From NCBI GenBank assembly GCA_017548925.1, contig JAFYYX010000001.1, positions 548,852-612,851 of the forward strand: a DNA stretch of 64,000 nt. Direction: 5' to 3'. The first letter of the stretch is position 1; each line of letters opens with the position of its first letter. Positions 1 through 64,000 of the stretch are shown here, piece after piece. The notes under the pieces were generated by a model. The model searched no databases. It saw nothing but the letters and a program-made list of their open reading frames with translations, and was not told the origin of the DNA. The DNA is from Bacilli bacterium. Its GTDB lineage: Bacteria; Bacillota_I; Bacilli_A; RF39; UBA660. The translations under genes were made by a program, and so were the position numbers.

Positions 1-1
1 T

Positions 2-526
2 ATTGATACAACAAAAGATAAAAATGAGAAATTATCAATTTATGGTAATTTAATTAAACAATTTAAAGGTTCAGTTGTAAGACAAACAATGTTTGCTGAA
101 TTCGAAAAAATAATTCATGAAGCTGAACAAAAAGGCGAAGTATTAAGCGTAGATTATTTAAATAAAACATATTATGAACTAAATAAAAAATATTATGGTG
201 ACAAGGTCATTATTGATGATGAAATAAAATATGAATGGTCTAGAATACCTCATTTTTACTATAATTTCTATGTATATCAATATTCAACAGGATATATTGC
301 AGCTTTAAAAATTGCCACAGATTTATATAATAAAAAAGCTGGGTCTTTAGAAAAATATATGGAATTTTTAAAACTAGGATGTACTGTTGATCCTGTGTCT
401 TCTTTAAAAATAGCTGGTGTTGATTTAACTAAAGAATCTACATTTGATGAAGCATTTAAAGAATTTGATAGAGAACTAAATGAATTTATGTATTTAACAC
501 AAAAAGGAGTGCTAGGTAATGAATAA
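2..526 (+). CDS. pepF: Oligoendopeptidase F (M3 family), C-terminal part
   Basis: The reading frame is open from the window edge, so only the last 174 codons are seen; the HExxH zinc site must lie upstream. The visible part matches the C-terminal helical region of PepF/M3 zinc oligopeptidases: RQTMFAEFE, then a long helix, then [16 protein letters not shown] and a final [21 protein letters not shown] stretch typical of this family. Family members cleave short peptides in the cytoplasm. The stop overlaps the dnaJ start by 8 bases, so the two are translationally coupled. An internal ATG at 89 is not the true start because family residues continue upstream of it. Confidence 0.9.
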
Positions 527-1637
527 AAAAGATTACTATGAAGTATTAGGCGTTAAAAAAGATGCATCTGATGAAGAAATTAAAAGAGCCTTTAGAAAAC
601 TTGCTAAACAGTATCACCCAGATGTAAATAAAGAACCTGGTGCCGATGAAAAATTCAAAGAAATAGGCGAAGCATACGCAGTTTTATCTGATCCAAATAA
701 ACGTAGCCAATATGATCAATTTGGTCATGCAGCCTTCCAAAACGGAGCAGGTGCACAAGGTGGAGCTGGTGGTTTTGGTGGTTTTGACTTTAATGATTTT
801 GACTTTGGAGATATTTTTGGAGATTTATTTGGCGGTGGATTTGGTTTTGGAAGAGGAAAAAATAAAAATAGAGCATCTAAAGGACCAGATACATTAGTTA
901 GAATAAATCTAGAATTTATGGAAGCAATTAAAGGTTGCAAAAAAAACATAAAAGTAGAACTTAATGACACTTGTTCTAAGTGCGGTGGCAAAGGCGGTTT
1001 TAAAGAACGCAAATGTCCAACATGTGGTGGCCGTGGAAGAGTTGTTGTACAGCAAAACTCATTGTTTGGTGTTTTCCAAACTGAAACTACATGCCGTGAT
1101 TGTGGTGGCGTTGGTACAACTTATGAAGAAAAATGTTCATACTGCGGTGGTAAAGGTGTAATTAAGGAAGCTAAAGAAATTGAAATAGATGTTCCAGCTG
1201 GAGTTGATACTGGAAATAAATTAAGAATTTCTGGTAAAGGTGAAGCTGGAAGAAATGGTGGGCCAAATGGAGACATTTATATTGAATTTAAAGTTAAAGA
1301 TCATCCTTTATTTGAAAGAGAAGAAGATGATATTTATCTAGAAGTACCACTTACAATTACTGAGGCTATTTTAGGTTGTAAAAAGGAAATTCCAACCCTT
1401 GATAATAATGTTATTTTAGATATTAAACCTGGAACTCAAAATTTAACAAAACTTAAATTAAGAGGTAAAGGTGTAAAATCTGTAAACAGTCGTTTTACTG
1501 GTGATATGTATGCTGTAATTAATGTTATTATTCCAAGCAAATTATCACTAAAACAAAAAAAATTAATAAAAGATTTATCAGAAACTGAACTTGATAATGA
1601 AAGTGAAATTAAGAAATTTAAAAAATATTTAGATTAA
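519..1637 (+). CDS. dnaJ: Chaperone protein DnaJ (Hsp40)
   Basis: Cytoplasmic co-chaperone that delivers unfolded proteins to DnaK and stimulates its ATPase. All parts of a type I DnaJ are present in 372 residues: J domain 1-70 with HPD at 33-35, Gly/Phe-rich linker about 75-115, four CxxCxGxG zinc motifs (C152/155, C166/169, C192/195, C206/209), and two C-terminal beta domains. The start is set by GGAG at about 505. It overlaps pepF by 8 bases, where grpE/dnaK would be the usual neighbours; what precedes pepF lies outside the window. Its stop codon is inside the arm of the following terminator. Confidence 0.97.
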
Positions 1638-1653
1638 TCTAAATATTTTTTTA
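1623..1653 (+). terminator. Intrinsic terminator of dnaJ
   Basis: Inverted repeat AAATATTTAGA / TCTAAATATTT around a TTAA loop, followed by a T run. The dnaJ stop codon (1635-1637) lies in the centre of the hairpin. Confidence 0.8.
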
Positions 1654-1661
1654 TTTGAAAA

Positions 1662-1691
1662 TTGACGATAAGCCTTATTTAATGGTATACT
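1662..1691 (+). promoter_or_regulatory. Sigma-A-type promoter of the surface-protein pair
   Basis: TTGACG (1662-1667) and TATACT (1686-1691) with an 18-base spacer. The promoter lies downstream of an in-frame ATG at 1655, so that ATG cannot be the start of the next gene. Confidence 0.75.
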
Positions 1692-1717
1692 TAAAAAGTA
1701 GAAAAGAGTTGATAATT

Positions 1718-2956
1718 GTGAAGAAAAAATATCTAATTATTATCGTTATTATCGCTCTTTTAATAGCTTTTTTAACCATCTTTATAATAAATAAAAAGAA
1801 AGATAAAAATCTAGGAAATTCTAAGATTGTTGTAATGGATGATTTATCTATTAATTTTTTAAACGGTGATGAAATATATACATCTTCTAGCAAAGACAAA
1901 GAGTATATTTTTTCTATAACAAATAATTCAACTGTTGAAAAATATTATGTAATTAAAATAAACGATTTTAAAGCAAATGCAAGCGTTAAATATAAACTTT
2001 CATCAGATGACGTTAAAATAAATATAGATGAAGCTGATTTTCAATCAAGTTCTATTGTTGATTATGCTGTAATTAATCCAGGAGATACTCATACATATTC
2101 TCTTATACTTAATAAGTATCCATCTAAATATAAAGTAGGAACTTTATCTATTGAAAAATATACTTTTGAACAACAATATTTTGCGCAAACTATTATTGCT
2201 AATAGTAATGTGTCTCAAGATCCTAAAACTACTGTTGGTATGGAAATATCACAAACTGATGAGGGTTTAATTCAAGATTTAGATGATGATGGTGTAACAT
2301 ATTATTTTAGAGGAAATGTTCAAAATAATTATGTTAAATTTGCTGATATGCTTTGGAGGATTGTTAGAATTAATGGTAACGGTACAGTAAGATTAGTACT
2401 TGATTCTCCAACAGATGAAACAGCTGAGTATTATACAAGCACAAGTAACAATTATTTTGCTTATTCAAATACAAACATTAAATCTTACTTAAATAATTGG
2501 TATCAATCAAATTTATCTTCACTAGATAAATATATTGCTACAACTAAAGTATGTGATGATACTGCTTATACAGGTAAAGATGAATATATTTTTGCTGTAA
2601 GTCAAAGATTATCCATAAATCATAATCCAACATTTAATTGTTTAGGAACAAAAATTAATACTAAAATTTCACTTTTAACAGCTGATGAAATAGAATATGC
2701 TGGAGCCTTAATAGGGGTTGGAAATAATAGCTATTATTTGTATAATAGTAATATAGTAAACCCTGTATGGACAATGAGTCCTTCAAAAGGAAATCAAAAT
2801 GAATTTTATCCATACACAATATCAACTAGTGGTTCACTAGATGATCAGTCAGTAGGAAGTCAAAAGAAAAGTGTAAGACCTGTTATTAATATTAGAAAAG
2901 ATTTATCAGTTGATGGTAAAGGAACAATAACAGAACCATACGAATTACTATTTTAG
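1718..2956 (+). CDS. Membrane-anchored extracellular protein of unknown function
   Basis: About 412 residues starting at GTG 1718, chosen because a promoter at 1662-1691 excludes ATG 1655 and GAG at 1706-1708 is well spaced. A Lys-rich N terminus is followed by one hydrophobic segment (residues about 5-24), so the protein is probably anchored with its bulk outside. The C-terminal half has the pattern FADMLWRIVRINGNGTVRLV and ends in SVRPVINIRKD, a module I recognise from large surface proteins of gut Firmicutes (DUF6273-like), but no enzyme motif is visible. The next gene has a similar C-terminal pattern (GVRPVIEIPK), and the two are 11 bases apart with the next RBS overlapping this stop. Function unknown. 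Confidence 0.75.
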   Translation: MKKKYLIIIVIIALLIAFLTIFIINKKKDKNLGNSKIVVMDDLSINFLNGDEIYTSSSKDKEYIFSITNNSTVEKYYVIKINDFKANASVKYKLSSDDVKINIDEADFQSSSIVDYAVINPGDTHTYSLILNKYPSKYKVGTLSIEKYTFEQQYFAQTIIANSNVSQDPKTTVGMEISQTDEGLIQDLDDDGVTYYFRGNVQNNYVKFADMLWRIVRINGNGTVRLVLDSPTDETAEYYTSTSNNYFAYSNTNIKSYLNNWYQSNLSSLDKYIATTKVCDDTAYTGKDEYIFAVSQRLSINHNPTFNCLGTKINTKISLLTADEIEYAGALIGVGNNSYYLYNSNIVNPVWTMSPSKGNQNEFYPYTISTSGSLDDQSVGSQKKSVRPVINIRKDLSVDGKGTITEPYELLF

Positions 2957-2967
2957 GAGTGAAACTA

Positions 2968-5178
2968 ATGAAAAAAAATAAAAAGGGATTTATATCGATT
3001 ACAGTTATTTATTCATTTTTTATACTTTTTATAACAGTACTTTTACTTATTATGTATAACTATATAAATGATCGAAAAATGAATAATAAAATTAAATCTG
3101 ATCTACTTAGTACATTAAGAGATAAATCACCAGATATTGCTTTATCAGATTATGGATCAACATCTCCTCATCCATCATACAATATAAATATTTTAATTCT
3201 TGATGGTGGAAATGGAATTGCATCTGCAAAATATACTTGGTCTGCTAATCCTCTTGATGAAGCAGTAACTGATTTACCAACTTACAATGAAACTGTATCA
3301 GCACCAACTGATCCAGGTTTTTACTATCTTATTGTTAAAGCTTGCGATGTTAATGATCACTGCAAAACCGTTATAACTAATTTCTTCCAAGTTGGTGATA
3401 CTTATATATGTAAGAAAGCTGAAACACTTCATAATGAAAACTGTACTAATACTGATGAAAATGGACACTGTGTTGGTTATGGCTTAGAACAAAATAGTAT
3501 TATTAGTTATGGTACATTTACTAGTAACTATATGGATGATGTTGGAACAGCATATGACTGTGATGTAAATGGTGATGATATATTTGATCCAGTTACTGAA
3601 AGATTCTATTATTTAAACGATTTTTATGATACTAACACTAAAGAATTTGATGATACAAAAGCTGTTTTAGTTTATTATACAAACGTTCATAATGGAGTTG
3701 CAAATAGTACTCATACATGTGCTTATACATCTGGAAACACGCAAACTCCAACAACTGCATATAGTGAGCTTCCAACAACTTCTCAGTGGAGTAATGTAAC
3801 TTTAATATCTGCAGCAAGAGATATTATGTCAACAAACGGTTTTGATCAATATTCAAGAGTATATTCATATACTGGAAGTTCTCAAACATTTACTGCAAAT
3901 TATACTGGTACTTATAAAGTAGAACTTTGGGGTGCTCAAGGTGGATCAGCATCCGAAACTATTGTAGGTGGAAAAGGTGCATATACTGCAGGCTTAATAG
4001 AACTTACTACAAATGATATTTTATATGTTTATGTTGGTAGTGAAAACTCAGGTAGAACTGGTGGCTATAATGGTGGCGGTAATGGTTCTAGTGATACACA
4101 ATTCCTTGGTGGTGGTGGATCAACTGATGTAAGACTTGTAAGTGGAACTTGGAACGATCCTGAATCACTCGCATCTCGTATTATGATTGCTGGAGGCGGT
4201 GGAGGTTCTTACTACTATAATCAAACATATACTGCAAATGGTGGATCTGGTGGTACATTCCTTGGTGTTGCCGGTGGTATAAAAGGTGGACGTCCTGCTG
4301 CTGAAGGTGGATGGCAAACTGCCGGCGGAAAAGGAAATAATAACAATGATACTTATGCTGGATCATTTGGTCAAGGTGGTACTGGTGCAAATTCACTTGG
4401 CGTTGGTGGCGGCGGCGGCTACTACGGCGGTGGCGGTACATATAATACTGGCGGATCAGCTGAAGGTGGTGGAGGAGGATCATCTTATATCTCAGGTCAA
4501 GTAGGATGTATTGCAGTTACTGCTGCAGATGATTTATCTCCTAGAGTTGATTCAAATAATGATGTATGTACATATCCATCAACTAATATAGAGTGCTCAT
4601 ACCATTATAGTGGTAAAAAATTTACTGAAACAGAAATGGTTGATGGTAATGGATATGAAAGTGTATTCGGTCTTGATCCTGACACAGATACATTTAAAAT
4701 TAGTTTAGGTTCACAAACTGGTATGCCAACTCATGACGGTGATGACATAATGAATGGTAATGAAGGTAATGGTTTTGCTAAGATAACATATTTAGGTGTT
4801 TATAACCAAACTACTGAATCTTATGATCTTCCAGCTGATTTACCAACTAATATGTTCACATATACTAATAAAGCTGCTAGGTTAATTTCATATCAAGAAC
4901 TTAAAAGATGTGTTGATTTAACTACATATCAACTAGATACAACTGCACAAATAGGACTTAAAAATAGTTGTACATTCTTATTTGAAAATACTAAGTTTGC
5001 ATCATCAGCTAATGCTGAAGGGTATTTCTTAGAATCATATTATCCAGATGATAATACAATTTGGGTATATGATGCATCTAAAAATGCTGTATATAGTGGA
5101 GTTTCTAAATCAACAAGTAATAAATATGGAGTAAGACCTGTAATAGAAATTCCTAAAACAAGAATTCAATATAACTAA
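2968..5178 (+). CDS. Pilin-like surface protein with glycine-rich domain
   Basis: 736 residues. ATG 2968 is preferred over GTG 2959 because AGGAG (2955-2959) sits 8 bases before it. The N terminus, KKNKKGF followed by a long hydrophobic helix (residues 8-33), resembles a type IV prepilin (cleavage G7/F8), but the usual Glu at mature position 5 is Thr. Residues 300-520 form a glycine-rich region beginning YKVELWGAQGG with repeated GGxGG, AGGGGGS and YGGGG, matching the Gly_rich family (PF12810), known also from the ALK/LTK receptor ectodomain. Many cysteines suggest disulphides. The C-terminal module resembles that of the upstream protein. Likely a surface or adhesive protein; pilin assembly is inference. 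Confidence 0.75.
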   Translation: MKKNKKGFISITVIYSFFILFITVLLLIMYNYINDRKMNNKIKSDLLSTLRDKSPDIALSDYGSTSPHPSYNINILILDGGNGIASAKYTWSANPLDEAVTDLPTYNETVSAPTDPGFYYLIVKACDVNDHCKTVITNFFQVGDTYICKKAETLHNENCTNTDENGHCVGYGLEQNSIISYGTFTSNYMDDVGTAYDCDVNGDDIFDPVTERFYYLNDFYDTNTKEFDDTKAVLVYYTNVHNGVANSTHTCAYTSGNTQTPTTAYSELPTTSQWSNVTLISAARDIMSTNGFDQYSRVYSYTGSSQTFTANYTGTYKVELWGAQGGSASETIVGGKGAYTAGLIELTTNDILYVYVGSENSGRTGGYNGGGNGSSDTQFLGGGGSTDVRLVSGTWNDPESLASRIMIAGGGGGSYYYNQTYTANGGSGGTFLGVAGGIKGGRPAAEGGWQTAGGKGNNNNDTYAGSFGQGGTGANSLGVGGGGGYYGGGGTYNTGGSAEGGGGGSSYISGQVGCIAVTAADDLSPRVDSNNDVCTYPSTNIECSYHYSGKKFTETEMVDGNGYESVFGLDPDTDTFKISLGSQTGMPTHDGDDIMNGNEGNGFAKITYLGVYNQTTESYDLPADLPTNMFTYTNKAARLISYQELKRCVDLTTYQLDTTAQIGLKNSCTFLFENTKFASSANAEGYFLESYYPDDNTIWVYDASKNAVYSGVSKSTSNKYGVRPVIEIPKTRIQYN

Positions 5179-5186
5179 TTAAATAT

Positions 5187-5219
5187 AACGTAAAATATTG
5201 TGTAAATATTTTACGTTTT
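5187..5219 (+). terminator. Intrinsic terminator
   Basis: AACGTAAAATATT and AATATTTTACGTT arms separated by GTGTA, followed by a short T-rich tail. Ends the two-gene surface-protein unit. Confidence 0.75.
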
Positions 5220-5288
5220 ATTTATGTAAACAATATTTAATATTACTAATTAATAAATATATGATAAAATAAATATGTGGTGAAGAAT

Positions 5289-5876
5289 ATGAACTTATAT
5301 AATTCTATACTAATTAGTACATTAGGTGTCTTTAATAATATTAAAGATTTTTTATCAAGTTTAACTGTAATTGACATTACATTTTTCTTCGCTATTTTAT
5401 TTTTAATGATTGTAGTTGTATCTTTATTATGTTTTATTAAAGTAAACGAAGAAGTAAAAGAAAAAGATGAAATTATCGAAGAACTTACAAAAGATCAAGA
5501 AATTAAAAATGATAATACTGAAGAAGTTAAATATTATGATGATGAAGAAGGAGAGTTACTTGATTTGGAATCAATAACTAAAGCCTTAGAAAATAAAACA
5601 AATGATGCTATTGATTTAACAACTTTTGAAGAAGAACAAGAAAAAGATGCTATTATTTCATATGATGAATTAATAAGCAAAACTAATAATGGAACAATTA
5701 ATTATAAAAACGAAAGTATGCTTGATGATTTATCAGTAAAAGAAGTAGATTTAGATCATTTAATTAATGAAACTGATAAAACTAGTGTCGAAGTTACTAA
5801 ACCTCAAGTAATAAGTTATGCTCAAGAAGAAGCTTTTCTAGAAGCACTTAAAAAATTACAAAAACAAATTAACTAA
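5289..5876 (+). CDS. Single-pass membrane protein with acidic cytoplasmic tail, unknown
   Basis: 195 residues from ATG 5289. The GTG codons at 5277/5280 fall inside the GGTGAAG ribosome-binding site and right after a TATGATAAAAT -10 region. One strong hydrophobic segment (about residues 28-54) follows a short N-terminal amphipathic stretch. The remainder is highly charged, rich in Glu, Asp and Lys, with probable coiled coil (EEVKEKDEIIEELTKDQ). No known domain recognised. It lies 14 bases upstream of mtaB and is probably cotranscribed with it. Topology suggests a short outside part and a long acidic inside tail; a role cannot be assigned. Confidence 0.7.
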   Translation: MNLYNSILISTLGVFNNIKDFLSSLTVIDITFFFAILFLMIVVVSLLCFIKVNEEVKEKDEIIEELTKDQEIKNDNTEEVKYYDDEEGELLDLESITKALENKTNDAIDLTTFEEEQEKDAIISYDELISKTNNGTINYKNESMLDDLSVKEVDLDHLINETDKTSVEVTKPQVISYAQEEAFLEALKKLQKQIN

Positions 5877-5890
5877 TCAGGGTGGTTTAA

Positions 5891-7177
5891 ATGAAATTTA
5901 AAGTTATTAATTTTGGTTGTAAAGTTAATACTTATGAAAGTACATATTTAGAAGAAGTATTTATTTCTGAAGGATACAAAGAAGCATCATCTATCGATGA
6001 TGCTAATTTAATTGTTATAAATACATGTTCTGTTACTAATATGGCAGATAGTAAGTGTCGTAAGTTCATAAGAAGGCTTAAAAGAGAAAATCCAGAAGCC
6101 ATAGTTGTAGCTTGTGGTTGTAGTGTTCAAAATAATTTTAATGAATATGATGAAATGGGCATTGATATTTTAACTGGAACAACTAATAAAGCTAAAATAC
6201 CTGAACTAGTTAAAGAATTTATTAAAACTAAAGAAAAAATAAGACTATTTGATAATAATCGTAAACAAGTCTTTGAAAATATGTTCTTAAATAAATTTGT
6301 TAAACACACTAGAGCATTTATTAAAATTCAAGATGGTTGTGATAATTTTTGTTCTTACTGTGTAATACCTCTTGTTAGAGGTTCTATTAGAAGCAAAGAC
6401 TTTAATGAAGTAATTAAAGAAGCTAAAACTCTAGCTGATAATGGTCATAAAGAAATAGTTTTAGTTGGTATTCATACAGGTAGTTATAATGATAATGGCA
6501 AAGATTTATTTGATTTAATTGATGAAATATCTAAAATAGATAATATACTAAGAATTAGAATATCATCTATTGAAATAACTGAACTTAATGATAAGTTCTT
6601 AAAACTATTAAAAGAAAATAAAAAGATAGTAAATCACTTACATATACCACTACAAGCTGGATCAGATGAAATACTTAAAATAATGAATCGTAAATATGAT
6701 TTAAAATATTTTGAAGATAAAATAAATACCATTAGATCTATTAGACCTGATATAAATATTACAACTGATGTAATAGTAGGTCATCCATATGAAACTGATG
6801 AACTATTTAATAAAACAGTAGAATTTTGTGAAAAGATAGAATTTGGTAAAATTCATGTATTTCCATACTCTAAAAGAAATAATACTAAAGCAGCATCTAT
6901 GCCTAATCAAGTAGATGAAGCCGTTAAAAAAGATAGAGCTAATAAATTAATTAGAGTATCTGAAATACTTGAAAATAAATATGAATCTAAATATTTAGAT
7001 AAAGAAATGTATATAATAACAGAAGTAAATCATCAAAATGAAATAGTAGGGTTTACTGAAAACTATATTAAAGTATTAGTTGATAATCCTGAGGGATTAA
7101 CATCTAATATGTATATCAAAGTAAAACTACTAAATAAAGAAAATGACTATGTTCATGCTTTATACATAAAAGAATAA
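5891..7177 (+). CDS. mtaB: tRNA threonylcarbamoyladenosine methylthiotransferase MtaB
   Basis: Radical-SAM enzyme that converts t6A37 to ms2t6A37 in ANN-decoding tRNAs. The 428 residues have family length. The N-terminal UPF0004 domain carries the cluster cysteines C10, C46 and C75/C77. The radical-SAM motif is C150-x3-C154-x2-C157 in GCDNFCSYCVIP, and a TRAM-like beta domain forms the C terminus. The opening INFGCKVNTYES separates MtaB from MiaB, whose motif usually reads TxGCQMN. The ribosome-binding site AGGGTGG lies 8 bases upstream. In many Bacilli mtaB lies near dnaJ, which fits its place here. Confidence 0.93.
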   Translation: MKFKVINFGCKVNTYESTYLEEVFISEGYKEASSIDDANLIVINTCSVTNMADSKCRKFIRRLKRENPEAIVVACGCSVQNNFNEYDEMGIDILTGTTNKAKIPELVKEFIKTKEKIRLFDNNRKQVFENMFLNKFVKHTRAFIKIQDGCDNFCSYCVIPLVRGSIRSKDFNEVIKEAKTLADNGHKEIVLVGIHTGSYNDNGKDLFDLIDEISKIDNILRIRISSIEITELNDKFLKLLKENKKIVNHLHIPLQAGSDEILKIMNRKYDLKYFEDKINTIRSIRPDINITTDVIVGHPYETDELFNKTVEFCEKIEFGKIHVFPYSKRNNTKAASMPNQVDEAVKKDRANKLIRVSEILENKYESKYLDKEMYIITEVNHQNEIVGFTENYIKVLVDNPEGLTSNMYIKVKLLNKENDYVHALYIKE

Positions 7178-7180
7178 CTC

Positions 7181-7209
7181 TTGATATTTATAATTAAATA
7201 ATGTAGAAT
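7181..7209 (+). promoter_or_regulatory. Promoter for the gene at 7238
   Basis: TTGATA (7181-7186) and TAGAAT (7204-7209), spacer 17. Confidence 0.65.
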
Positions 7210-7237
7210 AATCAACTAAGAAAGAACAGGCCAAAAA

Positions 7238-7993
7238 ATGAAAAAGATTAAAAATTTTAAAAAAATTCAATTTTTAAAAGAAGAATATGAGAAAACACTA
7301 CAAGAACTAAAAGAAATTCAAGAATTCTATAGTCTATATGCTGGTAATTTTATGAATTTTTCTAGTATTCTTAATAGAGTCAAAAATGGCACACTTAATG
7401 CAAAAGATGAACAATTATTTTGTGAATTATTAGAATGCAATAGACGTCTTTTTGAACTTGAAACTAGAATTAAAAGATTAGAAGCTATAGAAGAATACAA
7501 AAAGCAAGTTGATAAAAGTCATTTTGCTTATACAACACAACAAGAACTTAGAATGATGATGGATGATGGCGATGCTTCTGTTAAATGTTTTGAGAGATTT
7601 ATTCCAGATGAAGTAGAAACAGGATATTTTGCTACTGAAGAAGATAGAATAATTGCTGAACAAACACATGCATGTTATAAAATGTTTAAAACACAACAAG
7701 ATGAAGACGAAGCAATAGACATTATTAATAAAAGCGTAGAAAAGTATGCTACATATATTCCTGATGAAGTAGAAACTGGTTATATTCCTATAGAAGTTGA
7801 AGAAAAACATGGAATTAAAATGGTTCAACTAAATCGTGGTCCGGTTGAAAAAGACTGGCCAAAAATTATTGTTGGAAAAATTACAAATGCTCAACTTACA
7901 AATGCAGAGGTAAATAGAAGAGACAGAATGGATCAAAATAGTAGAAGAAGAGCAAGTGGTGCTGAAGGCTTCAACGGTAGATACGGACAATAA
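7238..7993 (+). CDS. Unknown soluble protein with coiled coil and internal repeat
   Basis: 251 residues with no signal peptide or membrane segment. The first 90 residues are charged and probably coiled coil (FLKEEYEKTLQELKEIQEF). The middle carries an exact nine-residue duplication, IPDEVETGY, at about residues 122 and 174, each followed by an acidic stretch. The tail is Arg/Asn-rich. It is a one-gene unit with its own promoter (7181-7209) and terminator (8017-8045). I do not recognise the family. The DNA of the two repeats differs at synonymous positions, so the repeat is old or selected at protein level. Confidence 0.75.
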   Translation: MKKIKNFKKIQFLKEEYEKTLQELKEIQEFYSLYAGNFMNFSSILNRVKNGTLNAKDEQLFCELLECNRRLFELETRIKRLEAIEEYKKQVDKSHFAYTTQQELRMMMDDGDASVKCFERFIPDEVETGYFATEEDRIIAEQTHACYKMFKTQQDEDEAIDIINKSVEKYATYIPDEVETGYIPIEVEEKHGIKMVQLNRGPVEKDWPKIIVGKITNAQLTNAEVNRRDRMDQNSRRRASGAEGFNGRYGQ

Positions 7994-8016
7994 TAATCTT
8001 TATACATAAAATATAC

Positions 8017-8045
8017 AGATTGAGTTTATAACTCAATCTTTTTTT
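8017..8045 (+). terminator. Intrinsic terminator
   Basis: Perfect 9-bp arms AGATTGAGT / ACTCAATCT with TTATA loop and a run of seven T. Confidence 0.9.
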
Positions 8046-8073
8046 ATGCTATAATCATACTAGGTGAAGAAGT

Positions 8074-10269
8074 ATGGCAAAAGTATCTGGTAAGTTTCGT
8101 AATTTCTTATATACTGGCGATAATGGGTATACTGTTGCCTTATTTAGAGTAAAAAAACTTTATGATGATGAACTAGCTGATTTTTTAAATAAAACTATAA
8201 CAGTAACAGGTTCTTTTATTAATCCTAATACAGAAGATACATATATCCTAGAAGGTAGTTATATTGAACATCCTAGATATGGTTTTCAGCTTAAAGTAAA
8301 TACTTATGAAAAAACCATGCCAACAGATGAAGATGCTTTAATAGAGTTTTTATCTAGTAAATTAATTAAAGGTTGCGGCGAAAAAACAGCTAAAGCAATT
8401 GTTGATCACTTTGGTTCTGATGCTATAAATATTATTAAAGAAAGTCCTGATAGATTATATGAAATAAAAGGTATTAAAGAACTAACTATTAATAAAATAT
8501 ATTCATCTATTTGTTCATATACAAATGCAGATGAAACTTTAGTTTATTTAAAAAAATTAGGTTTTGGTATTAATGAATGTTCACTTTTATTTAATAAATA
8601 TGGTGATGGAATAAAAGAAATCATTAATGATTCTTTTTATTCACTTTTAGACTTGGTAGATTTTAATAAACTTGATAATATTTATATTAATAACTTTAAT
8701 CCTAAAAGTGATGAAAGAGCTTTAGCTTGCATTGTAGAAGCAGTTAAAAATTTAGATATATCTACTGGTGATACATATCACTATAAAGATGATATATATA
8801 ATGCTTTTATTAATAAATTTAGATTTGATTTAGATAAAGATAAATTTGATAAATATTTATCTAAATTAATTAAAGATGAAGATTTAATTTTAGATGAAGA
8901 TAAAATATATTTAAATTCATCATATGATGATGAATGTATAATAGCTAATAAACTACTTAGAATTAGTAAAAATGGCATTCAAGATAAAATATCATTTTCT
9001 ATGCTAGAAAATGATATTAAAACAAGTAATATTATTTATAATGAAGATCAAAGAAGTGCTATTAAAACAGCACTTAATAATCCAATTACAATTATTTCTG
9101 GTGGTCCTGGAGTAGGTAAAACAACTATTATTAATGCAATTGTTAGATCATATATGACTTTTTATCATATAACTAATATGGATGCTCTTAATAAAATTGC
9201 CTTACTAGCTCCAACAGGTAGAGCTGCTAAAAAGTTGGCAGCATCTACACTAATGCCTGCTTATACTATACATAGATTCTTAAAATGGAATAAAGAAACT
9301 GATGATTTTCAAGTAAATGAATATAATCCTAATATGCATCAACTTGTAATTGTTGATGAAGTTAGTATGCTTGATAATCATTTATTTGCATCTTTGCTTA
9401 AAGGTTTAACATCAGGTATTAAATTAGTATTAGTAGGCGATGTATTTCAATTACCTAGTGTAGGTCCTGGTCAAATATTATTTGATTTAATAAATTCTGA
9501 TTGTTTTCCATTTATATTCTTAAAACAAATCTATAGACAAAGTGAAAACTCATATATTCCATATCTAGCTAGAGATATAAAAGCTAAAGATACATCAGAT
9601 GAATTATTTGAAAGAAAAGATGATTATTCATTTATTGATGTTGATGTCCAAAATATTAAAGCAACTATAAGAAAGATATGTGAAAAAACTAAAGAAAAAA
9701 ATATAAATGAAAGTGATATTCAAATACTTGCTCCAATGTATAAAGGAGAAAATGGGATTGATAATTTAAACTATATCATGCAAGACTTTTTTAATCCTAA
9801 AGATGAATCTAAAAAAGAAATTACATATGGATATGTAACTTATCGAGAAAATGATAAAGTCTTGCAACAAATTAATAATCCTGATTGTAATGTCTTTAAT
9901 GGTGATATAGGTTTTATTAAAAAAATAGAAAAAGTTAAAGATAAAGTAACTAAAGATGTTATAACAATTGATTTTGATGGAAACATAGTTGAGTATAATA
10001 AAGAAGATTTATCTATGATTAAGCATGCATATGCTATAACTATTCATAAATCTCAAGGTAGTGAGTTTCCTCATGTTATTATGCCAATATGTCATAGTTA
10101 TAATAGAATGCTTTATAATAAACTTATTTATACAGGTGTATCAAGAGCTAAGAAAAGCTTAATTATATTAGGTGAGAGAAAATCATTTATTGATGCAATC
10201 AATAATGATTATTCAACTAATAGACAAACAGGTTTAAAAGATAAAATAATGCATAATTTTTCAAGTTAA
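8074..10269 (+). CDS. recD2: RecD2-type 5'-3' DNA helicase
   Basis: SF1B helicase acting in DNA repair and mismatch-linked genome stability (YrrC in Bacillus). The 731 residues are somewhat shorter than Bacillus RecD2. An N-terminal OB-like domain is followed by helix-hairpin-helix motifs (FLSSKLIKGCGEKTAKAIV). Walker A GGPGVGKTT is at 343-351, then APTGRAAKKL, the Walker B region VIVDEVSMLD, GDVFQLPSVGPGQ, and the C-terminal motif YAITIHKSQGSEF. It is expressed from an extended -10 promoter (TGCTATAAT, 8048-8055) directly after the previous terminator. Bacillus likewise has this gene upstream of yrrI and alaS. Confidence 0.95.
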   Translation: MAKVSGKFRNFLYTGDNGYTVALFRVKKLYDDELADFLNKTITVTGSFINPNTEDTYILEGSYIEHPRYGFQLKVNTYEKTMPTDEDALIEFLSSKLIKGCGEKTAKAIVDHFGSDAINIIKESPDRLYEIKGIKELTINKIYSSICSYTNADETLVYLKKLGFGINECSLLFNKYGDGIKEIINDSFYSLLDLVDFNKLDNIYINNFNPKSDERALACIVEAVKNLDISTGDTYHYKDDIYNAFINKFRFDLDKDKFDKYLSKLIKDEDLILDEDKIYLNSSYDDECIIANKLLRISKNGIQDKISFSMLENDIKTSNIIYNEDQRSAIKTALNNPITIISGGPGVGKTTIINAIVRSYMTFYHITNMDALNKIALLAPTGRAAKKLAASTLMPAYTIHRFLKWNKETDDFQVNEYNPNMHQLVIVDEVSMLDNHLFASLLKGLTSGIKLVLVGDVFQLPSVGPGQILFDLINSDCFPFIFLKQIYRQSENSYIPYLARDIKAKDTSDELFERKDDYSFIDVDVQNIKATIRKICEKTKEKNINESDIQILAPMYKGENGIDNLNYIMQDFFNPKDESKKEITYGYVTYRENDKVLQQINNPDCNVFNGDIGFIKKIEKVKDKVTKDVITIDFDGNIVEYNKEDLSMIKHAYAITIHKSQGSEFPHVIMPICHSYNRMLYNKLIYTGVSRAKKSLIILGERKSFIDAINNDYSTNRQTGLKDKIMHNFSS

Positions 10270-10299
10270 TCACATATTATTATTAGGATGTGATTAATT

Positions 10300-10449
10300 A
10301 TGAAAAAAACCTTAAAAATTATGGGTGGAGTAATGCTTGGCTCCATGGCGTGTTTAGCTTGTTATACAATGCTTAATAAAAAAACCAGGAAGAAAGCTGA
10401 AGATTTAGCTGGTACAATGCTTGATGAAGCTAAATCAATGATGAAATAG
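10300..10449 (+). CDS. Small 49-residue protein, possible membrane or lipid-anchored
   Basis: ATG 10300 has AGGATG at 10285-10290 upstream; the frame ends at TAG 10447. A basic N terminus is followed by a short hydrophobic stretch, GGVMLGSMACLACYTML, and a charged helix ending DEAKSMMK, reminiscent of YtxH-like small proteins. The cysteines in ACLAC do not form a clear lipobox. It lies 30 bases after recD2 and 8 bases before the next gene, suggesting one operon. Function unknown. Confidence 0.6.
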   Translation: MKKTLKIMGGVMLGSMACLACYTMLNKKTRKKAEDLAGTMLDEAKSMMK

Positions 10450-10457
10450 GCATATTT

Positions 10458-10700
10458 ATGTTTTTAAATATACTTTTAGCTATTTTTATAGGTGGAATAT
10501 CAGGATACACAGCAAGTTTTATTATGAATAACAATAATAGTATTATTAAAAATATTGCTATAGGTATTGCTGGTGGGATAGTTGGAGATCTTATTTTAAG
10601 CATCTTTAATATTAGTTTTGGAGGATATTTAAAAGATATAATTGTATCTGTTTTTGGTTCATGTCTTTTAATATTCATAATTAATAAATTTTTTAAGTAA
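10458..10700 (+). CDS. GlsB/YeaQ/YmgE-family small membrane protein
   Basis: 80 residues with three hydrophobic segments and the family's glycine-rich first and second helices (AIFIGGISGYTASFIM, then AIGIAGGIVGDLIL). The length and the phrase GIxGGIVGDLIL match the transglycosylase-associated/GlsB family of stress-induced membrane proteins (PF04226), whose biochemical role is not settled. It is probably cotranscribed with the 49-residue gene; its stop overlaps the terminator arm. Confidence 0.75.
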   Translation: MFLNILLAIFIGGISGYTASFIMNNNNSIIKNIAIGIAGGIVGDLILSIFNISFGGYLKDIIVSVFGSCLLIFIINKFFK

Positions 10701-10723
10701 TAACAGTAAAGTTATTACTTTTT
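10696..10723 (+). terminator. Intrinsic terminator
   Basis: AGTAATAAC / GTTATTACT arms, AGTAAA loop, then a T run. Confidence 0.85.
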
Positions 10724-10741
10724 AAATCATAAAATTTATAG

Positions 10742-10770
10742 TTGACATATGTTCGATAATTTATTATAAT
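10742..10770 (+). promoter_or_regulatory. Promoter with TATGTTCGA motif overlapping the -35
   Basis: Consensus TTGACA (10742-10747), 17-base spacer, consensus TATAAT (10765-10770). The -35 runs into CATATGTTCGA. The 19-base string atagttgacatatgttcga occurs again at the ABC-exporter promoter (23993-24011). It contains a perfect half (CGAACATATGT on the other strand) of a Bacillus-type LexA box. Confidence 0.75.
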
Positions 10771-10803
10771 TATGAACTGTACCGACAAAAAGGGGTGAAT
10801 TAA

Positions 10804-11331
10804 ATGAGTAATATAAGTAGATATGCATTTGGTGATATTGTTGAATATATAACAAATCCTACAAATCCTGATTTAAATAATAGAAGTGGATATCTTCTAT
10901 TTGTTAAAGCAGAAGTAGACGGATTTTATGCTATTAAAGGATATAAAATGCGTAATATGTCAGATGAGCAAAAAGGAAAAATTGAACAATTAGGTTTATT
11001 ACTTGGCGAAGAAAATTCAGATTTACATGTTGATACATTCTTTGATTATAATTATATGGTCAAATATTCATATGATTTTATAAATGGTTACCGTTGGACA
11101 TTAAATGAAAAACTTAAAAATGAAGCTGTTCAAGGTATCATTAAAGCAGATAATGATAAAATGTATCCTGATACTTTCAAAATTAATAGTTTTCTTGAAA
11201 CTATTAAGTATTCAGAAACAACTGAAAATATTGAAACTAAAAACGTTGCTATGGTAAGCCCAATTCAAAGTGGTATCATCGAACAATCAAACGGTATTTC
11301 TCGTAAGAGAACAAACGTAGTAAATAAATAA
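10804..11331 (+). CDS. Unknown cytoplasmic protein
   Basis: 175 residues with no signal peptide or membrane segment, read from ATG 10804 behind AAGGGGTG. The beginning, FGDIVEYITNPTNPDLNNRSGYLLFVKAE, looks like a small beta barrel, and the Ser/Thr/Lys-rich tail ends RKRTNVVNK. It is a monocistronic unit with a very strong promoter and its own terminator, so expression may be high or tightly regulated. No family recognised. Confidence 0.75.
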   Translation: MSNISRYAFGDIVEYITNPTNPDLNNRSGYLLFVKAEVDGFYAIKGYKMRNMSDEQKGKIEQLGLLLGEENSDLHVDTFFDYNYMVKYSYDFINGYRWTLNEKLKNEAVQGIIKADNDKMYPDTFKINSFLETIKYSETTENIETKNVAMVSPIQSGIIEQSNGISRKRTNVVNK

Positions 11332-11360
11332 TAGTAGTATTAAAAATACTACTATTTTTT
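11330..11360 (+). terminator. Intrinsic terminator
   Basis: Twelve-base arms AATAGTAGTATT / AATACTACTATT with AAA loop and a T run; the last base of the stop codon is in the stem. Confidence 0.9.
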
Positions 11361-11400
11361 ATTTTTAATTAAACATAATATTAATAAAATGGTGATTTAT

Positions 11401-12522
11401 TTGAAAGAAAATAGAAAGTTAGATAGTGATAAATTAAATAAGCTAATAAATAGATCTAATAAACTTGTTAATCTATTATATATATTATTTATAATAGGTG
11501 TTTTTTTAATTGGGTTAATAATTATAAAAGAATTAAAATTATTAATTCTTTTTAAAACAATACTTAAGGTATTAACACCTTTATTTATTGGTTTTGTTAT
11601 TGCATGGCTTTTTAATCCTTTAGTAAATAAAATATCTGGTAAAGGTGTACCTAAAGTATTAGGTGCAATAATAGTTTATTTAGTTTTAATTTTACTTATT
11701 ATTATGTTTATTAAAGTGTTTATTCCTGTTTTATATAAACAACTTAATGACTTAATTATAGCTTTACCAGGAATAATTAATAAACTTACGAAAATCTTTG
11801 ATGATTTTATGGTTAAGTTTTCAGTTGAAGGTATTGATTTAAGTAATGTAAGGAATAATTTATTTAATAGCATTAATAGTTTGGCATTAAAGTTTACTAC
11901 TTCAATGCCAAAACATGTAATAAATTTTATTCTTTCATTTTTTAGTGGTTTAGGCATTTTGCTTATTAGTTTAGTAGTTGGAATATATATGTTAATAGAT
12001 TTTGATCATATAACTATTCATTTAATTAAATTAATACCTAAAAAATATCAAAGTGAAATATTAAATTTGATTGAAAAAATCGGTTGTGAAGTTAGAAAAA
12101 CAGTTAATGGAACAATTCTTGTTGCATTAATGGTTTTAGTAGGTGATACAATTGCTTTTTCTATAATAGGGTTAGAATCACCACTTTTATTTGGAACGTT
12201 TTGTGGTTTAACAGATTTAATACCATATATAGGTCCATACATTGGAGGGTTTGCAGCAATTATCGTAGGTTTTAGTCAAAAAACTTCTATTGGAATAGCA
12301 GTTTTAATAGCTTGCGTTATTGTTCAGTTAATTGAAAACTATATCTTACAACCTATAGTTATGAGTAAAGCTATAGAACTTCATCCAGTAACTATTATTA
12401 TAGGATTACTTTTATTTGGTCACTTCTTTGGTATTATAGGTATGGTTATTGCAACACCAGTATTAGCACTTTTAAAAGTTATATATGAATACATTTGTCA
12501 AAAATTAGAATTATTTTCCTAA
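11401..12522 (+). CDS. yrrI: AI-2E family transporter (YrrI-like)
   Basis: Polytopic membrane protein of the AI-2E/UPF0118 family; members include efflux pumps and Na+/H+ antiporters, and the substrate here is unknown. About 373 residues and eight hydrophobic segments, with the family's C-terminal signature LTDLIPYIGPYIGG, VIVQLIENYILQPIVM and LHPVTIIIGLLLFGHFFGIIGMVIATPV. I prefer TTG 11401 because GGTGA (11391-11395) precedes it; ATG 11389 would start before that site. In Bacillus the homologue yrrI also lies just before alaS, supporting the assignment. Confidence 0.88.
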   Translation: MKENRKLDSDKLNKLINRSNKLVNLLYILFIIGVFLIGLIIIKELKLLILFKTILKVLTPLFIGFVIAWLFNPLVNKISGKGVPKVLGAIIVYLVLILLIIMFIKVFIPVLYKQLNDLIIALPGIINKLTKIFDDFMVKFSVEGIDLSNVRNNLFNSINSLALKFTTSMPKHVINFILSFFSGLGILLISLVVGIYMLIDFDHITIHLIKLIPKKYQSEILNLIEKIGCEVRKTVNGTILVALMVLVGDTIAFSIIGLESPLLFGTFCGLTDLIPYIGPYIGGFAAIIVGFSQKTSIGIAVLIACVIVQLIENYILQPIVMSKAIELHPVTIIIGLLLFGHFFGIIGMVIATPVLALLKVIYEYICQKLELFS

Positions 12523-12526
12523 GATA

Positions 12527-12555
12527 TTGCTTTATTTATGATATTTTGTTAAAAT
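12527..12555 (+). promoter_or_regulatory. Probable promoter of the T-box operon
   Basis: TTGCTT (12527-12532) and TAAAAT (12550-12555), spacer 17, just upstream of the leader RNA. Confidence 0.5.
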
Positions 12556-12561
12556 ATCTTA

Positions 12562-12765
12562 CGTAATCAGTGAATTAAGAAGTAATAAAAATTATTTTTT
12601 AGAGAGCTTACAGTTGGTGAAAGTAAGTAAATAAGTTTTATTATCTGCTGCTTAAGGAGATTAATCGGAGATACTAATTCTTCGTTATCAATTAATTAAG
12701 TATAAATAAGGATGGTACCGCATAAGACATGCTCCTTTGCATGTTTTATGTGGTTTTTATTTTTA
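12562..12765 (+). promoter_or_regulatory. T-box riboswitch, alanine-specific
   Basis: The antiterminator T-box AAGGATGGTACCGC lies at 12708-12721, the near-invariant core of this leader class. Upstream is a Stem I region with an AG-rich bulge (AGAGAGC, 12601-12607) and distal loop GTTGGTGAAAG. On the 3' side of the specifier loop is CTGCTGCTTAA (12646-12656), where GCU would be the alanine codon. The terminator is CCGCATAAGACATGC / GCATGTTTTATGTGG (12718-12753) plus T run; T-box bases sit in its 5' arm, as expected. Uncharged tRNA-Ala should promote read-through into the kinase-like gene and alaS. Confidence 0.92.
12718..12760 (+). terminator. Regulated terminator of the T-box leader
   Basis: 15-bp stem with G-U pairs around TCCTTT, followed by a T-rich tail. 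Mutually exclusive with the antiterminator. Confidence 0.9.
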
Positions 12766-12781
12766 TAGGAGGATAAAAAGT

Positions 12782-13312
12782 ATGAAAGTATATATTATTG
12801 CAGGAAAGGCTGGTTGTGGTAAAAATACAACAGCAAACTATATTAAGGATTATTATGAAACTATTGGTAAGAACTGTACAATTACCGAAATTTCTAAGTA
12901 TCTAAAATTATTTGCTTATGAAATAAAAAATTGGGATGGTAAAAGAGAAACTAAACCACGAGCGTTCTTACAAGAAGTTGGTTCAGCAATAAGACATGAA
13001 TTATATAATGAAGATTTTTTAATTAATAGATTTTTGGAAGATTTAAAAATCTATGAAAAATTTACAGATGTAGTAGTTGTTGCTGATGCACGTTTACCAA
13101 GAGAAATAGATTTAATAAAAGAAAAATGTAATGCGGTTTCAATAAGAGTTTTAAATGAATTTAATGATTATGAACTAAAGGGTAGTGAAAAACTTCATGA
13201 AACAGAAACTGCACTAGATAATTATGATAAGTTTGATTATGTACTTCATAATCAAACATTTGAAAAACTGCAAATTGATGCAGAAAATATAGTAAAAGAG
13301 GTAGAAAAATAA
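12782..13312 (+). CDS. P-loop nucleoside/nucleotide kinase-like protein
   Basis: 176 residues from ATG 12782, behind AGGAGG; the ATG at 12737 lies inside the terminator hairpin and is excluded. Walker A is GKAGCGKNTT (residues 8-17), with Asn replacing the usual Ser or Thr-first pattern. ADARLPREID resembles the Asp-Arg substrate region of deoxynucleoside-monophosphate kinases, and a lid-like Arg segment follows. Closest fit is the dNMP kinase/phosphomevalonate-kinase-like fold; the substrate cannot be named. It shares the alanine T-box with alaS and overlaps its start by one base, so both are induced by alanine shortage. Confidence 0.75.
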   Translation: MKVYIIAGKAGCGKNTTANYIKDYYETIGKNCTITEISKYLKLFAYEIKNWDGKRETKPRAFLQEVGSAIRHELYNEDFLINRFLEDLKIYEKFTDVVVVADARLPREIDLIKEKCNAVSIRVLNEFNDYELKGSEKLHETETALDNYDKFDYVLHNQTFEKLQIDAENIVKEVEK

Positions 13313-15054
13313 TGAATTTAAAAGATTTATATATAAATTACTTTGTGAGTAAAGGACATAAACAAATCCCTTCTGCTCCAGTTGTTCCAGAAAATGATCC
13401 ATCAGTTTTATTTAATACTGCTGGAATGCAACCATTAATTCCATATTTAATGGGTCAAAAACATCCATATGGAACAAGACTTTGTGATTATCAAAAATGT
13501 ATAAGAACTAATGACTTAGAAGCAATAGGTGACTCATATCATCATACGTTCTTTGAAATGCTTGGTAACTGGTCACTAGGTGATTATTTTAAAGATGAAT
13601 CAATTGAAATGAGTTTTGAATTCTTAACTAAAATATTAAATATTCCAGTTGAAAGACTAGCTGTTACAGTATTTGCTGGAAATGATACTATTCCATTTGA
13701 TGAAGTATCATTTAATAAATGGAAAAGTTTAGGTATTCCTGAAGAAAGAATTGCAAGAACAGTTGAAGATAACTTCTGGATTGCTGGAGAAACTGGTCCA
13801 TGCGGTTCTGATACTGAAATATTTTATTTTAGAAGTAATGATGAAATTCCATCAAAATTTGATCCAGAAGATGAAAGATGGGTTGAAATTTGGAATAATG
13901 TATTTATGGAATTTGAAAAACATGAAGATGGAACTGTTACATATCTTCCTGCTAAAAATGTAGATACAGGTATGGGATTTGAAAGAACTACTGCTATATT
14001 AGAAGGAAAAACTGATAATTATGCATCATCTGCTTGGACTCCTGTAATTGATATTATTAAAGAAGTATCTAATTTACCTTATGAAGGTAATGAAAAATCA
14101 ATGAGAATTATTGCTGATCATATTAGAACTGCAGTATTTATTTTAGCTGATCCAGCTGGAATCAAACCATCTAATACTGATCAAGGATATATTCTAAGAA
14201 GATTAATAAGAAGAGCAATAAGACATGCTAAAAAATTAAATATTGATATTAATTCAAATTGGGAAGAAAGAATAGCTTCTACAATTATGGACATGTATGA
14301 AAAGTATTATCAAGAACTTAAAGATAATCGAACAATTGTTCTAGATGGATTAAAGAATGAAAAAATCAAATTTAACAGAACTCTTGAAAAAGGTTTAAGA
14401 GAATTTGATAAAGTAACTCGTGATAATAAAGATATTGATGGAGTTACAGCATTCCATTTATTTGATACATTTGGATTCCCAATTGAACTTACTGAAGAAT
14501 TAGCTCAAGATAAAGGTTTAAAAGTTGATATTGAAGGATATAAAGCTAAATTTAAAGAACATCAAGAATTATCAAGAACCGCATCTGCTGGTAAATTTAA
14601 AGGTGGACTTGCTGGTTCTGGTGAAATAGAAACTAAATATCATACTGCAACACATTTACTTAATGCTGCTTTAAAACAAGTTGTTGGACCTGATGTACAT
14701 CAAAAAGGATCTAACATTACTGCTGAAAGAATGCGCTTTGACTTTTCTTGTGATCATAAGTTATCTGATGAAGAAAAAGCTAAAGCTGAAGAACTAGTTA
14801 ATAAATGGATTGAGGAAGATATTCCTGTAACTGTTGAAGAAATGAATAAAGAAGATGCTATTAAATCTGGTGCTGAATGTATGTTTATTGAAAAATATCC
14901 AGATAGAGTAACTGTATACTCAATTGGAAATATATCAAAAGAACTTTGTGGTGGACCACATGTTAAACATACTGGTGAACTTGGTAAATTCAAAATTACT
15001 AAGGAAGAAGCATCATCTGCTGGTGTACGTAGAATAAAAGCTGTGCTTGAATAG
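13312..15054 (+). CDS. alaS: Alanine--tRNA ligase, short form without C-Ala domain
   Basis: Charges tRNA-Ala. The catalytic core (GMQPLIPYLMGQKHP, the motif 2 region RTNDLEAIGDSYHHTFFEMLGN, GMGFERTTAIL) is followed by the tRNA-binding helical domain and an editing domain. The latter has HTATH (H444/H448) and CGGPH (C546/H550) and ends SSAGVRRIKAVLE. The protein stops there at 580 residues, while typical bacterial AlaRS is about 870 and continues with the DHHA1/C-Ala dimerisation region. No continuation is seen in any frame after the stop; the next gene is an unrelated operon. It shares a T-box leader with the kinase-like gene. Confidence 0.95.
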   Translation: MNLKDLYINYFVSKGHKQIPSAPVVPENDPSVLFNTAGMQPLIPYLMGQKHPYGTRLCDYQKCIRTNDLEAIGDSYHHTFFEMLGNWSLGDYFKDESIEMSFEFLTKILNIPVERLAVTVFAGNDTIPFDEVSFNKWKSLGIPEERIARTVEDNFWIAGETGPCGSDTEIFYFRSNDEIPSKFDPEDERWVEIWNNVFMEFEKHEDGTVTYLPAKNVDTGMGFERTTAILEGKTDNYASSAWTPVIDIIKEVSNLPYEGNEKSMRIIADHIRTAVFILADPAGIKPSNTDQGYILRRLIRRAIRHAKKLNIDINSNWEERIASTIMDMYEKYYQELKDNRTIVLDGLKNEKIKFNRTLEKGLREFDKVTRDNKDIDGVTAFHLFDTFGFPIELTEELAQDKGLKVDIEGYKAKFKEHQELSRTASAGKFKGGLAGSGEIETKYHTATHLLNAALKQVVGPDVHQKGSNITAERMRFDFSCDHKLSDEEKAKAEELVNKWIEEDIPVTVEEMNKEDAIKSGAECMFIEKYPDRVTVYSIGNISKELCGGPHVKHTGELGKFKITKEEASSAGVRRIKAVLE

Positions 15055-15058
15055 AAAC

Positions 15059-15087
15059 TTGTTAAATAACTAAATAAATGATAAAAT
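15059..15087 (+). promoter_or_regulatory. Promoter of the ireB-ruvX-mltG operon
   Basis: TTGTTA (15059-15064) and TAAAAT (15082-15087), spacer 17. Confidence 0.6.
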
Positions 15088-15109
15088 ATTAGTTAATAGA
15101 GGTGAAGAT

Positions 15110-15346
15110 ATGGACAAAACGAGTCTATTTGATGTTTCTTTAATTAAAAGAGAAAACATTGTAAAAACTCTAAGAGAAGTCTATGAAGCATTAGAAGAAA
15201 GAGGATATAATCCAATTAACCAAATTGTTGGTTATTTAATTAGTGGTGATCCAGGTTATATTTCAAGTTATAAAGATGCTAGAAGTAAAATGATTTCTCT
15301 AGATAGAAGTGAAGTAGTTATGCTACTTTTAGTGGAGTTTATATAG
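15110..15346 (+). CDS. ireB: IreB family regulatory phosphoprotein (DUF965)
   Basis: 78 residues matching the DUF965/IreB family (YrzL in Bacillus): [30 protein letters not shown] and [14 protein letters not shown] are family hallmarks. In Enterococcus IreB is a target of the Ser/Thr kinase IreK and tunes envelope-stress and cephalosporin tolerance; Thr4 here could be the equivalent phosphosite. ATG 15110 has GAGGTGAAG upstream. It heads the conserved ireB-ruvX-DUF1292-mltG block found in most Firmicutes. Confidence 0.93.
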
Positions 15347-15348
15347 TC

Positions 15349-15777
15349 TTGAGATATTTAGGCCTTGATTTAGGAACTAAAACTCTTGGTGTTGCTTTAA
15401 CAGACAAAAGCAACACTATTTCTACGCCTCTTAAAACAATTCGTTTTGATTTTGAAGATTATAGTTCTGTAATATCTGAATTAAAAGATATTATTGAAAA
15501 TAATAATGTTGGTGAAATAGCTTTAGGGCTTCCAATTAATATGGATGGATCAAAAGGTTTTGCAGCTGAAAGATCTTTAAAGTTTAAAGAGTTGCTTGAA
15601 GAAAATTTTGATATTAATGTGACTTTAATTGATGAAAGATTATCAAGTGTTGAGGCACATAATATCTTAAGTAATAATGGAAAAAAAGAAAAAGAACATA
15701 AACAAAATGTTGATGCTGTTGCAGCAACAATCATCTTAGACACTTTTTTAAAAAGAAAGGTGAATTTAAATGACTAA
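15349..15777 (+). CDS. ruvX: Holliday junction resolvase-like RuvX/YqgF
   Basis: 142-residue RNase H-fold nuclease acting in pre-16S rRNA processing and possibly junction resolution. It carries the family motifs LGLDLGTKTLGVAL at the N terminus, LPINMDGS in the middle, DERLSSVEA and the C-terminal DAVAATIIL with its metal-binding Asp. The start is TTG 15349, with GGAG at 15334-15337; no ATG is available near the family N terminus. It lies two bases after ireB and overlaps the next gene by 8 bases. Confidence 0.94.
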   Translation: MRYLGLDLGTKTLGVALTDKSNTISTPLKTIRFDFEDYSSVISELKDIIENNNVGEIALGLPINMDGSKGFAAERSLKFKELLEENFDINVTLIDERLSSVEAHNILSNNGKKEKEHKQNVDAVAATIILDTFLKRKVNLND

Positions 15778-16054
15778 AAACAATGAAATGAGTTATTTTA
15801 CTGTAACAAATAAAGATGGTAAAACAATAAAGTATGAAATACTATTTACTTTCGAATCAGAAGATACTGATAAAAGTTATATTGTTTATACAGATAATGA
15901 GCAAGATAAAGATGGCATGATTAAAACTTATGCATCTATTTATGAAGAAGATGGAAAAGAGTTAAAATTAACTCCAATTACAGATGATAAAGAATGGAAT
16001 TTAGTTGAAAAACTAATAGATCAAGCTGCTGATGAAATTAATGAAGAAGAATAG
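15770..16054 (+). CDS. DUF1292 family protein (YrzB)
   Basis: 94-residue acidic cytoplasmic protein of the DUF1292/UPF0473 family; the phrases YEILFTFESEDTDKSYIVYTD and EWNLVEKLID are characteristic. Its role is unknown, but it nearly always sits between ruvX and mltG in Firmicutes, as here. The start overlaps ruvX by 8 bases behind AAAGGTGAA. Confidence 0.92.
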   Translation: MTKNNEMSYFTVTNKDGKTIKYEILFTFESEDTDKSYIVYTDNEQDKDGMIKTYASIYEEDGKELKLTPITDDKEWNLVEKLIDQAADEINEEE

Positions 16055-16070
16055 TAAGGATAGTTGTTTT

Positions 16071-17147
16071 ATGAAAAAATATTTAATTATAGGTTTATCA
16101 GCACTTGCTGCTTTAATTATTGCTGGTATTATTTTTGTTATAATTGGAACTGGTGCAGTAAATAAAAAAGATAAAACTCAAGTTTTATTTACTATTAACG
16201 CTGGTGATTCAAGAACAACAATTATTAATAACTTAAATAAAGCTGGTCTAATTAAAAATAAACTTGCTGGAACTATTTATATTAATATAAATAGAGGTAA
16301 AAACTTACAAGCTGCTACATATGAACTTAATCGAACTATGTCACTAAAAGAAATTTTAAACAAATTTGATAAAGGTGAAAAGTACGATAACAGAGTAGCT
16401 GTAACTTTAAAATTTGTTCCTGGTAAAAGAATAACAAGTTATGCTGAAACAATTGCAAGTTTTGTTAATGAATATCAAGATCCAGCAGTTGAAGTAACTA
16501 AAGATGATATTATTAAAGAAATTAACGATAAAGAATATGTTAAAACATTAATTGATAAATATTGGTTCTTAACTGATGAAGTTTTAGATGGTGAAATTTA
16601 TTATGCTTTAGAAGGTTATCTGCAACCTGAAACTTATCAATTTTATACAACATCTACAGTTAAAGAAATTGTTGAAAGAATGCTTGATCAAACTGATAAA
16701 AAACTAACTCCACTTAAAGAAAGTATTAAAAAAAGTGGATATACTGTTCATGAAATTCTATCAGCTGCTGCAATAATTGAAAAAGAAGCAAACTCTGATG
16801 AAGATAGAAAAAAAGTTGCTCAAGTAATTTATACAAGAATTGCTAAAAAAATGAATTTAGGTATGGATGTTACAGCATACTATGCTGCTAAAGTAGAACA
16901 AACTAAAGATAATCCATATATGTATTCATGGAACTTCTTACCAAGTAAATATAATACAAGAAATAAAAATAATTTAGGTCTACCAATAGGACCAATTTGT
17001 AATCCATCATTATCAAGTATTAATGCTGCACTAAATCCAAGTGATACAAATTATGTATATTTTTATGCTGATATTAATACTGGTAAAGTATATTTTGCTG
17101 AAGATTATGCTGGATTTATGAAAATTCAAAAGGATCTAGGTGTTTAA
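16071..17147 (+). CDS. mltG: Endolytic peptidoglycan transglycosylase MltG
   Basis: Membrane-anchored lytic transglycosylase that cleaves nascent glycan strands and terminates their elongation. 358 residues from ATG 16071, with AAGGA 10 bases upstream; the in-frame ATG at 16032 would lie inside the DUF1292 gene. One N-terminal transmembrane helix is followed by a LysM-like domain and the YceG catalytic domain. The probable catalytic Glu237 lies in IIEKEAN, with later motifs NLGMDVTAYYA, YNTRNKNNLGLPIGPICNPS and YVYFYADINTGKVYFAE. Its presence implies that this organism makes peptidoglycan. Confidence 0.95.
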   Translation: MKKYLIIGLSALAALIIAGIIFVIIGTGAVNKKDKTQVLFTINAGDSRTTIINNLNKAGLIKNKLAGTIYININRGKNLQAATYELNRTMSLKEILNKFDKGEKYDNRVAVTLKFVPGKRITSYAETIASFVNEYQDPAVEVTKDDIIKEINDKEYVKTLIDKYWFLTDEVLDGEIYYALEGYLQPETYQFYTTSTVKEIVERMLDQTDKKLTPLKESIKKSGYTVHEILSAAAIIEKEANSDEDRKKVAQVIYTRIAKKMNLGMDVTAYYAAKVEQTKDNPYMYSWNFLPSKYNTRNKNNLGLPIGPICNPSLSSINAALNPSDTNYVYFYADINTGKVYFAEDYAGFMKIQKDLGV

Positions 17148-17151
17148 GTAA

Positions 17152-17754
17152 ATGAAAGAATTTATTATAGAAATGGAAAATTATGCTAATGAGCATAATG
17201 TACCTATAATTGAAAAAGATTCCATTGCTTTTATTATGAAATATATTAAATCTCATAATATTAAAAATATCTTAGAAATAGGTAGTGCAATTGGATACTC
17301 TGCAATTTTAATGGCTAGTGCATCTCCTGATGTATATGTTACAACTATTGAAAGAGATGAAACTAGATACATGGAATGTTTAAAAAATGTTAAAGCATGT
17401 GGTTTAGATAAAAAAATTAATGTTGTATATCAAGATGCACTTGAAGTAAATCTATCTAATGTTGAATATGATTTAATTTTTATTGATGCTGCTAAAGGTC
17501 AATATACTAAATTCTTTGAGAAATTTAAATATTTCTTAACTAAAGATGGAACAATTATTACTGATAATTTAAAATTCCATGGACATGTTGGAAAATCAAG
17601 TAAAATTGAAAGTAACAACTTAAGAAATTTAGTTAAAAAGATTGAAAGTTATATTGAATTCTTACAAGAAAATAAAGAATTTGATACTAAATTTTATGAT
17701 GTAGGAGACGGACTATCTGTTTCTGTTCGTCACAGTGATGATAAAAATGAGTAA
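17152..17754 (+). CDS. SAM-dependent O-methyltransferase, YrrM family (TrmR-like)
   Basis: 200 residues of the class I methyltransferase 3 family. Motif I is ILEIGSAIGYSAILMA, the acidic residue pairing with SAM is in TTIERDETRY, and YDLIFIDAAKGQYTKFFE followed by IITDNLKFHG supplies the metal-site residues. Bacillus YrrM/TrmR methylates 5-hydroxyuridine at position 34 of tRNA. The following U32 proteins are often linked to that same hydroxylation step (TrhP), so a wobble-uridine modification role is a good inference. It overlaps the next gene by 8 bases. Confidence 0.87.
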   Translation: MKEFIIEMENYANEHNVPIIEKDSIAFIMKYIKSHNIKNILEIGSAIGYSAILMASASPDVYVTTIERDETRYMECLKNVKACGLDKKINVVYQDALEVNLSNVEYDLIFIDAAKGQYTKFFEKFKYFLTKDGTIITDNLKFHGHVGKSSKIESNNLRNLVKKIESYIEFLQENKEFDTKFYDVGDGLSVSVRHSDDKNE

Positions 17755-18529
17755 GTTATTAGTTTTAGTACAAAATAATACTATTATTAATAAAGTCAAG
17801 GAAGTTGAAAAAGCAACTTTCCTTTTTCCGCTTGAAGGATATTCTGTTGGTTATCCAGTAACATATAAACTGAGTGATATAGAAGAGTTTGGTTGTTATA
17901 TTTTAGTTAATAGAGTTTTAGATGAAAACTCTATTGAATCACTAAAAGAATTATTTAAAGATTTTCCTAAAAATATTAAAGGTATTGTCTTTGAAGATTT
18001 AGGAGTTTTAGAACTAGTTAAAGATTTAGATATAACTAAAATATTATGGCAAAACCATTTAAATGCATCTTTTTTAACAGTTAATGGATATTTAAAATAT
18101 GTTGATAGTGTTATGGTATCAACTGATATTACTGAAGAAGAGATATCTTTAATAGTTAGTAAAGCAGATAAACCATTAGTACTTCCAGTACTTGGATATA
18201 CACCGGTTATGTACTCAAGAAGACATCTTTTAAATAGTTTTAATATGAACTACGAAGAAAATGTTTCTAATCCAACAACTATTAAAGAAGAAGTTTTAAA
18301 AGATGAATTTAAAGTATATGAAAATGAATATGGAACACAATTATTTTATAATAAACTTTATGATGGAAGAAGTTTAATGAAATATAATGCTTTATATTAT
18401 TTTATAAATACTGTATTTGTATCAGATGAAGATGTTTTATCATTTATTAAGGGTGAAGAACTATCTACTGATACATTTGATGGTTTCTTAAATAAAAAAA
18501 CTATCTATAAGTTAAAGGATGGTGAGTAA
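17747..18529 (+). CDS. U32 family peptidase-like protein (YrrN-like)
   Basis: About 260 residues from ATG 17747; the frame is open to 17735 but the 8-base overlap ATGAGTAA is the natural coupling start. It resembles the short, degenerate U32 subunit (Bacillus YrrN): poor in the cysteines and active-site motifs of the long paralogue, but with the TIM-barrel pattern (KGIVFEDLGVLEL, KPLVLPVLGYTPVMYSRRHL). Its pairing with the next U32 gene is conserved. Likely partner of YrrO in tRNA 5-hydroxyuridine formation; this follows from family knowledge, not from a visible site. Confidence 0.8.
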   Translation: MSKLLVLVQNNTIINKVKEVEKATFLFPLEGYSVGYPVTYKLSDIEEFGCYILVNRVLDENSIESLKELFKDFPKNIKGIVFEDLGVLELVKDLDITKILWQNHLNASFLTVNGYLKYVDSVMVSTDITEEEISLIVSKADKPLVLPVLGYTPVMYSRRHLLNSFNMNYEENVSNPTTIKEEVLKDEFKVYENEYGTQLFYNKLYDGRSLMKYNALYYFINTVFVSDEDVLSFIKGEELSTDTFDGFLNKKTIYKLKDGE

Positions 18530-18531
18530 GT

Positions 18532-19731
18532 ATGGAAAAAGTAGAATTACTTGCACCAGCTGGAGATTTAGAAAGATTAAAACTTGCATTTCATTATGGA
18601 GCAGATGCTTGTTATTTAGGTGGAAAAGATTTTTCTCTAAGAGCTAATGCTAAAAACTTTAGTTTAGAAGACTTAAAAGGAGCAGCAGAGTATGCTCATA
18701 GTTTAAATAAAAAAGTGTATGTAACTGTTAATATAATCTTCCATAATGAAGATTTAGATGGTTTAATTAAATACTTAAAAGAATTAGAAAAAATTAAAAT
18801 AGATGCAGTTATTGTAAGTGATTTAGCTGTTGTTAATATTATTAATGAAAATAATATTAACTTAGAAGTTCACTTATCAACTCAAGCATCAACACTTAAT
18901 AGTTATGCTGCTAAATTCTGGAAAGATTTAGGAGTAACAAGAATTGTTCTTGCAAGAGAAGCATCAAGAGAAGATATAAAAGCTATTAAAGAAAAAACAG
19001 GACTTGATCTAGAAGTATTTATTCATGGAGCAATGTGTACATCGTTTAGTGGTAGATGTGTTTTATCAAACTATGCTACTAATAGAGATTCAAACCGTGG
19101 TGGTTGTGCACAGGTATGTAGATGGATGTTTGATATAGAAGGATCAGATAATACCTTTATGATGATGCCAAAAGACTTATGTATGGCATATTACTTAAAA
19201 GATTTAATAGATCTTGGTGCTAACTCATTTAAAGTAGAAGGTAGAATGAGATCAGTATACTATGTTGCATCTATTATTATGATTTATAGAGAGTTAATTG
19301 ATAAAATATATGATAATACATTAACTGATAAAGATTTAAAATATGCTATTGCTATTTTAAATCGTACAGCTAATAGAGAATCAGCTCCACAATTCTTTGA
19401 TAAAATACCTACTTATAAAGAACAATACTTTAATGGAAGAGAAGAACAATCTAATCAAGATTTTCTAGGTATAGTTAAAGAATATGATGAAGAAAAAGGT
19501 ATAGTTACAATAGAACAACGTAATTACTTTAAAAAAGGTGATATTGTTGAATTTATTGGACCAAACCTAGAAACATTTACTTATGAAGTAAATAATATAT
19601 ATGATGAGGATGATAATTTAATAGATATTGTTAGACATCCTAAAATGGTAGTAAAACTACCAATAAATGTAAAATTAAATAAAGATGATATTATGCGATT
19701 AAAAGTGTTTGACAAAAAAGACTTTGTATAG
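18532..19731 (+). CDS. U32 family protein, TrhP/YrrO-like tRNA hydroxylation protein
   Basis: 399 residues. It carries the U32 signature: ELLAPAGDLERLKLAFHYGADACYLGG at the N terminus, then EVFIHGAMCTSFSGRCVLSNY and the cysteine-rich RGGCAQVCRW, which supply Cys ligands for an Fe-S or metal site, then SFKVEGRMRSVYYV. The C-terminal beta domain (FLGIVKEYDEEKGIVTIEQRN) is the usual U32 extension. Bacillus YrrN/YrrO and E. coli TrhP are needed for ho5U34 in tRNA. The older annotation 'collagenase-like peptidase' is probably misleading here. Confidence 0.9.
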   Translation: MEKVELLAPAGDLERLKLAFHYGADACYLGGKDFSLRANAKNFSLEDLKGAAEYAHSLNKKVYVTVNIIFHNEDLDGLIKYLKELEKIKIDAVIVSDLAVVNIINENNINLEVHLSTQASTLNSYAAKFWKDLGVTRIVLAREASREDIKAIKEKTGLDLEVFIHGAMCTSFSGRCVLSNYATNRDSNRGGCAQVCRWMFDIEGSDNTFMMMPKDLCMAYYLKDLIDLGANSFKVEGRMRSVYYVASIIMIYRELIDKIYDNTLTDKDLKYAIAILNRTANRESAPQFFDKIPTYKEQYFNGREEQSNQDFLGIVKEYDEEKGIVTIEQRNYFKKGDIVEFIGPNLETFTYEVNNIYDEDDNLIDIVRHPKMVVKLPINVKLNKDDIMRLKVFDKKDFV

Positions 19732-19802
19732 TATTCTTAAAAAGTATTTTGTGTATAAATACAAAACAATAATTTATAAATCAAAAGGGAGAGTTGCTTA
19801 AA

Positions 19803-20270
19803 ATGGCAAACGCAGAAAAAATAATGGTAACTGCTGAAGGTTACTTAGATTTAGAAAATGAATTAAATGAACTTAAAAATGTTAGAAGACCTCAAATTAT
19901 TCAAGCAATTAAAGAAGCTAGAGCATTAGGAGATTTATCTGAAAATGCAGATTACGATGCTGCAAGAGATGAACAAGCTCAAGTTGAATCTAGAATAAAA
20001 GAGTTAGAATATAAACTAGAACATAGTGAAATCATTGAAAATAAAAAGAAAAGTCATGTTGGACTTGGTTCTAAAGTTGTTATTAAATATGATGATGGTG
20101 AAGAAGATGAATACATGATTGTTGGTTCTTTAGAAGCTGATCCATTTAATAATCGTATTTCAAATGAATCACCAATTGGTGTTGCTGTAATGGGTAAAAA
20201 ACAAGGTGATGTTGTATCTGTTGCATCACCTAATGGTTCATACGAAGTAACTATTAAAGAAATAAAATAA
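19803..20270 (+). CDS. greA: Transcription elongation factor GreA
   Basis: Rescues backtracked RNA polymerase by stimulating transcript cleavage. 155 residues from ATG 19803 behind AAAGGGAGAG. The N-terminal antiparallel coiled coil carries LSENADYDAARDEQ with the acidic tip residues. The C-terminal FKBP-like domain ends SPIGVAVMGKKQGDVVSV and YEVTIKEI. It closes the ireB-to-U32 gene block, as in Bacillus, and has its own terminator. Confidence 0.96.
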   Translation: MANAEKIMVTAEGYLDLENELNELKNVRRPQIIQAIKEARALGDLSENADYDAARDEQAQVESRIKELEYKLEHSEIIENKKKSHVGLGSKVVIKYDDGEEDEYMIVGSLEADPFNNRISNESPIGVAVMGKKQGDVVSVASPNGSYEVTIKEIK

Positions 20271-20298
20271 TATACTTTTTATAAAGTATATTTTTTTT
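20269..20298 (+). terminator. Intrinsic terminator of greA
   Basis: AATATACTTT / AAAGTATATT arms with a run of eight T; starts within the stop codon. Confidence 0.9.
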
Positions 20299-20328
20299 GT
20301 AAATATACTAGAAAATAAGGCAAATTAG

Positions 20329-20357
20329 TTGTTTTTATTCAATAAATAGTATATAAT
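20329..20357 (+). promoter_or_regulatory. Promoter of tig
   Basis: TTGTTT (20329-20334) and TATAAT (20352-20357), spacer 17. Confidence 0.75.
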
Positions 20358-20386
20358 ACTATCGTGTTTGAAAGGAAATGTTATTA

Positions 20387-21640
20387 ATGGCAAAAAACGT
20401 TAAAGAAATAGAAATTAAATTAGAAGGAAAAGAATGGGAAACTTGCTTAGATAAAGCTTTCAAAAAGAAAAATAAAGATACTAAAATAGATGGATTTAGA
20501 AAAGGACAAGCTCCTAAAGATATGTTCATTAAAAAGTTTGGTATTGAATCTCTTTATATGGAAGCTGTAGATTTTGCAATTGACGCAGCTTACAAAAAAG
20601 CTTTAGACGATGCTAAAGTTATTCCTGTTATCGAACCTAAATTAGATGTTAAAAATATTGATGAAAAATCTGTAACATTTATGTTTACTATCATTACTAA
20701 ACCTGAAGTTAAATTAGGCGAATATAAAAAATTAGGAATTAAAAAAGAAAAAGCTAAAGCCACTAAAGCTGAAATTGATGCAGAAGTAGAAGCACTTAGA
20801 ACACAATGTGCAGAAATTGTTGTTAAAGGTGAAAAAGAAAAAGTTGCTGAAAAAGATACTGCAGTAATTGATTTTGAAGGATTTGTAGATGGTAAACCTT
20901 TAGAAGGTGGAAAAGGAGAAAACTTCCCACTAGAAATTGGTAGTCATTCATTTATACCTGGATTTGAAGAAGGTCTAGTTGGAATGAAATCTGGAGAAAC
21001 TAAAGAATTAAATCTTGAGTTTCCTAAAGATTATGTAAAAGACTTAGCTGGTAAGAAAGTTAAATTTAATGTAACAGTTCATGAAATTAAAACTAGAAAA
21101 CTTCCTGAACTTGGTGAAGAATTCTATAAAGATCTTGGTTATGAAGATATGAAAACTGAAGAAGAATTTAGAAAAGAAGTTGAAAATGTTTTAGTTGAAA
21201 GAAAACAAAGAGAACTTGATGATAAATTCTTAGATGAATGTTTAGAAAAAGCTGCAAATAACATGAAAGTTGATATCAATGATGAAATCATTGATGATGA
21301 AATTCATAGAATGATTCATGAAGTTGAACATAAACTTCAAATGCAAGGTTTAACAATTGATCAATATTATGAATTCACTGGTTTAACTCATGAAAAAATG
21401 CATGAACAAATGCATGATGAAGCAGTTAAAAGAATTAAATACCGTTATTTAATTGAATCTGTTGCGGATGCTGAAAAGATTGATTTTACTCAAAAAGAAG
21501 TTGATGCTAAAGCTGATGAAATGGCTAAAAATTACGGTGTAACTAAAGAAGAACTTCTAAAAGCATATGGATCTGATGAAGTAGTTAAATACGATATGAA
21601 GATGCATAAAGCATTAGAAATTATTAAAGAAAATAATTAA
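20387..21640 (+). CDS. tig: Trigger factor
   Basis: Ribosome-bound chaperone and peptidyl-prolyl isomerase. 417 residues from ATG 20387; ATG 20378 is too close to AAAGGA (20371-20376) to be used. The ribosome-docking signature GFRKGQAP is at residues 36-43. An FKBP domain lies at about 150-240 (DTAVIDFEGFVDGKPLEGG, FPLEIGSHSFIPGFEEGLVGM). The C-terminal helical arms are rich in Lys, Glu and Met-His (MHEQMHDEAVKR). Monocistronic with its own promoter and terminator. Confidence 0.96.
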   Translation: MAKNVKEIEIKLEGKEWETCLDKAFKKKNKDTKIDGFRKGQAPKDMFIKKFGIESLYMEAVDFAIDAAYKKALDDAKVIPVIEPKLDVKNIDEKSVTFMFTIITKPEVKLGEYKKLGIKKEKAKATKAEIDAEVEALRTQCAEIVVKGEKEKVAEKDTAVIDFEGFVDGKPLEGGKGENFPLEIGSHSFIPGFEEGLVGMKSGETKELNLEFPKDYVKDLAGKKVKFNVTVHEIKTRKLPELGEEFYKDLGYEDMKTEEEFRKEVENVLVERKQRELDDKFLDECLEKAANNMKVDINDEIIDDEIHRMIHEVEHKLQMQGLTIDQYYEFTGLTHEKMHEQMHDEAVKRIKYRYLIESVADAEKIDFTQKEVDAKADEMAKNYGVTKEELLKAYGSDEVVKYDMKMHKALEIIKENN

Positions 21641-21645
21641 TATAC

Positions 21646-21671
21646 AAAACTTCGCAATAGCGAAGTTTTTT
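21646..21671 (+). terminator. Intrinsic terminator of tig
   Basis: Perfect 10-bp stem AAAACTTCGC / GCGAAGTTTT with AATA loop and T tail. Confidence 0.95.
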
Positions 21672-21682
21672 ATATATAAATA

Positions 21683-21711
21683 TTGTTATAAAAATAATTG
21701 TGTGATATATT
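21683..21711 (+). promoter_or_regulatory. Promoter for the gene at 21737
   Basis: TTGTTA (21683-21688) and TATATT (21706-21711), spacer 17. The predicted start of transcription falls at about 21718, which excludes the ATG at 21716. Confidence 0.65.
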
Positions 21712-21736
21712 TTAAATGATAGAAAGAGTGATTAGT

Positions 21737-22639
21737 TTGAAATCAATACTTAAAAAGAAAAGATTATTAGTTTCAATAATAATATTAATAATAGTTATTA
21801 CTTTAGTTGCTTGCGGATTTATATTTTTAAAAGATAAAATTGGTAAAAAATCTTCTGGTAAGTTACCAAAAAATCAATTATCAGAAAAAGAAGTAAATAA
21901 AATAAGTGCTTATAAAGCTGTTAAATATGCATCATACTTATCTAGTAGGGAAAAAGGAATAGAATCATTTACTCCAGATGAATTATCAGAAATGATTTTT
22001 TGGTATGGCAAATCAGAAGATAATGATTTTAAATTAAAAGGTACAACTAAAGATGATGAAGAAATCTATACTATAAATGAAAGTTTAGTAACAGATGCTA
22101 TTAATTTATTCTTCGGACCTGATGCAAGCTATGATTTATCTAAATTAGTTGGAACTAATTCTATGTTAAATGAAAATTCAAAAATTCTTGAAACTGAAGG
22201 TATATACGGAAATAATGATAATAGACAAGATGAATTAGCATTATTCTGTGGATATACTTATAGTAAATATGATTTAGATAATAAAACATTTGAACTTATT
22301 GCAACTCCTGGTTGTGGAGGTTTATATGATGATATGGATTCTCCAGAAATTCATTCAAAAGTAATCAATTTTGATAAAGCTGTTAAAAATGGTGATGAAC
22401 TAACTGTTACATTAAATGCAATATATTTAGATTGTAAATATAATGATGACAATTATAATTATAAATGTAAGATTTATAAAGATAATAAAAAAGACAACTT
22501 AATAAAAAAAGTAAATTTAAAACCAACAGAGGGAATAAATATTAAAAAGTATTTAAAGAAATCATCACTTATAACTATTAAATTTAAATTAAATTCTGAA
22601 ACAAACGAATATTACTTTGTAAGTAGTACTATTAAATAA
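21737..22639 (+). CDS. Probable lipoprotein or membrane-anchored extracellular protein, unknown
   Basis: About 300 residues from TTG 21737 (AAAGAG 8-9 bases upstream, after the promoter). A basic N terminus, MKSILKKKRLL, is followed by a hydrophobic stretch ending ITLVAC, which fits a lipobox (L-V-A-C), so the mature protein may be lipid-anchored. Hydrophobic residues continue for five positions after the Cys, so a plain membrane anchor is the alternative. The extracellular part is charged and contains Cys-Gly pairs (LFCGYTYS, TPGCGGLYD). No domain recognised. Confidence 0.75.
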   Translation: MKSILKKKRLLVSIIILIIVITLVACGFIFLKDKIGKKSSGKLPKNQLSEKEVNKISAYKAVKYASYLSSREKGIESFTPDELSEMIFWYGKSEDNDFKLKGTTKDDEEIYTINESLVTDAINLFFGPDASYDLSKLVGTNSMLNENSKILETEGIYGNNDNRQDELALFCGYTYSKYDLDNKTFELIATPGCGGLYDDMDSPEIHSKVINFDKAVKNGDELTVTLNAIYLDCKYNDDNYNYKCKIYKDNKKDNLIKKVNLKPTEGINIKKYLKKSSLITIKFKLNSETNEYYFVSSTIK

Positions 22640-22671
22640 AAAAAGAATAGATTCAAATCTATTCTTTTTTC
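22639..22671. terminator. Bidirectional terminator between convergent genes
   Basis: AAAAAAGAATAGA / TCTATTCTTTTTT inverted repeat around TTCAAA. The flanking A and T runs let it serve both the lipoprotein gene and the minus-strand symporter, whose last codons overlap it. Confidence 0.85.
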
Positions 22672-23915
22672 TTACTTTTCTTTGAAAGCCAATTTTTTCC
22701 TTCAACCACCCTGGTAACAAGCATTGATGAAGCAGAGTCTCCAGTAACATTTAAAAGTGTTGCTGCTGGATCAATGATTGTAGCAATAATTGTTAGAATT
22801 GGAAGAGCTTTAATTGGGAATGCCATCATCGATAAAATTAGCATTTCAGATATTGTTCCACCGCCAACTGGAACAGCTGTAACTAAAAGATTAGCAACCA
22901 TAGCAACTCCGGTAACTTTTAAGATGCCACCAATTGATGTAACATCTGTACCGAATAAATAAACTAAGAACATTATTTTAAATACTGAACCAATAACTGA
23001 TCCATCTTTATGGAAACTTGTTCCAAGAGGAACTACTGTTTCAGCAATATCATTAGGAACTCCAATTCCTTCACAAGTTTTTAAGTTTGCAGGAATAGAT
23101 GCTGCTGATGAACAAGTAGATATTGATGTAGCTGTTGCTGGAATAATATTTTTCCAGAATAACTTGAATCCTTTTTTACCACCACTTATAAATGCATATA
23201 AAGAGTACATTATAAAGTAGAAAGCTACAGCAACAACTGTATAAATAATAAATGTTCTTAAATAACCAACCGCAATTTCAGAACCAAATGTTCCTATTAA
23301 AGCAGCAAAGTAACATCCTAGTCCGATAGGTGCATATAAGAAGATGATATCTACTAATTTAAGTACTACTTTATTAGCAGATTCTAAAACCTTTTTAAGC
23401 GGTTCACCATCATCTCCTGATTTATTTAGTGCTACCCCAAATAAAATAGATATAACTACAATAGCAAGAATACTATTTTTAGATAGTATTAGTGAAAAGT
23501 CATTAACGCTTATAGCTTGAACTGTTCTATCTAGAATATTTACTTTTTCTTTAGTAGCAGTAACTTCACCTAAAGCTTCTTTAATTTTAACTGCATCATG
23601 AGTTTTAACTAGTTTTGTTGAATAGGTAATACCAAGTCCAACAATACAAGCAATAATTGATGTAATTAAGAAAATTAAAAAAGTAGATCCAATTACTTTA
23701 CCAAGTCTTTTTGGTTGCTTAATTTTGGCGATCGATGTTGTAATCGTTAAGAAAATTAACGGAACTATAATTACAAACATCATATTCATAAATAAATCAC
23801 CAAATGGTTTTAGTACTTCAGTTTTTTCTTTAAAGATTAAACCTACAACAGTACCAATAATTAGTGATAAAGTTAGAAGTATGGTTTGCTTATAGTTTTT
23901 CCATATTCCCTTCAT
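22659..23915 (-). CDS. Dicarboxylate/amino acid:cation symporter (DAACS family)
   Basis: 418-residue polytopic membrane protein with about eight transmembrane segments plus two re-entrant loops. Family signatures are IIVPLIFLTITTSI near the N terminus, the serine-rich hairpin TATSISTCSSAASIPANL, a TM7-type region and the C-terminal hairpin LLNVTGDSASSMLVTRVVEG. Members import glutamate, aspartate, C4-dicarboxylates or serine/threonine with Na+ or H+; the substrate cannot be fixed by eye. A strong GGAGGTAAG site precedes the start. Convergent with the upstream lipoprotein gene and divergent from the ABC-exporter operon. Confidence 0.92.
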   Translation of the reverse strand: MKGIWKNYKQTILLTLSLIIGTVVGLIFKEKTEVLKPFGDLFMNMMFVIIVPLIFLTITTSIAKIKQPKRLGKVIGSTFLIFLITSIIACIVGLGITYSTKLVKTHDAVKIKEALGEVTATKEKVNILDRTVQAISVNDFSLILSKNSILAIVVISILFGVALNKSGDDGEPLKKVLESANKVVLKLVDIIFLYAPIGLGCYFAALIGTFGSEIAVGYLRTFIIYTVVAVAFYFIMYSLYAFISGGKKGFKLFWKNIIPATATSISTCSSAASIPANLKTCEGIGVPNDIAETVVPLGTSFHKDGSVIGSVFKIMFLVYLFGTDVTSIGGILKVTGVAMVANLLVTAVPVGGGTISEMLILSMMAFPIKALPILTIIATIIDPAATLLNVTGDSASSMLVTRVVEGKNWLSKKSKKKE

Positions 23916-23995
23916 TCTTACCTCCTTATAATATAATTATATATACAAAAAAACTAAATAGTAAATAAAAATATAACTTTGTAAACCAAAAATAG

Positions 23996-24024
23996 TTGAC
24001 ATATGTTCGAGTGAATGTTATATT
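23996..24024 (+). promoter_or_regulatory. Promoter with TATGTTCGA motif, second copy
   Basis: TTGACA (23996-24001) and TATATT (24019-24024), spacer 17. The segment 23993-24011 is identical over 19 bases to 10739-10757, and the motif sits on the same face relative to the -35 in both. Confidence 0.75.
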
Positions 24025-24060
24025 GTACTTGAATCTGAATTAAGAAAGGAGTGGGAATAT

Positions 24061-24132
24061 ATGATTTTAGATTTAAAGAAAATTTATAATAAGGTGGAAA
24101 ATTTAAATCAAGTATTTCCACTTTATAATTAG
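24061..24132 (+). CDS. 23-residue peptide ORF upstream of ABC exporter
   Basis: ATG 24061 has a near-perfect AAGGAGTGGG site and lies downstream of a strong promoter. The peptide, MILDLKKIYNKVENLNQVFP then LYN, ends at TAG 24130. A small hairpin, AGTTC-AAAA-GAACT, overlaps the stop (24131-24144), and the ABC exporter starts 45 bases later. It has no Gly-Gly leader site and few hydrophobic residues. It could be a regulatory leader peptide, an exported or signalling peptide, or a remnant. The strong translation signals support real expression; function is unknown. Confidence 0.55.
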   Translation: MILDLKKIYNKVENLNQVFPLYN

Positions 24133-24177
24133 TTCAAAAGAACTTTAAAATTTATTTATAATTTATTGGAGGTATAT

Positions 24178-25911
24178 ATGAAGAGATTCAAAGAATTTAT
24201 ACCTCTGTGGAGATTTATTAGAGAAGATAGGAGAAAAATACTAACCCTAATCTCGATTCTTTTTGTTGCATCACTTGCAGGTTTATTTACCGGATATTTA
24301 ATCGGTTCTGCACTTGAAAGCATTACAGATAAGAATTTAACTAGAGCTTTAGTCTGTTTACTTATTTACTTTTTAAATAGCGTATTAATAGATCATGGGT
24401 TAGGACTTTTTGCAAGAAAAGAACTTGAAAAAGAAGAATCAAAAATTTCTCGAAACTTAAGTTATGAGGCATACAGTAAAGTATTAAATCTTCCTGCACA
24501 AGCTTTTGAGGAAAAAACTTCAGGAGAAATTATAAACCGTGTCACACAAGATGCTAACTCTCTAAGCTTTGTGTTTGGCCGTGTAATTAGAATTGTATCG
24601 GCAATCATTACAACTTTTATTTTATTTTTTTACATTGCATACAATTCATATTTTATGGCTATTGAAATTATTTTAATATTAGGATTATTATTTTTACTAC
24701 TTAAAAAATATAATCCATTAATGAAGGATGCACATAAATATAGAAAAGGAAAACAAGATATCCAAACTTCTTTAGTAACTGAATCTGTAAGAGGTATAAG
24801 AGAAATAAAAACATTAGGTATCAAAAAGAATCTTTTAAAAGAAGGTTCTAAAAACGTTGATGCTATTGATGATGGAAATATTAAAGAAATAAAATTAAAT
24901 CGTGATTTTAATATCATTGGAGGTTTCTTAAGAACTCTAATGGAAGTTGGAGTATTTGCAACTGGCGCTATTGAACTATATTATGGTCACATATCAATTA
25001 CTTTCTTTATAGCTATGACATACTATGTTTATAGATATACATGGCTTATGGAAGAAATTAATGATTTTACAATTGAATACCAAAAATTAAATGTTGCTTT
25101 AGGTAGAGTAAATGAACTTTTAGAAAACCGTTTATATGATGATGTTAAGTATGGAAATGAAAACTTAAAAGATCCTCAAGGTGTACTAGAATTTAAAAAC
25201 GTAACATTTGCTTACCCAAATGAATCAAACACATTAAAAGGATTTAATTTAAAATTAGAACCTAATAAAAAGATAGCTGTTGTTGGTAGATCTGGTCAAG
25301 GTAAATCAACATTATTTAATTTAGTAACAAGAATCTTTGATGTTAAAAAAGGTGAAATCTTACTAGATGGAATCAATATCAAAGATTTAACTGAAACAAG
25401 TTTAAATAAAAACATATCTATTATTAGACAAGAACCATTTATATTTAATAGAACAATAAAAGAAAACTTTAAATTAATTGATGAAAAAATCACATTAAAT
25501 GAAATTAGAAAATACACTAAGATGGCTTACTTAGATGACTACATAATGTCACTTCCTAAAAAATATAATACTATTTTAGGAGAAGGTGGAGTAAACCTAT
25601 CTGGTGGGCAAAAACAAAGACTTTCTATTGCAAGAACTCTTGCTAAAAAGTCTAAAGTAGTATTATTTGATGAAGCAACATCAGCACTTGATAATAACTC
25701 TCAAGAATACATTAAAAAATCTATAGACAATTTGGTTAAAGATCATACTGTTGTAATTGTTGCTCATAGATTATCTACTATCATTGATGCAGATGTTATC
25801 TATGTTGTTGAAGATGGTAAAATTGCTGCATCAGGAACTCATGAGGAATTACTTAAAAAATCTAAAATATACAATAACTTATACTTATCTGAAAATTCAG
25901 ATTCAAATTAA
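24178..25911 (+). CDS. ABC exporter half-transporter (fused permease and ATPase)
   Basis: 577 residues. ATG 24178 is preferred over TTG 24166 because GGAGG lies at 24168-24172. The N-terminal type I exporter membrane domain has six segments (ETSGEIINRVTQDANSLSF is the family's coupling region). The ATPase has Walker A GRSGQGKST, Q-loop IIRQEPFIF, signature LSGGQKQRLSIART, Walker B VVLFDEATSALD and H-loop VAHRLSTI. It probably works as a homodimer exporting a lipid, drug or peptide; no C39 peptidase domain is present. It shares a promoter with the 23-residue ORF. No second half-transporter gene is adjacent. Confidence 0.93.
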   Translation: MKRFKEFIPLWRFIREDRRKILTLISILFVASLAGLFTGYLIGSALESITDKNLTRALVCLLIYFLNSVLIDHGLGLFARKELEKEESKISRNLSYEAYSKVLNLPAQAFEEKTSGEIINRVTQDANSLSFVFGRVIRIVSAIITTFILFFYIAYNSYFMAIEIILILGLLFLLLKKYNPLMKDAHKYRKGKQDIQTSLVTESVRGIREIKTLGIKKNLLKEGSKNVDAIDDGNIKEIKLNRDFNIIGGFLRTLMEVGVFATGAIELYYGHISITFFIAMTYYVYRYTWLMEEINDFTIEYQKLNVALGRVNELLENRLYDDVKYGNENLKDPQGVLEFKNVTFAYPNESNTLKGFNLKLEPNKKIAVVGRSGQGKSTLFNLVTRIFDVKKGEILLDGINIKDLTETSLNKNISIIRQEPFIFNRTIKENFKLIDEKITLNEIRKYTKMAYLDDYIMSLPKKYNTILGEGGVNLSGGQKQRLSIARTLAKKSKVVLFDEATSALDNNSQEYIKKSIDNLVKDHTVVIVAHRLSTIIDADVIYVVEDGKIAASGTHEELLKKSKIYNNLYLSENSDSN

Positions 25912-26056
25912 TATAATTTGGAGAGGTGGAAAAATCTTGCATCCACACACCTGAAATGGTCAAAAGAGATGAAGGGACAGCGAGTCCTTCCTCCAAACAT
26001 GTTTTAAGGAATGATCCTCGACCGTTTTAAGGTTGAGGGGCATTCCTTTTTTTGTA
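25912..26056 (+). ncRNA. Unidentified structured RNA with terminator
   Basis: A TATAAT box at 25912-25917 abuts the exporter stop. Next comes a foldable segment closed by TTTGGAG (25917-25923) / CTCCAAA (25991-25997). Inside are two hairpins: GTGGA / TCCAC with flanking AG / CT (25924-25951), and GAAGGGAC-AGCGA-GTCCTTC (25971-25990). A large terminator follows: GGAATGATCCTCGACC / GGTTGAGGGGCATTCC (26008-26046) plus seven T. The three-way-junction-plus-terminator layout resembles a riboswitch or small stable RNA. It lacks the cores of SAM-I, T-box, glycine, TPP and purine riboswitches, and of SRP RNA, tmRNA and tRNA. It could be an independent sRNA or the 3' end of the exporter transcript. Confidence 0.6.
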
Positions 26057-26086
26057 AAAAAACATTTAAATTATTAATTTTTTTGT

Positions 26087-26092
26087 TATAAT
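26087..26092 (+). promoter_or_regulatory. Extended -10 promoter of mutS
   Basis: TGTTATAAT, with TG one base upstream of TATAAT. It lies after the structured RNA's terminator, so mutS need not depend on that RNA. Confidence 0.65.
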
Positions 26093-26122
26093 AAGTAATT
26101 AGAAGTTAAGGATGGAAGACTT

Positions 26123-28666
26123 ATGAATAGAAGTGAAGTAGACTACGAAAAATTAAGCCCTATGATGAAACAGTACATGGACATCAAAAAAGAACATGAA
26201 GATGAACTTCTATTTTTTCGTCTTGGAGATTTTTATGAATTATTCTTCGAAGATGGAATCCTTGCATCTAGAGAACTAGAACTTACTTTAACAGGTAAAA
26301 ATGCAGGTCTTGATGAAAGAATACCTATGTGTGGTGTTCCATTTCATTCGGTTTCTCCTTATATAGAAAAATTAATTAATAAAGGATATAAAGTTGCCAT
26401 ATGTGAACAACTAGAAGATCCAAGATATACAAAAGGTATGGTTAAAAGAGGAGTAGTTCAAGTAATAAGTAAAGGTACAGTATTTGATTTTGAACTTTTA
26501 AACAAAAATGAAAATAACTATATAGGTTCACTACTTGATTTTAATCATTTATACATTTTAACTTATGCTGATATATCAACTGGTAAGCTTTATTCACTTA
26601 CACTTGAGCATAATATCGATGACGTTATAAATGAAATCTTAAGCTTAAATATTAAAGAATTAATCTTTGCTGATGCATCAGATGGAACACTGATTAATCT
26701 TTTAAAAAATCAATATAATATAAGTTATACAATTTCAAGTGAATATTTAGAAGATAAAACTTATGAAAAGTTACTAGAACAAGTTAAAGATATGCATCAA
26801 AAAACTGGTATTAAACATCTTTTATATTATTTAGTAGTAAAAGAATTAAAAGATTGTTCTCATTTTAATAATGTAAATATTATTAATAAAAAAGATGTTT
26901 TAAAGATGGATATTCATACAATTAGAAATCTTGAACTAGTTGAGACATTAAGATTAAAAGAAAGAACTAATTCCTTAGTATGGCTTTTAGATAAAACTAA
27001 AACAGCTATGGGTTCTAGACTTTTAAGAGAATGGATTTTAAATCCTTTAACTAATAAAGATGAAATATTAAAAAGATACGAAGAAATTGAAAAATTTAAT
27101 ACTGAGTTTATTATAAAAGATGAATTAAGAGAAAACTTAAATTTGGTATATGATTTAGAAAGATTATCAAGTAAGGTTGTTGGTGGTAATTTAAATGCAA
27201 GAGATTTACTACAACTTAAACAATCTTTATCAATTCTTCCAGTAATTAAAGATAAACTTTTAAGTATTGGTCTAGATTATGATTTTGATACTCATCAAGA
27301 TATATACTTATTACTTGAAAAATCTATTTATGAAAATCCACCAGTAGGTATCAAAGAGGGATACTTAATTAAAGAAGGATATAATCAAGAACTTGATGAA
27401 CTAAAAGCTATCAGATCAGGTGGTAAAGATTTTATATCTGATTTTGAAAAACAAGTTAAAGAAGAAACTGGTATTAAGAATTTAAAAGTTGGTTATAACA
27501 AAGTTTTTGGATACTATATTGAAGTATCTAAAGGACAAGTTGGACTTGTTAAAGAAGAGTATAAGTGGGATAGAAAACAAACTTTAACTAACTGTGAAAG
27601 ATTCATATCTCCACTTCTAAAAGAAAAAGAAGCACTTATTTTAAATGCTGAAGATAGAATTATAGATTTAGAATATAGCTTATTTAATGAAGTAAGAGAC
27701 ATTATTAAAAAAGAAGTATTAGGTCTACTTAAAACAGCATCTACTATTGCTAAAATAGATGCAATTATATCTTTATCTGTATGTGCAGATGAATATCATT
27801 TAGTTAAACCTGAACTAAATGATAACCATGTAATTGATATAGTAAATGGCAAACATCCAGTAATTGAAAAAGTATCTAAAGGTATGTATGTACCAAATGA
27901 TTGCCAAATGGATGAAAATACTAATACCTTACTTATTACAGGACCTAACATGTCAGGTAAATCAACTTATATGAGGCAGCTTGCTATTATCATTATAATG
28001 GCTCAAATGGGTTCATTTGTACCAGCTGATAAAGCAAACTTACCAATAATAGATCAAATCTTTACAAGAATAGGTGCTAGTGATGATTTAGTATCTGGTG
28101 AATCTACATTTATGGTAGAAATGAAAGAAGCTAAAAACGCTATTTGTAATGCAACTAAGGATAGTTTAATCTTATTTGATGAACTTGGTAGAGGTACTGC
28201 AACATTTGATGGTATGAGTTTAGCTAAAGCAATACTTGAGTATGTAGCAAGTGAAATAGGTTGTAAGACATTATTTTCTACGCACTATCATGAATTAACT
28301 GAAATAGAAACTTATTATCCTTCTATTAAAAATGTTCATGTTGCTGTTAAAGAAGAAGGAGAAGAAGTAAAATTCTTACACAAAATCAAAAATGGACCAG
28401 TTGATAAATCATATGGTATTCATGTTGCTAAACTAGCTAATATGCCTAAAAAAGTAATTGATAGAGCAGGCACAATATTAAAAGAATATGAAAAAGGTGG
28501 AACTCAAGTTGTATCAAATAAAGTGCAGCTATCAATGCCACTTGAAGAAATAACTGATACAAAAGAAAGTATTTTAGAAGAAAAACTAAAAGATATTGAT
28601 CCACTTAATATGACACCTATGGAAGCTATTAATACTTTATATGAATTAAAAGAATTAACTAAATAA
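26123..28666 (+). CDS. mutS: DNA mismatch repair protein MutS
   Basis: 847 residues, full length for MutS1. The mismatch-binding motif FFRLGDFYELF near residue 32 contains the Phe-x-Glu wedge. A connector and lever domain follow. The ATPase has Walker A GPNMSGKST (607-615), the Walker B/D region LILFDELGRGTATFDG and LFSTHYHELTE. The C-terminal tail DIDPLNMTPMEAINTLYELKEL is the usual tetramerisation/beta-clamp-proximal segment. mutL does not follow, although mutS-mutL pairs are common in Firmicutes; it may lie elsewhere. The start at ATG 26123 has AAGGATGG 9-10 bases upstream. Confidence 0.97.
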   Translation: MNRSEVDYEKLSPMMKQYMDIKKEHEDELLFFRLGDFYELFFEDGILASRELELTLTGKNAGLDERIPMCGVPFHSVSPYIEKLINKGYKVAICEQLEDPRYTKGMVKRGVVQVISKGTVFDFELLNKNENNYIGSLLDFNHLYILTYADISTGKLYSLTLEHNIDDVINEILSLNIKELIFADASDGTLINLLKNQYNISYTISSEYLEDKTYEKLLEQVKDMHQKTGIKHLLYYLVVKELKDCSHFNNVNIINKKDVLKMDIHTIRNLELVETLRLKERTNSLVWLLDKTKTAMGSRLLREWILNPLTNKDEILKRYEEIEKFNTEFIIKDELRENLNLVYDLERLSSKVVGGNLNARDLLQLKQSLSILPVIKDKLLSIGLDYDFDTHQDIYLLLEKSIYENPPVGIKEGYLIKEGYNQELDELKAIRSGGKDFISDFEKQVKEETGIKNLKVGYNKVFGYYIEVSKGQVGLVKEEYKWDRKQTLTNCERFISPLLKEKEALILNAEDRIIDLEYSLFNEVRDIIKKEVLGLLKTASTIAKIDAIISLSVCADEYHLVKPELNDNHVIDIVNGKHPVIEKVSKGMYVPNDCQMDENTNTLLITGPNMSGKSTYMRQLAIIIIMAQMGSFVPADKANLPIIDQIFTRIGASDDLVSGESTFMVEMKEAKNAICNATKDSLILFDELGRGTATFDGMSLAKAILEYVASEIGCKTLFSTHYHELTEIETYYPSIKNVHVAVKEEGEEVKFLHKIKNGPVDKSYGIHVAKLANMPKKVIDRAGTILKEYEKGGTQVVSNKVQLSMPLEEITDTKESILEEKLKDIDPLNMTPMEAINTLYELKELTK

Positions 28667-28720
28667 TTTATTTATGCTATAATTAATTTATAAATTTATC
28701 CATTGAAGGGGGAAAAGTTT

Positions 28721-29725
28721 ATGGCAAAAAAAGATAAAAATGAATTAAAAGAAATTAAGGAAGTTAATAAAGAAGAAAATCTAAAAGATAAAGATTTTAG
28801 AATCAAAAACTTTAAAGATGAAATTGATAAATATATTAAAGAAAGAGTTAAAGAACAAACTAAAGATGGTATAAATATCAAAGAATATAAAGAACAAATT
28901 GATAAATATGCTAAAGAAAGAGTTGAAGTAGAAACTTCTTCTCAAACTGTTAAAACACTTAAAAAACAATTAAGTAGTAAAAAATGTGCTAGTGGAATTA
29001 AATCATTTATTATTTTATGTTTACTTGCATGTATTGGTTATGGAGTATATTACCTATATAAAGATGGCTATTTTGATGAAAAGAAAAATGGTACAAAATG
29101 TAATTGTCAAGAAACAAAATACGATGTAAAAAAAGATGATGATAATAAGGGTGAAACAGATCCTAAAAAAGAAGAAACTAAGAAGGAAGATTTAACTAAA
29201 AAATATTCTTATCTTTTAGATAATATTATCTTTGATTTAAATAGTAACTATACAAGAGATTATTATAATGGAAATTTAACAAATGAAATTAAAGAATATC
29301 TAGCTTATAAATTAATTGATAAAGAAGATATTATGTCTGATGATGATTCAAGTTATTTTGAATTATCAGATTTAGAAACAGCATATACAACATTATTTAA
29401 TGAAAAATTAAATCCAACATCATTTAAATACAATAATGCTGCATATTCTTATTTAGAATCAAAAGAAATGTTTGTTGCATCTTCTAAACCAAATCCAGAA
29501 AAAATTATAACAAGAGAAATTATTAATGTAGAAAAAACAGATGATGATGAAATTGTTATAACAACTGTTGAAGGTTATGTAGATGGTGATAAATTATATA
29601 ATATTTTAACTAATAAAAAGATTACTAGTTATAAAGCTGGCACATCACTATCTAAATATAAAAATAAATTAAATGTTATTAAATACACATTTACAGATGA
29701 ACATTTAAGTAAGATTACAAAATAA
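28721..29725 (+). CDS. Single-pass membrane protein with coiled coil, unknown
   Basis: 334 residues from ATG 28721 behind AAGGGGGAA; TTG 28703 lies too close to the promoter (TGCTATAAT, 28676-28683). Residues 1-95 are a highly charged cytoplasmic coiled coil containing an approximate repeat, KDEIDKYIKERVKEQ and KEQIDKYAKERVEVE. A transmembrane helix lies at about 102-124 (FIILCLLACIGYGVYYLY), followed by a Cys-x-Cys and Lys/Asp-rich linker and an extracellular domain of about 180 residues. No family recognised. Single-gene unit with its own terminator. Confidence 0.75.
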   Translation: MAKKDKNELKEIKEVNKEENLKDKDFRIKNFKDEIDKYIKERVKEQTKDGINIKEYKEQIDKYAKERVEVETSSQTVKTLKKQLSSKKCASGIKSFIILCLLACIGYGVYYLYKDGYFDEKKNGTKCNCQETKYDVKKDDDNKGETDPKKEETKKEDLTKKYSYLLDNIIFDLNSNYTRDYYNGNLTNEIKEYLAYKLIDKEDIMSDDDSSYFELSDLETAYTTLFNEKLNPTSFKYNNAAYSYLESKEMFVASSKPNPEKIITREIINVEKTDDDEIVITTVEGYVDGDKLYNILTNKKITSYKAGTSLSKYKNKLNVIKYTFTDEHLSKITK

Positions 29726-29755
29726 AATGATAATTATTTATCATTTTATTTTTTT
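29724..29755 (+). terminator. Intrinsic terminator
   Basis: AAAATGATAA / TTATCATTTT arms, TTAT loop, T-rich tail; overlaps the stop codon. Confidence 0.9.
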
Positions 29756-29784
29756 CATGATATAATTAGTAAAGGTGATTTGTT

Positions 29785-30186
29785 ATGGCTTTAACACGTA
29801 GTGAATTAAGAGAAAAATGTATGATTATTTTATATCAAAATGACATCATTAATAAAAATAAAAATGATGCTGATATAGATTTAATCATTAAAGAAAATTT
29901 AGAAATTGATAATGATTTTGTTAAAGAAGTTGTTTATGGAGTTATTACACATTTTAATGAAATTGATGGTTTATGTAATAAATATATGAATGACTGGACA
30001 ATTGATCGTATTGATAAAACTGGAGCTGCAATACTTCGTATTGCTGTATATGAACTTAAATATACAGATACACCTAATGTAGTAGTTATTAATGAAGCTA
30101 TTGAACTTGCTAAAAAGTATAGTGATGATAGCGTTAGAAAAATGATTAATGCAGTACTAGATAAAATGATTAAAGAAGAAGAGTAA
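29785..30186 (+). CDS. nusB: Transcription antitermination factor NusB
   Basis: 133-residue all-helical RNA-binding protein that joins NusE (S10) in rRNA antitermination. The motifs [49 protein letters not shown] and [32 protein letters not shown] are typical. It has its own TATAAT box (29761-29766) and GGTGAT site. It leads into xseA-xseB; the folD gene that sits between nusB and xseA in Bacillus is absent here. Confidence 0.95.
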
Positions 30187-30209
30187 GTATAAGAAAGGAA
30201 TAGATCATT

Positions 30210-31403
30210 ATGAATGATAAGTATTTAACAATTAGTCAAATAAATGAATATGTTAAAATGCGCATTGATAGTGATGCTAACCTTAAAAAAGTATTTTTAA
30301 AAGGAGAAGTTTCTAATTTTAAAAATCATACTAGAGGACATTTATACTTCACTTTAAAAGATGATGATTCTAGGATATCTGCTGTAATGTTTGCTTCTCA
30401 AGCAGCATATTTAAAGTTTGATCCAGAAGATGGTATGAATGTACTTGTTGAAGGAAGAATATCTTGTTATCCATCTCAAGGAACATACCAAATATATGTT
30501 GATAAAATGGAAATGGATGGCCTTGGTAATTTATATTTAGAGTTTGAAAAGTTAAAGAAAAAACTTTCTGAAGAAGGTTTATTTGATGAAAAATATAAAA
30601 AACCAATTCCAAAATATCCAAAAAGAATTGGTATAGTTACTGCTGATACAGGAGCTGCTATAAAAGATATTTTATCTACTATTAAAAGAAGATATCCAAT
30701 ATGTGAAACTATTTTATTTCCATCACTAGTTCAAGGAGCAGGAGCAGCACCTGATGTAGCAAAACAAATTAAAGAAGCTCAAAACTATGATCTAGATATT
30801 TTAATTGTAGGTCGTGGTGGAGGATCTATCGAAGATTTATGGGCCTTTAATGAAGAAATAGTTGCAAGAGCAATCTTTGATTCTAAAGTTCCTGTAATAT
30901 CTGCTGTAGGGCATGAAATAGATTATACAATTGCTGATTATGTAGCTGACTTAAGAGCTCCAACTCCAACAGGAGCTGCTGAAATGGCTGTACCAGTAAT
31001 TAGTGAAGTTAAAAATAATATTGATAACTATAAAATAAGACTTAGAGAAAATATTATTAAAACTTTAAAACAAAGTCAGCTAAGATTAGATAAAGTAAAA
31101 GATTCATTTATATTAACTAATCCACTTGCAATGTATGAAGTTAAAGAAGAAAAACTTAATAATTATATTACAGTACTTAATAAATATATAAATGAAATAT
31201 TAACTAATAAAAAACATTTACTTAAACTAGATTTAAATTCACTTAAACTTCTTAATCCAATTAATATAATGGAAAAAGGTTATTCTTTAGTTAAAGTAGA
31301 AGATAAAATTATTAAAGATACTAAAGATATAAAAGTAAATGATAAACTAAATATAAAACTATATAAAGGTGAAGTTGTAGCCGAAGTAAAGGAGATTAAA
31401 TAA
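30210..31403 (+). CDS. xseA: Exodeoxyribonuclease VII large subunit
   Basis: 397 residues; catalytic subunit of the single-strand-specific exonuclease VII. The N-terminal OB fold has VFLKGEVSNFKNHTRGHLYFTLKDD and is followed by the catalytic domain (KRIGIVTADTGAAIKDIL, LIVGRGGGSIEDLWAFNEE, PVISAVGHEIDYTIADYVADLRAPTPTGAAEMA). A helical tail and a C-terminal beta segment with LNPINIMEKGYSLVK complete it. The start of xseB overlaps the stop by one base, matching equimolar translation of the complex. Confidence 0.97.
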   Translation: MNDKYLTISQINEYVKMRIDSDANLKKVFLKGEVSNFKNHTRGHLYFTLKDDDSRISAVMFASQAAYLKFDPEDGMNVLVEGRISCYPSQGTYQIYVDKMEMDGLGNLYLEFEKLKKKLSEEGLFDEKYKKPIPKYPKRIGIVTADTGAAIKDILSTIKRRYPICETILFPSLVQGAGAAPDVAKQIKEAQNYDLDILIVGRGGGSIEDLWAFNEEIVARAIFDSKVPVISAVGHEIDYTIADYVADLRAPTPTGAAEMAVPVISEVKNNIDNYKIRLRENIIKTLKQSQLRLDKVKDSFILTNPLAMYEVKEEKLNNYITVLNKYINEILTNKKHLLKLDLNSLKLLNPINIMEKGYSLVKVEDKIIKDTKDIKVNDKLNIKLYKGEVVAEVKEIK

Positions 31404-31624
31404 TGGAAAAAGAAAAAACATTTGAAGAAGCTTTAGAAGAACTTGAAGCTATCGTAAAAGAACTTGAAATGGGAAATGCCCCACTTGATGAAGCAATTAA
31501 AAAATATACTTTAGCTATGAACCTAGCTAAAATATGTAATGAAAAATTAGATAATGCTACTAAAAGTGTAAATAAAATCTTAAAAGAAAACGGAAAACTT
31601 GAAGATTTTAATATTGAAGAATAA
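31403..31624 (+). CDS. xseB: Exodeoxyribonuclease VII small subunit
   Basis: 73 residues in two helices with the family pattern TFEEALEELEAIVKELEMGN and APLDEAIKKYTLAMNLAKIC. Binds XseA and is required for stable exonuclease activity. Translationally coupled to xseA. No separate terminator follows unless the hairpin in the dinD leader serves as one. Confidence 0.95.
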   Translation: MEKEKTFEEALEELEAIVKELEMGNAPLDEAIKKYTLAMNLAKICNEKLDNATKSVNKILKENGKLEDFNIEE

Positions 31625-31654
31625 AATCCGACAATTTTTTTATATTTGGTAATA

Positions 31655-31687
31655 TATAATAAACCTCCAATTAAGGAGGTTTTATTT
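31655..31687 (+). promoter_or_regulatory. dinD promoter and SD-sequestering leader hairpin
   Basis: TATAAT (31655-31660) is followed directly by an 8-bp stem, AAACCTCC (31661-31668) / GGAGGTTT (31675-31682), with a 6-base loop. The 3' arm is the Shine-Dalgarno site for the TTG start at 31688. The same spacing, stem length and loop length recur at yhcG (37454-37486), and both have CGACA starting 26 bases before TATAAT. Since a T run follows the hairpin, it may also terminate transcription from xseB. Confidence 0.6.
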
Positions 31688-32509
31688 TTGGAAAATAGTA
31701 TAGAAAATATAAGTAATAGTATATTTGAATCCATTAAACATATTGATGAAGATGGTAATGAATATTGGTATGCAAGAGAATTAATGAATGTCTTAGAATA
31801 TAAAAAGTGGCAAAATTTTCATAATGTTATTAAAACCGCTGAACAATCATGCATAAATTCAGGATTAGAAAAAAATGAACGACTTACTGAGGTCAGTAAG
31901 TCGTATGAATCAGGAAATGGAACTGTTAGATATGTAAAAGATTATAAACTCTCGCGGTATATTTGTTATTTAATAGCACAAAATTCAGATCCTAGAAAAG
32001 AGATAATTGCTTTAGCACAGGCATACTTTACTATTCAAACGAGAAAGATGGAATTACTTGAATTAAATAGTAAAGATATATCAGAAGATGAAAAAAGAAT
32101 AAAAAGTAGAAAGAGAATTAGAATAAGTAATACTTTGCTTGGAAAGACAGCATTAAAATCTGGTGTAAAAAATTTTGATAAATTTCATAATTATGGTTAT
32201 AAAGGACTATATAATGGTGAAACAGCAAATGATATAGCTAAAAGAAAAAATTTAAGATATAATGAAGAAATTTTAGATAATATGTGTAGTGGAGAATTAA
32301 TAGCAAATGAATTTAGAATTAACCTAACTAAGGAAGCATTAGAAAACAAGGACATTAATAATGAACATGATGCAAATATAGAACATTATAATATTGGAAA
32401 AAGTGTAAGAAATGTAATAAAAGAAAACGGTGGAACTCTTCCTGAAAATTATCCAACTCCTAAAAAGAGTATTAAGGAATTAAATAAAAACAAAAAGTTA
32501 ATAAAATAA
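31688..32509 (+). CDS. dinD: DinD-like DNA-damage-inducible protein
   Basis: 273 residues from TTG 31688 behind GGAGG. The BRO/KilA-N-like first part is YWYARELMNVLEYKKWQNFHNVI. The DinD core is VKDYKLSRYICYLIAQNSDPRKE, AQAYFTIQTRKMEL and GKTALKSGVKNFDKFHNYGYKGLYNG. E. coli DinD is LexA-controlled and inhibits RecA filament activity; here no clear LexA box is seen upstream. It is an orphan insertion between xseB and thyX and carries a long perfect palindrome inside the coding region. It could act in the DNA-damage response or phage defence. Confidence 0.88.
   Translation: MENSIENISNSIFESIKHIDEDGNEYWYARELMNVLEYKKWQNFHNVIKTAEQSCINSGLEKNERLTEVSKSYESGNGTVRYVKDYKLSRYICYLIAQNSDPRKEIIALAQAYFTIQTRKMELLELNSKDISEDEKRIKSRKRIRISNTLLGKTALKSGVKNFDKFHNYGYKGLYNGETANDIAKRKNLRYNEEILDNMCSGELIANEFRINLTKEALENKDINNEHDANIEHYNIGKSVRNVIKENGGTLPENYPTPKKSIKELNKNKKLIK
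31879..31904 (+). repeat. Perfect 12-bp inverted repeat inside dinD
   Basis: ACGACTTACTGA and TCAGTAAGTCGT flank GG, so the mRNA or single-stranded DNA can form a strong hairpin. It encodes roughly residues 65-73 (ERLTEVSKS). Confidence 0.85.
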
Positions 32510-32547
32510 ACGTCAAATTAATATCAAGTCTATTGATTAAAAAACAC

Positions 32548-32577
32548 TTGTAAATTATTATATATAGTATATATAAG
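32548..32577 (+). promoter_or_regulatory. Probable promoter of thyX-tmk
   Basis: TTGTAA (32548-32553) and TATAAG (32572-32577), spacer 18, in the 110-base gap after dinD. Confidence 0.5.
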
Positions 32578-32619
32578 ACTAGAGAGGGTAATATATCAAT
32601 TCAGGGGAGGGTATTAATT

Positions 32620-33822
32620 ATGAAGAGATATGACACAAAGGTAAGTATATTACCAAATTATTTTTTAAAGGAAGATGGAACATACAATAAAGATGAAGCC
32701 ATCAAATTATCTGGTCAAATAGCTGGTATTTGTTATGACAAAGAAGGTTATGATCATTTAAAAAATGAACCAGAAGAAAAAACTATGAAGAGAGTAGATA
32801 TGACAATTAATAATGGTCATCATAGTGTATATGATCATTTAGAGATTAACTTCTACTTTGAAAATGTACCAAAAATTTTAGCTATGGTACTAAATAATGA
32901 AAAAGAATATACAACAAGTGAAAAATCAGCAAGATATACTCCAGTTGAAAGAACTGAAGGTTCTATCATTACTAAAGAAGAAGAAACTTTGTATAACAAA
33001 TGGAAAGATATTTTTAAGTTTAAAATTGGAAAAAAATATTCAAATATTTTTAATGAGAAAAAAATTGATAAACTTGCTCAAGAAAATGCAAGATATTTAG
33101 TTACTGTATTTATGCCAACTAAAATGGTGTATACAACAAGTTTAAGACAAATTAATTATATTGCTTCATGGATGGAAGAATATATTAAAAACGTTGATGC
33201 TAATAACATTTTTCAATCTAAATTAGCTGAAGCTATGTATGAATTTATTGAAGAACTTCATAGAGTTAATGTTTTAGATGAAAGATTAATGCATAATGAA
33301 AAACATAGAGAACTTTCATTATTTGGTAAAGATTTAGATCAAAAAGAAGTTCACTTTGGAAATGTATATTCAACACTATATAAAGGATCATTTGCACAGC
33401 TTGCTCAAGCCCATAGACATAGAACTCTAGATTATCAAATGGAAATGACTGAAGAAAAAGAGTATTTTGTTCCACCAATTATTGCTGATAATGCTGAATT
33501 TGTTGAAATGTGGCTTTATGATATGAATAGAGTTAAAGATATTAACCCTCAAGGTGAACTTGTTAAAATTTATGAATGTGGTAAATATGAAGACTTCATT
33601 TTAAAATGTAAAGAAAGATTATGTTCAGCTGCTCAACTTGAAATTATGATGCAAACAAAAGCAACTCTTACTGATTATCAAGAAGCATTAATTAAAAATG
33701 GTAATCCACTATTTAAAGATATTGTTAATTATACTCATGGTGCTAGATGTACATTCCCAGATTTTGACTGTACTCAAAAATGCGGATTTGCCGAAGGTGT
33801 ACAGCTAACTAGAAAGATTTAA
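32620..33822 (+). CDS. thyX: Flavin-dependent thymidylate synthase ThyX
   Basis: Makes dTMP from dUMP using FAD and methylene-tetrahydrofolate. 400 residues, longer than the classical 220-250, so this is an extended form with an extra domain between the halves of the fold. The substrate-site strings NNGHHSVYDHLEINFYFENVPK, TTSEKSARYTPVER and the second-half AHRHRTLDYQME are recognisable. The C terminus has a cysteine cluster, HGARCTFPDFDCTQKCGF, that may bind metal. It lies 5 bases before tmk, giving a dTMP-to-dTDP operon. GGGGAGGG lies before ATG 32620. Confidence 0.9.
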   Translation: MKRYDTKVSILPNYFLKEDGTYNKDEAIKLSGQIAGICYDKEGYDHLKNEPEEKTMKRVDMTINNGHHSVYDHLEINFYFENVPKILAMVLNNEKEYTTSEKSARYTPVERTEGSIITKEEETLYNKWKDIFKFKIGKKYSNIFNEKKIDKLAQENARYLVTVFMPTKMVYTTSLRQINYIASWMEEYIKNVDANNIFQSKLAEAMYEFIEELHRVNVLDERLMHNEKHRELSLFGKDLDQKEVHFGNVYSTLYKGSFAQLAQAHRHRTLDYQMEMTEEKEYFVPPIIADNAEFVEMWLYDMNRVKDINPQGELVKIYECGKYEDFILKCKERLCSAAQLEIMMQTKATLTDYQEALIKNGNPLFKDIVNYTHGARCTFPDFDCTQKCGFAEGVQLTRKI

Positions 33823-33827
33823 AAAAT

Positions 33828-34508
33828 ATGGAAAAAGAAAATAAGGGAAGATTAATTGTTGTAGAAGGTGCTTGTGATGGTATTGGTAAATCAACACAAT
33901 ATAAACTTCTAAATGAAAGATTAAAAGAAGAAGGTTATAGTGTATTAAATCATCACTTTCCATCTTATGGAGAATATCAAGCAGCTCCTGTTGAAAAATA
34001 TTTACATGGAGAATTTGGTAAACCAAAAGACAATAATCCTGAAATAATAAATGATTTATATGCTATAGATAGATTTGTTACATGGAATGAACAATTAAAA
34101 CCTGAATTTGATAAAGGTGGAATTATTCTTCTTGATAGATATACAACATCAAGTTTAATTTATCAATCTGCTTTAATTGAAAATGAAGAAGATAAAATTA
34201 AATTCATTAATTATGTAACAGATAAAGAATATAACAAATATGGTATTAAAGTACCAGATCAAGTTATTTTCTTAACTGCACCATTTGAACTTGTTACTGA
34301 ACTTAGAAATGCTAGAAAAGAAAATGATGGTGTTGTAAACGATATTCATGAACAAGATTTAGAATTTATGAAGAAAGTTTATGAATCAGCTTTATTTGTT
34401 GCTAATTACTTAAATTGGGATAAAGTTGAATGTAATCATGGAAATAAAATGAGATCTATTGATGAAATCCATAATGAAATTTATGGAATAGTTAGAAAAA
34501 GAATGTAA
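33828..34508 (+). CDS. tmk: Thymidylate kinase
   Basis: 226 residues. P-loop EGACDGIGKSTQ replaces the commoner EGxDGxGKTT; the Asp-Arg substrate motif is LLDRYTTSSLIYQ, and Arg residues of the lid lie in ELRNARKEND. It phosphorylates dTMP to dTDP, the step directly after ThyX. The ribosome-binding site is weak, so expression probably relies on coupling to thyX five bases upstream. The stop codon lies in the arm of a terminator. Confidence 0.92.
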   Translation: MEKENKGRLIVVEGACDGIGKSTQYKLLNERLKEEGYSVLNHHFPSYGEYQAAPVEKYLHGEFGKPKDNNPEIINDLYAIDRFVTWNEQLKPEFDKGGIILLDRYTTSSLIYQSALIENEEDKIKFINYVTDKEYNKYGIKVPDQVIFLTAPFELVTELRNARKENDGVVNDIHEQDLEFMKKVYESALFVANYLNWDKVECNHGNKMRSIDEIHNEIYGIVRKRM

Positions 34509-34531
34509 TTATTTAATAATTACATTTTTTT
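34502..34531 (+). terminator. Intrinsic terminator of thyX-tmk
   Basis: AATGTAATTATT / AATAATTACATT arms nearly adjacent, followed by a T run. Confidence 0.85.
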
Positions 34532-34574
34532 ATTTTAATATTTATAGTATAATTATTGTTAGTTGGTGATAAAT

Positions 34575-36002
34575 ATGAAAAATGAAAGTATTACATCAAG
34601 AGATGTAGATTTTGCTAAATGGTATACAGATGTAGTAAGAGCTGCTAAACTAGCTGATTATACATCTGTTAAAGGATGTATTGCTATTGAACCGAACGGA
34701 TATGCTATTTGGGAAAAAATACAATCTATTATGGATAAGAAATTTAAAGAATTAGGTCATGTTAATGTTCAAATGCCTCTTTTAATTCCAGAACATTTAT
34801 TTAATCAAGAAAAAGAATTAATTGAAGGATTTGCACCAGAACTTTTATGGGCAACTGCTGCTGGTGATAAAAACTTAGAAGAAAGACATGCAATTAGATC
34901 TACTTCTGAAACAGTATTTTGTGATTATTATAAAAAACATATTAATTCATATAAAGATTTACCTAAACTATATAATCAGTGGTGTAATGTTTTTAGATAT
35001 GAAAAAGAAACAAGACCATTCCTTCGAAGTAGAGAATTTCTATGGCAAGAAGGTCATACAGTTCATGCAACTGCTGAAGAAGCTGAAGCAGAAACAAAAA
35101 GAATGATGGACGTATATGTTTGGTTTAATAAAGAAATACTAGCTATTCCATCTATTTCAGGCAAAAAGACTGAAAAAGAAAAATTTGCTGGTGCTGAGTA
35201 TACAATCACTTGTGAAGACTTAATGTATAATGGCGTATGTTTACAAGATGGTACATCTCATTACTTTGGTCAAAAATTTAGTAAAGCATATGATGTTAAA
35301 TTTACTAATAAAGATAACAAAGAAGAGTATGCTTACTATACAACTTGGGGTAAAACTACAAGAATGATAGCTGCTATTATTATGGTTCATGCAGATGATT
35401 ATGGATTAGTACTTCCTCCAAGAATAGCACCTAAACAAGTTGTTATTATACCTATTGGTAAAGATAATGAAGAAGTAACTTCTTTATGTAATAACTTTAA
35501 TAAAGAACTTAATGATAATAATATTGTAAGTTATATTGATGATTCAGAAAAATCTCCAGGATTTAAGTTTGCTGAGGCAGAAGTTAACGGTATTCCAGTT
35601 AGAATTGAAATTGGAGCAAGAGACCTTGAAAATGGTACTGTTACTGTTGCAAGAAGAGATACTAGAGAAAAGATAGTAATAAATAAAGAAGAACTTACTA
35701 CAGAATATATTAATAATCTATTAGAAACAATTCAAAAAGATATGTATAATAGAGCACTTGAAAGAAGAGAAAAGCTTACATTCGAAGCTCATAATCTAGA
35801 AGATATGGAAAAGATACTAAATACACAACCAGGATTTATTCATGCTATGTGGTGTGGTGATCCAGCTTGTGAATCTAGAATAAAAGAAATCAAAGGTTGT
35901 AAATCTAGATGTATTATTGAAGATGGAGAAAAAATAGATACTAAATGTGTTTGCTGCGGTAAAGAAGCTAAACATCATGTTATCTGGGGTATTCAATATT
36001 AA
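34575..36002 (+). CDS. proS: Proline--tRNA ligase, archaeal/eukaryotic-type short form
   Basis: 475 residues from ATG 34575 behind GGTGAT; TTG 34563 overlaps that site. A class II synthetase core (GCIAIEPNGYAIWEKIQ, motif 2 FRYEKETRPFLRSREFLWQEGHT, motif 3 GLVLPPRIAPKQVV) is followed by the anticodon-binding domain and a C-terminal Zn-binding domain. The latter has CGDPACESR, GCKSRC and CVCCGKEAKHHVIWGIQY, ending in the conserved Tyr. There is no INS editing insertion, so this is the ProS type shared with archaea, eukaryotes and some Mollicutes. TATAAT at 34548-34553 gives a separate promoter. Confidence 0.95.
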   Translation: MKNESITSRDVDFAKWYTDVVRAAKLADYTSVKGCIAIEPNGYAIWEKIQSIMDKKFKELGHVNVQMPLLIPEHLFNQEKELIEGFAPELLWATAAGDKNLEERHAIRSTSETVFCDYYKKHINSYKDLPKLYNQWCNVFRYEKETRPFLRSREFLWQEGHTVHATAEEAEAETKRMMDVYVWFNKEILAIPSISGKKTEKEKFAGAEYTITCEDLMYNGVCLQDGTSHYFGQKFSKAYDVKFTNKDNKEEYAYYTTWGKTTRMIAAIIMVHADDYGLVLPPRIAPKQVVIIPIGKDNEEVTSLCNNFNKELNDNNIVSYIDDSEKSPGFKFAEAEVNGIPVRIEIGARDLENGTVTVARRDTREKIVINKEELTTEYINNLLETIQKDMYNRALERREKLTFEAHNLEDMEKILNTQPGFIHAMWCGDPACESRIKEIKGCKSRCIIEDGEKIDTKCVCCGKEAKHHVIWGIQY

Positions 36003-36013
36003 TTAAAATAAAA

Positions 36014-36045
36014 AATAATATGCAGTTAATGCATATTATTTTTTT
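36014..36045. terminator. Terminator between convergent proS and the 77-residue gene
   Basis: AATAATATGCA / TGCATATTATT arms with GTTAA loop; T run on the plus side, A run before it that would serve the minus strand. Confidence 0.9.
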
Positions 36046-36277
36046 AAGCTCTAGTTGTTGCTAAATCAGTTTTAGTATTTGGTTCATTTACTAAGTCATT
36101 TATCTTGTTTAATAGAAAAACATCTTCTTCTTTAAAACGTCTTCCTAAATAATTTATAAAATCTTTTAATATATCTAAATTTCTTAATGAATTAATAAAT
36201 TCATCTAAAATATTAAGTCTAGCTGCTTCTATAGCATTAACTCTTAGATATTCTAAATATTCAAAAGTAATTTCCAT
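36044..36277 (-). CDS. Small 77-residue protein, unknown
   Basis: Read from an ATG behind a perfect AAAGGAGGAAA site on the minus strand. Acidic and helical (EYLEYLRVNAIEAARLNILDEF), no membrane segment, no recognised family. It has its own promoter (TTGACT / TATAAT, 36308-36335) with a LexA-like palindrome just upstream, so its regulation may be linked to DNA damage. It stands alone between proS and galE on the opposite strand. The strong signals make it a credible gene. Confidence 0.7.
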   Translation of the reverse strand: MEITFEYLEYLRVNAIEAARLNILDEFINSLRNLDILKDFINYLGRRFKEEDVFLLNKINDLVNEPNTKTDLATTRA

Positions 36278-36307
36278 AATATTTCCTCCTTTTTAAAGGT
36301 GTAATGT

Positions 36308-36358
36308 ATTATATCATTATTAGTTAAAAAGTCAATATATTAACTAAACATACGTTCG
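36308..36358 (-). promoter_or_regulatory. Promoter of the 77-residue gene with LexA-like box
   Basis: On the minus strand, TTGACT (36335-36330) and TATAAT (36313-36308), spacer 16. CGAACGTATGTTTA (36358-36345) matches 13 of 14 positions of the Bacillus SOS box CGAACRNRYGTTYC. The box also lies about 60 bases upstream of galE on the plus strand. Confidence 0.55.
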
Positions 36359-36411
36359 TATATATATTTTATTATAAATATATATTATAATGATAATAGG
36401 ATGGTGAATAT

Positions 36412-37425
36412 ATGAAAATATTAGTTACAGGTGCAACAGGATATATAGGTTCTCATACATGTGTAGAACTACTAAATAATGGCTTTGAAGTAGTAGGTCT
36501 TGATAACTTTTCTAATAGTAAAAAAGAAGTTTTAGATAAAATCTTTATGATTACTAATAAAGAAATAGAATTTTATGAAGGTGATATGCTTAATAAAGAT
36601 ATCTTAAGAAGAATCTTTAGTGAACATAAAATAGATGCTGTTATTGATTTTGCTGCATATAAAGCAGTAGGTGAAAGTGTTGCTAAACCTGTTGAATATT
36701 ATACAAATAATGTATCAAGTGTTTTAAATCTTTTATCTGTAATGAAAGAATATAATGTAAGTAAAATAGTATTTAGTAGTAGCGCAACAGTTTATGGTGA
36801 TCCAGAAGTAGTACCTATTACTGAAGAATGTAAGGTTGGTGGAACTACTAATCCTTATGGAACAAGTAAGTTAATGGTAGAACAAGTTTTAAAAGATTTA
36901 TATAAATCAGATAATGACTATGGTATATGTATTTTAAGATACTTTAATCCAATAGGTGCTCATGAATCAGGATTAATAGGTGAAGAACCTAATGGTATAC
37001 CAGCAAACCTAATGCCATATATATCTAAAGTAGCAACAGGAAAACTAGAATGTTTAAGTGTATTTGGAAATGATTATGATACACCAGATGGAACAGGCGT
37101 AAGAGATTATATCCATGTTGTTGATTTAGCTAAAGGTCATGTTAAAGCTATAGAAAAACTAGTTAAAGAGAATAAAGGATTATTTATCTATAATTTAGGT
37201 ACTGGTAAAGGTTATAGTGTTTTAGATATGATTAAAGCTTTTGAAAAAGAAAACGGTGTTAAAATAAATTATAAAATAGTAGATAGAAGACCTGGCGATA
37301 TAGCATCATGTTACTCTGATCCTTCTAAAGCAAAAAAAGAATTAGGTTTTGTATGTACTAAAACTTTAGAAGATATGGTAAGAGATAGTTATAATTTTGA
37401 AAAGAAATTTATAGACATCAAATAA
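36412..37425 (+). CDS. galE: UDP-glucose 4-epimerase GalE
   Basis: 337-residue extended SDR interconverting UDP-glucose and UDP-galactose (or the N-acetyl forms). NAD-binding motif [15 protein letters not shown], catalytic region SSSATVYG with the Tyr-x3-Lys in [12 protein letters not shown], and substrate region [15 protein letters not shown]; a C-terminal [21 protein letters not shown] is typical. TATAAT at 36386-36391 and GGATGGTGA supply expression signals. It likely feeds the polysaccharide locus 2 kb downstream. Confidence 0.95.
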
Positions 37426-37453
37426 AACGACATTATTCTTATATAGTATATTA

Positions 37454-37486
37454 TATAATAACTCTCCAAAAAAGGAGGGTTTTTAT
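37454..37486 (+). promoter_or_regulatory. yhcG promoter and SD-sequestering leader hairpin
   Basis: TATAAT (37454-37459), then AACTCTCC (37460-37467) / GGAGGGTT (37474-37481) with a 6-base loop and one G-U pair. The 3' arm contains the Shine-Dalgarno site of the GTG start at 37487. Same geometry as the dinD leader at 31655-31687. Confidence 0.6.
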
Positions 37487-38371
37487 GTGATTAATTATTA
37501 TAATGAGATTAAAGAAAGATTAATTGATAATGAAATTAATAAGAAGGTTAAAGAATATTCTATTAATAAAGGTTTACTTGATTCATATTATTTTATTGGC
37601 AAAATGTTATTTGAAGCTGGAAAACACTACGGAGAAGGAATAATTAATGAATATTCAACCAAACTAACAAAAGATTTAAATAGCAAATTTAATACAACAT
37701 TATTAAAAAGAATAAGAAAATTTTATCTATTAATTAAAAAAGGTGCGCCACTTGCGCACCAATTAAGTTGGAGTCATTATGTCGAATTGTTACCATTAAA
37801 TAATATTGATGAAATAAAATATTATATTATGTTAGTTATAAAAAATAATGTTTCAAGAAACCAACTAAGAATTAGAATTAAGAATCAAGAATTTAAAAGA
37901 CTTCCAAATAATACAAAAATTAAAATAAAACAACACGAAGATATAAATATAAGTGATTTTATAAAAAATCCAATAATAATAAAAAATAGACATAAATCAA
38001 TATATTCAGAAAAAATTCTTCAAAAAGTAATAGTAGATAATATAAAAGATTTTATGAATGAATTAGGTGAAGGTTATTCATATATTGATAATGAATATAA
38101 AATTAAAATAGGTGATAGATATAATTATATAGATCTACTATTATTTAATTATAAGTTCAACTGTTTTGTTGTAATAGAACTTAAAACAGTTGAACTTAAA
38201 AAAGAACATATAGGTCAAATAGAAGTATATATGAATTATATAGATAAAAACGTAAAAGAGATTAATCATGATAAAACTATAGGCATAATTATTTGTAAAA
38301 AGAATAATAAATATGTTATAGAATATACATCTGATAAAAAAATTATATCAAGAGAATATATGATAATATAA
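37487..38371 (+). CDS. YhcG/DUF1016 family PD-(D/E)xK nuclease-domain protein
   Basis: 294 residues from GTG 37487; the ATG two bases earlier is followed at once by TGA. The N-terminal DUF1016 domain has LDSYYFIGKMLFEAGKHYGEGII, LLKRIRKFYLL and LAHQLSWSHYVELLPL. The C-terminal nuclease domain carries D216 in YIDLLLFN and E231-x-K233 in VVIELKTVELK, followed by GQIEVYMNYID. Family members often accompany restriction-modification or other defence genes; this copy is an orphan. A GC-rich palindrome lies in the coding region. Nuclease activity is a family-based expectation. Confidence 0.88.
   Translation: MINYYNEIKERLIDNEINKKVKEYSINKGLLDSYYFIGKMLFEAGKHYGEGIINEYSTKLTKDLNSKFNTTLLKRIRKFYLLIKKGAPLAHQLSWSHYVELLPLNNIDEIKYYIMLVIKNNVSRNQLRIRIKNQEFKRLPNNTKIKIKQHEDINISDFIKNPIIIKNRHKSIYSEKILQKVIVDNIKDFMNELGEGYSYIDNEYKIKIGDRYNYIDLLLFNYKFNCFVVIELKTVELKKEHIGQIEVYMNYIDKNVKEINHDKTIGIIICKKNNKYVIEYTSDKKIISREYMII
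37742..37760 (+). repeat. Perfect 7-bp GC-rich inverted repeat inside yhcG
   Basis: GGTGCGC-CACTT-GCGCACC, a strikingly GC-rich hairpin in an AT-rich gene, encoding GAPLAH before QLSWSHY. Confidence 0.85.
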
Positions 38372-38440
38372 TTACCATTATCTTCCATATATATAAATAA
38401 GCATAAAGCAAATAATATAAATAGGGTGACATATATATTT

Positions 38441-39421
38441 ATGAAGAAGAAAATATATTTATTATTTATATTATTTTTATTTCCTTTTAATGTTTATTCA
38501 TATTCTAGTAAAATAATACCTGGTGGTAATACTATAGGTATATCTATAAATACTAAAGGAGTAATGGTAGTAGGTTTTTATAAAATAGATGGTAAATATA
38601 ATAAAGGAAATCCAGAACTTAAAGAGGGAGATTACATTACTAAAATAAATGATATAAATATAAACACTGTTGATGATCTTATTAATGCAGTAAATACATA
38701 TGGTAAAGATAAATTAATTTCTTTATCATATATAAGAAATAATAAAGAAAAAGAAACAAATTTATCTATTATAGAAACTGAAGATACATATAAAACTGGT
38801 TTATATGTTAAAGATAGTGTTACAGGAATAGGTACCTTATCATATATTGATCCTGAATCAAATGTATATGGAGCTTTAGGTCATGAAGTTCAAGAATCTT
38901 CATCTAAAAAACATGTTGATATAGAAAGTGGTAAAATCTTTAGAAACTCAATTATAGGTATTGAAAGAAGTAAAGATGGATCTCCTGGTAGTAAGAATGC
39001 TAAGTTTTATAACAGCACCATTTATGGTGATGTTATAAAAAATACTAAATATGGTATATATGGAATGTACTCTAGTAAATATGATATTGATGATGCTGTT
39101 GAAGTAAAAGGTTTAAGTGATATAAAACTTGGTAAAGCTTATATCAGAACAGTTACTAAAGGTGAAGAAGTAAAAGATTATGAAATAGAAATAACAAAAA
39201 TTAATAAAGATAGTAAACTTAAAAGCATAGCTTTTAAGATTACTGATAAAGAACTACTAGAAAAAACTGGTGGAGTAGTGCAAGGTATGAGTGGATCACC
39301 TATTATGCAAGATGGTTATTTAATTGGTGCTGTAACCCATGTTTTAATAGATGATGTTAAATCAGGTTATGGAGTATCAATAATAACAATGCTTAATGAA
39401 GGAGATAAGTTGGTTAATTAA
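38441..39421 (+). CDS. SpoIVB-type PDZ serine protease (S55 family)
   Basis: 326 residues from ATG 38441 with a signal peptide or anchor (MKKKIYLLFILFLFPF). The PDZ domain covers about residues 30-110 (NPELKEGDYITKINDININT). The SpoIVB peptidase domain has His148 in GALGHEV and the serine motif GMSGSPIMQ (283-289), followed by GAVTHVLI. In sporulating Bacilli SpoIVB is secreted by the forespore and triggers SigK activation; related proteins exist in non-sporulators. No other sporulation gene is visible in this window, so its substrate is open. Confidence 0.87.
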   Translation: MKKKIYLLFILFLFPFNVYSYSSKIIPGGNTIGISINTKGVMVVGFYKIDGKYNKGNPELKEGDYITKINDININTVDDLINAVNTYGKDKLISLSYIRNNKEKETNLSIIETEDTYKTGLYVKDSVTGIGTLSYIDPESNVYGALGHEVQESSSKKHVDIESGKIFRNSIIGIERSKDGSPGSKNAKFYNSTIYGDVIKNTKYGIYGMYSSKYDIDDAVEVKGLSDIKLGKAYIRTVTKGEEVKDYEIEITKINKDSKLKSIAFKITDKELLEKTGGVVQGMSGSPIMQDGYLIGAVTHVLIDDVKSGYGVSIITMLNEGDKLVN

Positions 39422-39422
39422 A

Positions 39423-39448
39423 AACAAGGTAGGAATACCTTGTTTTTT
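39423..39448 (+). terminator. Intrinsic terminator
   Basis: AACAAGGTA / TACCTTGTT stem with GGAA tetraloop and T run. Confidence 0.95.
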
Positions 39449-39479
39449 ATGACTTTTTATTCATAATAAACTCATTATA

Positions 39480-39488
39480 TGTTATAAT
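39480..39488 (+). promoter_or_regulatory. Extended -10 promoter of the first polysaccharide unit
   Basis: TGTTATAAT immediately upstream of the first glycosyltransferase gene, after the SpoIVB-gene terminator. Confidence 0.65.
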
Positions 39489-39514
39489 TATTAAGAACGT
39501 AAAGGATGTAAAAT

Positions 39515-41794
39515 ATGAAAAAGAACACAGACAAATTATTTAGTTTAATAATACCTTGTTATAATAGTGAAAACTATTTACCAAGATTGCTAAATTCTAT
39601 TAATAATCAAACTTATAAAAATTTGGAAATTATACTGATAAATGACGGAAGCTCCGATAATACTAAAAAAATAATTCAAGATTTTAAAAAAGAATCGATT
39701 TATAAAGTCATTATAATAAACAAGAAAAATGAAGGGCTTGGAGCTGCAATTAATGACGGCCTTAAGTTAGTTACTGGTGATTATTTTTCTTATATTAATT
39801 CTGACGACATAATTTTTGATGATTATGTTGAAAGATATGTAAATATTTTTAATAAAGATACTTCGGTTCATGTTATTCAGAGAAATGGTTATATGGTACC
39901 TGAAGACGAATTAGATAAAATTGGTGAAAAAGAATTTCCTATGATTTCTGACTGGAATACAAATCCTTTTGATGAAAATTTATTTTTTAATATGCTGCTA
40001 GAAGTAAATTACAATTTTACATATGTCGCAATTAGAACTACATCATTTGATAAAGTGTTACCAGATAGAGATATATATGAATCGCGAGATGGGCAAAATT
40101 ATCAAATATTGCTTCCCATGTTTTATAACTATAAATCAACATATATTGTTGATCCTGGAATTTATTTTGTTGAAAGAAAAAAATCTCTGTCAAGAAATTA
40201 TAAAAACGAACAACCAGAAAAACTTTATGAAATGTATGATGAGTATAAAAAAATCATTTTAAAAACTCTTGAAAAAATGAACTTAAGTGAAATAGATTAC
40301 CTAAAGAAGCTTATTGAACAAAAGTACATTGTTAAAAAACTCGAATATGCTAAATTTTTAAACAGAAAAAACGATATAGATGTTTTTGAAAAGATGTATA
40401 TAGATAAAGTTATTAATGATAATATTTATGAAAAAGAACTAAAAAAAGTGCGAGAAAAATACCCTTTAGTATCAATAATTATTCCGGTTTATAACGGTGC
40501 AAATTACATGAGAGAAGCAATAGACAGTGCATTGAATCAAGATTACTCAAACATTGAAATTATTGTTGTAAATGATGGATCTACAGATAATGGTGAAACC
40601 GAAAAAATTGCTTTATCATATGGTGATAAAATTAGATATTTTAAAAAAGAAAATGGTGGGGTATCTACGGCATTAAATTTTGGTATTAGTAAAATGAATG
40701 GCTATTTTTTTTCATGGTTATCACATGATGACAGATATTATAAAAATAAAATATCTACACAGATTTATTATTTAATAAATAACAATTTAATGAACAAAAA
40801 TGTTATTACGTATACTAATTATGATGTTATAAATGAGAATTCTGAAATTATTAGTAAAACCGCATTTCAGCACTATAGACCAAATGAGAAACCTGAATTA
40901 GCATTGTTGCGTGGACTTATATCTGGAACTGCTCTATTAATTCCAAAACAGGCATTTGAAGACTTTGGAACATTTGATACAAATTATAGATGCGTTCAAG
41001 ATTATCTGTTATTTTTTAGTTTTATGAAAAAATATAGATATGTTTTTATCCCTGAAATTACAAACTCAACTAGAGTTCACTCAAAACAGGTTACAAATAG
41101 TAATCCAAAAGTCATAGAAGAAAACAATTTTCTTTGGATTAAAATGCAGAAAGAAGTTAGTGATAAAACTAAAATTAAATTAATGCATAGCTTATATGAC
41201 TTTTATATTAGAATGGATAGATACTTAAGATCAATTGCAAGTTATTCAAATAACGATTATGTTGGTGCGCGTGAATATTCATTGGACTGTGCAAAAGAAT
41301 GTTTAAATAAAGGTAGAGAAAAATTTGAACAAATTTGTAAAAAATATACTAAAGAGTCAATATACAAGTCAATAATAAATATATATAACGAATGTAATAA
41401 ATTTCCAGTATTTGATGGTAATCAATATGATAAAAATAAGTTACTAGAACAAAAATTACATGAAATAATAAATATGTCCGGTTTATATAATACAATTGAA
41501 TTTGCATCTATAAAAGATAATAATATTATCTATAACAGAATGCTTAATGCGTTAGCAACTATATATCCATACTATAATCTTGTTATTTATAAAAATGATA
41601 GTAGTTATAAAAAACTTAAAAAAAGCATCAAGAATAATGGAATTGTATATACATTTAAATTAATTATTCGAAGGATTATAAATAAATTAAAACAACACAA
41701 GATAGTTTATTTAATTTTAAAAATAACAAGAATAATTCTAAAATTAATTTTATTTATTCCTAAGTTAATTATTAAATTTATTTTATATGTATAG
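39515..41794 (+). CDS. Tandem GT2-family glycosyltransferase
   Basis: 759 residues with two GT-A (GT2) domains. Domain 1 (residues 8-110) has FSLIIPCYNSENYL, LINDGSSDNT and a NSDD metal site. Domain 2 (about 323-560) has VSIIIPVYNGANYM, VVNDGSTDNG and SWLSHDDR. The Lys/Ile-rich C terminus (about 700-759) is amphipathic to hydrophobic and may bind the membrane. Domain 2 is clearly paralogous to the enzyme at 52940, including ENGGVSTALNFGISKMNG and STRVHSKQVTN. Two active sites suggest addition of two sugars in succession; donors unknown. First gene of the 39.5-47.4 kb unit. Confidence 0.88.
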   Translation: MKKNTDKLFSLIIPCYNSENYLPRLLNSINNQTYKNLEIILINDGSSDNTKKIIQDFKKESIYKVIIINKKNEGLGAAINDGLKLVTGDYFSYINSDDIIFDDYVERYVNIFNKDTSVHVIQRNGYMVPEDELDKIGEKEFPMISDWNTNPFDENLFFNMLLEVNYNFTYVAIRTTSFDKVLPDRDIYESRDGQNYQILLPMFYNYKSTYIVDPGIYFVERKKSLSRNYKNEQPEKLYEMYDEYKKIILKTLEKMNLSEIDYLKKLIEQKYIVKKLEYAKFLNRKNDIDVFEKMYIDKVINDNIYEKELKKVREKYPLVSIIIPVYNGANYMREAIDSALNQDYSNIEIIVVNDGSTDNGETEKIALSYGDKIRYFKKENGGVSTALNFGISKMNGYFFSWLSHDDRYYKNKISTQIYYLINNNLMNKNVITYTNYDVINENSEIISKTAFQHYRPNEKPELALLRGLISGTALLIPKQAFEDFGTFDTNYRCVQDYLLFFSFMKKYRYVFIPEITNSTRVHSKQVTNSNPKVIEENNFLWIKMQKEVSDKTKIKLMHSLYDFYIRMDRYLRSIASYSNNDYVGAREYSLDCAKECLNKGREKFEQICKKYTKESIYKSIINIYNECNKFPVFDGNQYDKNKLLEQKLHEIINMSGLYNTIEFASIKDNNIIYNRMLNALATIYPYYNLVIYKNDSSYKKLKKSIKNNGIVYTFKLIIRRIINKLKQHKIVYLILKITRIILKLILFIPKLIIKFILYV

Positions 41795-41805
41795 GAGGTA
41801 TACTT

Positions 41806-44358
41806 ATGAATAAGTCAAAATTTAGATTTACTGTAATTATGGCTATATATAATGTTGAAAAATATCTTGAGGAAGCAATTAATAGTGTAATTAATCAATC
41901 GTTAGATTTTAAAAAGAATATCCAAATTGTATTAGTCAATGATGGTAGTCCTGACAATTCAGAAGATATATGCAAGAAATACATTAGATTATATCCAAAT
42001 AATATTAAATATATTAAAAAAGTAAATGGTGGTGTTTCTTCCGCAAGAAATGCAGGATTAGAAATTGCAGATGGTGAAATTATTAATTTTTTAGATAGTG
42101 ATGATTATTTTTCAAAAAATGCTTTTAAAAAAGTTGATGATTTTTTTAAAAAATATAAAAATAAAACGGATGTTGTTGCATTAAATTTGATTAATTTTGA
42201 AGCTTCATCTGGTTCGTGGGTAAATAAAGATTTTTTTAGTACTACAAGAATAATTGATATGAAAAGCGAGTATCATTTTATGCAGTGCCAGGTTGGAGCT
42301 TCATTTATAAAAAGAGATCAAGCGTTATCATATAAATTTGACGAAAGAATTAAAATTCACGAAGACAGTCAATATTTATTTAAAATATTTAGAGACAAAC
42401 CATTTTGCGGAGTAATCTCCGATGCTACATATTACCATAGAATTAGAAATAATAAATCGTCTGCAACTCAAAATATTAATTTAAAAAGTAATATTTTTAA
42501 CATGTCTAAAATATTATTGCCTGATATTATAAATTTTTATTATTTAAAAGATAATAAAATTCCATCATTTTTGCAAACATTCATTATTCTCGAATTTAAT
42601 TTTTATGTTCTTAATAATATAAATAAAGTTAATTTTAATAAAGCAGAAAAAAAGGACATCTGTGATAGTATAAAAAAAATATTATCAATTCTATCTGAGG
42701 AAGATATTAAGAATCATCCATATATTGATAATATAATTAAAACAAGATATTTGATTTTAAAAAGAAATATAACTTTAATTTTTAACAAATCTTTTATGAG
42801 TGATCCTATCAATTATAAAGCAAGTAAAAAGTTGATTAAACGTTGTTTAATAAAAATAAGAAGAATTCTTGGAAAAATTAAAAGAAGATTTCGTTTTCCG
42901 TTTTCAAAAACAATAAAAAATGTTAATTATTTAATGGGTGAAAATATAAATAACATTAACATTATTAACAATCAAGAATTAAGAATAAATAATAATGAAA
43001 AAAACATAAATAATATTAAAAATAAAACAGAGTACGAAATCTTAGAATTAAAAAAAATGGTAGATAATTTTTATAAAAACGTTGAAATTCAAAATGAAGA
43101 ATTAAAACGTTTAAATAGTGAACTTGCAGTAAATATTAAAGAACTTCAATCAGAATTTGATTACAACTTTTCAAGAGATGTAAAATATATTTCATATTTT
43201 TATGGTGGAAGTGATAATAGAGGGTGTGAAGCTCTTGCCAAAACAATCTCAAAAAAACTTGAATGTAAACGAGATAATTTATCTATAATCACGTTTAGAA
43301 AAAAAGATGATATTGATGCTAAACTAAATAAATATATAAAATATATTGTTGAACCAAAATTGTTTAATAGTGGTGAATCCAAAATTGAATATATGGGTAA
43401 TTGCAGATTTAATTATTCAGACATGGGGATTACCGAATATATTAAAAATTTAAATGCAGACAATAATGTTGTTGCATTGTCTATTGGTGGCGATAATTAT
43501 TGCTACGGTGACTATATATGTTCTTTACTCAAAAAATATAACAACATTTTTCATAATTATGGAATAAAAACAGCATTAATAGGTTGTAGTATAGATGAAG
43601 ATGTTTTTAAAAATAAAAATGTCATAGATGATTTAAATTTATACGACTTAATTATTGCAAGAGAATCGTTAACATATAATAATTTAATAAAAGCTGGAAT
43701 CAATAAAAACACTTGCTTAATACCAGATCCAGCATTTGAACTTGAAACAATTAATCTCGAATTACCTAAGGAGTTTATAATTAATAAAACAATTGGTATA
43801 AATATGAGTCCTATTGTTGCTTGTAACGATAAGAATAATTTAGTTTATAAAAATTATGATAGATTAATTAGATATATTTTAGACAAAACAAACTACAATA
43901 TTGCCCTAATTCCACATGTTTTTTGGGATAAATCAAACGATTATGAGATAATGTTACCTTTTTATAAAAAATATTTAAAAACAAGAAGAATATGTATTAT
44001 AGAAAAATCATCATCTGAAGAATTAAAAGGTTTTATTTCAAGATGTAAAATTTTTATTGGAGCGAGAACCCATGCAACTATCGCAGCATATAGTTCGTTT
44101 GTTCCCACACTAGTTGTTGGCTATAGTATTAAATCTAAAGGTATTGCAACAGATATATTTGGTGATTATAAAAACTATGTTTTATCAATTGATGATATTA
44201 AAAGTGATGATCAACTTATAAAATCATTTTTATTTATAGAAAAAAATTGTGATTCAATCAATAAATATTTAAAAGACAAAATTCCAAAATATTTGAAACC
44301 ATTAAAAAACTATAAGAAGATTATTAAAAATTTGGATAAAAAAGGAGAAAACAAATGA
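41806..44358 (+). CDS. GT2 glycosyltransferase fused to polysaccharide pyruvyl transferase
   Basis: 850 residues. Residues 5-225 form a GT2 domain (FTVIMAIYNVEKYLEEAI, VLVNDGSPDNS, DSDDYF). Residues 395-450 are an Asn/Lys/Glu-rich coiled coil. Residues 460-840 match the pyruvyl-transferase family (CsaB/WcaK): FYGGSDNRGCEALAKTI, LSIGGDNYCYGDY, IARESLTYNNL, LIPDPAFEL and IGARTHATIAAYSSFVPTLVVGYSIKSKGIA. The second domain should add ketal pyruvate, giving the polymer acidic groups. GGAGG precedes the ATG. It ends in TGA, the only TGA stop found in the window, overlapping the next start as ATGA. Confidence 0.88.
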   Translation: MNKSKFRFTVIMAIYNVEKYLEEAINSVINQSLDFKKNIQIVLVNDGSPDNSEDICKKYIRLYPNNIKYIKKVNGGVSSARNAGLEIADGEIINFLDSDDYFSKNAFKKVDDFFKKYKNKTDVVALNLINFEASSGSWVNKDFFSTTRIIDMKSEYHFMQCQVGASFIKRDQALSYKFDERIKIHEDSQYLFKIFRDKPFCGVISDATYYHRIRNNKSSATQNINLKSNIFNMSKILLPDIINFYYLKDNKIPSFLQTFIILEFNFYVLNNINKVNFNKAEKKDICDSIKKILSILSEEDIKNHPYIDNIIKTRYLILKRNITLIFNKSFMSDPINYKASKKLIKRCLIKIRRILGKIKRRFRFPFSKTIKNVNYLMGENINNINIINNQELRINNNEKNINNIKNKTEYEILELKKMVDNFYKNVEIQNEELKRLNSELAVNIKELQSEFDYNFSRDVKYISYFYGGSDNRGCEALAKTISKKLECKRDNLSIITFRKKDDIDAKLNKYIKYIVEPKLFNSGESKIEYMGNCRFNYSDMGITEYIKNLNADNNVVALSIGGDNYCYGDYICSLLKKYNNIFHNYGIKTALIGCSIDEDVFKNKNVIDDLNLYDLIIARESLTYNNLIKAGINKNTCLIPDPAFELETINLELPKEFIINKTIGINMSPIVACNDKNNLVYKNYDRLIRYILDKTNYNIALIPHVFWDKSNDYEIMLPFYKKYLKTRRICIIEKSSSEELKGFISRCKIFIGARTHATIAAYSSFVPTLVVGYSIKSKGIATDIFGDYKNYVLSIDDIKSDDQLIKSFLFIEKNCDSINKYLKDKIPKYLKPLKNYKKIIKNLDKKGENK

Positions 44359-45968
44359 AAAATCTAATTAACAAGTTTACAGCCAATAAAAAAATAGTTT
44401 TTACAACTTTATTAATTTTTACGCTAATACTTATTATTAATTGTTTTACGATTTGGGCAGCTGATGACTACGCTTTTTATAATAATGTATGGACTGGTAC
44501 AAACAAATTTTCTCTGTCAAGAATATTTATTCAATCAAAATGGTTTTATTTAAATTGGACGGGAAGATTTTTATCAACTTTTATTAATTACTTTTTGTTA
44601 TATTTTCCTAAATGGGTATTTAACATATTAAATTCAACAATTTATACAATACTGGTTTTATTAATATACAAGTTTGTTAAAAAAGAAAAACAAGATAGCC
44701 CTATCTTATTATTTGCCATTTTTGCATTAACATGGATTATGGTTCCTGCTTTAGGTCAAGTTATGTTTTGGCAAATTGGTTCTGTAATATATTTATGGAT
44801 GTATTTGTTTGTTATAGTTACAATGTTCATTTATTCAACTTTATTAAAAGATGATAAAATACCTAAAAGTTCAATTTTGAACTGTATTTTAATATCTCTT
44901 CTTGGATTATTTGCAGGAAATGGTTTTGAAACGAACTCAATTATATTACTGGTGTTTTTGTTATTAACAATTTTTATCAGAAAATTTGTTTCACGTAAAA
45001 GTATTCCGATTTGGGCTTGGATTGGATCAATATCTGCTATTATTGGTTCATGTACTAATTTCTTTTCACCAGGAAATTCTGTAAGAATGAAATCAATGAG
45101 TCAAGCCGGAACGCTTTATAACAAAATAAAGTTAGGTTCTGGCCCATGGTTTTATAATGGGGTTGTTCGCTCTAAAATATGGGTGTTAATAATAGCAATG
45201 ATTGCTGTTTATATTATATATGCGATTAGTTGCAAGAAAAGAATTAATAACAAAACCGCTACGGTAATTATTTCATCCAGTATCTTTACAATTTTTTTTG
45301 TTTCTTTTATTACTTACTCATTAAATGAGGACTATTTACAATTTTTATCATGGTTTTACACATATATGGAAAGATATTGGCATTTAATTATTTTACTTGG
45401 CGTATCATTAGTTTTTGCAATAATTATAACAATTTTGTATCGTAAAGATTTTTTTGAAGGAACTGACAAAAATTTAAATAGAATTGTCTTTGTAAATATT
45501 ATTTCTGCATTAGTAGGACTTTCGTCATATATTATGACACCACTAGCTTGGCCAAGATCATATATGGGAATGAGTATTACAATGATTATTGCAATTTTAT
45601 TTGTTGCAAATCGAATTAAATTTAAAACAAATATAAATTTAAAAATTATATTTATTGTTATATTTTTATATTTTGGGTATACATATACATTAACATTTAA
45701 AGATACATATAAATCATATAAATGGCATAATGAAATGGTAACATATGTAAAAAAGCATACTAATTCGGATGATATTATAATGACTAAGACTTTTGTAAGC
45801 ACAAATAGTAGAAATGCTGCATCAGTTGAAAAATGGGTTATTCCTGTTGTAATTGATGGCGAAAATGTTCATCCAGATTATGAATGGATAAATATTGCTA
45901 TAACAAAATATTATTTTAAAGATTTAGATGCATGGAATAAAGGTAAAAGAATTATAGGAGAGTACTAG
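44355..45968 (+). CDS. Polytopic membrane glycosyltransferase-like protein (DUF6056-like)
   Basis: 537 residues with about ten to twelve hydrophobic segments. Near the N terminus, after the first helix, is an acidic pair in WAADDYAFYNN and then WTGRFLSTFI, the pattern of GT-C-fold or Gtr-type membrane enzymes and of DUF6056. The C-terminal soluble tail ends DLDAWNKGKRIIGEY. With the next two genes (GtrB-like and GtrA-like) it forms a three-component glycosylation set in which it would transfer the flipped sugar outside the membrane. That role is inferred from context. Confidence 0.72.
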   Translation: MKNLINKFTANKKIVFTTLLIFTLILIINCFTIWAADDYAFYNNVWTGTNKFSLSRIFIQSKWFYLNWTGRFLSTFINYFLLYFPKWVFNILNSTIYTILVLLIYKFVKKEKQDSPILLFAIFALTWIMVPALGQVMFWQIGSVIYLWMYLFVIVTMFIYSTLLKDDKIPKSSILNCILISLLGLFAGNGFETNSIILLVFLLLTIFIRKFVSRKSIPIWAWIGSISAIIGSCTNFFSPGNSVRMKSMSQAGTLYNKIKLGSGPWFYNGVVRSKIWVLIIAMIAVYIIYAISCKKRINNKTATVIISSSIFTIFFVSFITYSLNEDYLQFLSWFYTYMERYWHLIILLGVSLVFAIIITILYRKDFFEGTDKNLNRIVFVNIISALVGLSSYIMTPLAWPRSYMGMSITMIIAILFVANRIKFKTNINLKIIFIVIFLYFGYTYTLTFKDTYKSYKWHNEMVTYVKKHTNSDDIIMTKTFVSTNSRNAASVEKWVIPVVIDGENVHPDYEWINIAITKYYFKDLDAWNKGKRIIGEY

Positions 45969-45972
45969 ATTT

Positions 45973-46926
45973 ATGAAAAAAGAAGTATTATATATCGTTG
46001 TACCATGTTACAATGAAGAAGAAGTTTTACACGAAACAAACAAGAGACTATTATCAAAAATAGATGATTTAATTACAAAAAATATAATTTCTAATAAAAG
46101 TAAGATTATGTATGTTAATGATGGATCTAAAGATAAAACATGGGATATAATTTTAGAATTACATAATAAGAATAAAAAAGTAACTGGTGTTTGTTTATCA
46201 AGAAATAGAGGTCATCAAAATGCGCTTTTAGCAGGACTATTTACAGCAAAAAAGTCAGCAGACATAGTAATTAGTATGGATGCTGATTTACAAGATGACA
46301 TTAATGCAATTGATGAGATGATTCAAAAATATCATGATGGTTCAGAAATTGTATATGGAGTTAGAAGTTCAAGAAAAAAGGATACTTTTTTTAAAAGATT
46401 TACAGCTCAAAGTTTTTATAAATTTATGAAGTTAATGGGAGTAGATGTAATCTATAATCATGCCGACTATAGATTAACTACAAAAAAGGTATTAGATAAT
46501 CTTGAAAAATTTAATGAGGTAAATTTATTCTTAAGAGGCATATTTCCTATAATTGGCTATAAACATGATGTTGTTTATTATGAGAGATCTGAAAGATTCG
46601 CTGGTAAATCAAAATATCCATTAAAGAAAATGCTAAATTTTGCATGGGATGGTATTACATCATTTAGTGTTAAACCTATAAGACTAATATTAAGTATTGG
46701 TATATTAACATGTATTTTAAGTTTTACAACCATTGTAACCTTAATTGTGCTAGATTTGATTTTCTTAGATTTATCAAAATGGGTATATATTATTTTATCA
46801 ATATGGTTATCTCTTGGTATACAATTATTTGCAATTGGTATAGTTGGTGAATATGTAGGTAAAACATATATTGAAACGAAAAGCAGACCAAGATTTATTA
46901 TTTCCAGAAATTTAGAAGAGGAATAG
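45973..46926 (+). CDS. GtrB-like polyprenyl-phosphate glycosyltransferase
   Basis: 317 residues. GT2 domain with YIVVPCYNEEEVLHE, MYVNDGSKDKTW and metal motif SMDADLQDD, then two C-terminal transmembrane helices (about 233-290), the layout of DPM1/GtrB enzymes that load a sugar on undecaprenyl phosphate. RGHQNALLAGL and YYERSERFAGKSKYPLKKML are family hallmarks. The gene directly precedes gtrA, as in serotype-conversion cassettes. Confidence 0.92.
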   Translation: MKKEVLYIVVPCYNEEEVLHETNKRLLSKIDDLITKNIISNKSKIMYVNDGSKDKTWDIILELHNKNKKVTGVCLSRNRGHQNALLAGLFTAKKSADIVISMDADLQDDINAIDEMIQKYHDGSEIVYGVRSSRKKDTFFKRFTAQSFYKFMKLMGVDVIYNHADYRLTTKKVLDNLEKFNEVNLFLRGIFPIIGYKHDVVYYERSERFAGKSKYPLKKMLNFAWDGITSFSVKPIRLILSIGILTCILSFTTIVTLIVLDLIFLDLSKWVYIILSIWLSLGIQLFAIGIVGEYVGKTYIETKSRPRFIISRNLEEE

Positions 46927-46927
46927 A

Positions 46928-47356
46928 ATGAATAGGTTATTAAGTATTTATAAAAAAAATGAAGAAATAATTAATTATCTAATAGTAGGTGGGTTAACCA
47001 CGTTAATAAGTATTGTTGTTAAATGGGGGCTGCTATTTACAATACTTGATGCTAAAAATAGTTTTCAGTTACAATTAGCAATTATAATTTCATGGATAGT
47101 TGCGGTAACATTTGCTTTTTTTGCAAACAAATATTTTGTATTTAAAAGTAAAACAAAAAAGATAATTAAAGAAATATTTGATTTTTTAGTTTCAAGGATT
47201 GCTACATTACTCTTAGAAATGTTTTTAATGTGGTTATTTATTAATTTATTAAAGTTCGATTCAAAAACTTGGGTGATGATATGGACATTAATAGTTCAAT
47301 TTGTTGTAATTGTATGTAATTATATTTTAAGCAAGTTATTTGTTTTTAAAAAATAA
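46928..47356 (+). CDS. GtrA-like flippase
   Basis: 142 residues with four transmembrane helices, matching the GtrA/DPMS family (PF04138): NYLIVGGLTTLISIVVKWGL, a second helix with VTFAFFANKYFVFKSK, and FVVIVCNYILSKLFVFK at the end. Thought to flip the undecaprenyl-phosphate sugar made by GtrB. It starts one base after gtrB ends. Confidence 0.92.
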   Translation: MNRLLSIYKKNEEIINYLIVGGLTTLISIVVKWGLLFTILDAKNSFQLQLAIIISWIVAVTFAFFANKYFVFKSKTKKIIKEIFDFLVSRIATLLLEMFLMWLFINLLKFDSKTWVMIWTLIVQFVVIVCNYILSKLFVFKK

Positions 47357-47362
47357 ATATAA

Positions 47363-47394
47363 AAAACTGTTTAATTTAATATTAAACAGTTTTT
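47363..47394 (+). terminator. Intrinsic terminator of the first polysaccharide unit
   Basis: AAAACTGTTTAAT / ATTAAACAGTTTT arms with TTAAT loop and T tail. Confidence 0.92.
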
Positions 47395-47441
47395 AATTTT
47401 GTAAGTTTAATCAAATATTTATTTAATTATTATTATATTTT

Positions 47442-47450
47442 TGATATAAT
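47442..47450 (+). promoter_or_regulatory. Extended -10 promoter of the second polysaccharide unit
   Basis: TGATATAAT before the ABC permease gene; starts the unit running to capG. Confidence 0.65.
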
Positions 47451-47476
47451 ATTAAAAGATTATGAAAGGATAAGTT

Positions 47477-48289
47477 ATGAAGACGTTAAAAGGTATGTTT
47501 GCAAATTTTAAGAGATATTCTTTTTTAATGAAACAACTAATTTCAAGAGATTTTAAAGTAAAATATAAAAGAAGTGTATTAGGAGTTCTATGGTCAATTT
47601 TACAACCTATTTTGATGATGACAGTTATGGCAATTGTTTTTTCACAAATGTTTAAATTTAAAGTTGATGGAACAAATTATTTAGTATATTTAATGACGGG
47701 TATTATTATGTTTAATTATTTTAGTGAAGCATCAAATATGGCTATGTCGTCTGTTGTTACTAATTTTACTCTTATAAATAAAGTTTATATTCCTAAATAT
47801 ATATTTCCAATATCCAAATGTTTGTTTGTGGGTATTAACTTTTTGCTTACATTGATACCATGGTTTGGAATAATAATTTTATCATACTTTGGATTAGGTG
47901 AATATACTTGTCATATAAATATATGGTATCTTGTTTTACCATACGTATTTATATGTTTATTTATGTTTACCCTAGGAATTGGATTAATAACAGCATGTAT
48001 ATCTGTTTTTTTAAGAGATATGTTTTATATTTATGGAATTATTTTAACAATATGGAACTATTTAACACCTGTTTTCTATAGTATAGAAATTCTTCCAGCA
48101 AACTTACAAACTATATTCAAATTTAATCCTCTATACATATATTTAACTGGCGTAAGAACAATTGTTTTATCTGGCGAATGTCCGGAATTATTACAAATAT
48201 TATCAATGTTCTTATATGGATTTATAACATTAATTATAGGTTTATTTGTCTTTAAGAAGAAACAAGACAAATTCATTTATTATGTATAA
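47477..48289 (+). CDS. Polysaccharide/teichoic acid ABC exporter, permease (Wzm/TagG-like)
   Basis: 270 residues with six transmembrane helices. The N-terminal amphipathic region, SRDFKVKYKRSVLGVLWSILQPI, is diagnostic of the ABC-2 polysaccharide exporter permeases. Paired with the ATPase 15 bases downstream. Exports a lipid-linked glycan or teichoic acid made by the neighbouring enzymes. Codons and sequence do not separate wall teichoic acid from capsule or O-antigen-like substrates. Confidence 0.92.
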   Translation: MKTLKGMFANFKRYSFLMKQLISRDFKVKYKRSVLGVLWSILQPILMMTVMAIVFSQMFKFKVDGTNYLVYLMTGIIMFNYFSEASNMAMSSVVTNFTLINKVYIPKYIFPISKCLFVGINFLLTLIPWFGIIILSYFGLGEYTCHINIWYLVLPYVFICLFMFTLGIGLITACISVFLRDMFYIYGIILTIWNYLTPVFYSIEILPANLQTIFKFNPLYIYLTGVRTIVLSGECPELLQILSMFLYGFITLIIGLFVFKKKQDKFIYYV

Positions 48290-48303
48290 TTGGAGGTTTT
48301 AAT

Positions 48304-49044
48304 ATGATAAATATTGAAAATGTTTCAATGAAATTTAATTTAGGAATAGAAGCAGGATCATTAAAAGAAACATTTATTGCATTATTTGATAAAAAAAGAA
48401 GAATTAATAAAGAAAAAAATGAATTTTGGGCATTAAAAAATATATCATTTAATGTTGAAAAAGGCGAGGTAGTTGGTATTATTGGCTCAAACGGAGCAGG
48501 TAAATCCACACTATTAAAAGTTATAAGTGGAGTTATGAAGCCTACAAGTGGCAAAGTTGAAGTAGCTGGTGTAATATCTCCTATGATAGAACTTGGAGCT
48601 GGATTTGATCCAGAATTAACCGCAAGAGAAAACATTTATTTAAATGGTGCAGTACTAGGATATTCAAAAGATTTTATAGATAAAAAATTTAATGAGATTG
48701 TTGAGTTTTCTGAATTAAAGGATTTTTTAGAGGTACCAGTTAAAAATTTTTCATCAGGTATGACAGCTAAGCTTGCGTTTTCAATTGCAACAATAGTGAA
48801 TCCTGAAATCCTAATAGTTGATGAAATTTTATCTGTAGGTGATATTAAATTTCAAGAGAAGAGCAAAAATAAAATGATGAGTATGATTAATGGTGGAACT
48901 ACTGTATTATTTGTTTCACATTCACTTGAATCTATTAAGGAACTATGTACAAAGGTTGTTTGGATAGAACATGGAGAAATTATAGAAATAGGAAATTCTG
49001 AAGAAATTTGTGATAAGTATTTAAAATATCAATTAAATAACTAA
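48304..49044 (+). CDS. Polysaccharide/teichoic acid ABC exporter, ATPase (Wzt/TagH-like)
   Basis: 246 residues. Walker A GSNGAGKST, Q-loop region GVISPMIELGAGFDPELTARENI (typical of the Wzt/TagH class), signature FSSGMTAKLAFSIA, Walker B ILIVDEILSVGD, and H-loop FVSHSLESI. It lacks the C-terminal carbohydrate-recognition domain of long Wzt proteins, so export should not depend on a chain-end cap. GGAGG lies before ATG 48304. Confidence 0.94.
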   Translation: MINIENVSMKFNLGIEAGSLKETFIALFDKKRRINKEKNEFWALKNISFNVEKGEVVGIIGSNGAGKSTLLKVISGVMKPTSGKVEVAGVISPMIELGAGFDPELTARENIYLNGAVLGYSKDFIDKKFNEIVEFSELKDFLEVPVKNFSSGMTAKLAFSIATIVNPEILIVDEILSVGDIKFQEKSKNKMMSMINGGTTVLFVSHSLESIKELCTKVVWIEHGEIIEIGNSEEICDKYLKYQLNN

Positions 49045-49054
49045 AGGAGTTAAT

Positions 49055-51631
49055 ATGAAATCCATTAGACATAAGCTAAGATTTTCAAAAAATATTTTAA
49101 TTAGGCATAAAAAAAATATATGTATTATGGAAAATAAAAAAGAAAAAGATGGCTTTATATTTTTTCTTTGCCCATTTATAAAGAAAAATAATAAAGATTT
49201 TTCTTTTTTTTCTGATGTTAAAATAATTGAAGGAAAGGCACCTGTTTTTGTTTTAGTAAGTAGAAAAGGTCAAATAATTAAAACCATTAATATTAATTCT
49301 TTAACTAATTTTAAATTTCCAGCTAAAGTGTTTTTTCTAGGAATAAAAGTTTTTTCAAAATCAAAATTCTCTTTAAATGAATTAGATATTAAGGCAACAG
49401 ACCCAATAACCATTAATGAAATAAGTAAAGATTTTGTTAATGATACATTATTAATTACCCCAGGTTATCCAAGTGAATCAAATAAATACTTGTTTGGGTT
49501 TGTTCATTCAAGAGTTAAAGAATATCTAAAACAAGGAATGAACTTTGATGTTGCATATGTAAATAGTGAAAACGAATATTGTAAGTATGTTTATGAAGGT
49601 GTAGAAGTAAAAAAAATAGATTACTATACTGCCAGAAATATAATGCAAGTAAAAAAATACAAAAAAATTATAGTACATTTTTTTAATAGTAGTTTTTCCC
49701 AATTACTAGACGGTGTAGATACAAGTCAGGCAGATATTTATTTGTTTGTTCATGGATCTGATGTATTATATCGTGATTTTAACAAACTAACTTGTAAGTA
49801 TAACGAAAAGGTAAAAAAATTGTCAAAAGAGCAATTAAATGAATATAAAAATCGAGACAAAATCTTATCAAGATATAACAACATGCAAAATGTAACCTTT
49901 ATTTTTCCATCACGATGGGCTAAATTTGAATCAGAAAGTCAAAATAAAATTAAATATAAGAATTATAAAATAATATCTAATTACATTGATACAAATCTTT
50001 TTATGTATAGAAAAAAAGATCCTGAATTAAGAAAAAAAATTATAGTAATAAGAAAATATGACAATATAAATACATATTCAATTGATTTAGACGTTAAAGT
50101 TATATTGGAACTAAGCAAGAAAAAATGTTTTAAAGATTTAGATTTTGATTTTTATGGTGATGGTTCATATTATTATGAATTGTTAAACCCAATATCAAAT
50201 TTTAGTAATGTACATTTACATAAGCAATTTTTGTCACATGATGAAATTGCAAAAGTGCATAGTAAAAGTGGAATCGGATTATTTGCTACAAGGTACGAAA
50301 CACAAGGTGTTTCTGCAGCAGAAGCGATGTCATCAGGTTTAGTTGTAGTATCTAATGCTGTTGCAGCTGTACCTGAAATGTTTAAAGATATTCCTGAACT
50401 ATTAGCGCCTAACGAAGATTATAAAAAAATGGCAAATATAATTGAATATTTATACAATAACCCGGGTGATTTTGAAAAATTCAGCGAAAAATCAGCAAGA
50501 ATTATTCAAAAAAAATATAGTGCAAATACAACAATATTAAAAGATATTGAATTATTTAATAAAAACTTTCCTAAAAAAATATATAAATTTAATAATAAAA
50601 AAACCCAAAAAATATTGACTATAGGTGTAGCATCTTATAATGTAGAAAAATATTTAAAAAATGGTGTATTATCCATTTTAGATGCAAAAACTGTCGATAA
50701 AATTGAAATTTTAATTATAGATGATGGTTCGAAAGATAACACTGCCAAAATTGGTAAAGATCTTGAGAAACTTGCAAACTCAAAAAATAATAAAATAGTT
50801 AGACTTATAAGTAAAGAAAATGGTGGACATGGTTCTGCTATTAACACAGCAATTAAGAATGCAAATGGTAAATATTTTAAATTAATGGATGGTGATGATT
50901 ATTTTGATTCAGAATCATTAGATAAATTAGTAAATATACTTGAAAAATCTGATGAAGACATAATACTAAATAACTATGTGGAAGATTTATCAAATGAAGG
51001 AGTAATGAATCACATTCATTTATATGATTTTATGAAACCAGGGAAAATATATAATATTGAAGATTTATGTGATTCAAATATTGGATTTAAAGAGTGGGGT
51101 CCATTACTTTCTACTAGCACATTTAAAACTAGCATGCTAAAAAACATGAATTTTAAGATTTCTGAAAAATGTTTTTATGTAGATATGGAATTAAACTCAA
51201 TAGCTTTTGTGCGTGCAAAAACTATAAAATATCTACCGCTTGATATATATATATATATGCTAGGTAGAACTGATCAATCGGTATCGCAACAATCTTTTAA
51301 AAAAAATTACAAGCATCATGAAAAAGTTACCTTAAGAATTATAAAAGAAATATATTATGGAGAAAATATCTCATATCAAAAAAAGAAATATATTAAAAAA
51401 ATAATATTAAAGCCATTAATAAGTGGGCAATATTATATTGTAACTGAGTATTTTAATAACAAAGGTCCTTTTATTGAATTTGATTCAAAATTAAAAGAAT
51501 ACCCTGAATTTTATAATGATAAAAATTTTATAACAAAAAAACTAAAAAAATATAGATTTTTAAATGGTAATTGTTTTTGGATTATCAAGAAAATTGTAAA
51601 AATCAAAGTTTTTTTTAGAAGATTGTTTTAA
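49055..51631 (+). CDS. GT4-GT2 fusion glycosyltransferase
   Basis: 858 residues. After about 125 residues without clear match (a possible acceptor-binding region), a GT-B (GT4) domain spans about 130-505. It has LITPGYPSESNKYLFGFVH, VHGSDVLYRD, FPSRWAKFE and the nucleotide-sugar site GLFATRYETQGVSAAEAMSSG. A GT2 domain spans about 525-760 (ILTIGVASYNVEKYL, IIDDGSKDNT, MDGDDYFD, ENGGHGSAINTAI), with a basic C-terminal tail that may touch the membrane. The protein would combine a retaining and an inverting transfer in one chain. Located directly after the exporter ATPase. Confidence 0.88.
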   Translation: MKSIRHKLRFSKNILIRHKKNICIMENKKEKDGFIFFLCPFIKKNNKDFSFFSDVKIIEGKAPVFVLVSRKGQIIKTININSLTNFKFPAKVFFLGIKVFSKSKFSLNELDIKATDPITINEISKDFVNDTLLITPGYPSESNKYLFGFVHSRVKEYLKQGMNFDVAYVNSENEYCKYVYEGVEVKKIDYYTARNIMQVKKYKKIIVHFFNSSFSQLLDGVDTSQADIYLFVHGSDVLYRDFNKLTCKYNEKVKKLSKEQLNEYKNRDKILSRYNNMQNVTFIFPSRWAKFESESQNKIKYKNYKIISNYIDTNLFMYRKKDPELRKKIIVIRKYDNINTYSIDLDVKVILELSKKKCFKDLDFDFYGDGSYYYELLNPISNFSNVHLHKQFLSHDEIAKVHSKSGIGLFATRYETQGVSAAEAMSSGLVVVSNAVAAVPEMFKDIPELLAPNEDYKKMANIIEYLYNNPGDFEKFSEKSARIIQKKYSANTTILKDIELFNKNFPKKIYKFNNKKTQKILTIGVASYNVEKYLKNGVLSILDAKTVDKIEILIIDDGSKDNTAKIGKDLEKLANSKNNKIVRLISKENGGHGSAINTAIKNANGKYFKLMDGDDYFDSESLDKLVNILEKSDEDIILNNYVEDLSNEGVMNHIHLYDFMKPGKIYNIEDLCDSNIGFKEWGPLLSTSTFKTSMLKNMNFKISEKCFYVDMELNSIAFVRAKTIKYLPLDIYIYMLGRTDQSVSQQSFKKNYKHHEKVTLRIIKEIYYGENISYQKKKYIKKIILKPLISGQYYIVTEYFNNKGPFIEFDSKLKEYPEFYNDKNFITKKLKKYRFLNGNCFWIIKKIVKIKVFFRRLF

Positions 51632-51650
51632 TTATTAAAGGATGGTTATA

Positions 51651-52919
51651 ATGAAAAAAGTTAAAAATTTAATTATTGGTGCTGGTGTGTCTGGCTTAAC
51701 ATTTGCAAATTACTGCGGTGACAATTATTTAATATGCGAAAAAGAAAATGAAGTTGGTGGATATTGTAGAACTATTCAGAGAAGCGGATATGTTTGGGAT
51801 TATGCTGGCCATTTCTTCCACTTTAAAACTGAAGAATTTAAAAACAAATTTCTAAGTAAAATGAAGAAAAAAGATATTATTTACAATGAAAAATGTACCA
51901 AAATACTTTATAAAAATAGATTGATTGATTTTCCATTTCAAACGAATATTCACCAGCTAGATAAAGAGGAATTTATTGATTGCCTGTATGATTTATTTAC
52001 AAAAACAGAAAAAAAAGAATACAGTAATTTTTTGGAGATGTTATATGGAAAATTTGGTAAATCAATAGTTGAAAAATTTTTAAAGCCATATAATGAAAAA
52101 CTATATGCTGTTGATTTATCCAAACTTGATGTTAATGCGATGGGAAGATTTTTTCCATATGCTGATAAAGAAGCTATCATTAAAAATATGAAAAATAAAT
52201 CAGTAAATTCGTACAATAATACTTTTTTTTATCCAAAAAAAGGTGCAGGCAGTTTTATAAAAATATTGTATGATAATTTAGATAAAAATAAAATTTTACT
52301 AAATACATCTATAAATTCTATTGATTTAAAAAATAAAACTGCAATATTATCAGATGGTAATATTATAGTTTATGAAAATTTGATTAATACCATTCCACTT
52401 AATAAGTTTCTTGAACTATTAGGTGGATATAAAAAGTTAATTAATGAGATGTCATATAATAAAGTTCTTGTTTTTAATTTAGGTTTTGATAAACCATCTC
52501 CATTATGTAAAAAAGAGCACTGGTTATATATTCCTGACAAAAAGGACAATTATTATAGGGTGGGATTTTATAATAATATTTTAAAAGAAGAAAAATTGAG
52601 TATGTATATTGAAATAGGTTTTTCTAAAAATGATATTATTAATAAAAGAATCATTGATAAACAATTTAAACTTACCTTATCAAACCTAGAAAAAGATGGT
52701 ATAATTAATAAGAAAACAAAATTGGTAGATTATATGTCAATTGTTATGGACCCTGCATATGTTCATATAAACACAATAACATTGAAAAAAATTGAAAAAT
52801 TAAAAGAAGAATTTAAATTAAATAATATTTACACAATAGGTCGCTATGGTGCATGGACATATAATTCTATGGAAGACTCAATGATTTCTGCTAAAGAATT
52901 GGCCGAAAATCTATTGTAA
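51651..52919 (+). CDS. FAD-dependent UDP-sugar mutase/amine-oxidase-like protein
   Basis: 422 residues from ATG 51651; ATG 51642 overlaps AAAGGA. FAD-binding NLIIGAGVSGLTFANYC followed by EKENEVGGYCRTIQRSGYVWDYAGHFFHF, and at the C terminus IGRYGAWTYNSMEDSMISA, which closes the flavin site. This C-terminal pattern and the polysaccharide context fit a UDP-galactopyranose-mutase-like or related NAD(P)-binding flavoprotein. A furanose precursor, possibly from GalE's UDP-galactose, is plausible but the substrate is not certain. Confidence 0.75.
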   Translation: MKKVKNLIIGAGVSGLTFANYCGDNYLICEKENEVGGYCRTIQRSGYVWDYAGHFFHFKTEEFKNKFLSKMKKKDIIYNEKCTKILYKNRLIDFPFQTNIHQLDKEEFIDCLYDLFTKTEKKEYSNFLEMLYGKFGKSIVEKFLKPYNEKLYAVDLSKLDVNAMGRFFPYADKEAIIKNMKNKSVNSYNNTFFYPKKGAGSFIKILYDNLDKNKILLNTSINSIDLKNKTAILSDGNIIVYENLINTIPLNKFLELLGGYKKLINEMSYNKVLVFNLGFDKPSPLCKKEHWLYIPDKKDNYYRVGFYNNILKEEKLSMYIEIGFSKNDIINKRIIDKQFKLTLSNLEKDGIINKKTKLVDYMSIVMDPAYVHINTITLKKIEKLKEEFKLNNIYTIGRYGAWTYNSMEDSMISAKELAENLL

Positions 52920-52939
52920 CAGCAAGCATGAGGTAAAAA

Positions 52940-54625
52940 ATGAAAAATTTGAATAATAATTATAATAAAAAATATCCAAAAGTGTCTATTATTATTCCGG
53001 TATACAACGGTGAAAATTACTTATCATACGCTATTAAAAGTGCGTTGCGACAAACATATAGCAATCTTGAGATAATTGTTGTAAATGACGGTTCTACAGA
53101 CAAAACTGCAAAAATATGCAAAAAGTATAAGAACAAAATTAAATATATTGAAAAAGAAAACGGTGGCGTGTCTTCTGCATTAAATATAGGAATACAAAAT
53201 ATGACTGGGGAATATTTTTCATGGCTAAGTCATGATGATTTATACTATTCAAATAAGATTGAGAAGGAGATAGAGTATTTAATTAATAATAATCTTTTAA
53301 ATACTAAAACAATCGTTTATTCAAATTTTTCAACAATTGATGCAAAAGGAAAATTAATTTCAAATATTGAGTTTAATACATATGATGTAAATAAGTTTAG
53401 CGACTTTTCCTTGCTAAGAATTGCTGTTAATGGTCTGTCATTATTAATACCAAAATTTGCATTTGATGATGTAGGACTATTTGATACTAAACTATCATGC
53501 GTTCAAGATTACAAATTATGGTTTAAAATGATAAAAAACAATTATAAATTTGTGCATATTCCCGAAATTCTTGTAACAACGCGAGTTCATAGTAAGACAG
53601 TTACCAATACAAGTGCAAAGGTAAAAATTGAAGGTAATAAATTCTGGATAGAATTATTAAAATCTTATTCAATAAACGAAATTAAGAAAATGTATAATTC
53701 TGAATATATGTACTATTATTCAATTTATAATCTCTTTAATGACGGTCCCTATAATGAAGTAATTGATTTTTGTAAAAAAAATTACATGAGAATTGAAAAA
53801 GAAAATCAAAAAATAATAAATAACTCAAGAATATGTGTAGTAATATATTCAAATAAGAATATAGAAAATTTAAAAGAAACATATAATTCAATTATTAATC
53901 AATCACTAAAATTTAGTTATATATATGTCTTATGTAGTAAAAAATTTGCTGATAAGAATAGTGATTATATTAAAAATTTAAATGTAAAAGTAATATTAAA
54001 TGATGATCTATCCGAATGTAATCAGATTATTAATTCAGTTAAAGCAGATTATATTTCTTTTGTTAAAGCTGGAGATGTCCTTGCAAAAGATAAAAATAAG
54101 ATTCAAATAACAAAAATGATTTCATCTAAATTATTTGTATCGCACACATCATACAATTGCTGTAATAATTTTTTTGATAGTGGTTATTTAAATGGATATA
54201 TCACTCAAACGCTACTATTTAATAGTGAGATTAACTACTCAACATTAATTTTTGATTTAAAGTTTTTAAAAAAACAAAATATAAGCTTTGATAACAATTT
54301 AAAAAACGAAAAATTACACAGCTTATTAATAGAATCATCAAAAAATAATTACTTGCTAGGAATTAGAGAGCCATTAGTAACAATTAATAATTATCCTGAA
54401 AAAATTAATTACGAATTAATATATAGTAAGTATATTAAAGATATATATTTTAAAGAATATAAAAAAATATTTAATAACTATCAGTTAAATAATTATAATA
54501 AAAAAGATAAATTTAGAAAAAAAGAATTAATAAAATATTGTTCATTTTATACAAAGATACAATTATTCTGTAAAGAAATTAAGAAATTAATTAGTATAAT
54601 AATAGTTAAAATTAGGAGGAAATAA
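52940..54625 (+). CDS. GT2-family glycosyltransferase with degenerate second GT domain
   Basis: 561 residues. N-terminal GT2 (VSIIIPVYNGENYLSYAIKS, VVNDGSTDKT, SWLSHDDLYY) is closely related to the second domain of the enzyme at 39515. Residues about 295-400 show a second GT-A-like fold (ICVVIYSNKNIENLKETY) without a clear DxD site (FVKAGD), so it may be inactive or structural. A basic, hydrophobic tail probably contacts the membrane. AGGTAAAAA precedes ATG 52940. Confidence 0.85.
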   Translation: MKNLNNNYNKKYPKVSIIIPVYNGENYLSYAIKSALRQTYSNLEIIVVNDGSTDKTAKICKKYKNKIKYIEKENGGVSSALNIGIQNMTGEYFSWLSHDDLYYSNKIEKEIEYLINNNLLNTKTIVYSNFSTIDAKGKLISNIEFNTYDVNKFSDFSLLRIAVNGLSLLIPKFAFDDVGLFDTKLSCVQDYKLWFKMIKNNYKFVHIPEILVTTRVHSKTVTNTSAKVKIEGNKFWIELLKSYSINEIKKMYNSEYMYYYSIYNLFNDGPYNEVIDFCKKNYMRIEKENQKIINNSRICVVIYSNKNIENLKETYNSIINQSLKFSYIYVLCSKKFADKNSDYIKNLNVKVILNDDLSECNQIINSVKADYISFVKAGDVLAKDKNKIQITKMISSKLFVSHTSYNCCNNFFDSGYLNGYITQTLLFNSEINYSTLIFDLKFLKKQNISFDNNLKNEKLHSLLIESSKNNYLLGIREPLVTINNYPEKINYELIYSKYIKDIYFKEYKKIFNNYQLNNYNKKDKFRKKELIKYCSFYTKIQLFCKEIKKLISIIIVKIRRK

Positions 54626-54627
54626 TT

Positions 54628-55683
54628 ATGAGTATATTTAAAGATAAAGTATTAATGATAACAGGAGGAACTGGTTCTTTTGGCAATACTGTTTTAAAGC
54701 ATTTTTTAGAATCAGATATTAAAGAAATCAGAATTTTTTCCAGAGATGAAAAAAAACAAGATGACATGAGACATGACTTACAAGCTAAACATCCAAAATT
54801 CGCAAATAAAGTTACTTTCTATATAGGCGATGTTAGAAATTATCAAAGTGTTAGGGACGCAATGGTTGGTGTTGATTATATTTTTCATGCCGCAGCTCTT
54901 AAACAAGTCCCATCTTGTGAATTCTATCCTATGGAAGCTGTAAGGACAAATGTTATTGGAACAGATAATGTTTTACATGCTGCAATTGAAGAAGGTGTTA
55001 AAAGAGTTGTATGTTTATCTACTGATAAAGCTGCTTACCCAATTAATGCCATGGGTACATCAAAAGCTATGATGGAAAAAGTTATATATGCAAACGCAAG
55101 AATATCAGCACAACGTGGAGGACCAGTTATTTGTTGTACAAGATATGGAAATGTCATGTGTTCTAGAGGAAGTGTAATCCCATTATTTATTGATCAAATA
55201 AAATCAGGAAGACCAATAACCATCACAGATCCAAATATGACACGTTTCTTAATGAATCTAGATGAAGCTGTAGATCTTGTCCAATTTGCGTTTGAAAATG
55301 CAAATCCTGGTGATTTATTTATTCAAAAATCAGATGCTTCAACAATTGGAGATCTTGCAAAAGCCGTGCAAAAATTATTTGGTGATACAGGAACTAATAT
55401 AATTGGTACAAGACATGGTGAAAAATTATATGAAACACTTATGACAAGAGAAGAAAGATTAAGATCAGAAGATATGGGTAATTATTTTAGAGTAGCTGCT
55501 GACTCTAGGGATTTAAATTATGATAAATTTGTTGTAGACGGTGAAGTAAAAACAATGGCTGATGAATCATATACATCACATAATACAAACAGATTAGATG
55601 TTGAAGGCACAGTAAAAAAGATTTTAACAACAGATTATGTTAAAGAAGAATTAGAGAATTGGAAGAAAGAACAAAATAAATAA
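54628..55683 (+). CDS. capE: UDP-GlcNAc 4,6-dehydratase/5-epimerase CapE
   Basis: 351-residue extended SDR; first step from UDP-GlcNAc towards UDP-N-acetyl-L-fucosamine. NADP-binding ITGGTGSFGNTVLKHFL; catalytic region LSTDKAAYPINAMGTSK in which Met-x3-Lys replaces the standard Tyr-x3-Lys, as known for CapE/FlaA1-type inverting dehydratases. Later GTRHGEKLYETLMTREE is typical. Followed by capF and capG in the order found in Staphylococcus capsule loci. AGGAGG precedes ATG 54628. Confidence 0.93.
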   Translation: MSIFKDKVLMITGGTGSFGNTVLKHFLESDIKEIRIFSRDEKKQDDMRHDLQAKHPKFANKVTFYIGDVRNYQSVRDAMVGVDYIFHAAALKQVPSCEFYPMEAVRTNVIGTDNVLHAAIEEGVKRVVCLSTDKAAYPINAMGTSKAMMEKVIYANARISAQRGGPVICCTRYGNVMCSRGSVIPLFIDQIKSGRPITITDPNMTRFLMNLDEAVDLVQFAFENANPGDLFIQKSDASTIGDLAKAVQKLFGDTGTNIIGTRHGEKLYETLMTREERLRSEDMGNYFRVAADSRDLNYDKFVVDGEVKTMADESYTSHNTNRLDVEGTVKKILTTDYVKEELENWKKEQNK

Positions 55684-55709
55684 TATATTTGAAAGGTATA
55701 ATAATATAT

Positions 55710-56885
55710 ATGAAAGTTTTAGTTACAGGAGCAAAAGGATTTGTAGGTAAAAATTTAGTTGAATCTTTAAAAAATATTAAAGATGGTAAAGACAGAACTA
55801 GACCAAATCTTTTAATTGAAGATATATATGAATTTGATATAGACACTGATATTAATCTTTTAGATGAATATTGCAAGAATTGTGACTTTGTGTTTAATCT
55901 AGCCGGTGTTAATAGGCCAAAAGATGTCTCTGAATTCATGAGTGGTAATTTTGGCTTTGCCAGCACATTACTAAATAAACTAAAAGAAAATAATAATAAA
56001 TGTCCTGTCATGCTTTCCTCATCAATACAAGCAAAACTTGATAATGATTATGGAAAAAGTAAATTAGAAGGTGAAAAATTATTTTTTCAATATTCAAAAG
56101 AAAATGACGTTAAAGTATTAGTATATAGGTTTCCCAATTTATTTGGAAAATGGTGTAGACCAAACTATAACAGTGTTATAGCAACATGGTGTAACAATAT
56201 TGCAAATGATTTAGATATACAAATAAATGATCCTACAGTAGAATTAGAATTATGTTATATAGATGATGTTGTAATTGAATTGTTAGACGCTTTAGAAAAT
56301 AAAGAACACAAAGATGGTGATTATAACTATATACCGTGCACCCATAAAATCACATTAGGAAAGATCGCAGAATTATTAAAAAATTTTGCTGAACAACCAA
56401 AGAATTTAATAATGCCTGATATTCCAAATAATTCTTTTGAAAAAAAATTATATTCAACATATTTATCATATTTGCCTCACGAAAAGTTTAAATTTGAATT
56501 AACATCAAATGTTGATGAAAGAGGAAGTTTTACTGAATTGCTAAAAACTGCAAATAATGGTCAATTTTCAGTAAATATTAGTAAACCTGGAATAACTAAA
56601 GGGCAACATTGGCATAACTCTAAATGGGAATTTTTTATTGTTGTAAAAGGAACTGCATTAATTCAAGAAAGAAATCTTCATTCAAACGAAGTTATTGAAT
56701 TTCAAGTTAGTGGTGAAAAACTAGAGGCAATTCATATGATACCTGGATATACACATAACATTATTAATTTGTCAGATACTGAAGATTTAATTACATTAAT
56801 GTGGGCTAATGAAATTTTTGATAAAAATCATCCAGATACTTTTTATGAGGAGGTAAATAATCATGGAATTAAAAAAAGATTATAG
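55710..56885 (+). CDS. capF: UDP-2-acetamido-2,6-dideoxy-hexose reductase CapF
   Basis: 391 residues from ATG 55710; TTG 55689 precedes the GAAAGG site. The N-terminal SDR domain has VTGAKGFVGKNLVESLK and a Tyr-x3-Lys in DYGKSKLEGE. The C-terminal cupin domain has GQHWHNSKWEFFIVVKGTA, with metal-binding His and Glu. The two-domain layout is specific for CapF/WbjC, which epimerises and reduces the CapE product to UDP-N-acetyl-6-deoxy-L-talosamine. Overlaps capG by 23 bases. Confidence 0.93.
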   Translation: MKVLVTGAKGFVGKNLVESLKNIKDGKDRTRPNLLIEDIYEFDIDTDINLLDEYCKNCDFVFNLAGVNRPKDVSEFMSGNFGFASTLLNKLKENNNKCPVMLSSSIQAKLDNDYGKSKLEGEKLFFQYSKENDVKVLVYRFPNLFGKWCRPNYNSVIATWCNNIANDLDIQINDPTVELELCYIDDVVIELLDALENKEHKDGDYNYIPCTHKITLGKIAELLKNFAEQPKNLIMPDIPNNSFEKKLYSTYLSYLPHEKFKFELTSNVDERGSFTELLKTANNGQFSVNISKPGITKGQHWHNSKWEFFIVVKGTALIQERNLHSNEVIEFQVSGEKLEAIHMIPGYTHNIINLSDTEDLITLMWANEIFDKNHPDTFYEEVNNHGIKKRL

Positions 56886-58047
56886 CAACATCAAATGGAA
56901 AGATAATGGAAAACTAAAATTATTAATAATTGTTGGAACCAGACCAGAAATAATAAGACTAAGTGCTGTTATTACAAAATGTAGAGAATATTTTGACTGT
57001 ATTCTTGCACATACTGGGCAAAACTATGATTATAATTTAAATGGAGTATTTTTTAAAGACTTAAAATTAGATGATCCAGAAGTGTATATGGATTCAGTAG
57101 GAGATGATTTAGGGGAAACAGTTGGTAATATTATTGCATCATCATATAAATTAATGAATCAAATTAAACCAGATGCATTATTAATTCTTGGAGATACTAA
57201 TAGTTGTTTATCAGCAATAAGTGCAAAAAGGTTACATATTCCAATATTTCATATGGAAGCAGGAAATAGATGTAAAGATGAGTGTTTACCTGAAGAAACA
57301 AATAGAAGAATTGTTGATATTATCTCTGATGTTAATCTTGCCTATAGCGAACATGCTAGAAAATATTTACATGAATGCGGACTTCCAAAAGAAAGAGTAT
57401 ATGTTACTGGATCACCAATGGCTGAAGTATTAGAAAATAATATTAAAGAAATTGAAGCCAGTAATATTTTAAATAAACTTAATCTTAAAGCTAAGAATTA
57501 TATTTTATTATCAGCTCATAGAGAAGAAAATATTGACACTAAAGAAAATTTTGAAAGTTTATTCAATGCTATTAATAAACTTGCTGAAAAATATAATATG
57601 CCAATACTTTATTCATGTCATCCTAGAAGTAAAAAAAGGCTTGAAAGTTCTAATTTTCTTTTGGATAAAAGAGTAATTATGCATGAACCGTTAGGATTTC
57701 ACGACTATAACAACTTACAAATGAATTCCTACTGTGTTGTAAGTGACTCAGGAACGCTTCCTGAAGAAAGTAGTTACTATTTAAGTATTGGAAAACCTAT
57801 TTCAGCTGTTTGTATTAGAACAAGTACAGAAAGGCCTGAAGCTTTAGATAAAGCTGCATTTATTCTTGCTGGAATTAGTGAAAAAGAACTTCTTCAAGCT
57901 GTTGATATAGCAGTAAATATGAATAAGAATAATCAACTTGGCATACCTGTGCCAGACTATATTGATACAAATGTATCAATAAAAGTTGTAAAAATTATTC
58001 AAAGCTACGTCAACATTATAAATAGATTTGTTTGGAGAAAAAAATAA
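56863..58047 (+). CDS. capG: UDP-N-acetyl-L-fucosamine synthase CapG (2-epimerase)
   Basis: 394-residue non-hydrolysing UDP-HexNAc 2-epimerase fold. IIVGTRPEIIRLSAVI, LGDTNSCLSAISAKRLHIPIF, HMEAGNRCKDECLPEETNR, LSAHREENID and VSDSGTLPEESSYY are all family motifs. After capE-capF this is CapG/FnlC, giving UDP-L-FucNAc, rather than MnaA. The ribosome-binding site GAGGAGG lies within the end of capF. Last gene of the second polysaccharide unit. Confidence 0.92.
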   Translation: MELKKDYSNIKWKDNGKLKLLIIVGTRPEIIRLSAVITKCREYFDCILAHTGQNYDYNLNGVFFKDLKLDDPEVYMDSVGDDLGETVGNIIASSYKLMNQIKPDALLILGDTNSCLSAISAKRLHIPIFHMEAGNRCKDECLPEETNRRIVDIISDVNLAYSEHARKYLHECGLPKERVYVTGSPMAEVLENNIKEIEASNILNKLNLKAKNYILLSAHREENIDTKENFESLFNAINKLAEKYNMPILYSCHPRSKKRLESSNFLLDKRVIMHEPLGFHDYNNLQMNSYCVVSDSGTLPEESSYYLSIGKPISAVCIRTSTERPEALDKAAFILAGISEKELLQAVDIAVNMNKNNQLGIPVPDYIDTNVSIKVVKIIQSYVNIINRFVWRKK

Positions 58048-58090
58048 TAAATAGAATTAATTAAATATCAATTATTTTTATTGATAAATA

Positions 58091-58123
58091 AAAGAAATAA
58101 TTATTTAGAGTTATTTCTTTTTT
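58091..58123 (+). terminator. Intrinsic terminator after capG
   Basis: AAAGAAATAA / TTATTTCTTT arms with a 10-base loop and T tail. Confidence 0.8.
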
Positions 58124-58152
58124 AATATCAAAAATAGTAGATTTTACCTAAA

Positions 58153-58166
58153 TATAATAGTATAAT
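58153..58166 (+). promoter_or_regulatory. Promoter region of the phosphopolymer module
   Basis: Two overlapping candidate -10 boxes, TATAAT at 58153-58158 and 58161-58166. No strong -35 is seen. Confidence 0.55.
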
Positions 58167-58188
58167 AACAAAACATGAGGTGGGTTTT

Positions 58189-60033
58189 ATGCAAGCATTA
58201 ATGTTAGCAGCTGGAATGGGTAAAAGACTTGGTAAATTAACCAAAGATAATACTAAGTGTATGCTTCCTATTCAAGGTAAAACTTTAATTGAAAGAGCAG
58301 TTGAAGCTTTGCTTGATGCTGGTATTAAAAAAATGACTATTGTAGTTGGATATAAAGGAGATAACTTAAAGAAGTTTTTAACTGAAGAATGTACTAATCC
58401 TAGAATTAAAGAAATGGATTTTGTTTTTATAGATAATCCTATCTATGATAAAACAAATAATATTTATTCTTTATATTTAGGTAAAGATGTATTAATTGAA
58501 GATGATACTATTCTTTTAGAATCTGATTTAATCTATGAACCGGAACTAATTAAAAAGTTAGTTGAAAGTGATAAAGTTAATGCTGTTACTGTTGCTAAAT
58601 ATGAACAATGGATGGATGGTACAGTAATTAAAATTGGTGAAAATGATCAAATAACTGAATTTATTGAAAAGAAAGATTTTAATTATAAAGAAATTGATAA
58701 ATATTATAAAACTGTAAACATCTATAAATTTACAAAAGAATTTTCTGAAAAACAAATTCTACCATTTTTAGATGCTTATATTAAAGCATATGGAGAAAAT
58801 GAATACTATGAATTAATATTTAAAATTATTGCTCATTTATCTAGATCTGATTTAAAAGCATTAGATATTGGTAATATTAAATGGTATGAAATGGATGATA
58901 TTCAAGATGTTGAAATAGCAAATGCTTTATTTGCTAAAGGTGAAGATAAATTAAAATTATTTCAAAAAATGTATGGTGGATATTGGAGATTTGAAAATAT
59001 TTTAGATTATTGTTATTTAGTTAATCCATATTATCCTCCAAAAGAAATGATTGATAAATTTAAACATGAAATGTCACAGCTTATTACTCAATATCCATCA
59101 GGACTTCATACACAAAATATTAATGCATCAAGACTTCTTGGCAATGTTGATGATAAATATTTAGTTGTAGGTAATGGAGCTGCTGAACTTATTAATATTT
59201 TAGGTAACACATTAAGTGGAAATATGTATGTATCTAAAACAGCATTTAATGAATATATTAGATGTTTTAGAAATTGTAATTTTAATATTTATGATGAAAG
59301 CAAAAATCTTTATAAATTAAATATTGCTGAAACTTTAGAAAATATTCCATTAAATGACATTATTTGTATTGTTAATCCAGATAATCCTACTGGAGCTTTT
59401 GTTAGATTCGAAGATATGATTAATATTATTCAAGCTTGCCATAGTGAAGATAAAATATTAATTGTAGATGAATCATTTGTTGATTTTGCTGATAAAGACA
59501 AAAGATATACATTAATTAAAGATGATATATTAAGTACATATAAAAATTTAATTGTTGTTAAATCAATTAGTAAATCATATGGTATACCAGGAGTAAGACT
59601 AGGTGTTTTAGCAACAGGTAATGAAGATCTACTAAGTGTAATAAAAAACAATCTACCTGTGTGGAATATAAACTCATTTGGTGAGTATTACTTGCAAAAT
59701 TGTACTTTATATAAAAAAGAATATGAAAAAGCATGTGACAAAATTGCCGAAGAAAGAACTAGATTCATAAATGAACTTAGAAATCTAGGTATTGAAGTAT
59801 ATGATTCACAAGCTAACTTTGTTTTAGTTAACTTAGATAGTGTTAACTCAACAGATCTAGCAGTTGATTTATTATGTAATTATGATATATTTATAAAGGA
59901 TCTAAGAACAAAGAATTCATTTAAAGGATTAAACTTTGTTAGACTTGCAATTAGAACAACAGAAGAAAACAATAAATTAATAGAAGGTTTAAAACACGCT
60001 TTAAATATTAAAGATAAACAAAGAAAAAGATAA
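58189..60033 (+). CDS. Cytidylyltransferase-PLP aminotransferase/decarboxylase fusion
   Basis: 614 residues from ATG 58189 behind GAGGTGGG. Residues 1-240 are a sugar-nucleotidyltransferase domain of the LicC type: MLAAGMGKRLGKLTKDNTKC, then LESDLIYE and IKWYEMDDIQD. Residues 250-614 are a fold-I PLP domain of the HisC/CobD type: NPDNPTGAF, DESFVDF and the probable PLP-binding Lys462 in SISKSYGIPGVRLG. LicC activates phosphocholine, and the related PntC activates aminoethylphosphonate and can be fused to a transaminase (of another PLP family). So this enzyme probably makes a CDP-activated amino-alcohol phosphate or phosphonate. The substrate is inference. Confidence 0.85.
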   Translation: MQALMLAAGMGKRLGKLTKDNTKCMLPIQGKTLIERAVEALLDAGIKKMTIVVGYKGDNLKKFLTEECTNPRIKEMDFVFIDNPIYDKTNNIYSLYLGKDVLIEDDTILLESDLIYEPELIKKLVESDKVNAVTVAKYEQWMDGTVIKIGENDQITEFIEKKDFNYKEIDKYYKTVNIYKFTKEFSEKQILPFLDAYIKAYGENEYYELIFKIIAHLSRSDLKALDIGNIKWYEMDDIQDVEIANALFAKGEDKLKLFQKMYGGYWRFENILDYCYLVNPYYPPKEMIDKFKHEMSQLITQYPSGLHTQNINASRLLGNVDDKYLVVGNGAAELINILGNTLSGNMYVSKTAFNEYIRCFRNCNFNIYDESKNLYKLNIAETLENIPLNDIICIVNPDNPTGAFVRFEDMINIIQACHSEDKILIVDESFVDFADKDKRYTLIKDDILSTYKNLIVVKSISKSYGIPGVRLGVLATGNEDLLSVIKNNLPVWNINSFGEYYLQNCTLYKKEYEKACDKIAEERTRFINELRNLGIEVYDSQANFVLVNLDSVNSTDLAVDLLCNYDIFIKDLRTKNSFKGLNFVRLAIRTTEENNKLIEGLKHALNIKDKQRKR

Positions 60034-60048
60034 GAAGTGATATAAAAT

Positions 60049-62121
60049 ATGTTTTTTGTAAATTGGTTAGGCTATGTGATGCATTTTTGCTATAACTTAT
60101 TAGGTAATTATGGTTTAGCAATTATATTATTTACTATTTTAAGTAAGTTTGTATTATTGCCACTATCTATAATGATTCAAAAAGAATCAATAAAGATGGT
60201 AAAAATGCAACCTAAAATAAATAGAATTAAAATAAATTATTTTGGAGATAATAATACTATTGCAGAAGAAACTTCTAAATTGTATAAAGAAGAAAAATAT
60301 AATGCTTTATCTTCTTTATTCCCATTAGTAGTTCAAATTATCCTATTATTAGGTCTTGTAAGCGTTATTAATCATCCACTTACACATTTAACTAAGATTA
60401 GTGATAAAAGCGTTAATAGTGCCACTAAAATAGTTTTAAATAACCATAAGAATTTAAATAAAGAAGCATCAGATTTAGAAATAGAAATAGTTAAAGATAT
60501 TCAAAAAGGTAAAACTAAATCTTATGAAGAAGTATTAACTAAAAAAGAAGTTAAAGAAGTTAAAGATTTAAAACTATCTTTCTTAGGATTCAATCTAAGC
60601 TGGGTAGCATCTGTTGAAAAAGGCATAGCTTATTTAGTTCCTATAATAGCTGGTTTAAGTGCACTATTCTTATGTGTATTTCAAAATAAGATTAATGTAC
60701 TTCAAGCTGAACAATCTAAATATAATAAATATGGTATGTTAATCCTATCAGTAGGTTTATCATTATATTTAGGTACCTTTGTTGCTGCAGGTGTTGCTTT
60801 ATACTGGACTATTAGTAACTTACTAGCTGTACTACAGCAATTCTTACTAAATATCTTTATTAATCCTAAAAAACATGTAGATTATGAAGCTTTAGAAGAA
60901 ACCAGAAAAGAATTAAAAGAACTTAATGATTTAAATAAAGATATGGGAAAAAGAACTCCTGAACAAATTAAAAAAGAAAAAGAAGATTATAAAAAGTTCT
61001 TTAAAATAGTAAATAAAAAATTAGTCTTTTATTCTGAAAGTAATGGTTTTTATAAATACTATAAAGGTATTATAGAGTATATTTTAAATAATACTAATAT
61101 AACAATTCATTATATAACTAGTGACTATAACGATAATATCTTTAAAATGGAAAAAGAAAATGATCATATTAAAGCATATTACATTGAAGAAAAGAAACTT
61201 ATTACACTTATGATGAAAATGGATGCCGATGTCGTTGTTATGACAATGCCTGACTTACAAAACTTCCATATTAAACGTAGTTATGTAAGAAAAGATATTG
61301 AATATATCTATATTCCTCATGGAATGGATAGTTTAAACATGACTATGAGAGAAGCATCAATGAATCACTATGATACAGTTTATGTAACAGGAAAACACCA
61401 AAAAGAAGAAGCTGAAAGAACAAATGATATTTATCATCTAACTGATAGAAAAATCTTTAACTGGGGTTATTCTTTACTTGATGATATGATTAGTGATTAT
61501 GAAAAAAATAAGAAAAAAGCATCAAAAGAAAAAAATATCTTAATAGCTCCATCTTGGCAAAAAGATAACATTATTGATTTATGTTTAGAAGATATTTTAA
61601 ATAATGTTAAAGATGAAGATTATAATATTATTGTTAGACCTCATCCACAACAAGTAAGACATATGAAAGAAAGATTTGAACAATTAAAAGAAGAATATAA
61701 AAAATATCCTAATATTATAATTCAAACAGATTTTTCTTCAAACAGTACTGTCTTTGATGCCGATGTAATGATAACAGATTGGTCTGGTATTGCATATGAA
61801 TATGCATTTACTACTAAAAAACCAGTAATTTTTATTAATACACCAATGAAGATAATGAATCCTAATTATCAAAATTTAGGTATTGAACCATTTAATATTT
61901 GGGCAAGAGATTGCTTAGGTAAATCACTTGATGGTGATGAAATAAATAATATTAATAAAGTTATAAAAGATATGTTAAAAAATAATAAAAAGTATTATAA
62001 TGATATTGATAAATTTACAAAAGAATATACTTATAATTTAGGTACATCTTCTAAAAAAGGTGCTGAGTATATTATTGATGTAATTAAAGAAAAGATAGAA
62101 GAAAGGAAGAATAATAAGTAA
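60049..62121 (+). CDS. YidC-type insertase fused to TagF-like polyol-phosphate polymerase
   Basis: 690 residues. Residues 1-285 are a YidC/Oxa1 domain: membrane segments LLGNYGLAIILFTILSKFVLLPL, LSSLFPLVVQIILLLGLVSVI, KGIAYLVPIIAGLSALFLCVF and LGTFVAAGVALYWTISNLL. Lys33 stands at the usual groove Arg, and an extra charged loop lies near residues 115-180. A Lys/Glu coiled-coil linker (285-330) leads to a CDP-glycerol glycerophosphotransferase domain (335-690) with H424 in IPHGM, H532 in RPHPQ and DWSGIAYEYAFTTKKPVIF. No frame break exists at the junction. It would polymerise or prime polyol-phosphate at the membrane; the insertase part could be an anchor, channel or true insertase. Confidence 0.9.
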   Translation: MFFVNWLGYVMHFCYNLLGNYGLAIILFTILSKFVLLPLSIMIQKESIKMVKMQPKINRIKINYFGDNNTIAEETSKLYKEEKYNALSSLFPLVVQIILLLGLVSVINHPLTHLTKISDKSVNSATKIVLNNHKNLNKEASDLEIEIVKDIQKGKTKSYEEVLTKKEVKEVKDLKLSFLGFNLSWVASVEKGIAYLVPIIAGLSALFLCVFQNKINVLQAEQSKYNKYGMLILSVGLSLYLGTFVAAGVALYWTISNLLAVLQQFLLNIFINPKKHVDYEALEETRKELKELNDLNKDMGKRTPEQIKKEKEDYKKFFKIVNKKLVFYSESNGFYKYYKGIIEYILNNTNITIHYITSDYNDNIFKMEKENDHIKAYYIEEKKLITLMMKMDADVVVMTMPDLQNFHIKRSYVRKDIEYIYIPHGMDSLNMTMREASMNHYDTVYVTGKHQKEEAERTNDIYHLTDRKIFNWGYSLLDDMISDYEKNKKKASKEKNILIAPSWQKDNIIDLCLEDILNNVKDEDYNIIVRPHPQQVRHMKERFEQLKEEYKKYPNIIIQTDFSSNSTVFDADVMITDWSGIAYEYAFTTKKPVIFINTPMKIMNPNYQNLGIEPFNIWARDCLGKSLDGDEINNINKVIKDMLKNNKKYYNDIDKFTKEYTYNLGTSSKKGAEYIIDVIKEKIEERKNNK

Positions 62122-62312
62122 TGTTACTAGGTTATATTGATCCATCAGTAATGACTTATACTATTCAAATTGTTGCTGGTGTTGGTATTGCTATAGGTGC
62201 TTTCTTAGGAATTTATTTTAGAAAAATTAAAAAGAAAGTAAGTAAAAAATTAAATATCGATGAAAATAAAAATAAAGAAGTAGAATCAGACGATATTGAA
62301 ATTAAAAAATAA
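62121..62312 (+). CDS. Small YIDPS-type membrane protein
   Basis: 63 residues starting on the last base of the preceding stop, so tightly coupled. GYIDPSVMTYTIQIVAGVG, a transmembrane helix, then FRKIKKKVSKK and an acidic tail. Short proteins beginning with a YIDPG/YIDPS motif and one helix often neighbour alkaline-phosphatase-superfamily membrane enzymes in envelope loci; one follows here. Probably an accessory subunit of the module. Confidence 0.75.
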   Translation: MLLGYIDPSVMTYTIQIVAGVGIAIGAFLGIYFRKIKKKVSKKLNIDENKNKEVESDDIEIKK

Positions 62313-62335
62313 GTATATTTACTAAATATTAAATG

Positions 62336-62366
62336 AACATTAAACAAGTAATTGTTTAATGTTTTT
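62336..62366 (+). terminator. Intrinsic terminator
   Basis: AACATTAAACAA / TTGTTTAATGTT arms with GTAA loop and T run. Confidence 0.92.
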
Positions 62367-62374
62367 TATTGTTG

Positions 62375-62380
62375 TATAAT
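62375..62380 (+). promoter_or_regulatory. -10 box of the sulfatase-like gene
   Basis: TATAAT 15 bases after the terminator; separate transcription of the last gene. Confidence 0.6.
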
Positions 62381-62402
62381 ACTTCTTGGAAGTGAAGTAA
62401 AA

Positions 62403-64000
62403 ATGTTAAAGAAGTTAATTCCTGCATATATATTATCATTTGTAATAGCTTTTACTATTTTTATAAATGAACCAATAATTTTATATGCAACAAATAAAAA
62501 TGATTTATGGTTTGATTTTATGACAATGTTAAAACCAGCAACTATATTATTTATATCATCATTTATTTTAGTATCAATAATATATACTTTAATTAAGTAT
62601 TTATCAAAAAAAGATAAAGCATATAATATAATTTTAGTTATATCATTTATTATATATTTTGCCTCATATATTCAAGGTAATTATCTACTTAAAGATTTAC
62701 CTGGACTTGAAGGAACAACAATTGTATGGAAAGGCTTTTTAGTTCAAAATATAATTACTTTATTTATATGGCTTATTTTAATAACTACATATATTATATT
62801 AGTAAAAAAATTTAGTTTTGAAAAAGTAATTAAAACATCTAGTAAAGTAGCAATTGTTATATTTATAATGCTTTTAGTATCATGCACATCAACAATGCTT
62901 ACAACTAAAAAGATGTTTAGAAAGAAATATCCTTTACTTGTAACTGATATTAATTATACTGATTTTTCTAAAGATAAAAACTTTATTATCTTTTTAGTGG
63001 ACGCAGTTGATTCAAGTACTTTCTATAAAGAACTTGAAAATAGTAAATATAAAGATAGTTATAAAGATTTTACATATTATCCTGATACAACTTCATATTA
63101 TTTATTTACGCGTGATTCAATACCTCTTATTTTAAGTGGTATACCAAATCATAACGAAAAAGATTATTATGAATATTATAATGAAGCGTTTGATAAATCA
63201 GAATTATTTGATAATCTAATAAATAATAATTATGATATTAATATTTATGATCATGAACTTATTTGGACTACAGAAAAAGGTAAAAATGTTAAAAATACAA
63301 CTGCTGTATCTAATGATGTTAAAGTTTTAAATTTTGCAAGACATAATTTAAAATATGTAGGTTATAAATATTTACCATACTGTTTTAAAAAATATGCAAA
63401 AATTGAAAATATGGATTTTAATAATAGTAAAGATATTGATTATACAAATAGTTATTCATGGGATGATATAGATAACTATAAATTAATAGTTAATTCAAAT
63501 GTTACAATAAATGAAAATAAACAATTTAAATTTATACATGTTAATGGATCACATCCACCATACAATATAGATGAAGAATTAAATCGTGTTGAAGAAACAA
63601 AAGATGGATATAATAAAGAAGTAAGTGCATCAATTAAATTAATGTCTTCATATATTGAAATGTTAAAACAAAATGGTGTATATGATAATTCAGTAATTAT
63701 CTTACTTGCAGATCATGGATATACTGGTTCTAAAAATACTTTGAATAAAGTAAATCCAATTCTTCTTGTAAAAGGATTAAATGAAATAAATAAAAAAATG
63801 ATTATATCTGATAAAAAAGTTTCATTCTTAGATTTAAAAGAAGCCTATAAAGAATTATTAAATGGTAAAAAATCAACTGATTTATTTAAAGATATAGCGC
63901 CAGATAGAATAAGAACATTTATTTGGTATAAATTTACTAAAGAAAGAAAAATGGTTGAATATAAGCTTGATGGCCATGCTTGGAATGGTGAAAAAGCTAA
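62403..64000 (+). CDS. Alkaline-phosphatase-superfamily membrane enzyme (sulfatase/LTA-synthase-like), 3' end cut
   Basis: Starts at ATG 62403 behind GGAAGTGAAG and runs open to the window edge (532 codons). Five hydrophobic segments (within residues 1-165) precede an extracellular domain. The fold's metal-site motifs are visible: FIIFLVDAVDS, candidate nucleophile region in YYLFTRDSIPLILSG, FIHVNGSHPPY and ILLADHGYTG. The layout matches LTA synthase, phosphoethanolamine transferases and related sulfatase-like transferases. It is likely to move or hydrolyse a phospho-alcohol group on an outer-surface polymer or glycolipid. The position after the cytidylyltransferase/TagF genes supports a shared pathway. 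Confidence 0.87.
   Translation, partial: MLKKLIPAYILSFVIAFTIFINEPIILYATNKNDLWFDFMTMLKPATILFISSFILVSIIYTLIKYLSKKDKAYNIILVISFIIYFASYIQGNYLLKDLPGLEGTTIVWKGFLVQNIITLFIWLILITTYIILVKKFSFEKVIKTSSKVAIVIFIMLLVSCTSTMLTTKKMFRKKYPLLVTDINYTDFSKDKNFIIFLVDAVDSSTFYKELENSKYKDSYKDFTYYPDTTSYYLFTRDSIPLILSGIPNHNEKDYYEYYNEAFDKSELFDNLINNNYDINIYDHELIWTTEKGKNVKNTTAVSNDVKVLNFARHNLKYVGYKYLPYCFKKYAKIENMDFNNSKDIDYTNSYSWDDIDNYKLIVNSNVTINENKQFKFIHVNGSHPPYNIDEELNRVEETKDGYNKEVSASIKLMSSYIEMLKQNGVYDNSVIILLADHGYTGSKNTLNKVNPILLVKGLNEINKKMIISDKKVSFLDLKEAYKELLNGKKSTDLFKDIAPDRIRTFIWYKFTKERKMVEYKLDGHAWNGEKA

Follow-up and report, generated by a model that had tools for sequence, protein, structure and literature searches.

The fusion gene and its neighbours

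The window analysed here is a stretch of 64,000 nucleotides from a Bacilli genome (GCA_017548925.1, contig JAFYYX010000001.1), and all genes and features from 54628 onwards described below lie on its forward strand. At 58189..60033 a single open frame of 614 aa, which runs from ATG 58189 to the stop at 60031-60033 free of frameshifts and has full-length homologues, encodes a fusion protein predicted to form CDP-ethanolamine. This ATG was preferred over a GTG at 58180; homologues start with MxAxxLAAG, which fits the ATG. Pfam recognizes NTP_transferase at residues 3-218 (5e-13) and Aminotran_1_2 at residues 274-599 (5e-32). The N-terminal cytidylyltransferase domain (residues 1 to about 254; 58189..58950) is assigned from its invariant residues and its best solved relatives, PntC-AEPT 6pd1 and LicC 1jyk. 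The C-terminal fold-I PLP domain (residues about 255-614; 58951..60030) is assigned to the CobD/SMUL_1544 type from profiles, solved relatives, a tree and VIA-align. In the homologue alignment its arm starts with a junction motif, G263-G-Y-W-R267 (58975..58989), in which G263, G264 and W266 are invariant and R267 is kept in 81 of 83 homologues. An AlphaFold2 model of the whole chain, for which a 57-sequence alignment was used, has a mean pLDDT of 94.3 and a pTM of 0.89. The top Foldseek match of the full-chain model is the PntC-AEPT fusion 6pd2 (E 2.5e-31), while SMUL_1544 (6oux), 3ftb and CobD are the best matches of the PLP half.

Upstream, at 54628..58047, lie surface-sugar genes for a Polysacc_synt_2 epimerase, an epimerase/cupin enzyme and a WecB-type 2-epimerase (Pfam; TIGR00236 over cut-off), which we take to resemble the UDP-FucNAc FnlA-FnlB-FnlC set. 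Fifteen bases downstream of the fusion starts a gene (60049..62121, 690 aa) that combines a YidC-like part (60049-60978; Pfam 60KD_IMP) with a TagF-like CDP-X phosphotransferase (60979-62118; Glyphos_transf 7.7e-13). A search of the genome found no PF04464 domain besides this TagF-like one and no match to LicD, while a second YidC is encoded elsewhere. YidC-TagF is the predicted user of the fusion's CDP product, and proteins of similar build adjoin the fusion in four other loci (L033, L034, L035 and L043). It is followed by a gene for an LtaS-like membrane protein of the sulfatase/alkaline-phosphatase fold (62352..64000; Pfam Sulfatase 4.4e-6), which runs off the window; a sulfatase-fold gene also neighbours fusions in L033, L043 and spirochaetes. 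Elsewhere in the window (41806-44358), glycosyltransferase family 2 and polysaccharide pyruvyl transferase domains share one 850-aa frame.

Distribution of the fusion

A junction-region pattern scan (two patterns, including the GGYWR motif) over 84,980 genomes gave at least 563 confirmed loci that encode relatives of the fusion. The 80 loci kept come from Bacteroidota, Spirochaetota, Clostridia, Bacilli, Saccharibacteria and Fibrobacter; all match over both halves, 79 of them end to end and one truncated where its contig ends. A genome of the same genus carries the fusion at 77% identity, and further full-length fusions come from other Bacilli and from five mollicutes that read TGA as Trp. Since the same two-domain protein is found in the same genus, in Bacilli, in Mollicutes and at 80 named loci, a chance or assembly product is excluded and the fusion is genuine. 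The first-pass annotation had read a cytidylyltransferase and a PLP enzyme in one chain, and the single frame, the Pfam domains, the model and the homologues all bear this out.

Fusions in two Saccharibacteria genomes (L034, L035) are 60-62% identical to that of the window, a likeness that suggests gene transfer between phyla. A Fusobacterium vincentii record in a plasmid collection holds a fusion at 42% identity, and phage records hold the PLP half only, at low identity. One mollicute copy (L032) is missing its first 24 residues, in frame, has extra stops and is possibly a decayed gene. Annotated plasmid records label the fusion 'aminotransferase class I/II-fold PLP-dependent enzyme', and no family reached its curated NCBIfam cut-off for the fusion proteins scanned.

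The cytidylyltransferase half

Residues G11, R13, K23, E111, D113, E234 and D236 are invariant among 83 aligned homologues. In the nucleotidyl consensus, R13 and K23 correspond to Arg15 and Lys25 of PntC, and replacing either of these by alanine cost PntC most of its activity (PMC6697681); the fusion has Thr22 in place of the consensus Pro of the PK step. The consensus Arg and Lys and the acidic metal ligands of LicC and PntC are all present. As judged by its sequence, the N-terminal half is a LicC/PntC-type cytidylyltransferase, with CTP and a phospho-amine as predicted substrates. Because streptococcal LicC prefers phosphocholine to phosphoethanolamine 2700-fold (PMC6697681), the amine specificity of the fusion needs measuring. 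The N-terminal half also exists unfused: L027 encodes, divergently beside a LicD gene, a stand-alone cytidylyltransferase that is 52% identical to it.

The PLP half

Among NCBIfam models the PLP half is best matched by TIGR01140 (CobD threonine-phosphate decarboxylase), at 167 bits against a curated cut-off of 290.55, followed by HisC TIGR01141 at 153-155 bits against 276.55. Sequence scores to solved relatives are highest for SMUL_1544 (6oux, 134.8 bits), followed by 3ftb (115), Salmonella CobD (69.9) and Thermotoga HisC (60.8). VIA-align gives the highest Z to Salmonella CobD (39.2), with SMUL_1544 at 37.3, a gap of only about 2. In a maximum-likelihood tree, which covers 36 PLP domains, 6oux falls within the clade of all fusions (100/99), the placement of the long SMUL_1544 branch itself being weaker (90/82); in the same tree, a starred branch (96/98) parts HisC from the fusions.

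The catalytic set K462, D427, N399 and R470 aligns with that of relatives and is invariant in 83 homologues, as is F430. K462 (59572..59574), the PLP Schiff-base lysine, aligns with the catalytic Lys of CobD and HisC, and D427-E-S-F430 (59467..59478) holds the PLP pyridine Asp and a Phe. Three sites, F430, W492-x-x-N495 and R585-x-A-x-R589, are CobD/SMUL_1544-like, whereas HisC has Tyr, Y/F..S and R-x-T-x-G there. Lys570 is shared by 80 of the 83 fusions; CobD, SMUL_1544, HisC and unfused rhizobial relatives have Arg at this position, and the phosphate pocket of the fusions would therefore differ.

Profile, tree, active-site residues and modelled fold together make a solid case that the PLP half belongs with the CobD/SMUL_1544 phospho-amino-acid decarboxylases, and we infer that it is a decarboxylase rather than a transaminase. 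The labels 'LicC-like' and 'HisC/CobD-like' of the first-pass annotation were both right, and the second is now settled in favour of the CobD type. A histidinol-phosphate aminotransferase joined by chance to a nucleotidyltransferase is an extremely unlikely reading. HisC models do match, and the fusion is the top match (154.7 bits) in a hisC search of the genome; no gene of that genome reaches the hisC cut-off, though, and HisC identity was rejected on this score, on the separation in the tree and on the missing HisC-specific residues, while the same fusion is conserved across many phyla. The annotation would have given up its idea for a PLP domain firmly among HisC proteins in a genome with a full his pathway but no other hisC; the domain lies outside them.

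A true CobD-like enzyme, which would act on L-threonine phosphate and supply a surface polymer with CDP-(R)-1-amino-2-propanol, is distinctly unlikely. Such an enzyme would agree with CobD as the best NCBIfam model and with the highest VIA-align Z. However, sequence and tree are nearer to SMUL_1544, the Z gap to 6oux is small, the score lies below the CobD cut-off, and genomic linkage described below points to the serine pathway. Both domains of the fusion are complete and bear the conserved residues of active enzymes; their activity is predicted.

Probable users of the product

A LicD or a TagF-like CDP-X phosphotransferase is encoded within 6 kb of the fusion in 47 of the 80 kept loci, both being present in only one; 33 loci have neither, some of their contigs ending early. 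One or the other family lies near so many fusions, by an enrichment judged by eye, and the two are so seldom together that either of these CDP-X phosphotransferase families probably receives the product, each standing in for the other. The 106 same-strand adjacent genes include 13 Glyphos_transf, 13 LicD, 13 octopine-dehydrogenase-like and 10 ornithine-cyclodeaminase (OCD)/mu-crystallin-like genes. An octopine-dehydrogenase or OCD gene lies within 6 kb in 36 of the 80 loci (examples are L036, L037, L073, L077, L088 and L090) and never occurs with TagF. These neighbours could N-carboxyalkylate the amine, and where LicD is the transferase, an imine-reducing enzyme probably often acts too.

Candidate substrates

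In five mollicutes (L028-L032) a homologous DUF1015-type gene, named as DUF1015 by Pfam in L028, directly precedes the fusion, and in three of the five LicD follows, giving a DUF1015-fusion-LicD cluster. The LicD of L028 scores 326 bits against the Mf1 equivalog cut-off of 225, and Mf1 of M. fermentans acts in vitro as a phosphoethanolamine transferase with CDP-ethanolamine as donor (PMC11982090). Half of the 14 DUF1015 loci fetched, all seven from Bacteroidales (L129, L130, L132 and L135-L138), have DUF1015 after a SerA gene, mostly with SerC as well; five of the SerA/SerC genes were checked. This position after serC-serA ties DUF1015 to phosphoserine and suggests a serine or phosphoserine role for this unnamed family. 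One guess is a serine kinase; a search for solved relatives at E<=1 gave none, and a literature search on its function gave no useful paper. DUF1015 was found neither in the window genome (92% complete) nor in the close relatives L033 and L034.

SMUL_1544 has been proposed as a source of ethanolamine phosphate (PMC4585668), and in Campylobacter jejuni Cj1436 decarboxylates serine phosphate to ethanolamine phosphate for the capsule (PMC12409886). Taken together with the DUF1015-serine link and Mf1, they favour phosphoserine as the substrate and CDP-ethanolamine as the product.

Another possibility, which we consider unlikely, is that the PLP half works by transamination and converts dihydroxyacetone phosphate to serinol phosphate, from which the other half would make CDP-serinol, with phosphoserine unneeded. 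Both chemistries occur in capsule loci: in C. jejuni, Cj1437 carries out this transamination and is encoded beside the decarboxylase Cj1436 (PMC12409886). The window genome also has no recognised phosphoserine source, since neither a recognisable SerC nor DUF1015 was found in it and its class-V aminotransferase matches number only two. However, the active-site residues and the tree follow CobD/SMUL_1544 and not HisC-type transaminases, the DUF1015/serC-serA link indicates phosphoserine, and Cj1437 is likened to the fusion by description only.

The first-pass annotation had pointed to phosphonate genes and to choline/ethanolamine kinases as clues to the substrate, and the genome searches turned up neither PEP mutase nor such a kinase. 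No match to a choline/ethanolamine kinase was found in the window genome, and a route through such a kinase was dropped there. PEP mutase is missing from the window genome, where phosphonate use was rejected on that account, and likewise from 50 of the 57 genomes with a fusion, so that a phosphonate is not the usual substrate. It is accordingly very unlikely that the fusion resembles FrbH in using an aminophosphonate, for instance phosphonoalanine or 2-amino-4-phosphonobutyrate, even though FrbH holds the same set of chemistries in one protein (PMC6697681, PMC8007912), PEP mutase is found near the fusion in 3 of the 80 loci, and unfused homologous pairs occur in rhizobial aepX clusters. In these plasmid-borne clusters (L117-L119) a CobD-like gene lies near a cytidylyltransferase gene, and two of the three also hold a CDP-alcohol phosphatidyltransferase. 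A fusion on Priestia pBM700 lies near a DXR gene, which raised the idea of an FR-900098-like cluster; as an FrbH stand-in it was rejected, no PEP mutase being annotated within about 17 kb.

Proposed function

We consider it fairly probable that the fusion is a bifunctional enzyme which converts O-phospho-L-serine and CTP to CDP-ethanolamine, with which a glycan or glycolipid of the cell surface would be decorated. In this scheme the PLP half would strip CO2 from the serine moiety and the N-terminal half would attach CMP; YidC-TagF would then pass ethanolamine phosphate to a glycan or lipid. Serine as the amino acid, the order of steps and the final acceptor are what we infer for this pathway. 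In one order, phosphoserine would be decarboxylated to ethanolamine phosphate, which would then be cytidylylated. In the other, which FrbH reportedly follows, the amino acid would be cytidylylated first, and the CMP conjugate, CDP-serine, would then be decarboxylated. Lys570 fits a different phosphate pocket without proving the order through CDP-serine. That this large unnamed family makes CDP-ethanolamine by decarboxylation of CDP-serine, with Lys570, an Arg in SMUL_1544, CobD and HisC, adapted to the phosphodiester, is a tentative idea that we hold as possible but doubtful. If true, it would yield CDP-ethanolamine without ethanolamine, ethanolamine kinase or phosphatidylserine. The open-access literature searched contained nothing bearing on a CobD-like/cytidylyltransferase fusion making CDP-ethanolamine.

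The first-pass annotation had also raised a CobD-like decarboxylase and an activating enzyme in one protein, and this combination is favoured by the active-site residues, by SMUL_1544 as the nearest structure and by neighbours predicted to use CDP-linked head groups. Should the phosphoserine reading hold, gut and oral bacteria in their hundreds (Bacteroidales, Treponema, Clostridia, Saccharibacteria and Mollicutes) can build charged amine-phosphate surface groups from serine and decorate surface sugars or lipids in this way without ethanolamine or choline from the host. The prediction specifies a single enzyme, a single pair of substrates and a single, directly measurable product; it also offers a clue to what DUF1015 does.

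Relation to known systems

Several known systems share parts of this arrangement. LicC/LicD and the CD0242/CD0244 type A glycan system of C. difficile likewise pair a cytidylyltransferase with a LicD or TagF-like transferase to place a CDP-linked amino group, but they use scavenged choline or phosphothreonine, and no fused decarboxylase appears in the reports on them (PMC10434233, PMC10714395). Cj1436, which we liken to the fusion by description only, has a product that is amide-attached and dephosphorylated rather than CMP-activated. SMUL_1544 of Sulfurospirillum multivorans, the closest solved PLP domain by sequence, shares the W-N-I-N, D-E-S-F and R-x-A-x-R motifs; it differs in being a stand-alone protein that serves norcobamide synthesis and has Arg at the Lys570 site.

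PntC-AEPT of Treponema denticola (6pd1/6pd2) has the same domain order, the nearest full-chain fold and the best solved relative of the N-terminal domain. The two proteins part ways in the PLP half, a class-V AEP transaminase in PntC-AEPT (PMC6697681) and Aminotran_1_2 with a CobD-type fold in the fusion, and the first-pass annotation had correctly placed the two in different PLP families. PntC-AEPT was the only comparison made there; the precedent of FrbH, by which decarboxylation may come after cytidylylation, was missed.

In the biosynthesis of FR-900098, FrbH converts 2-amino-4-phosphonobutyrate to CMP-3-aminopropylphosphonate (PMC8007912), one enzyme holding a LicC-type nucleotidyltransferase and a PLP decarboxylase and giving a CMP-linked amine (PMC8007912, PMC6697681). 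The architecture of the fusion thus has a precedent in FrbH, which joins a CMP-transferase to a PLP decarboxylase. We liken the two by the published description only, and the fusion is a putative decarboxylase by kinship. FrbH belongs to a phosphonate pathway, whereas the fusion lies in a surface-polysaccharide locus of a genome without PEP mutase. The FrbH-type architecture is known; what is new and notable is the wide spread of an unnamed family of this build in surface-polymer loci.
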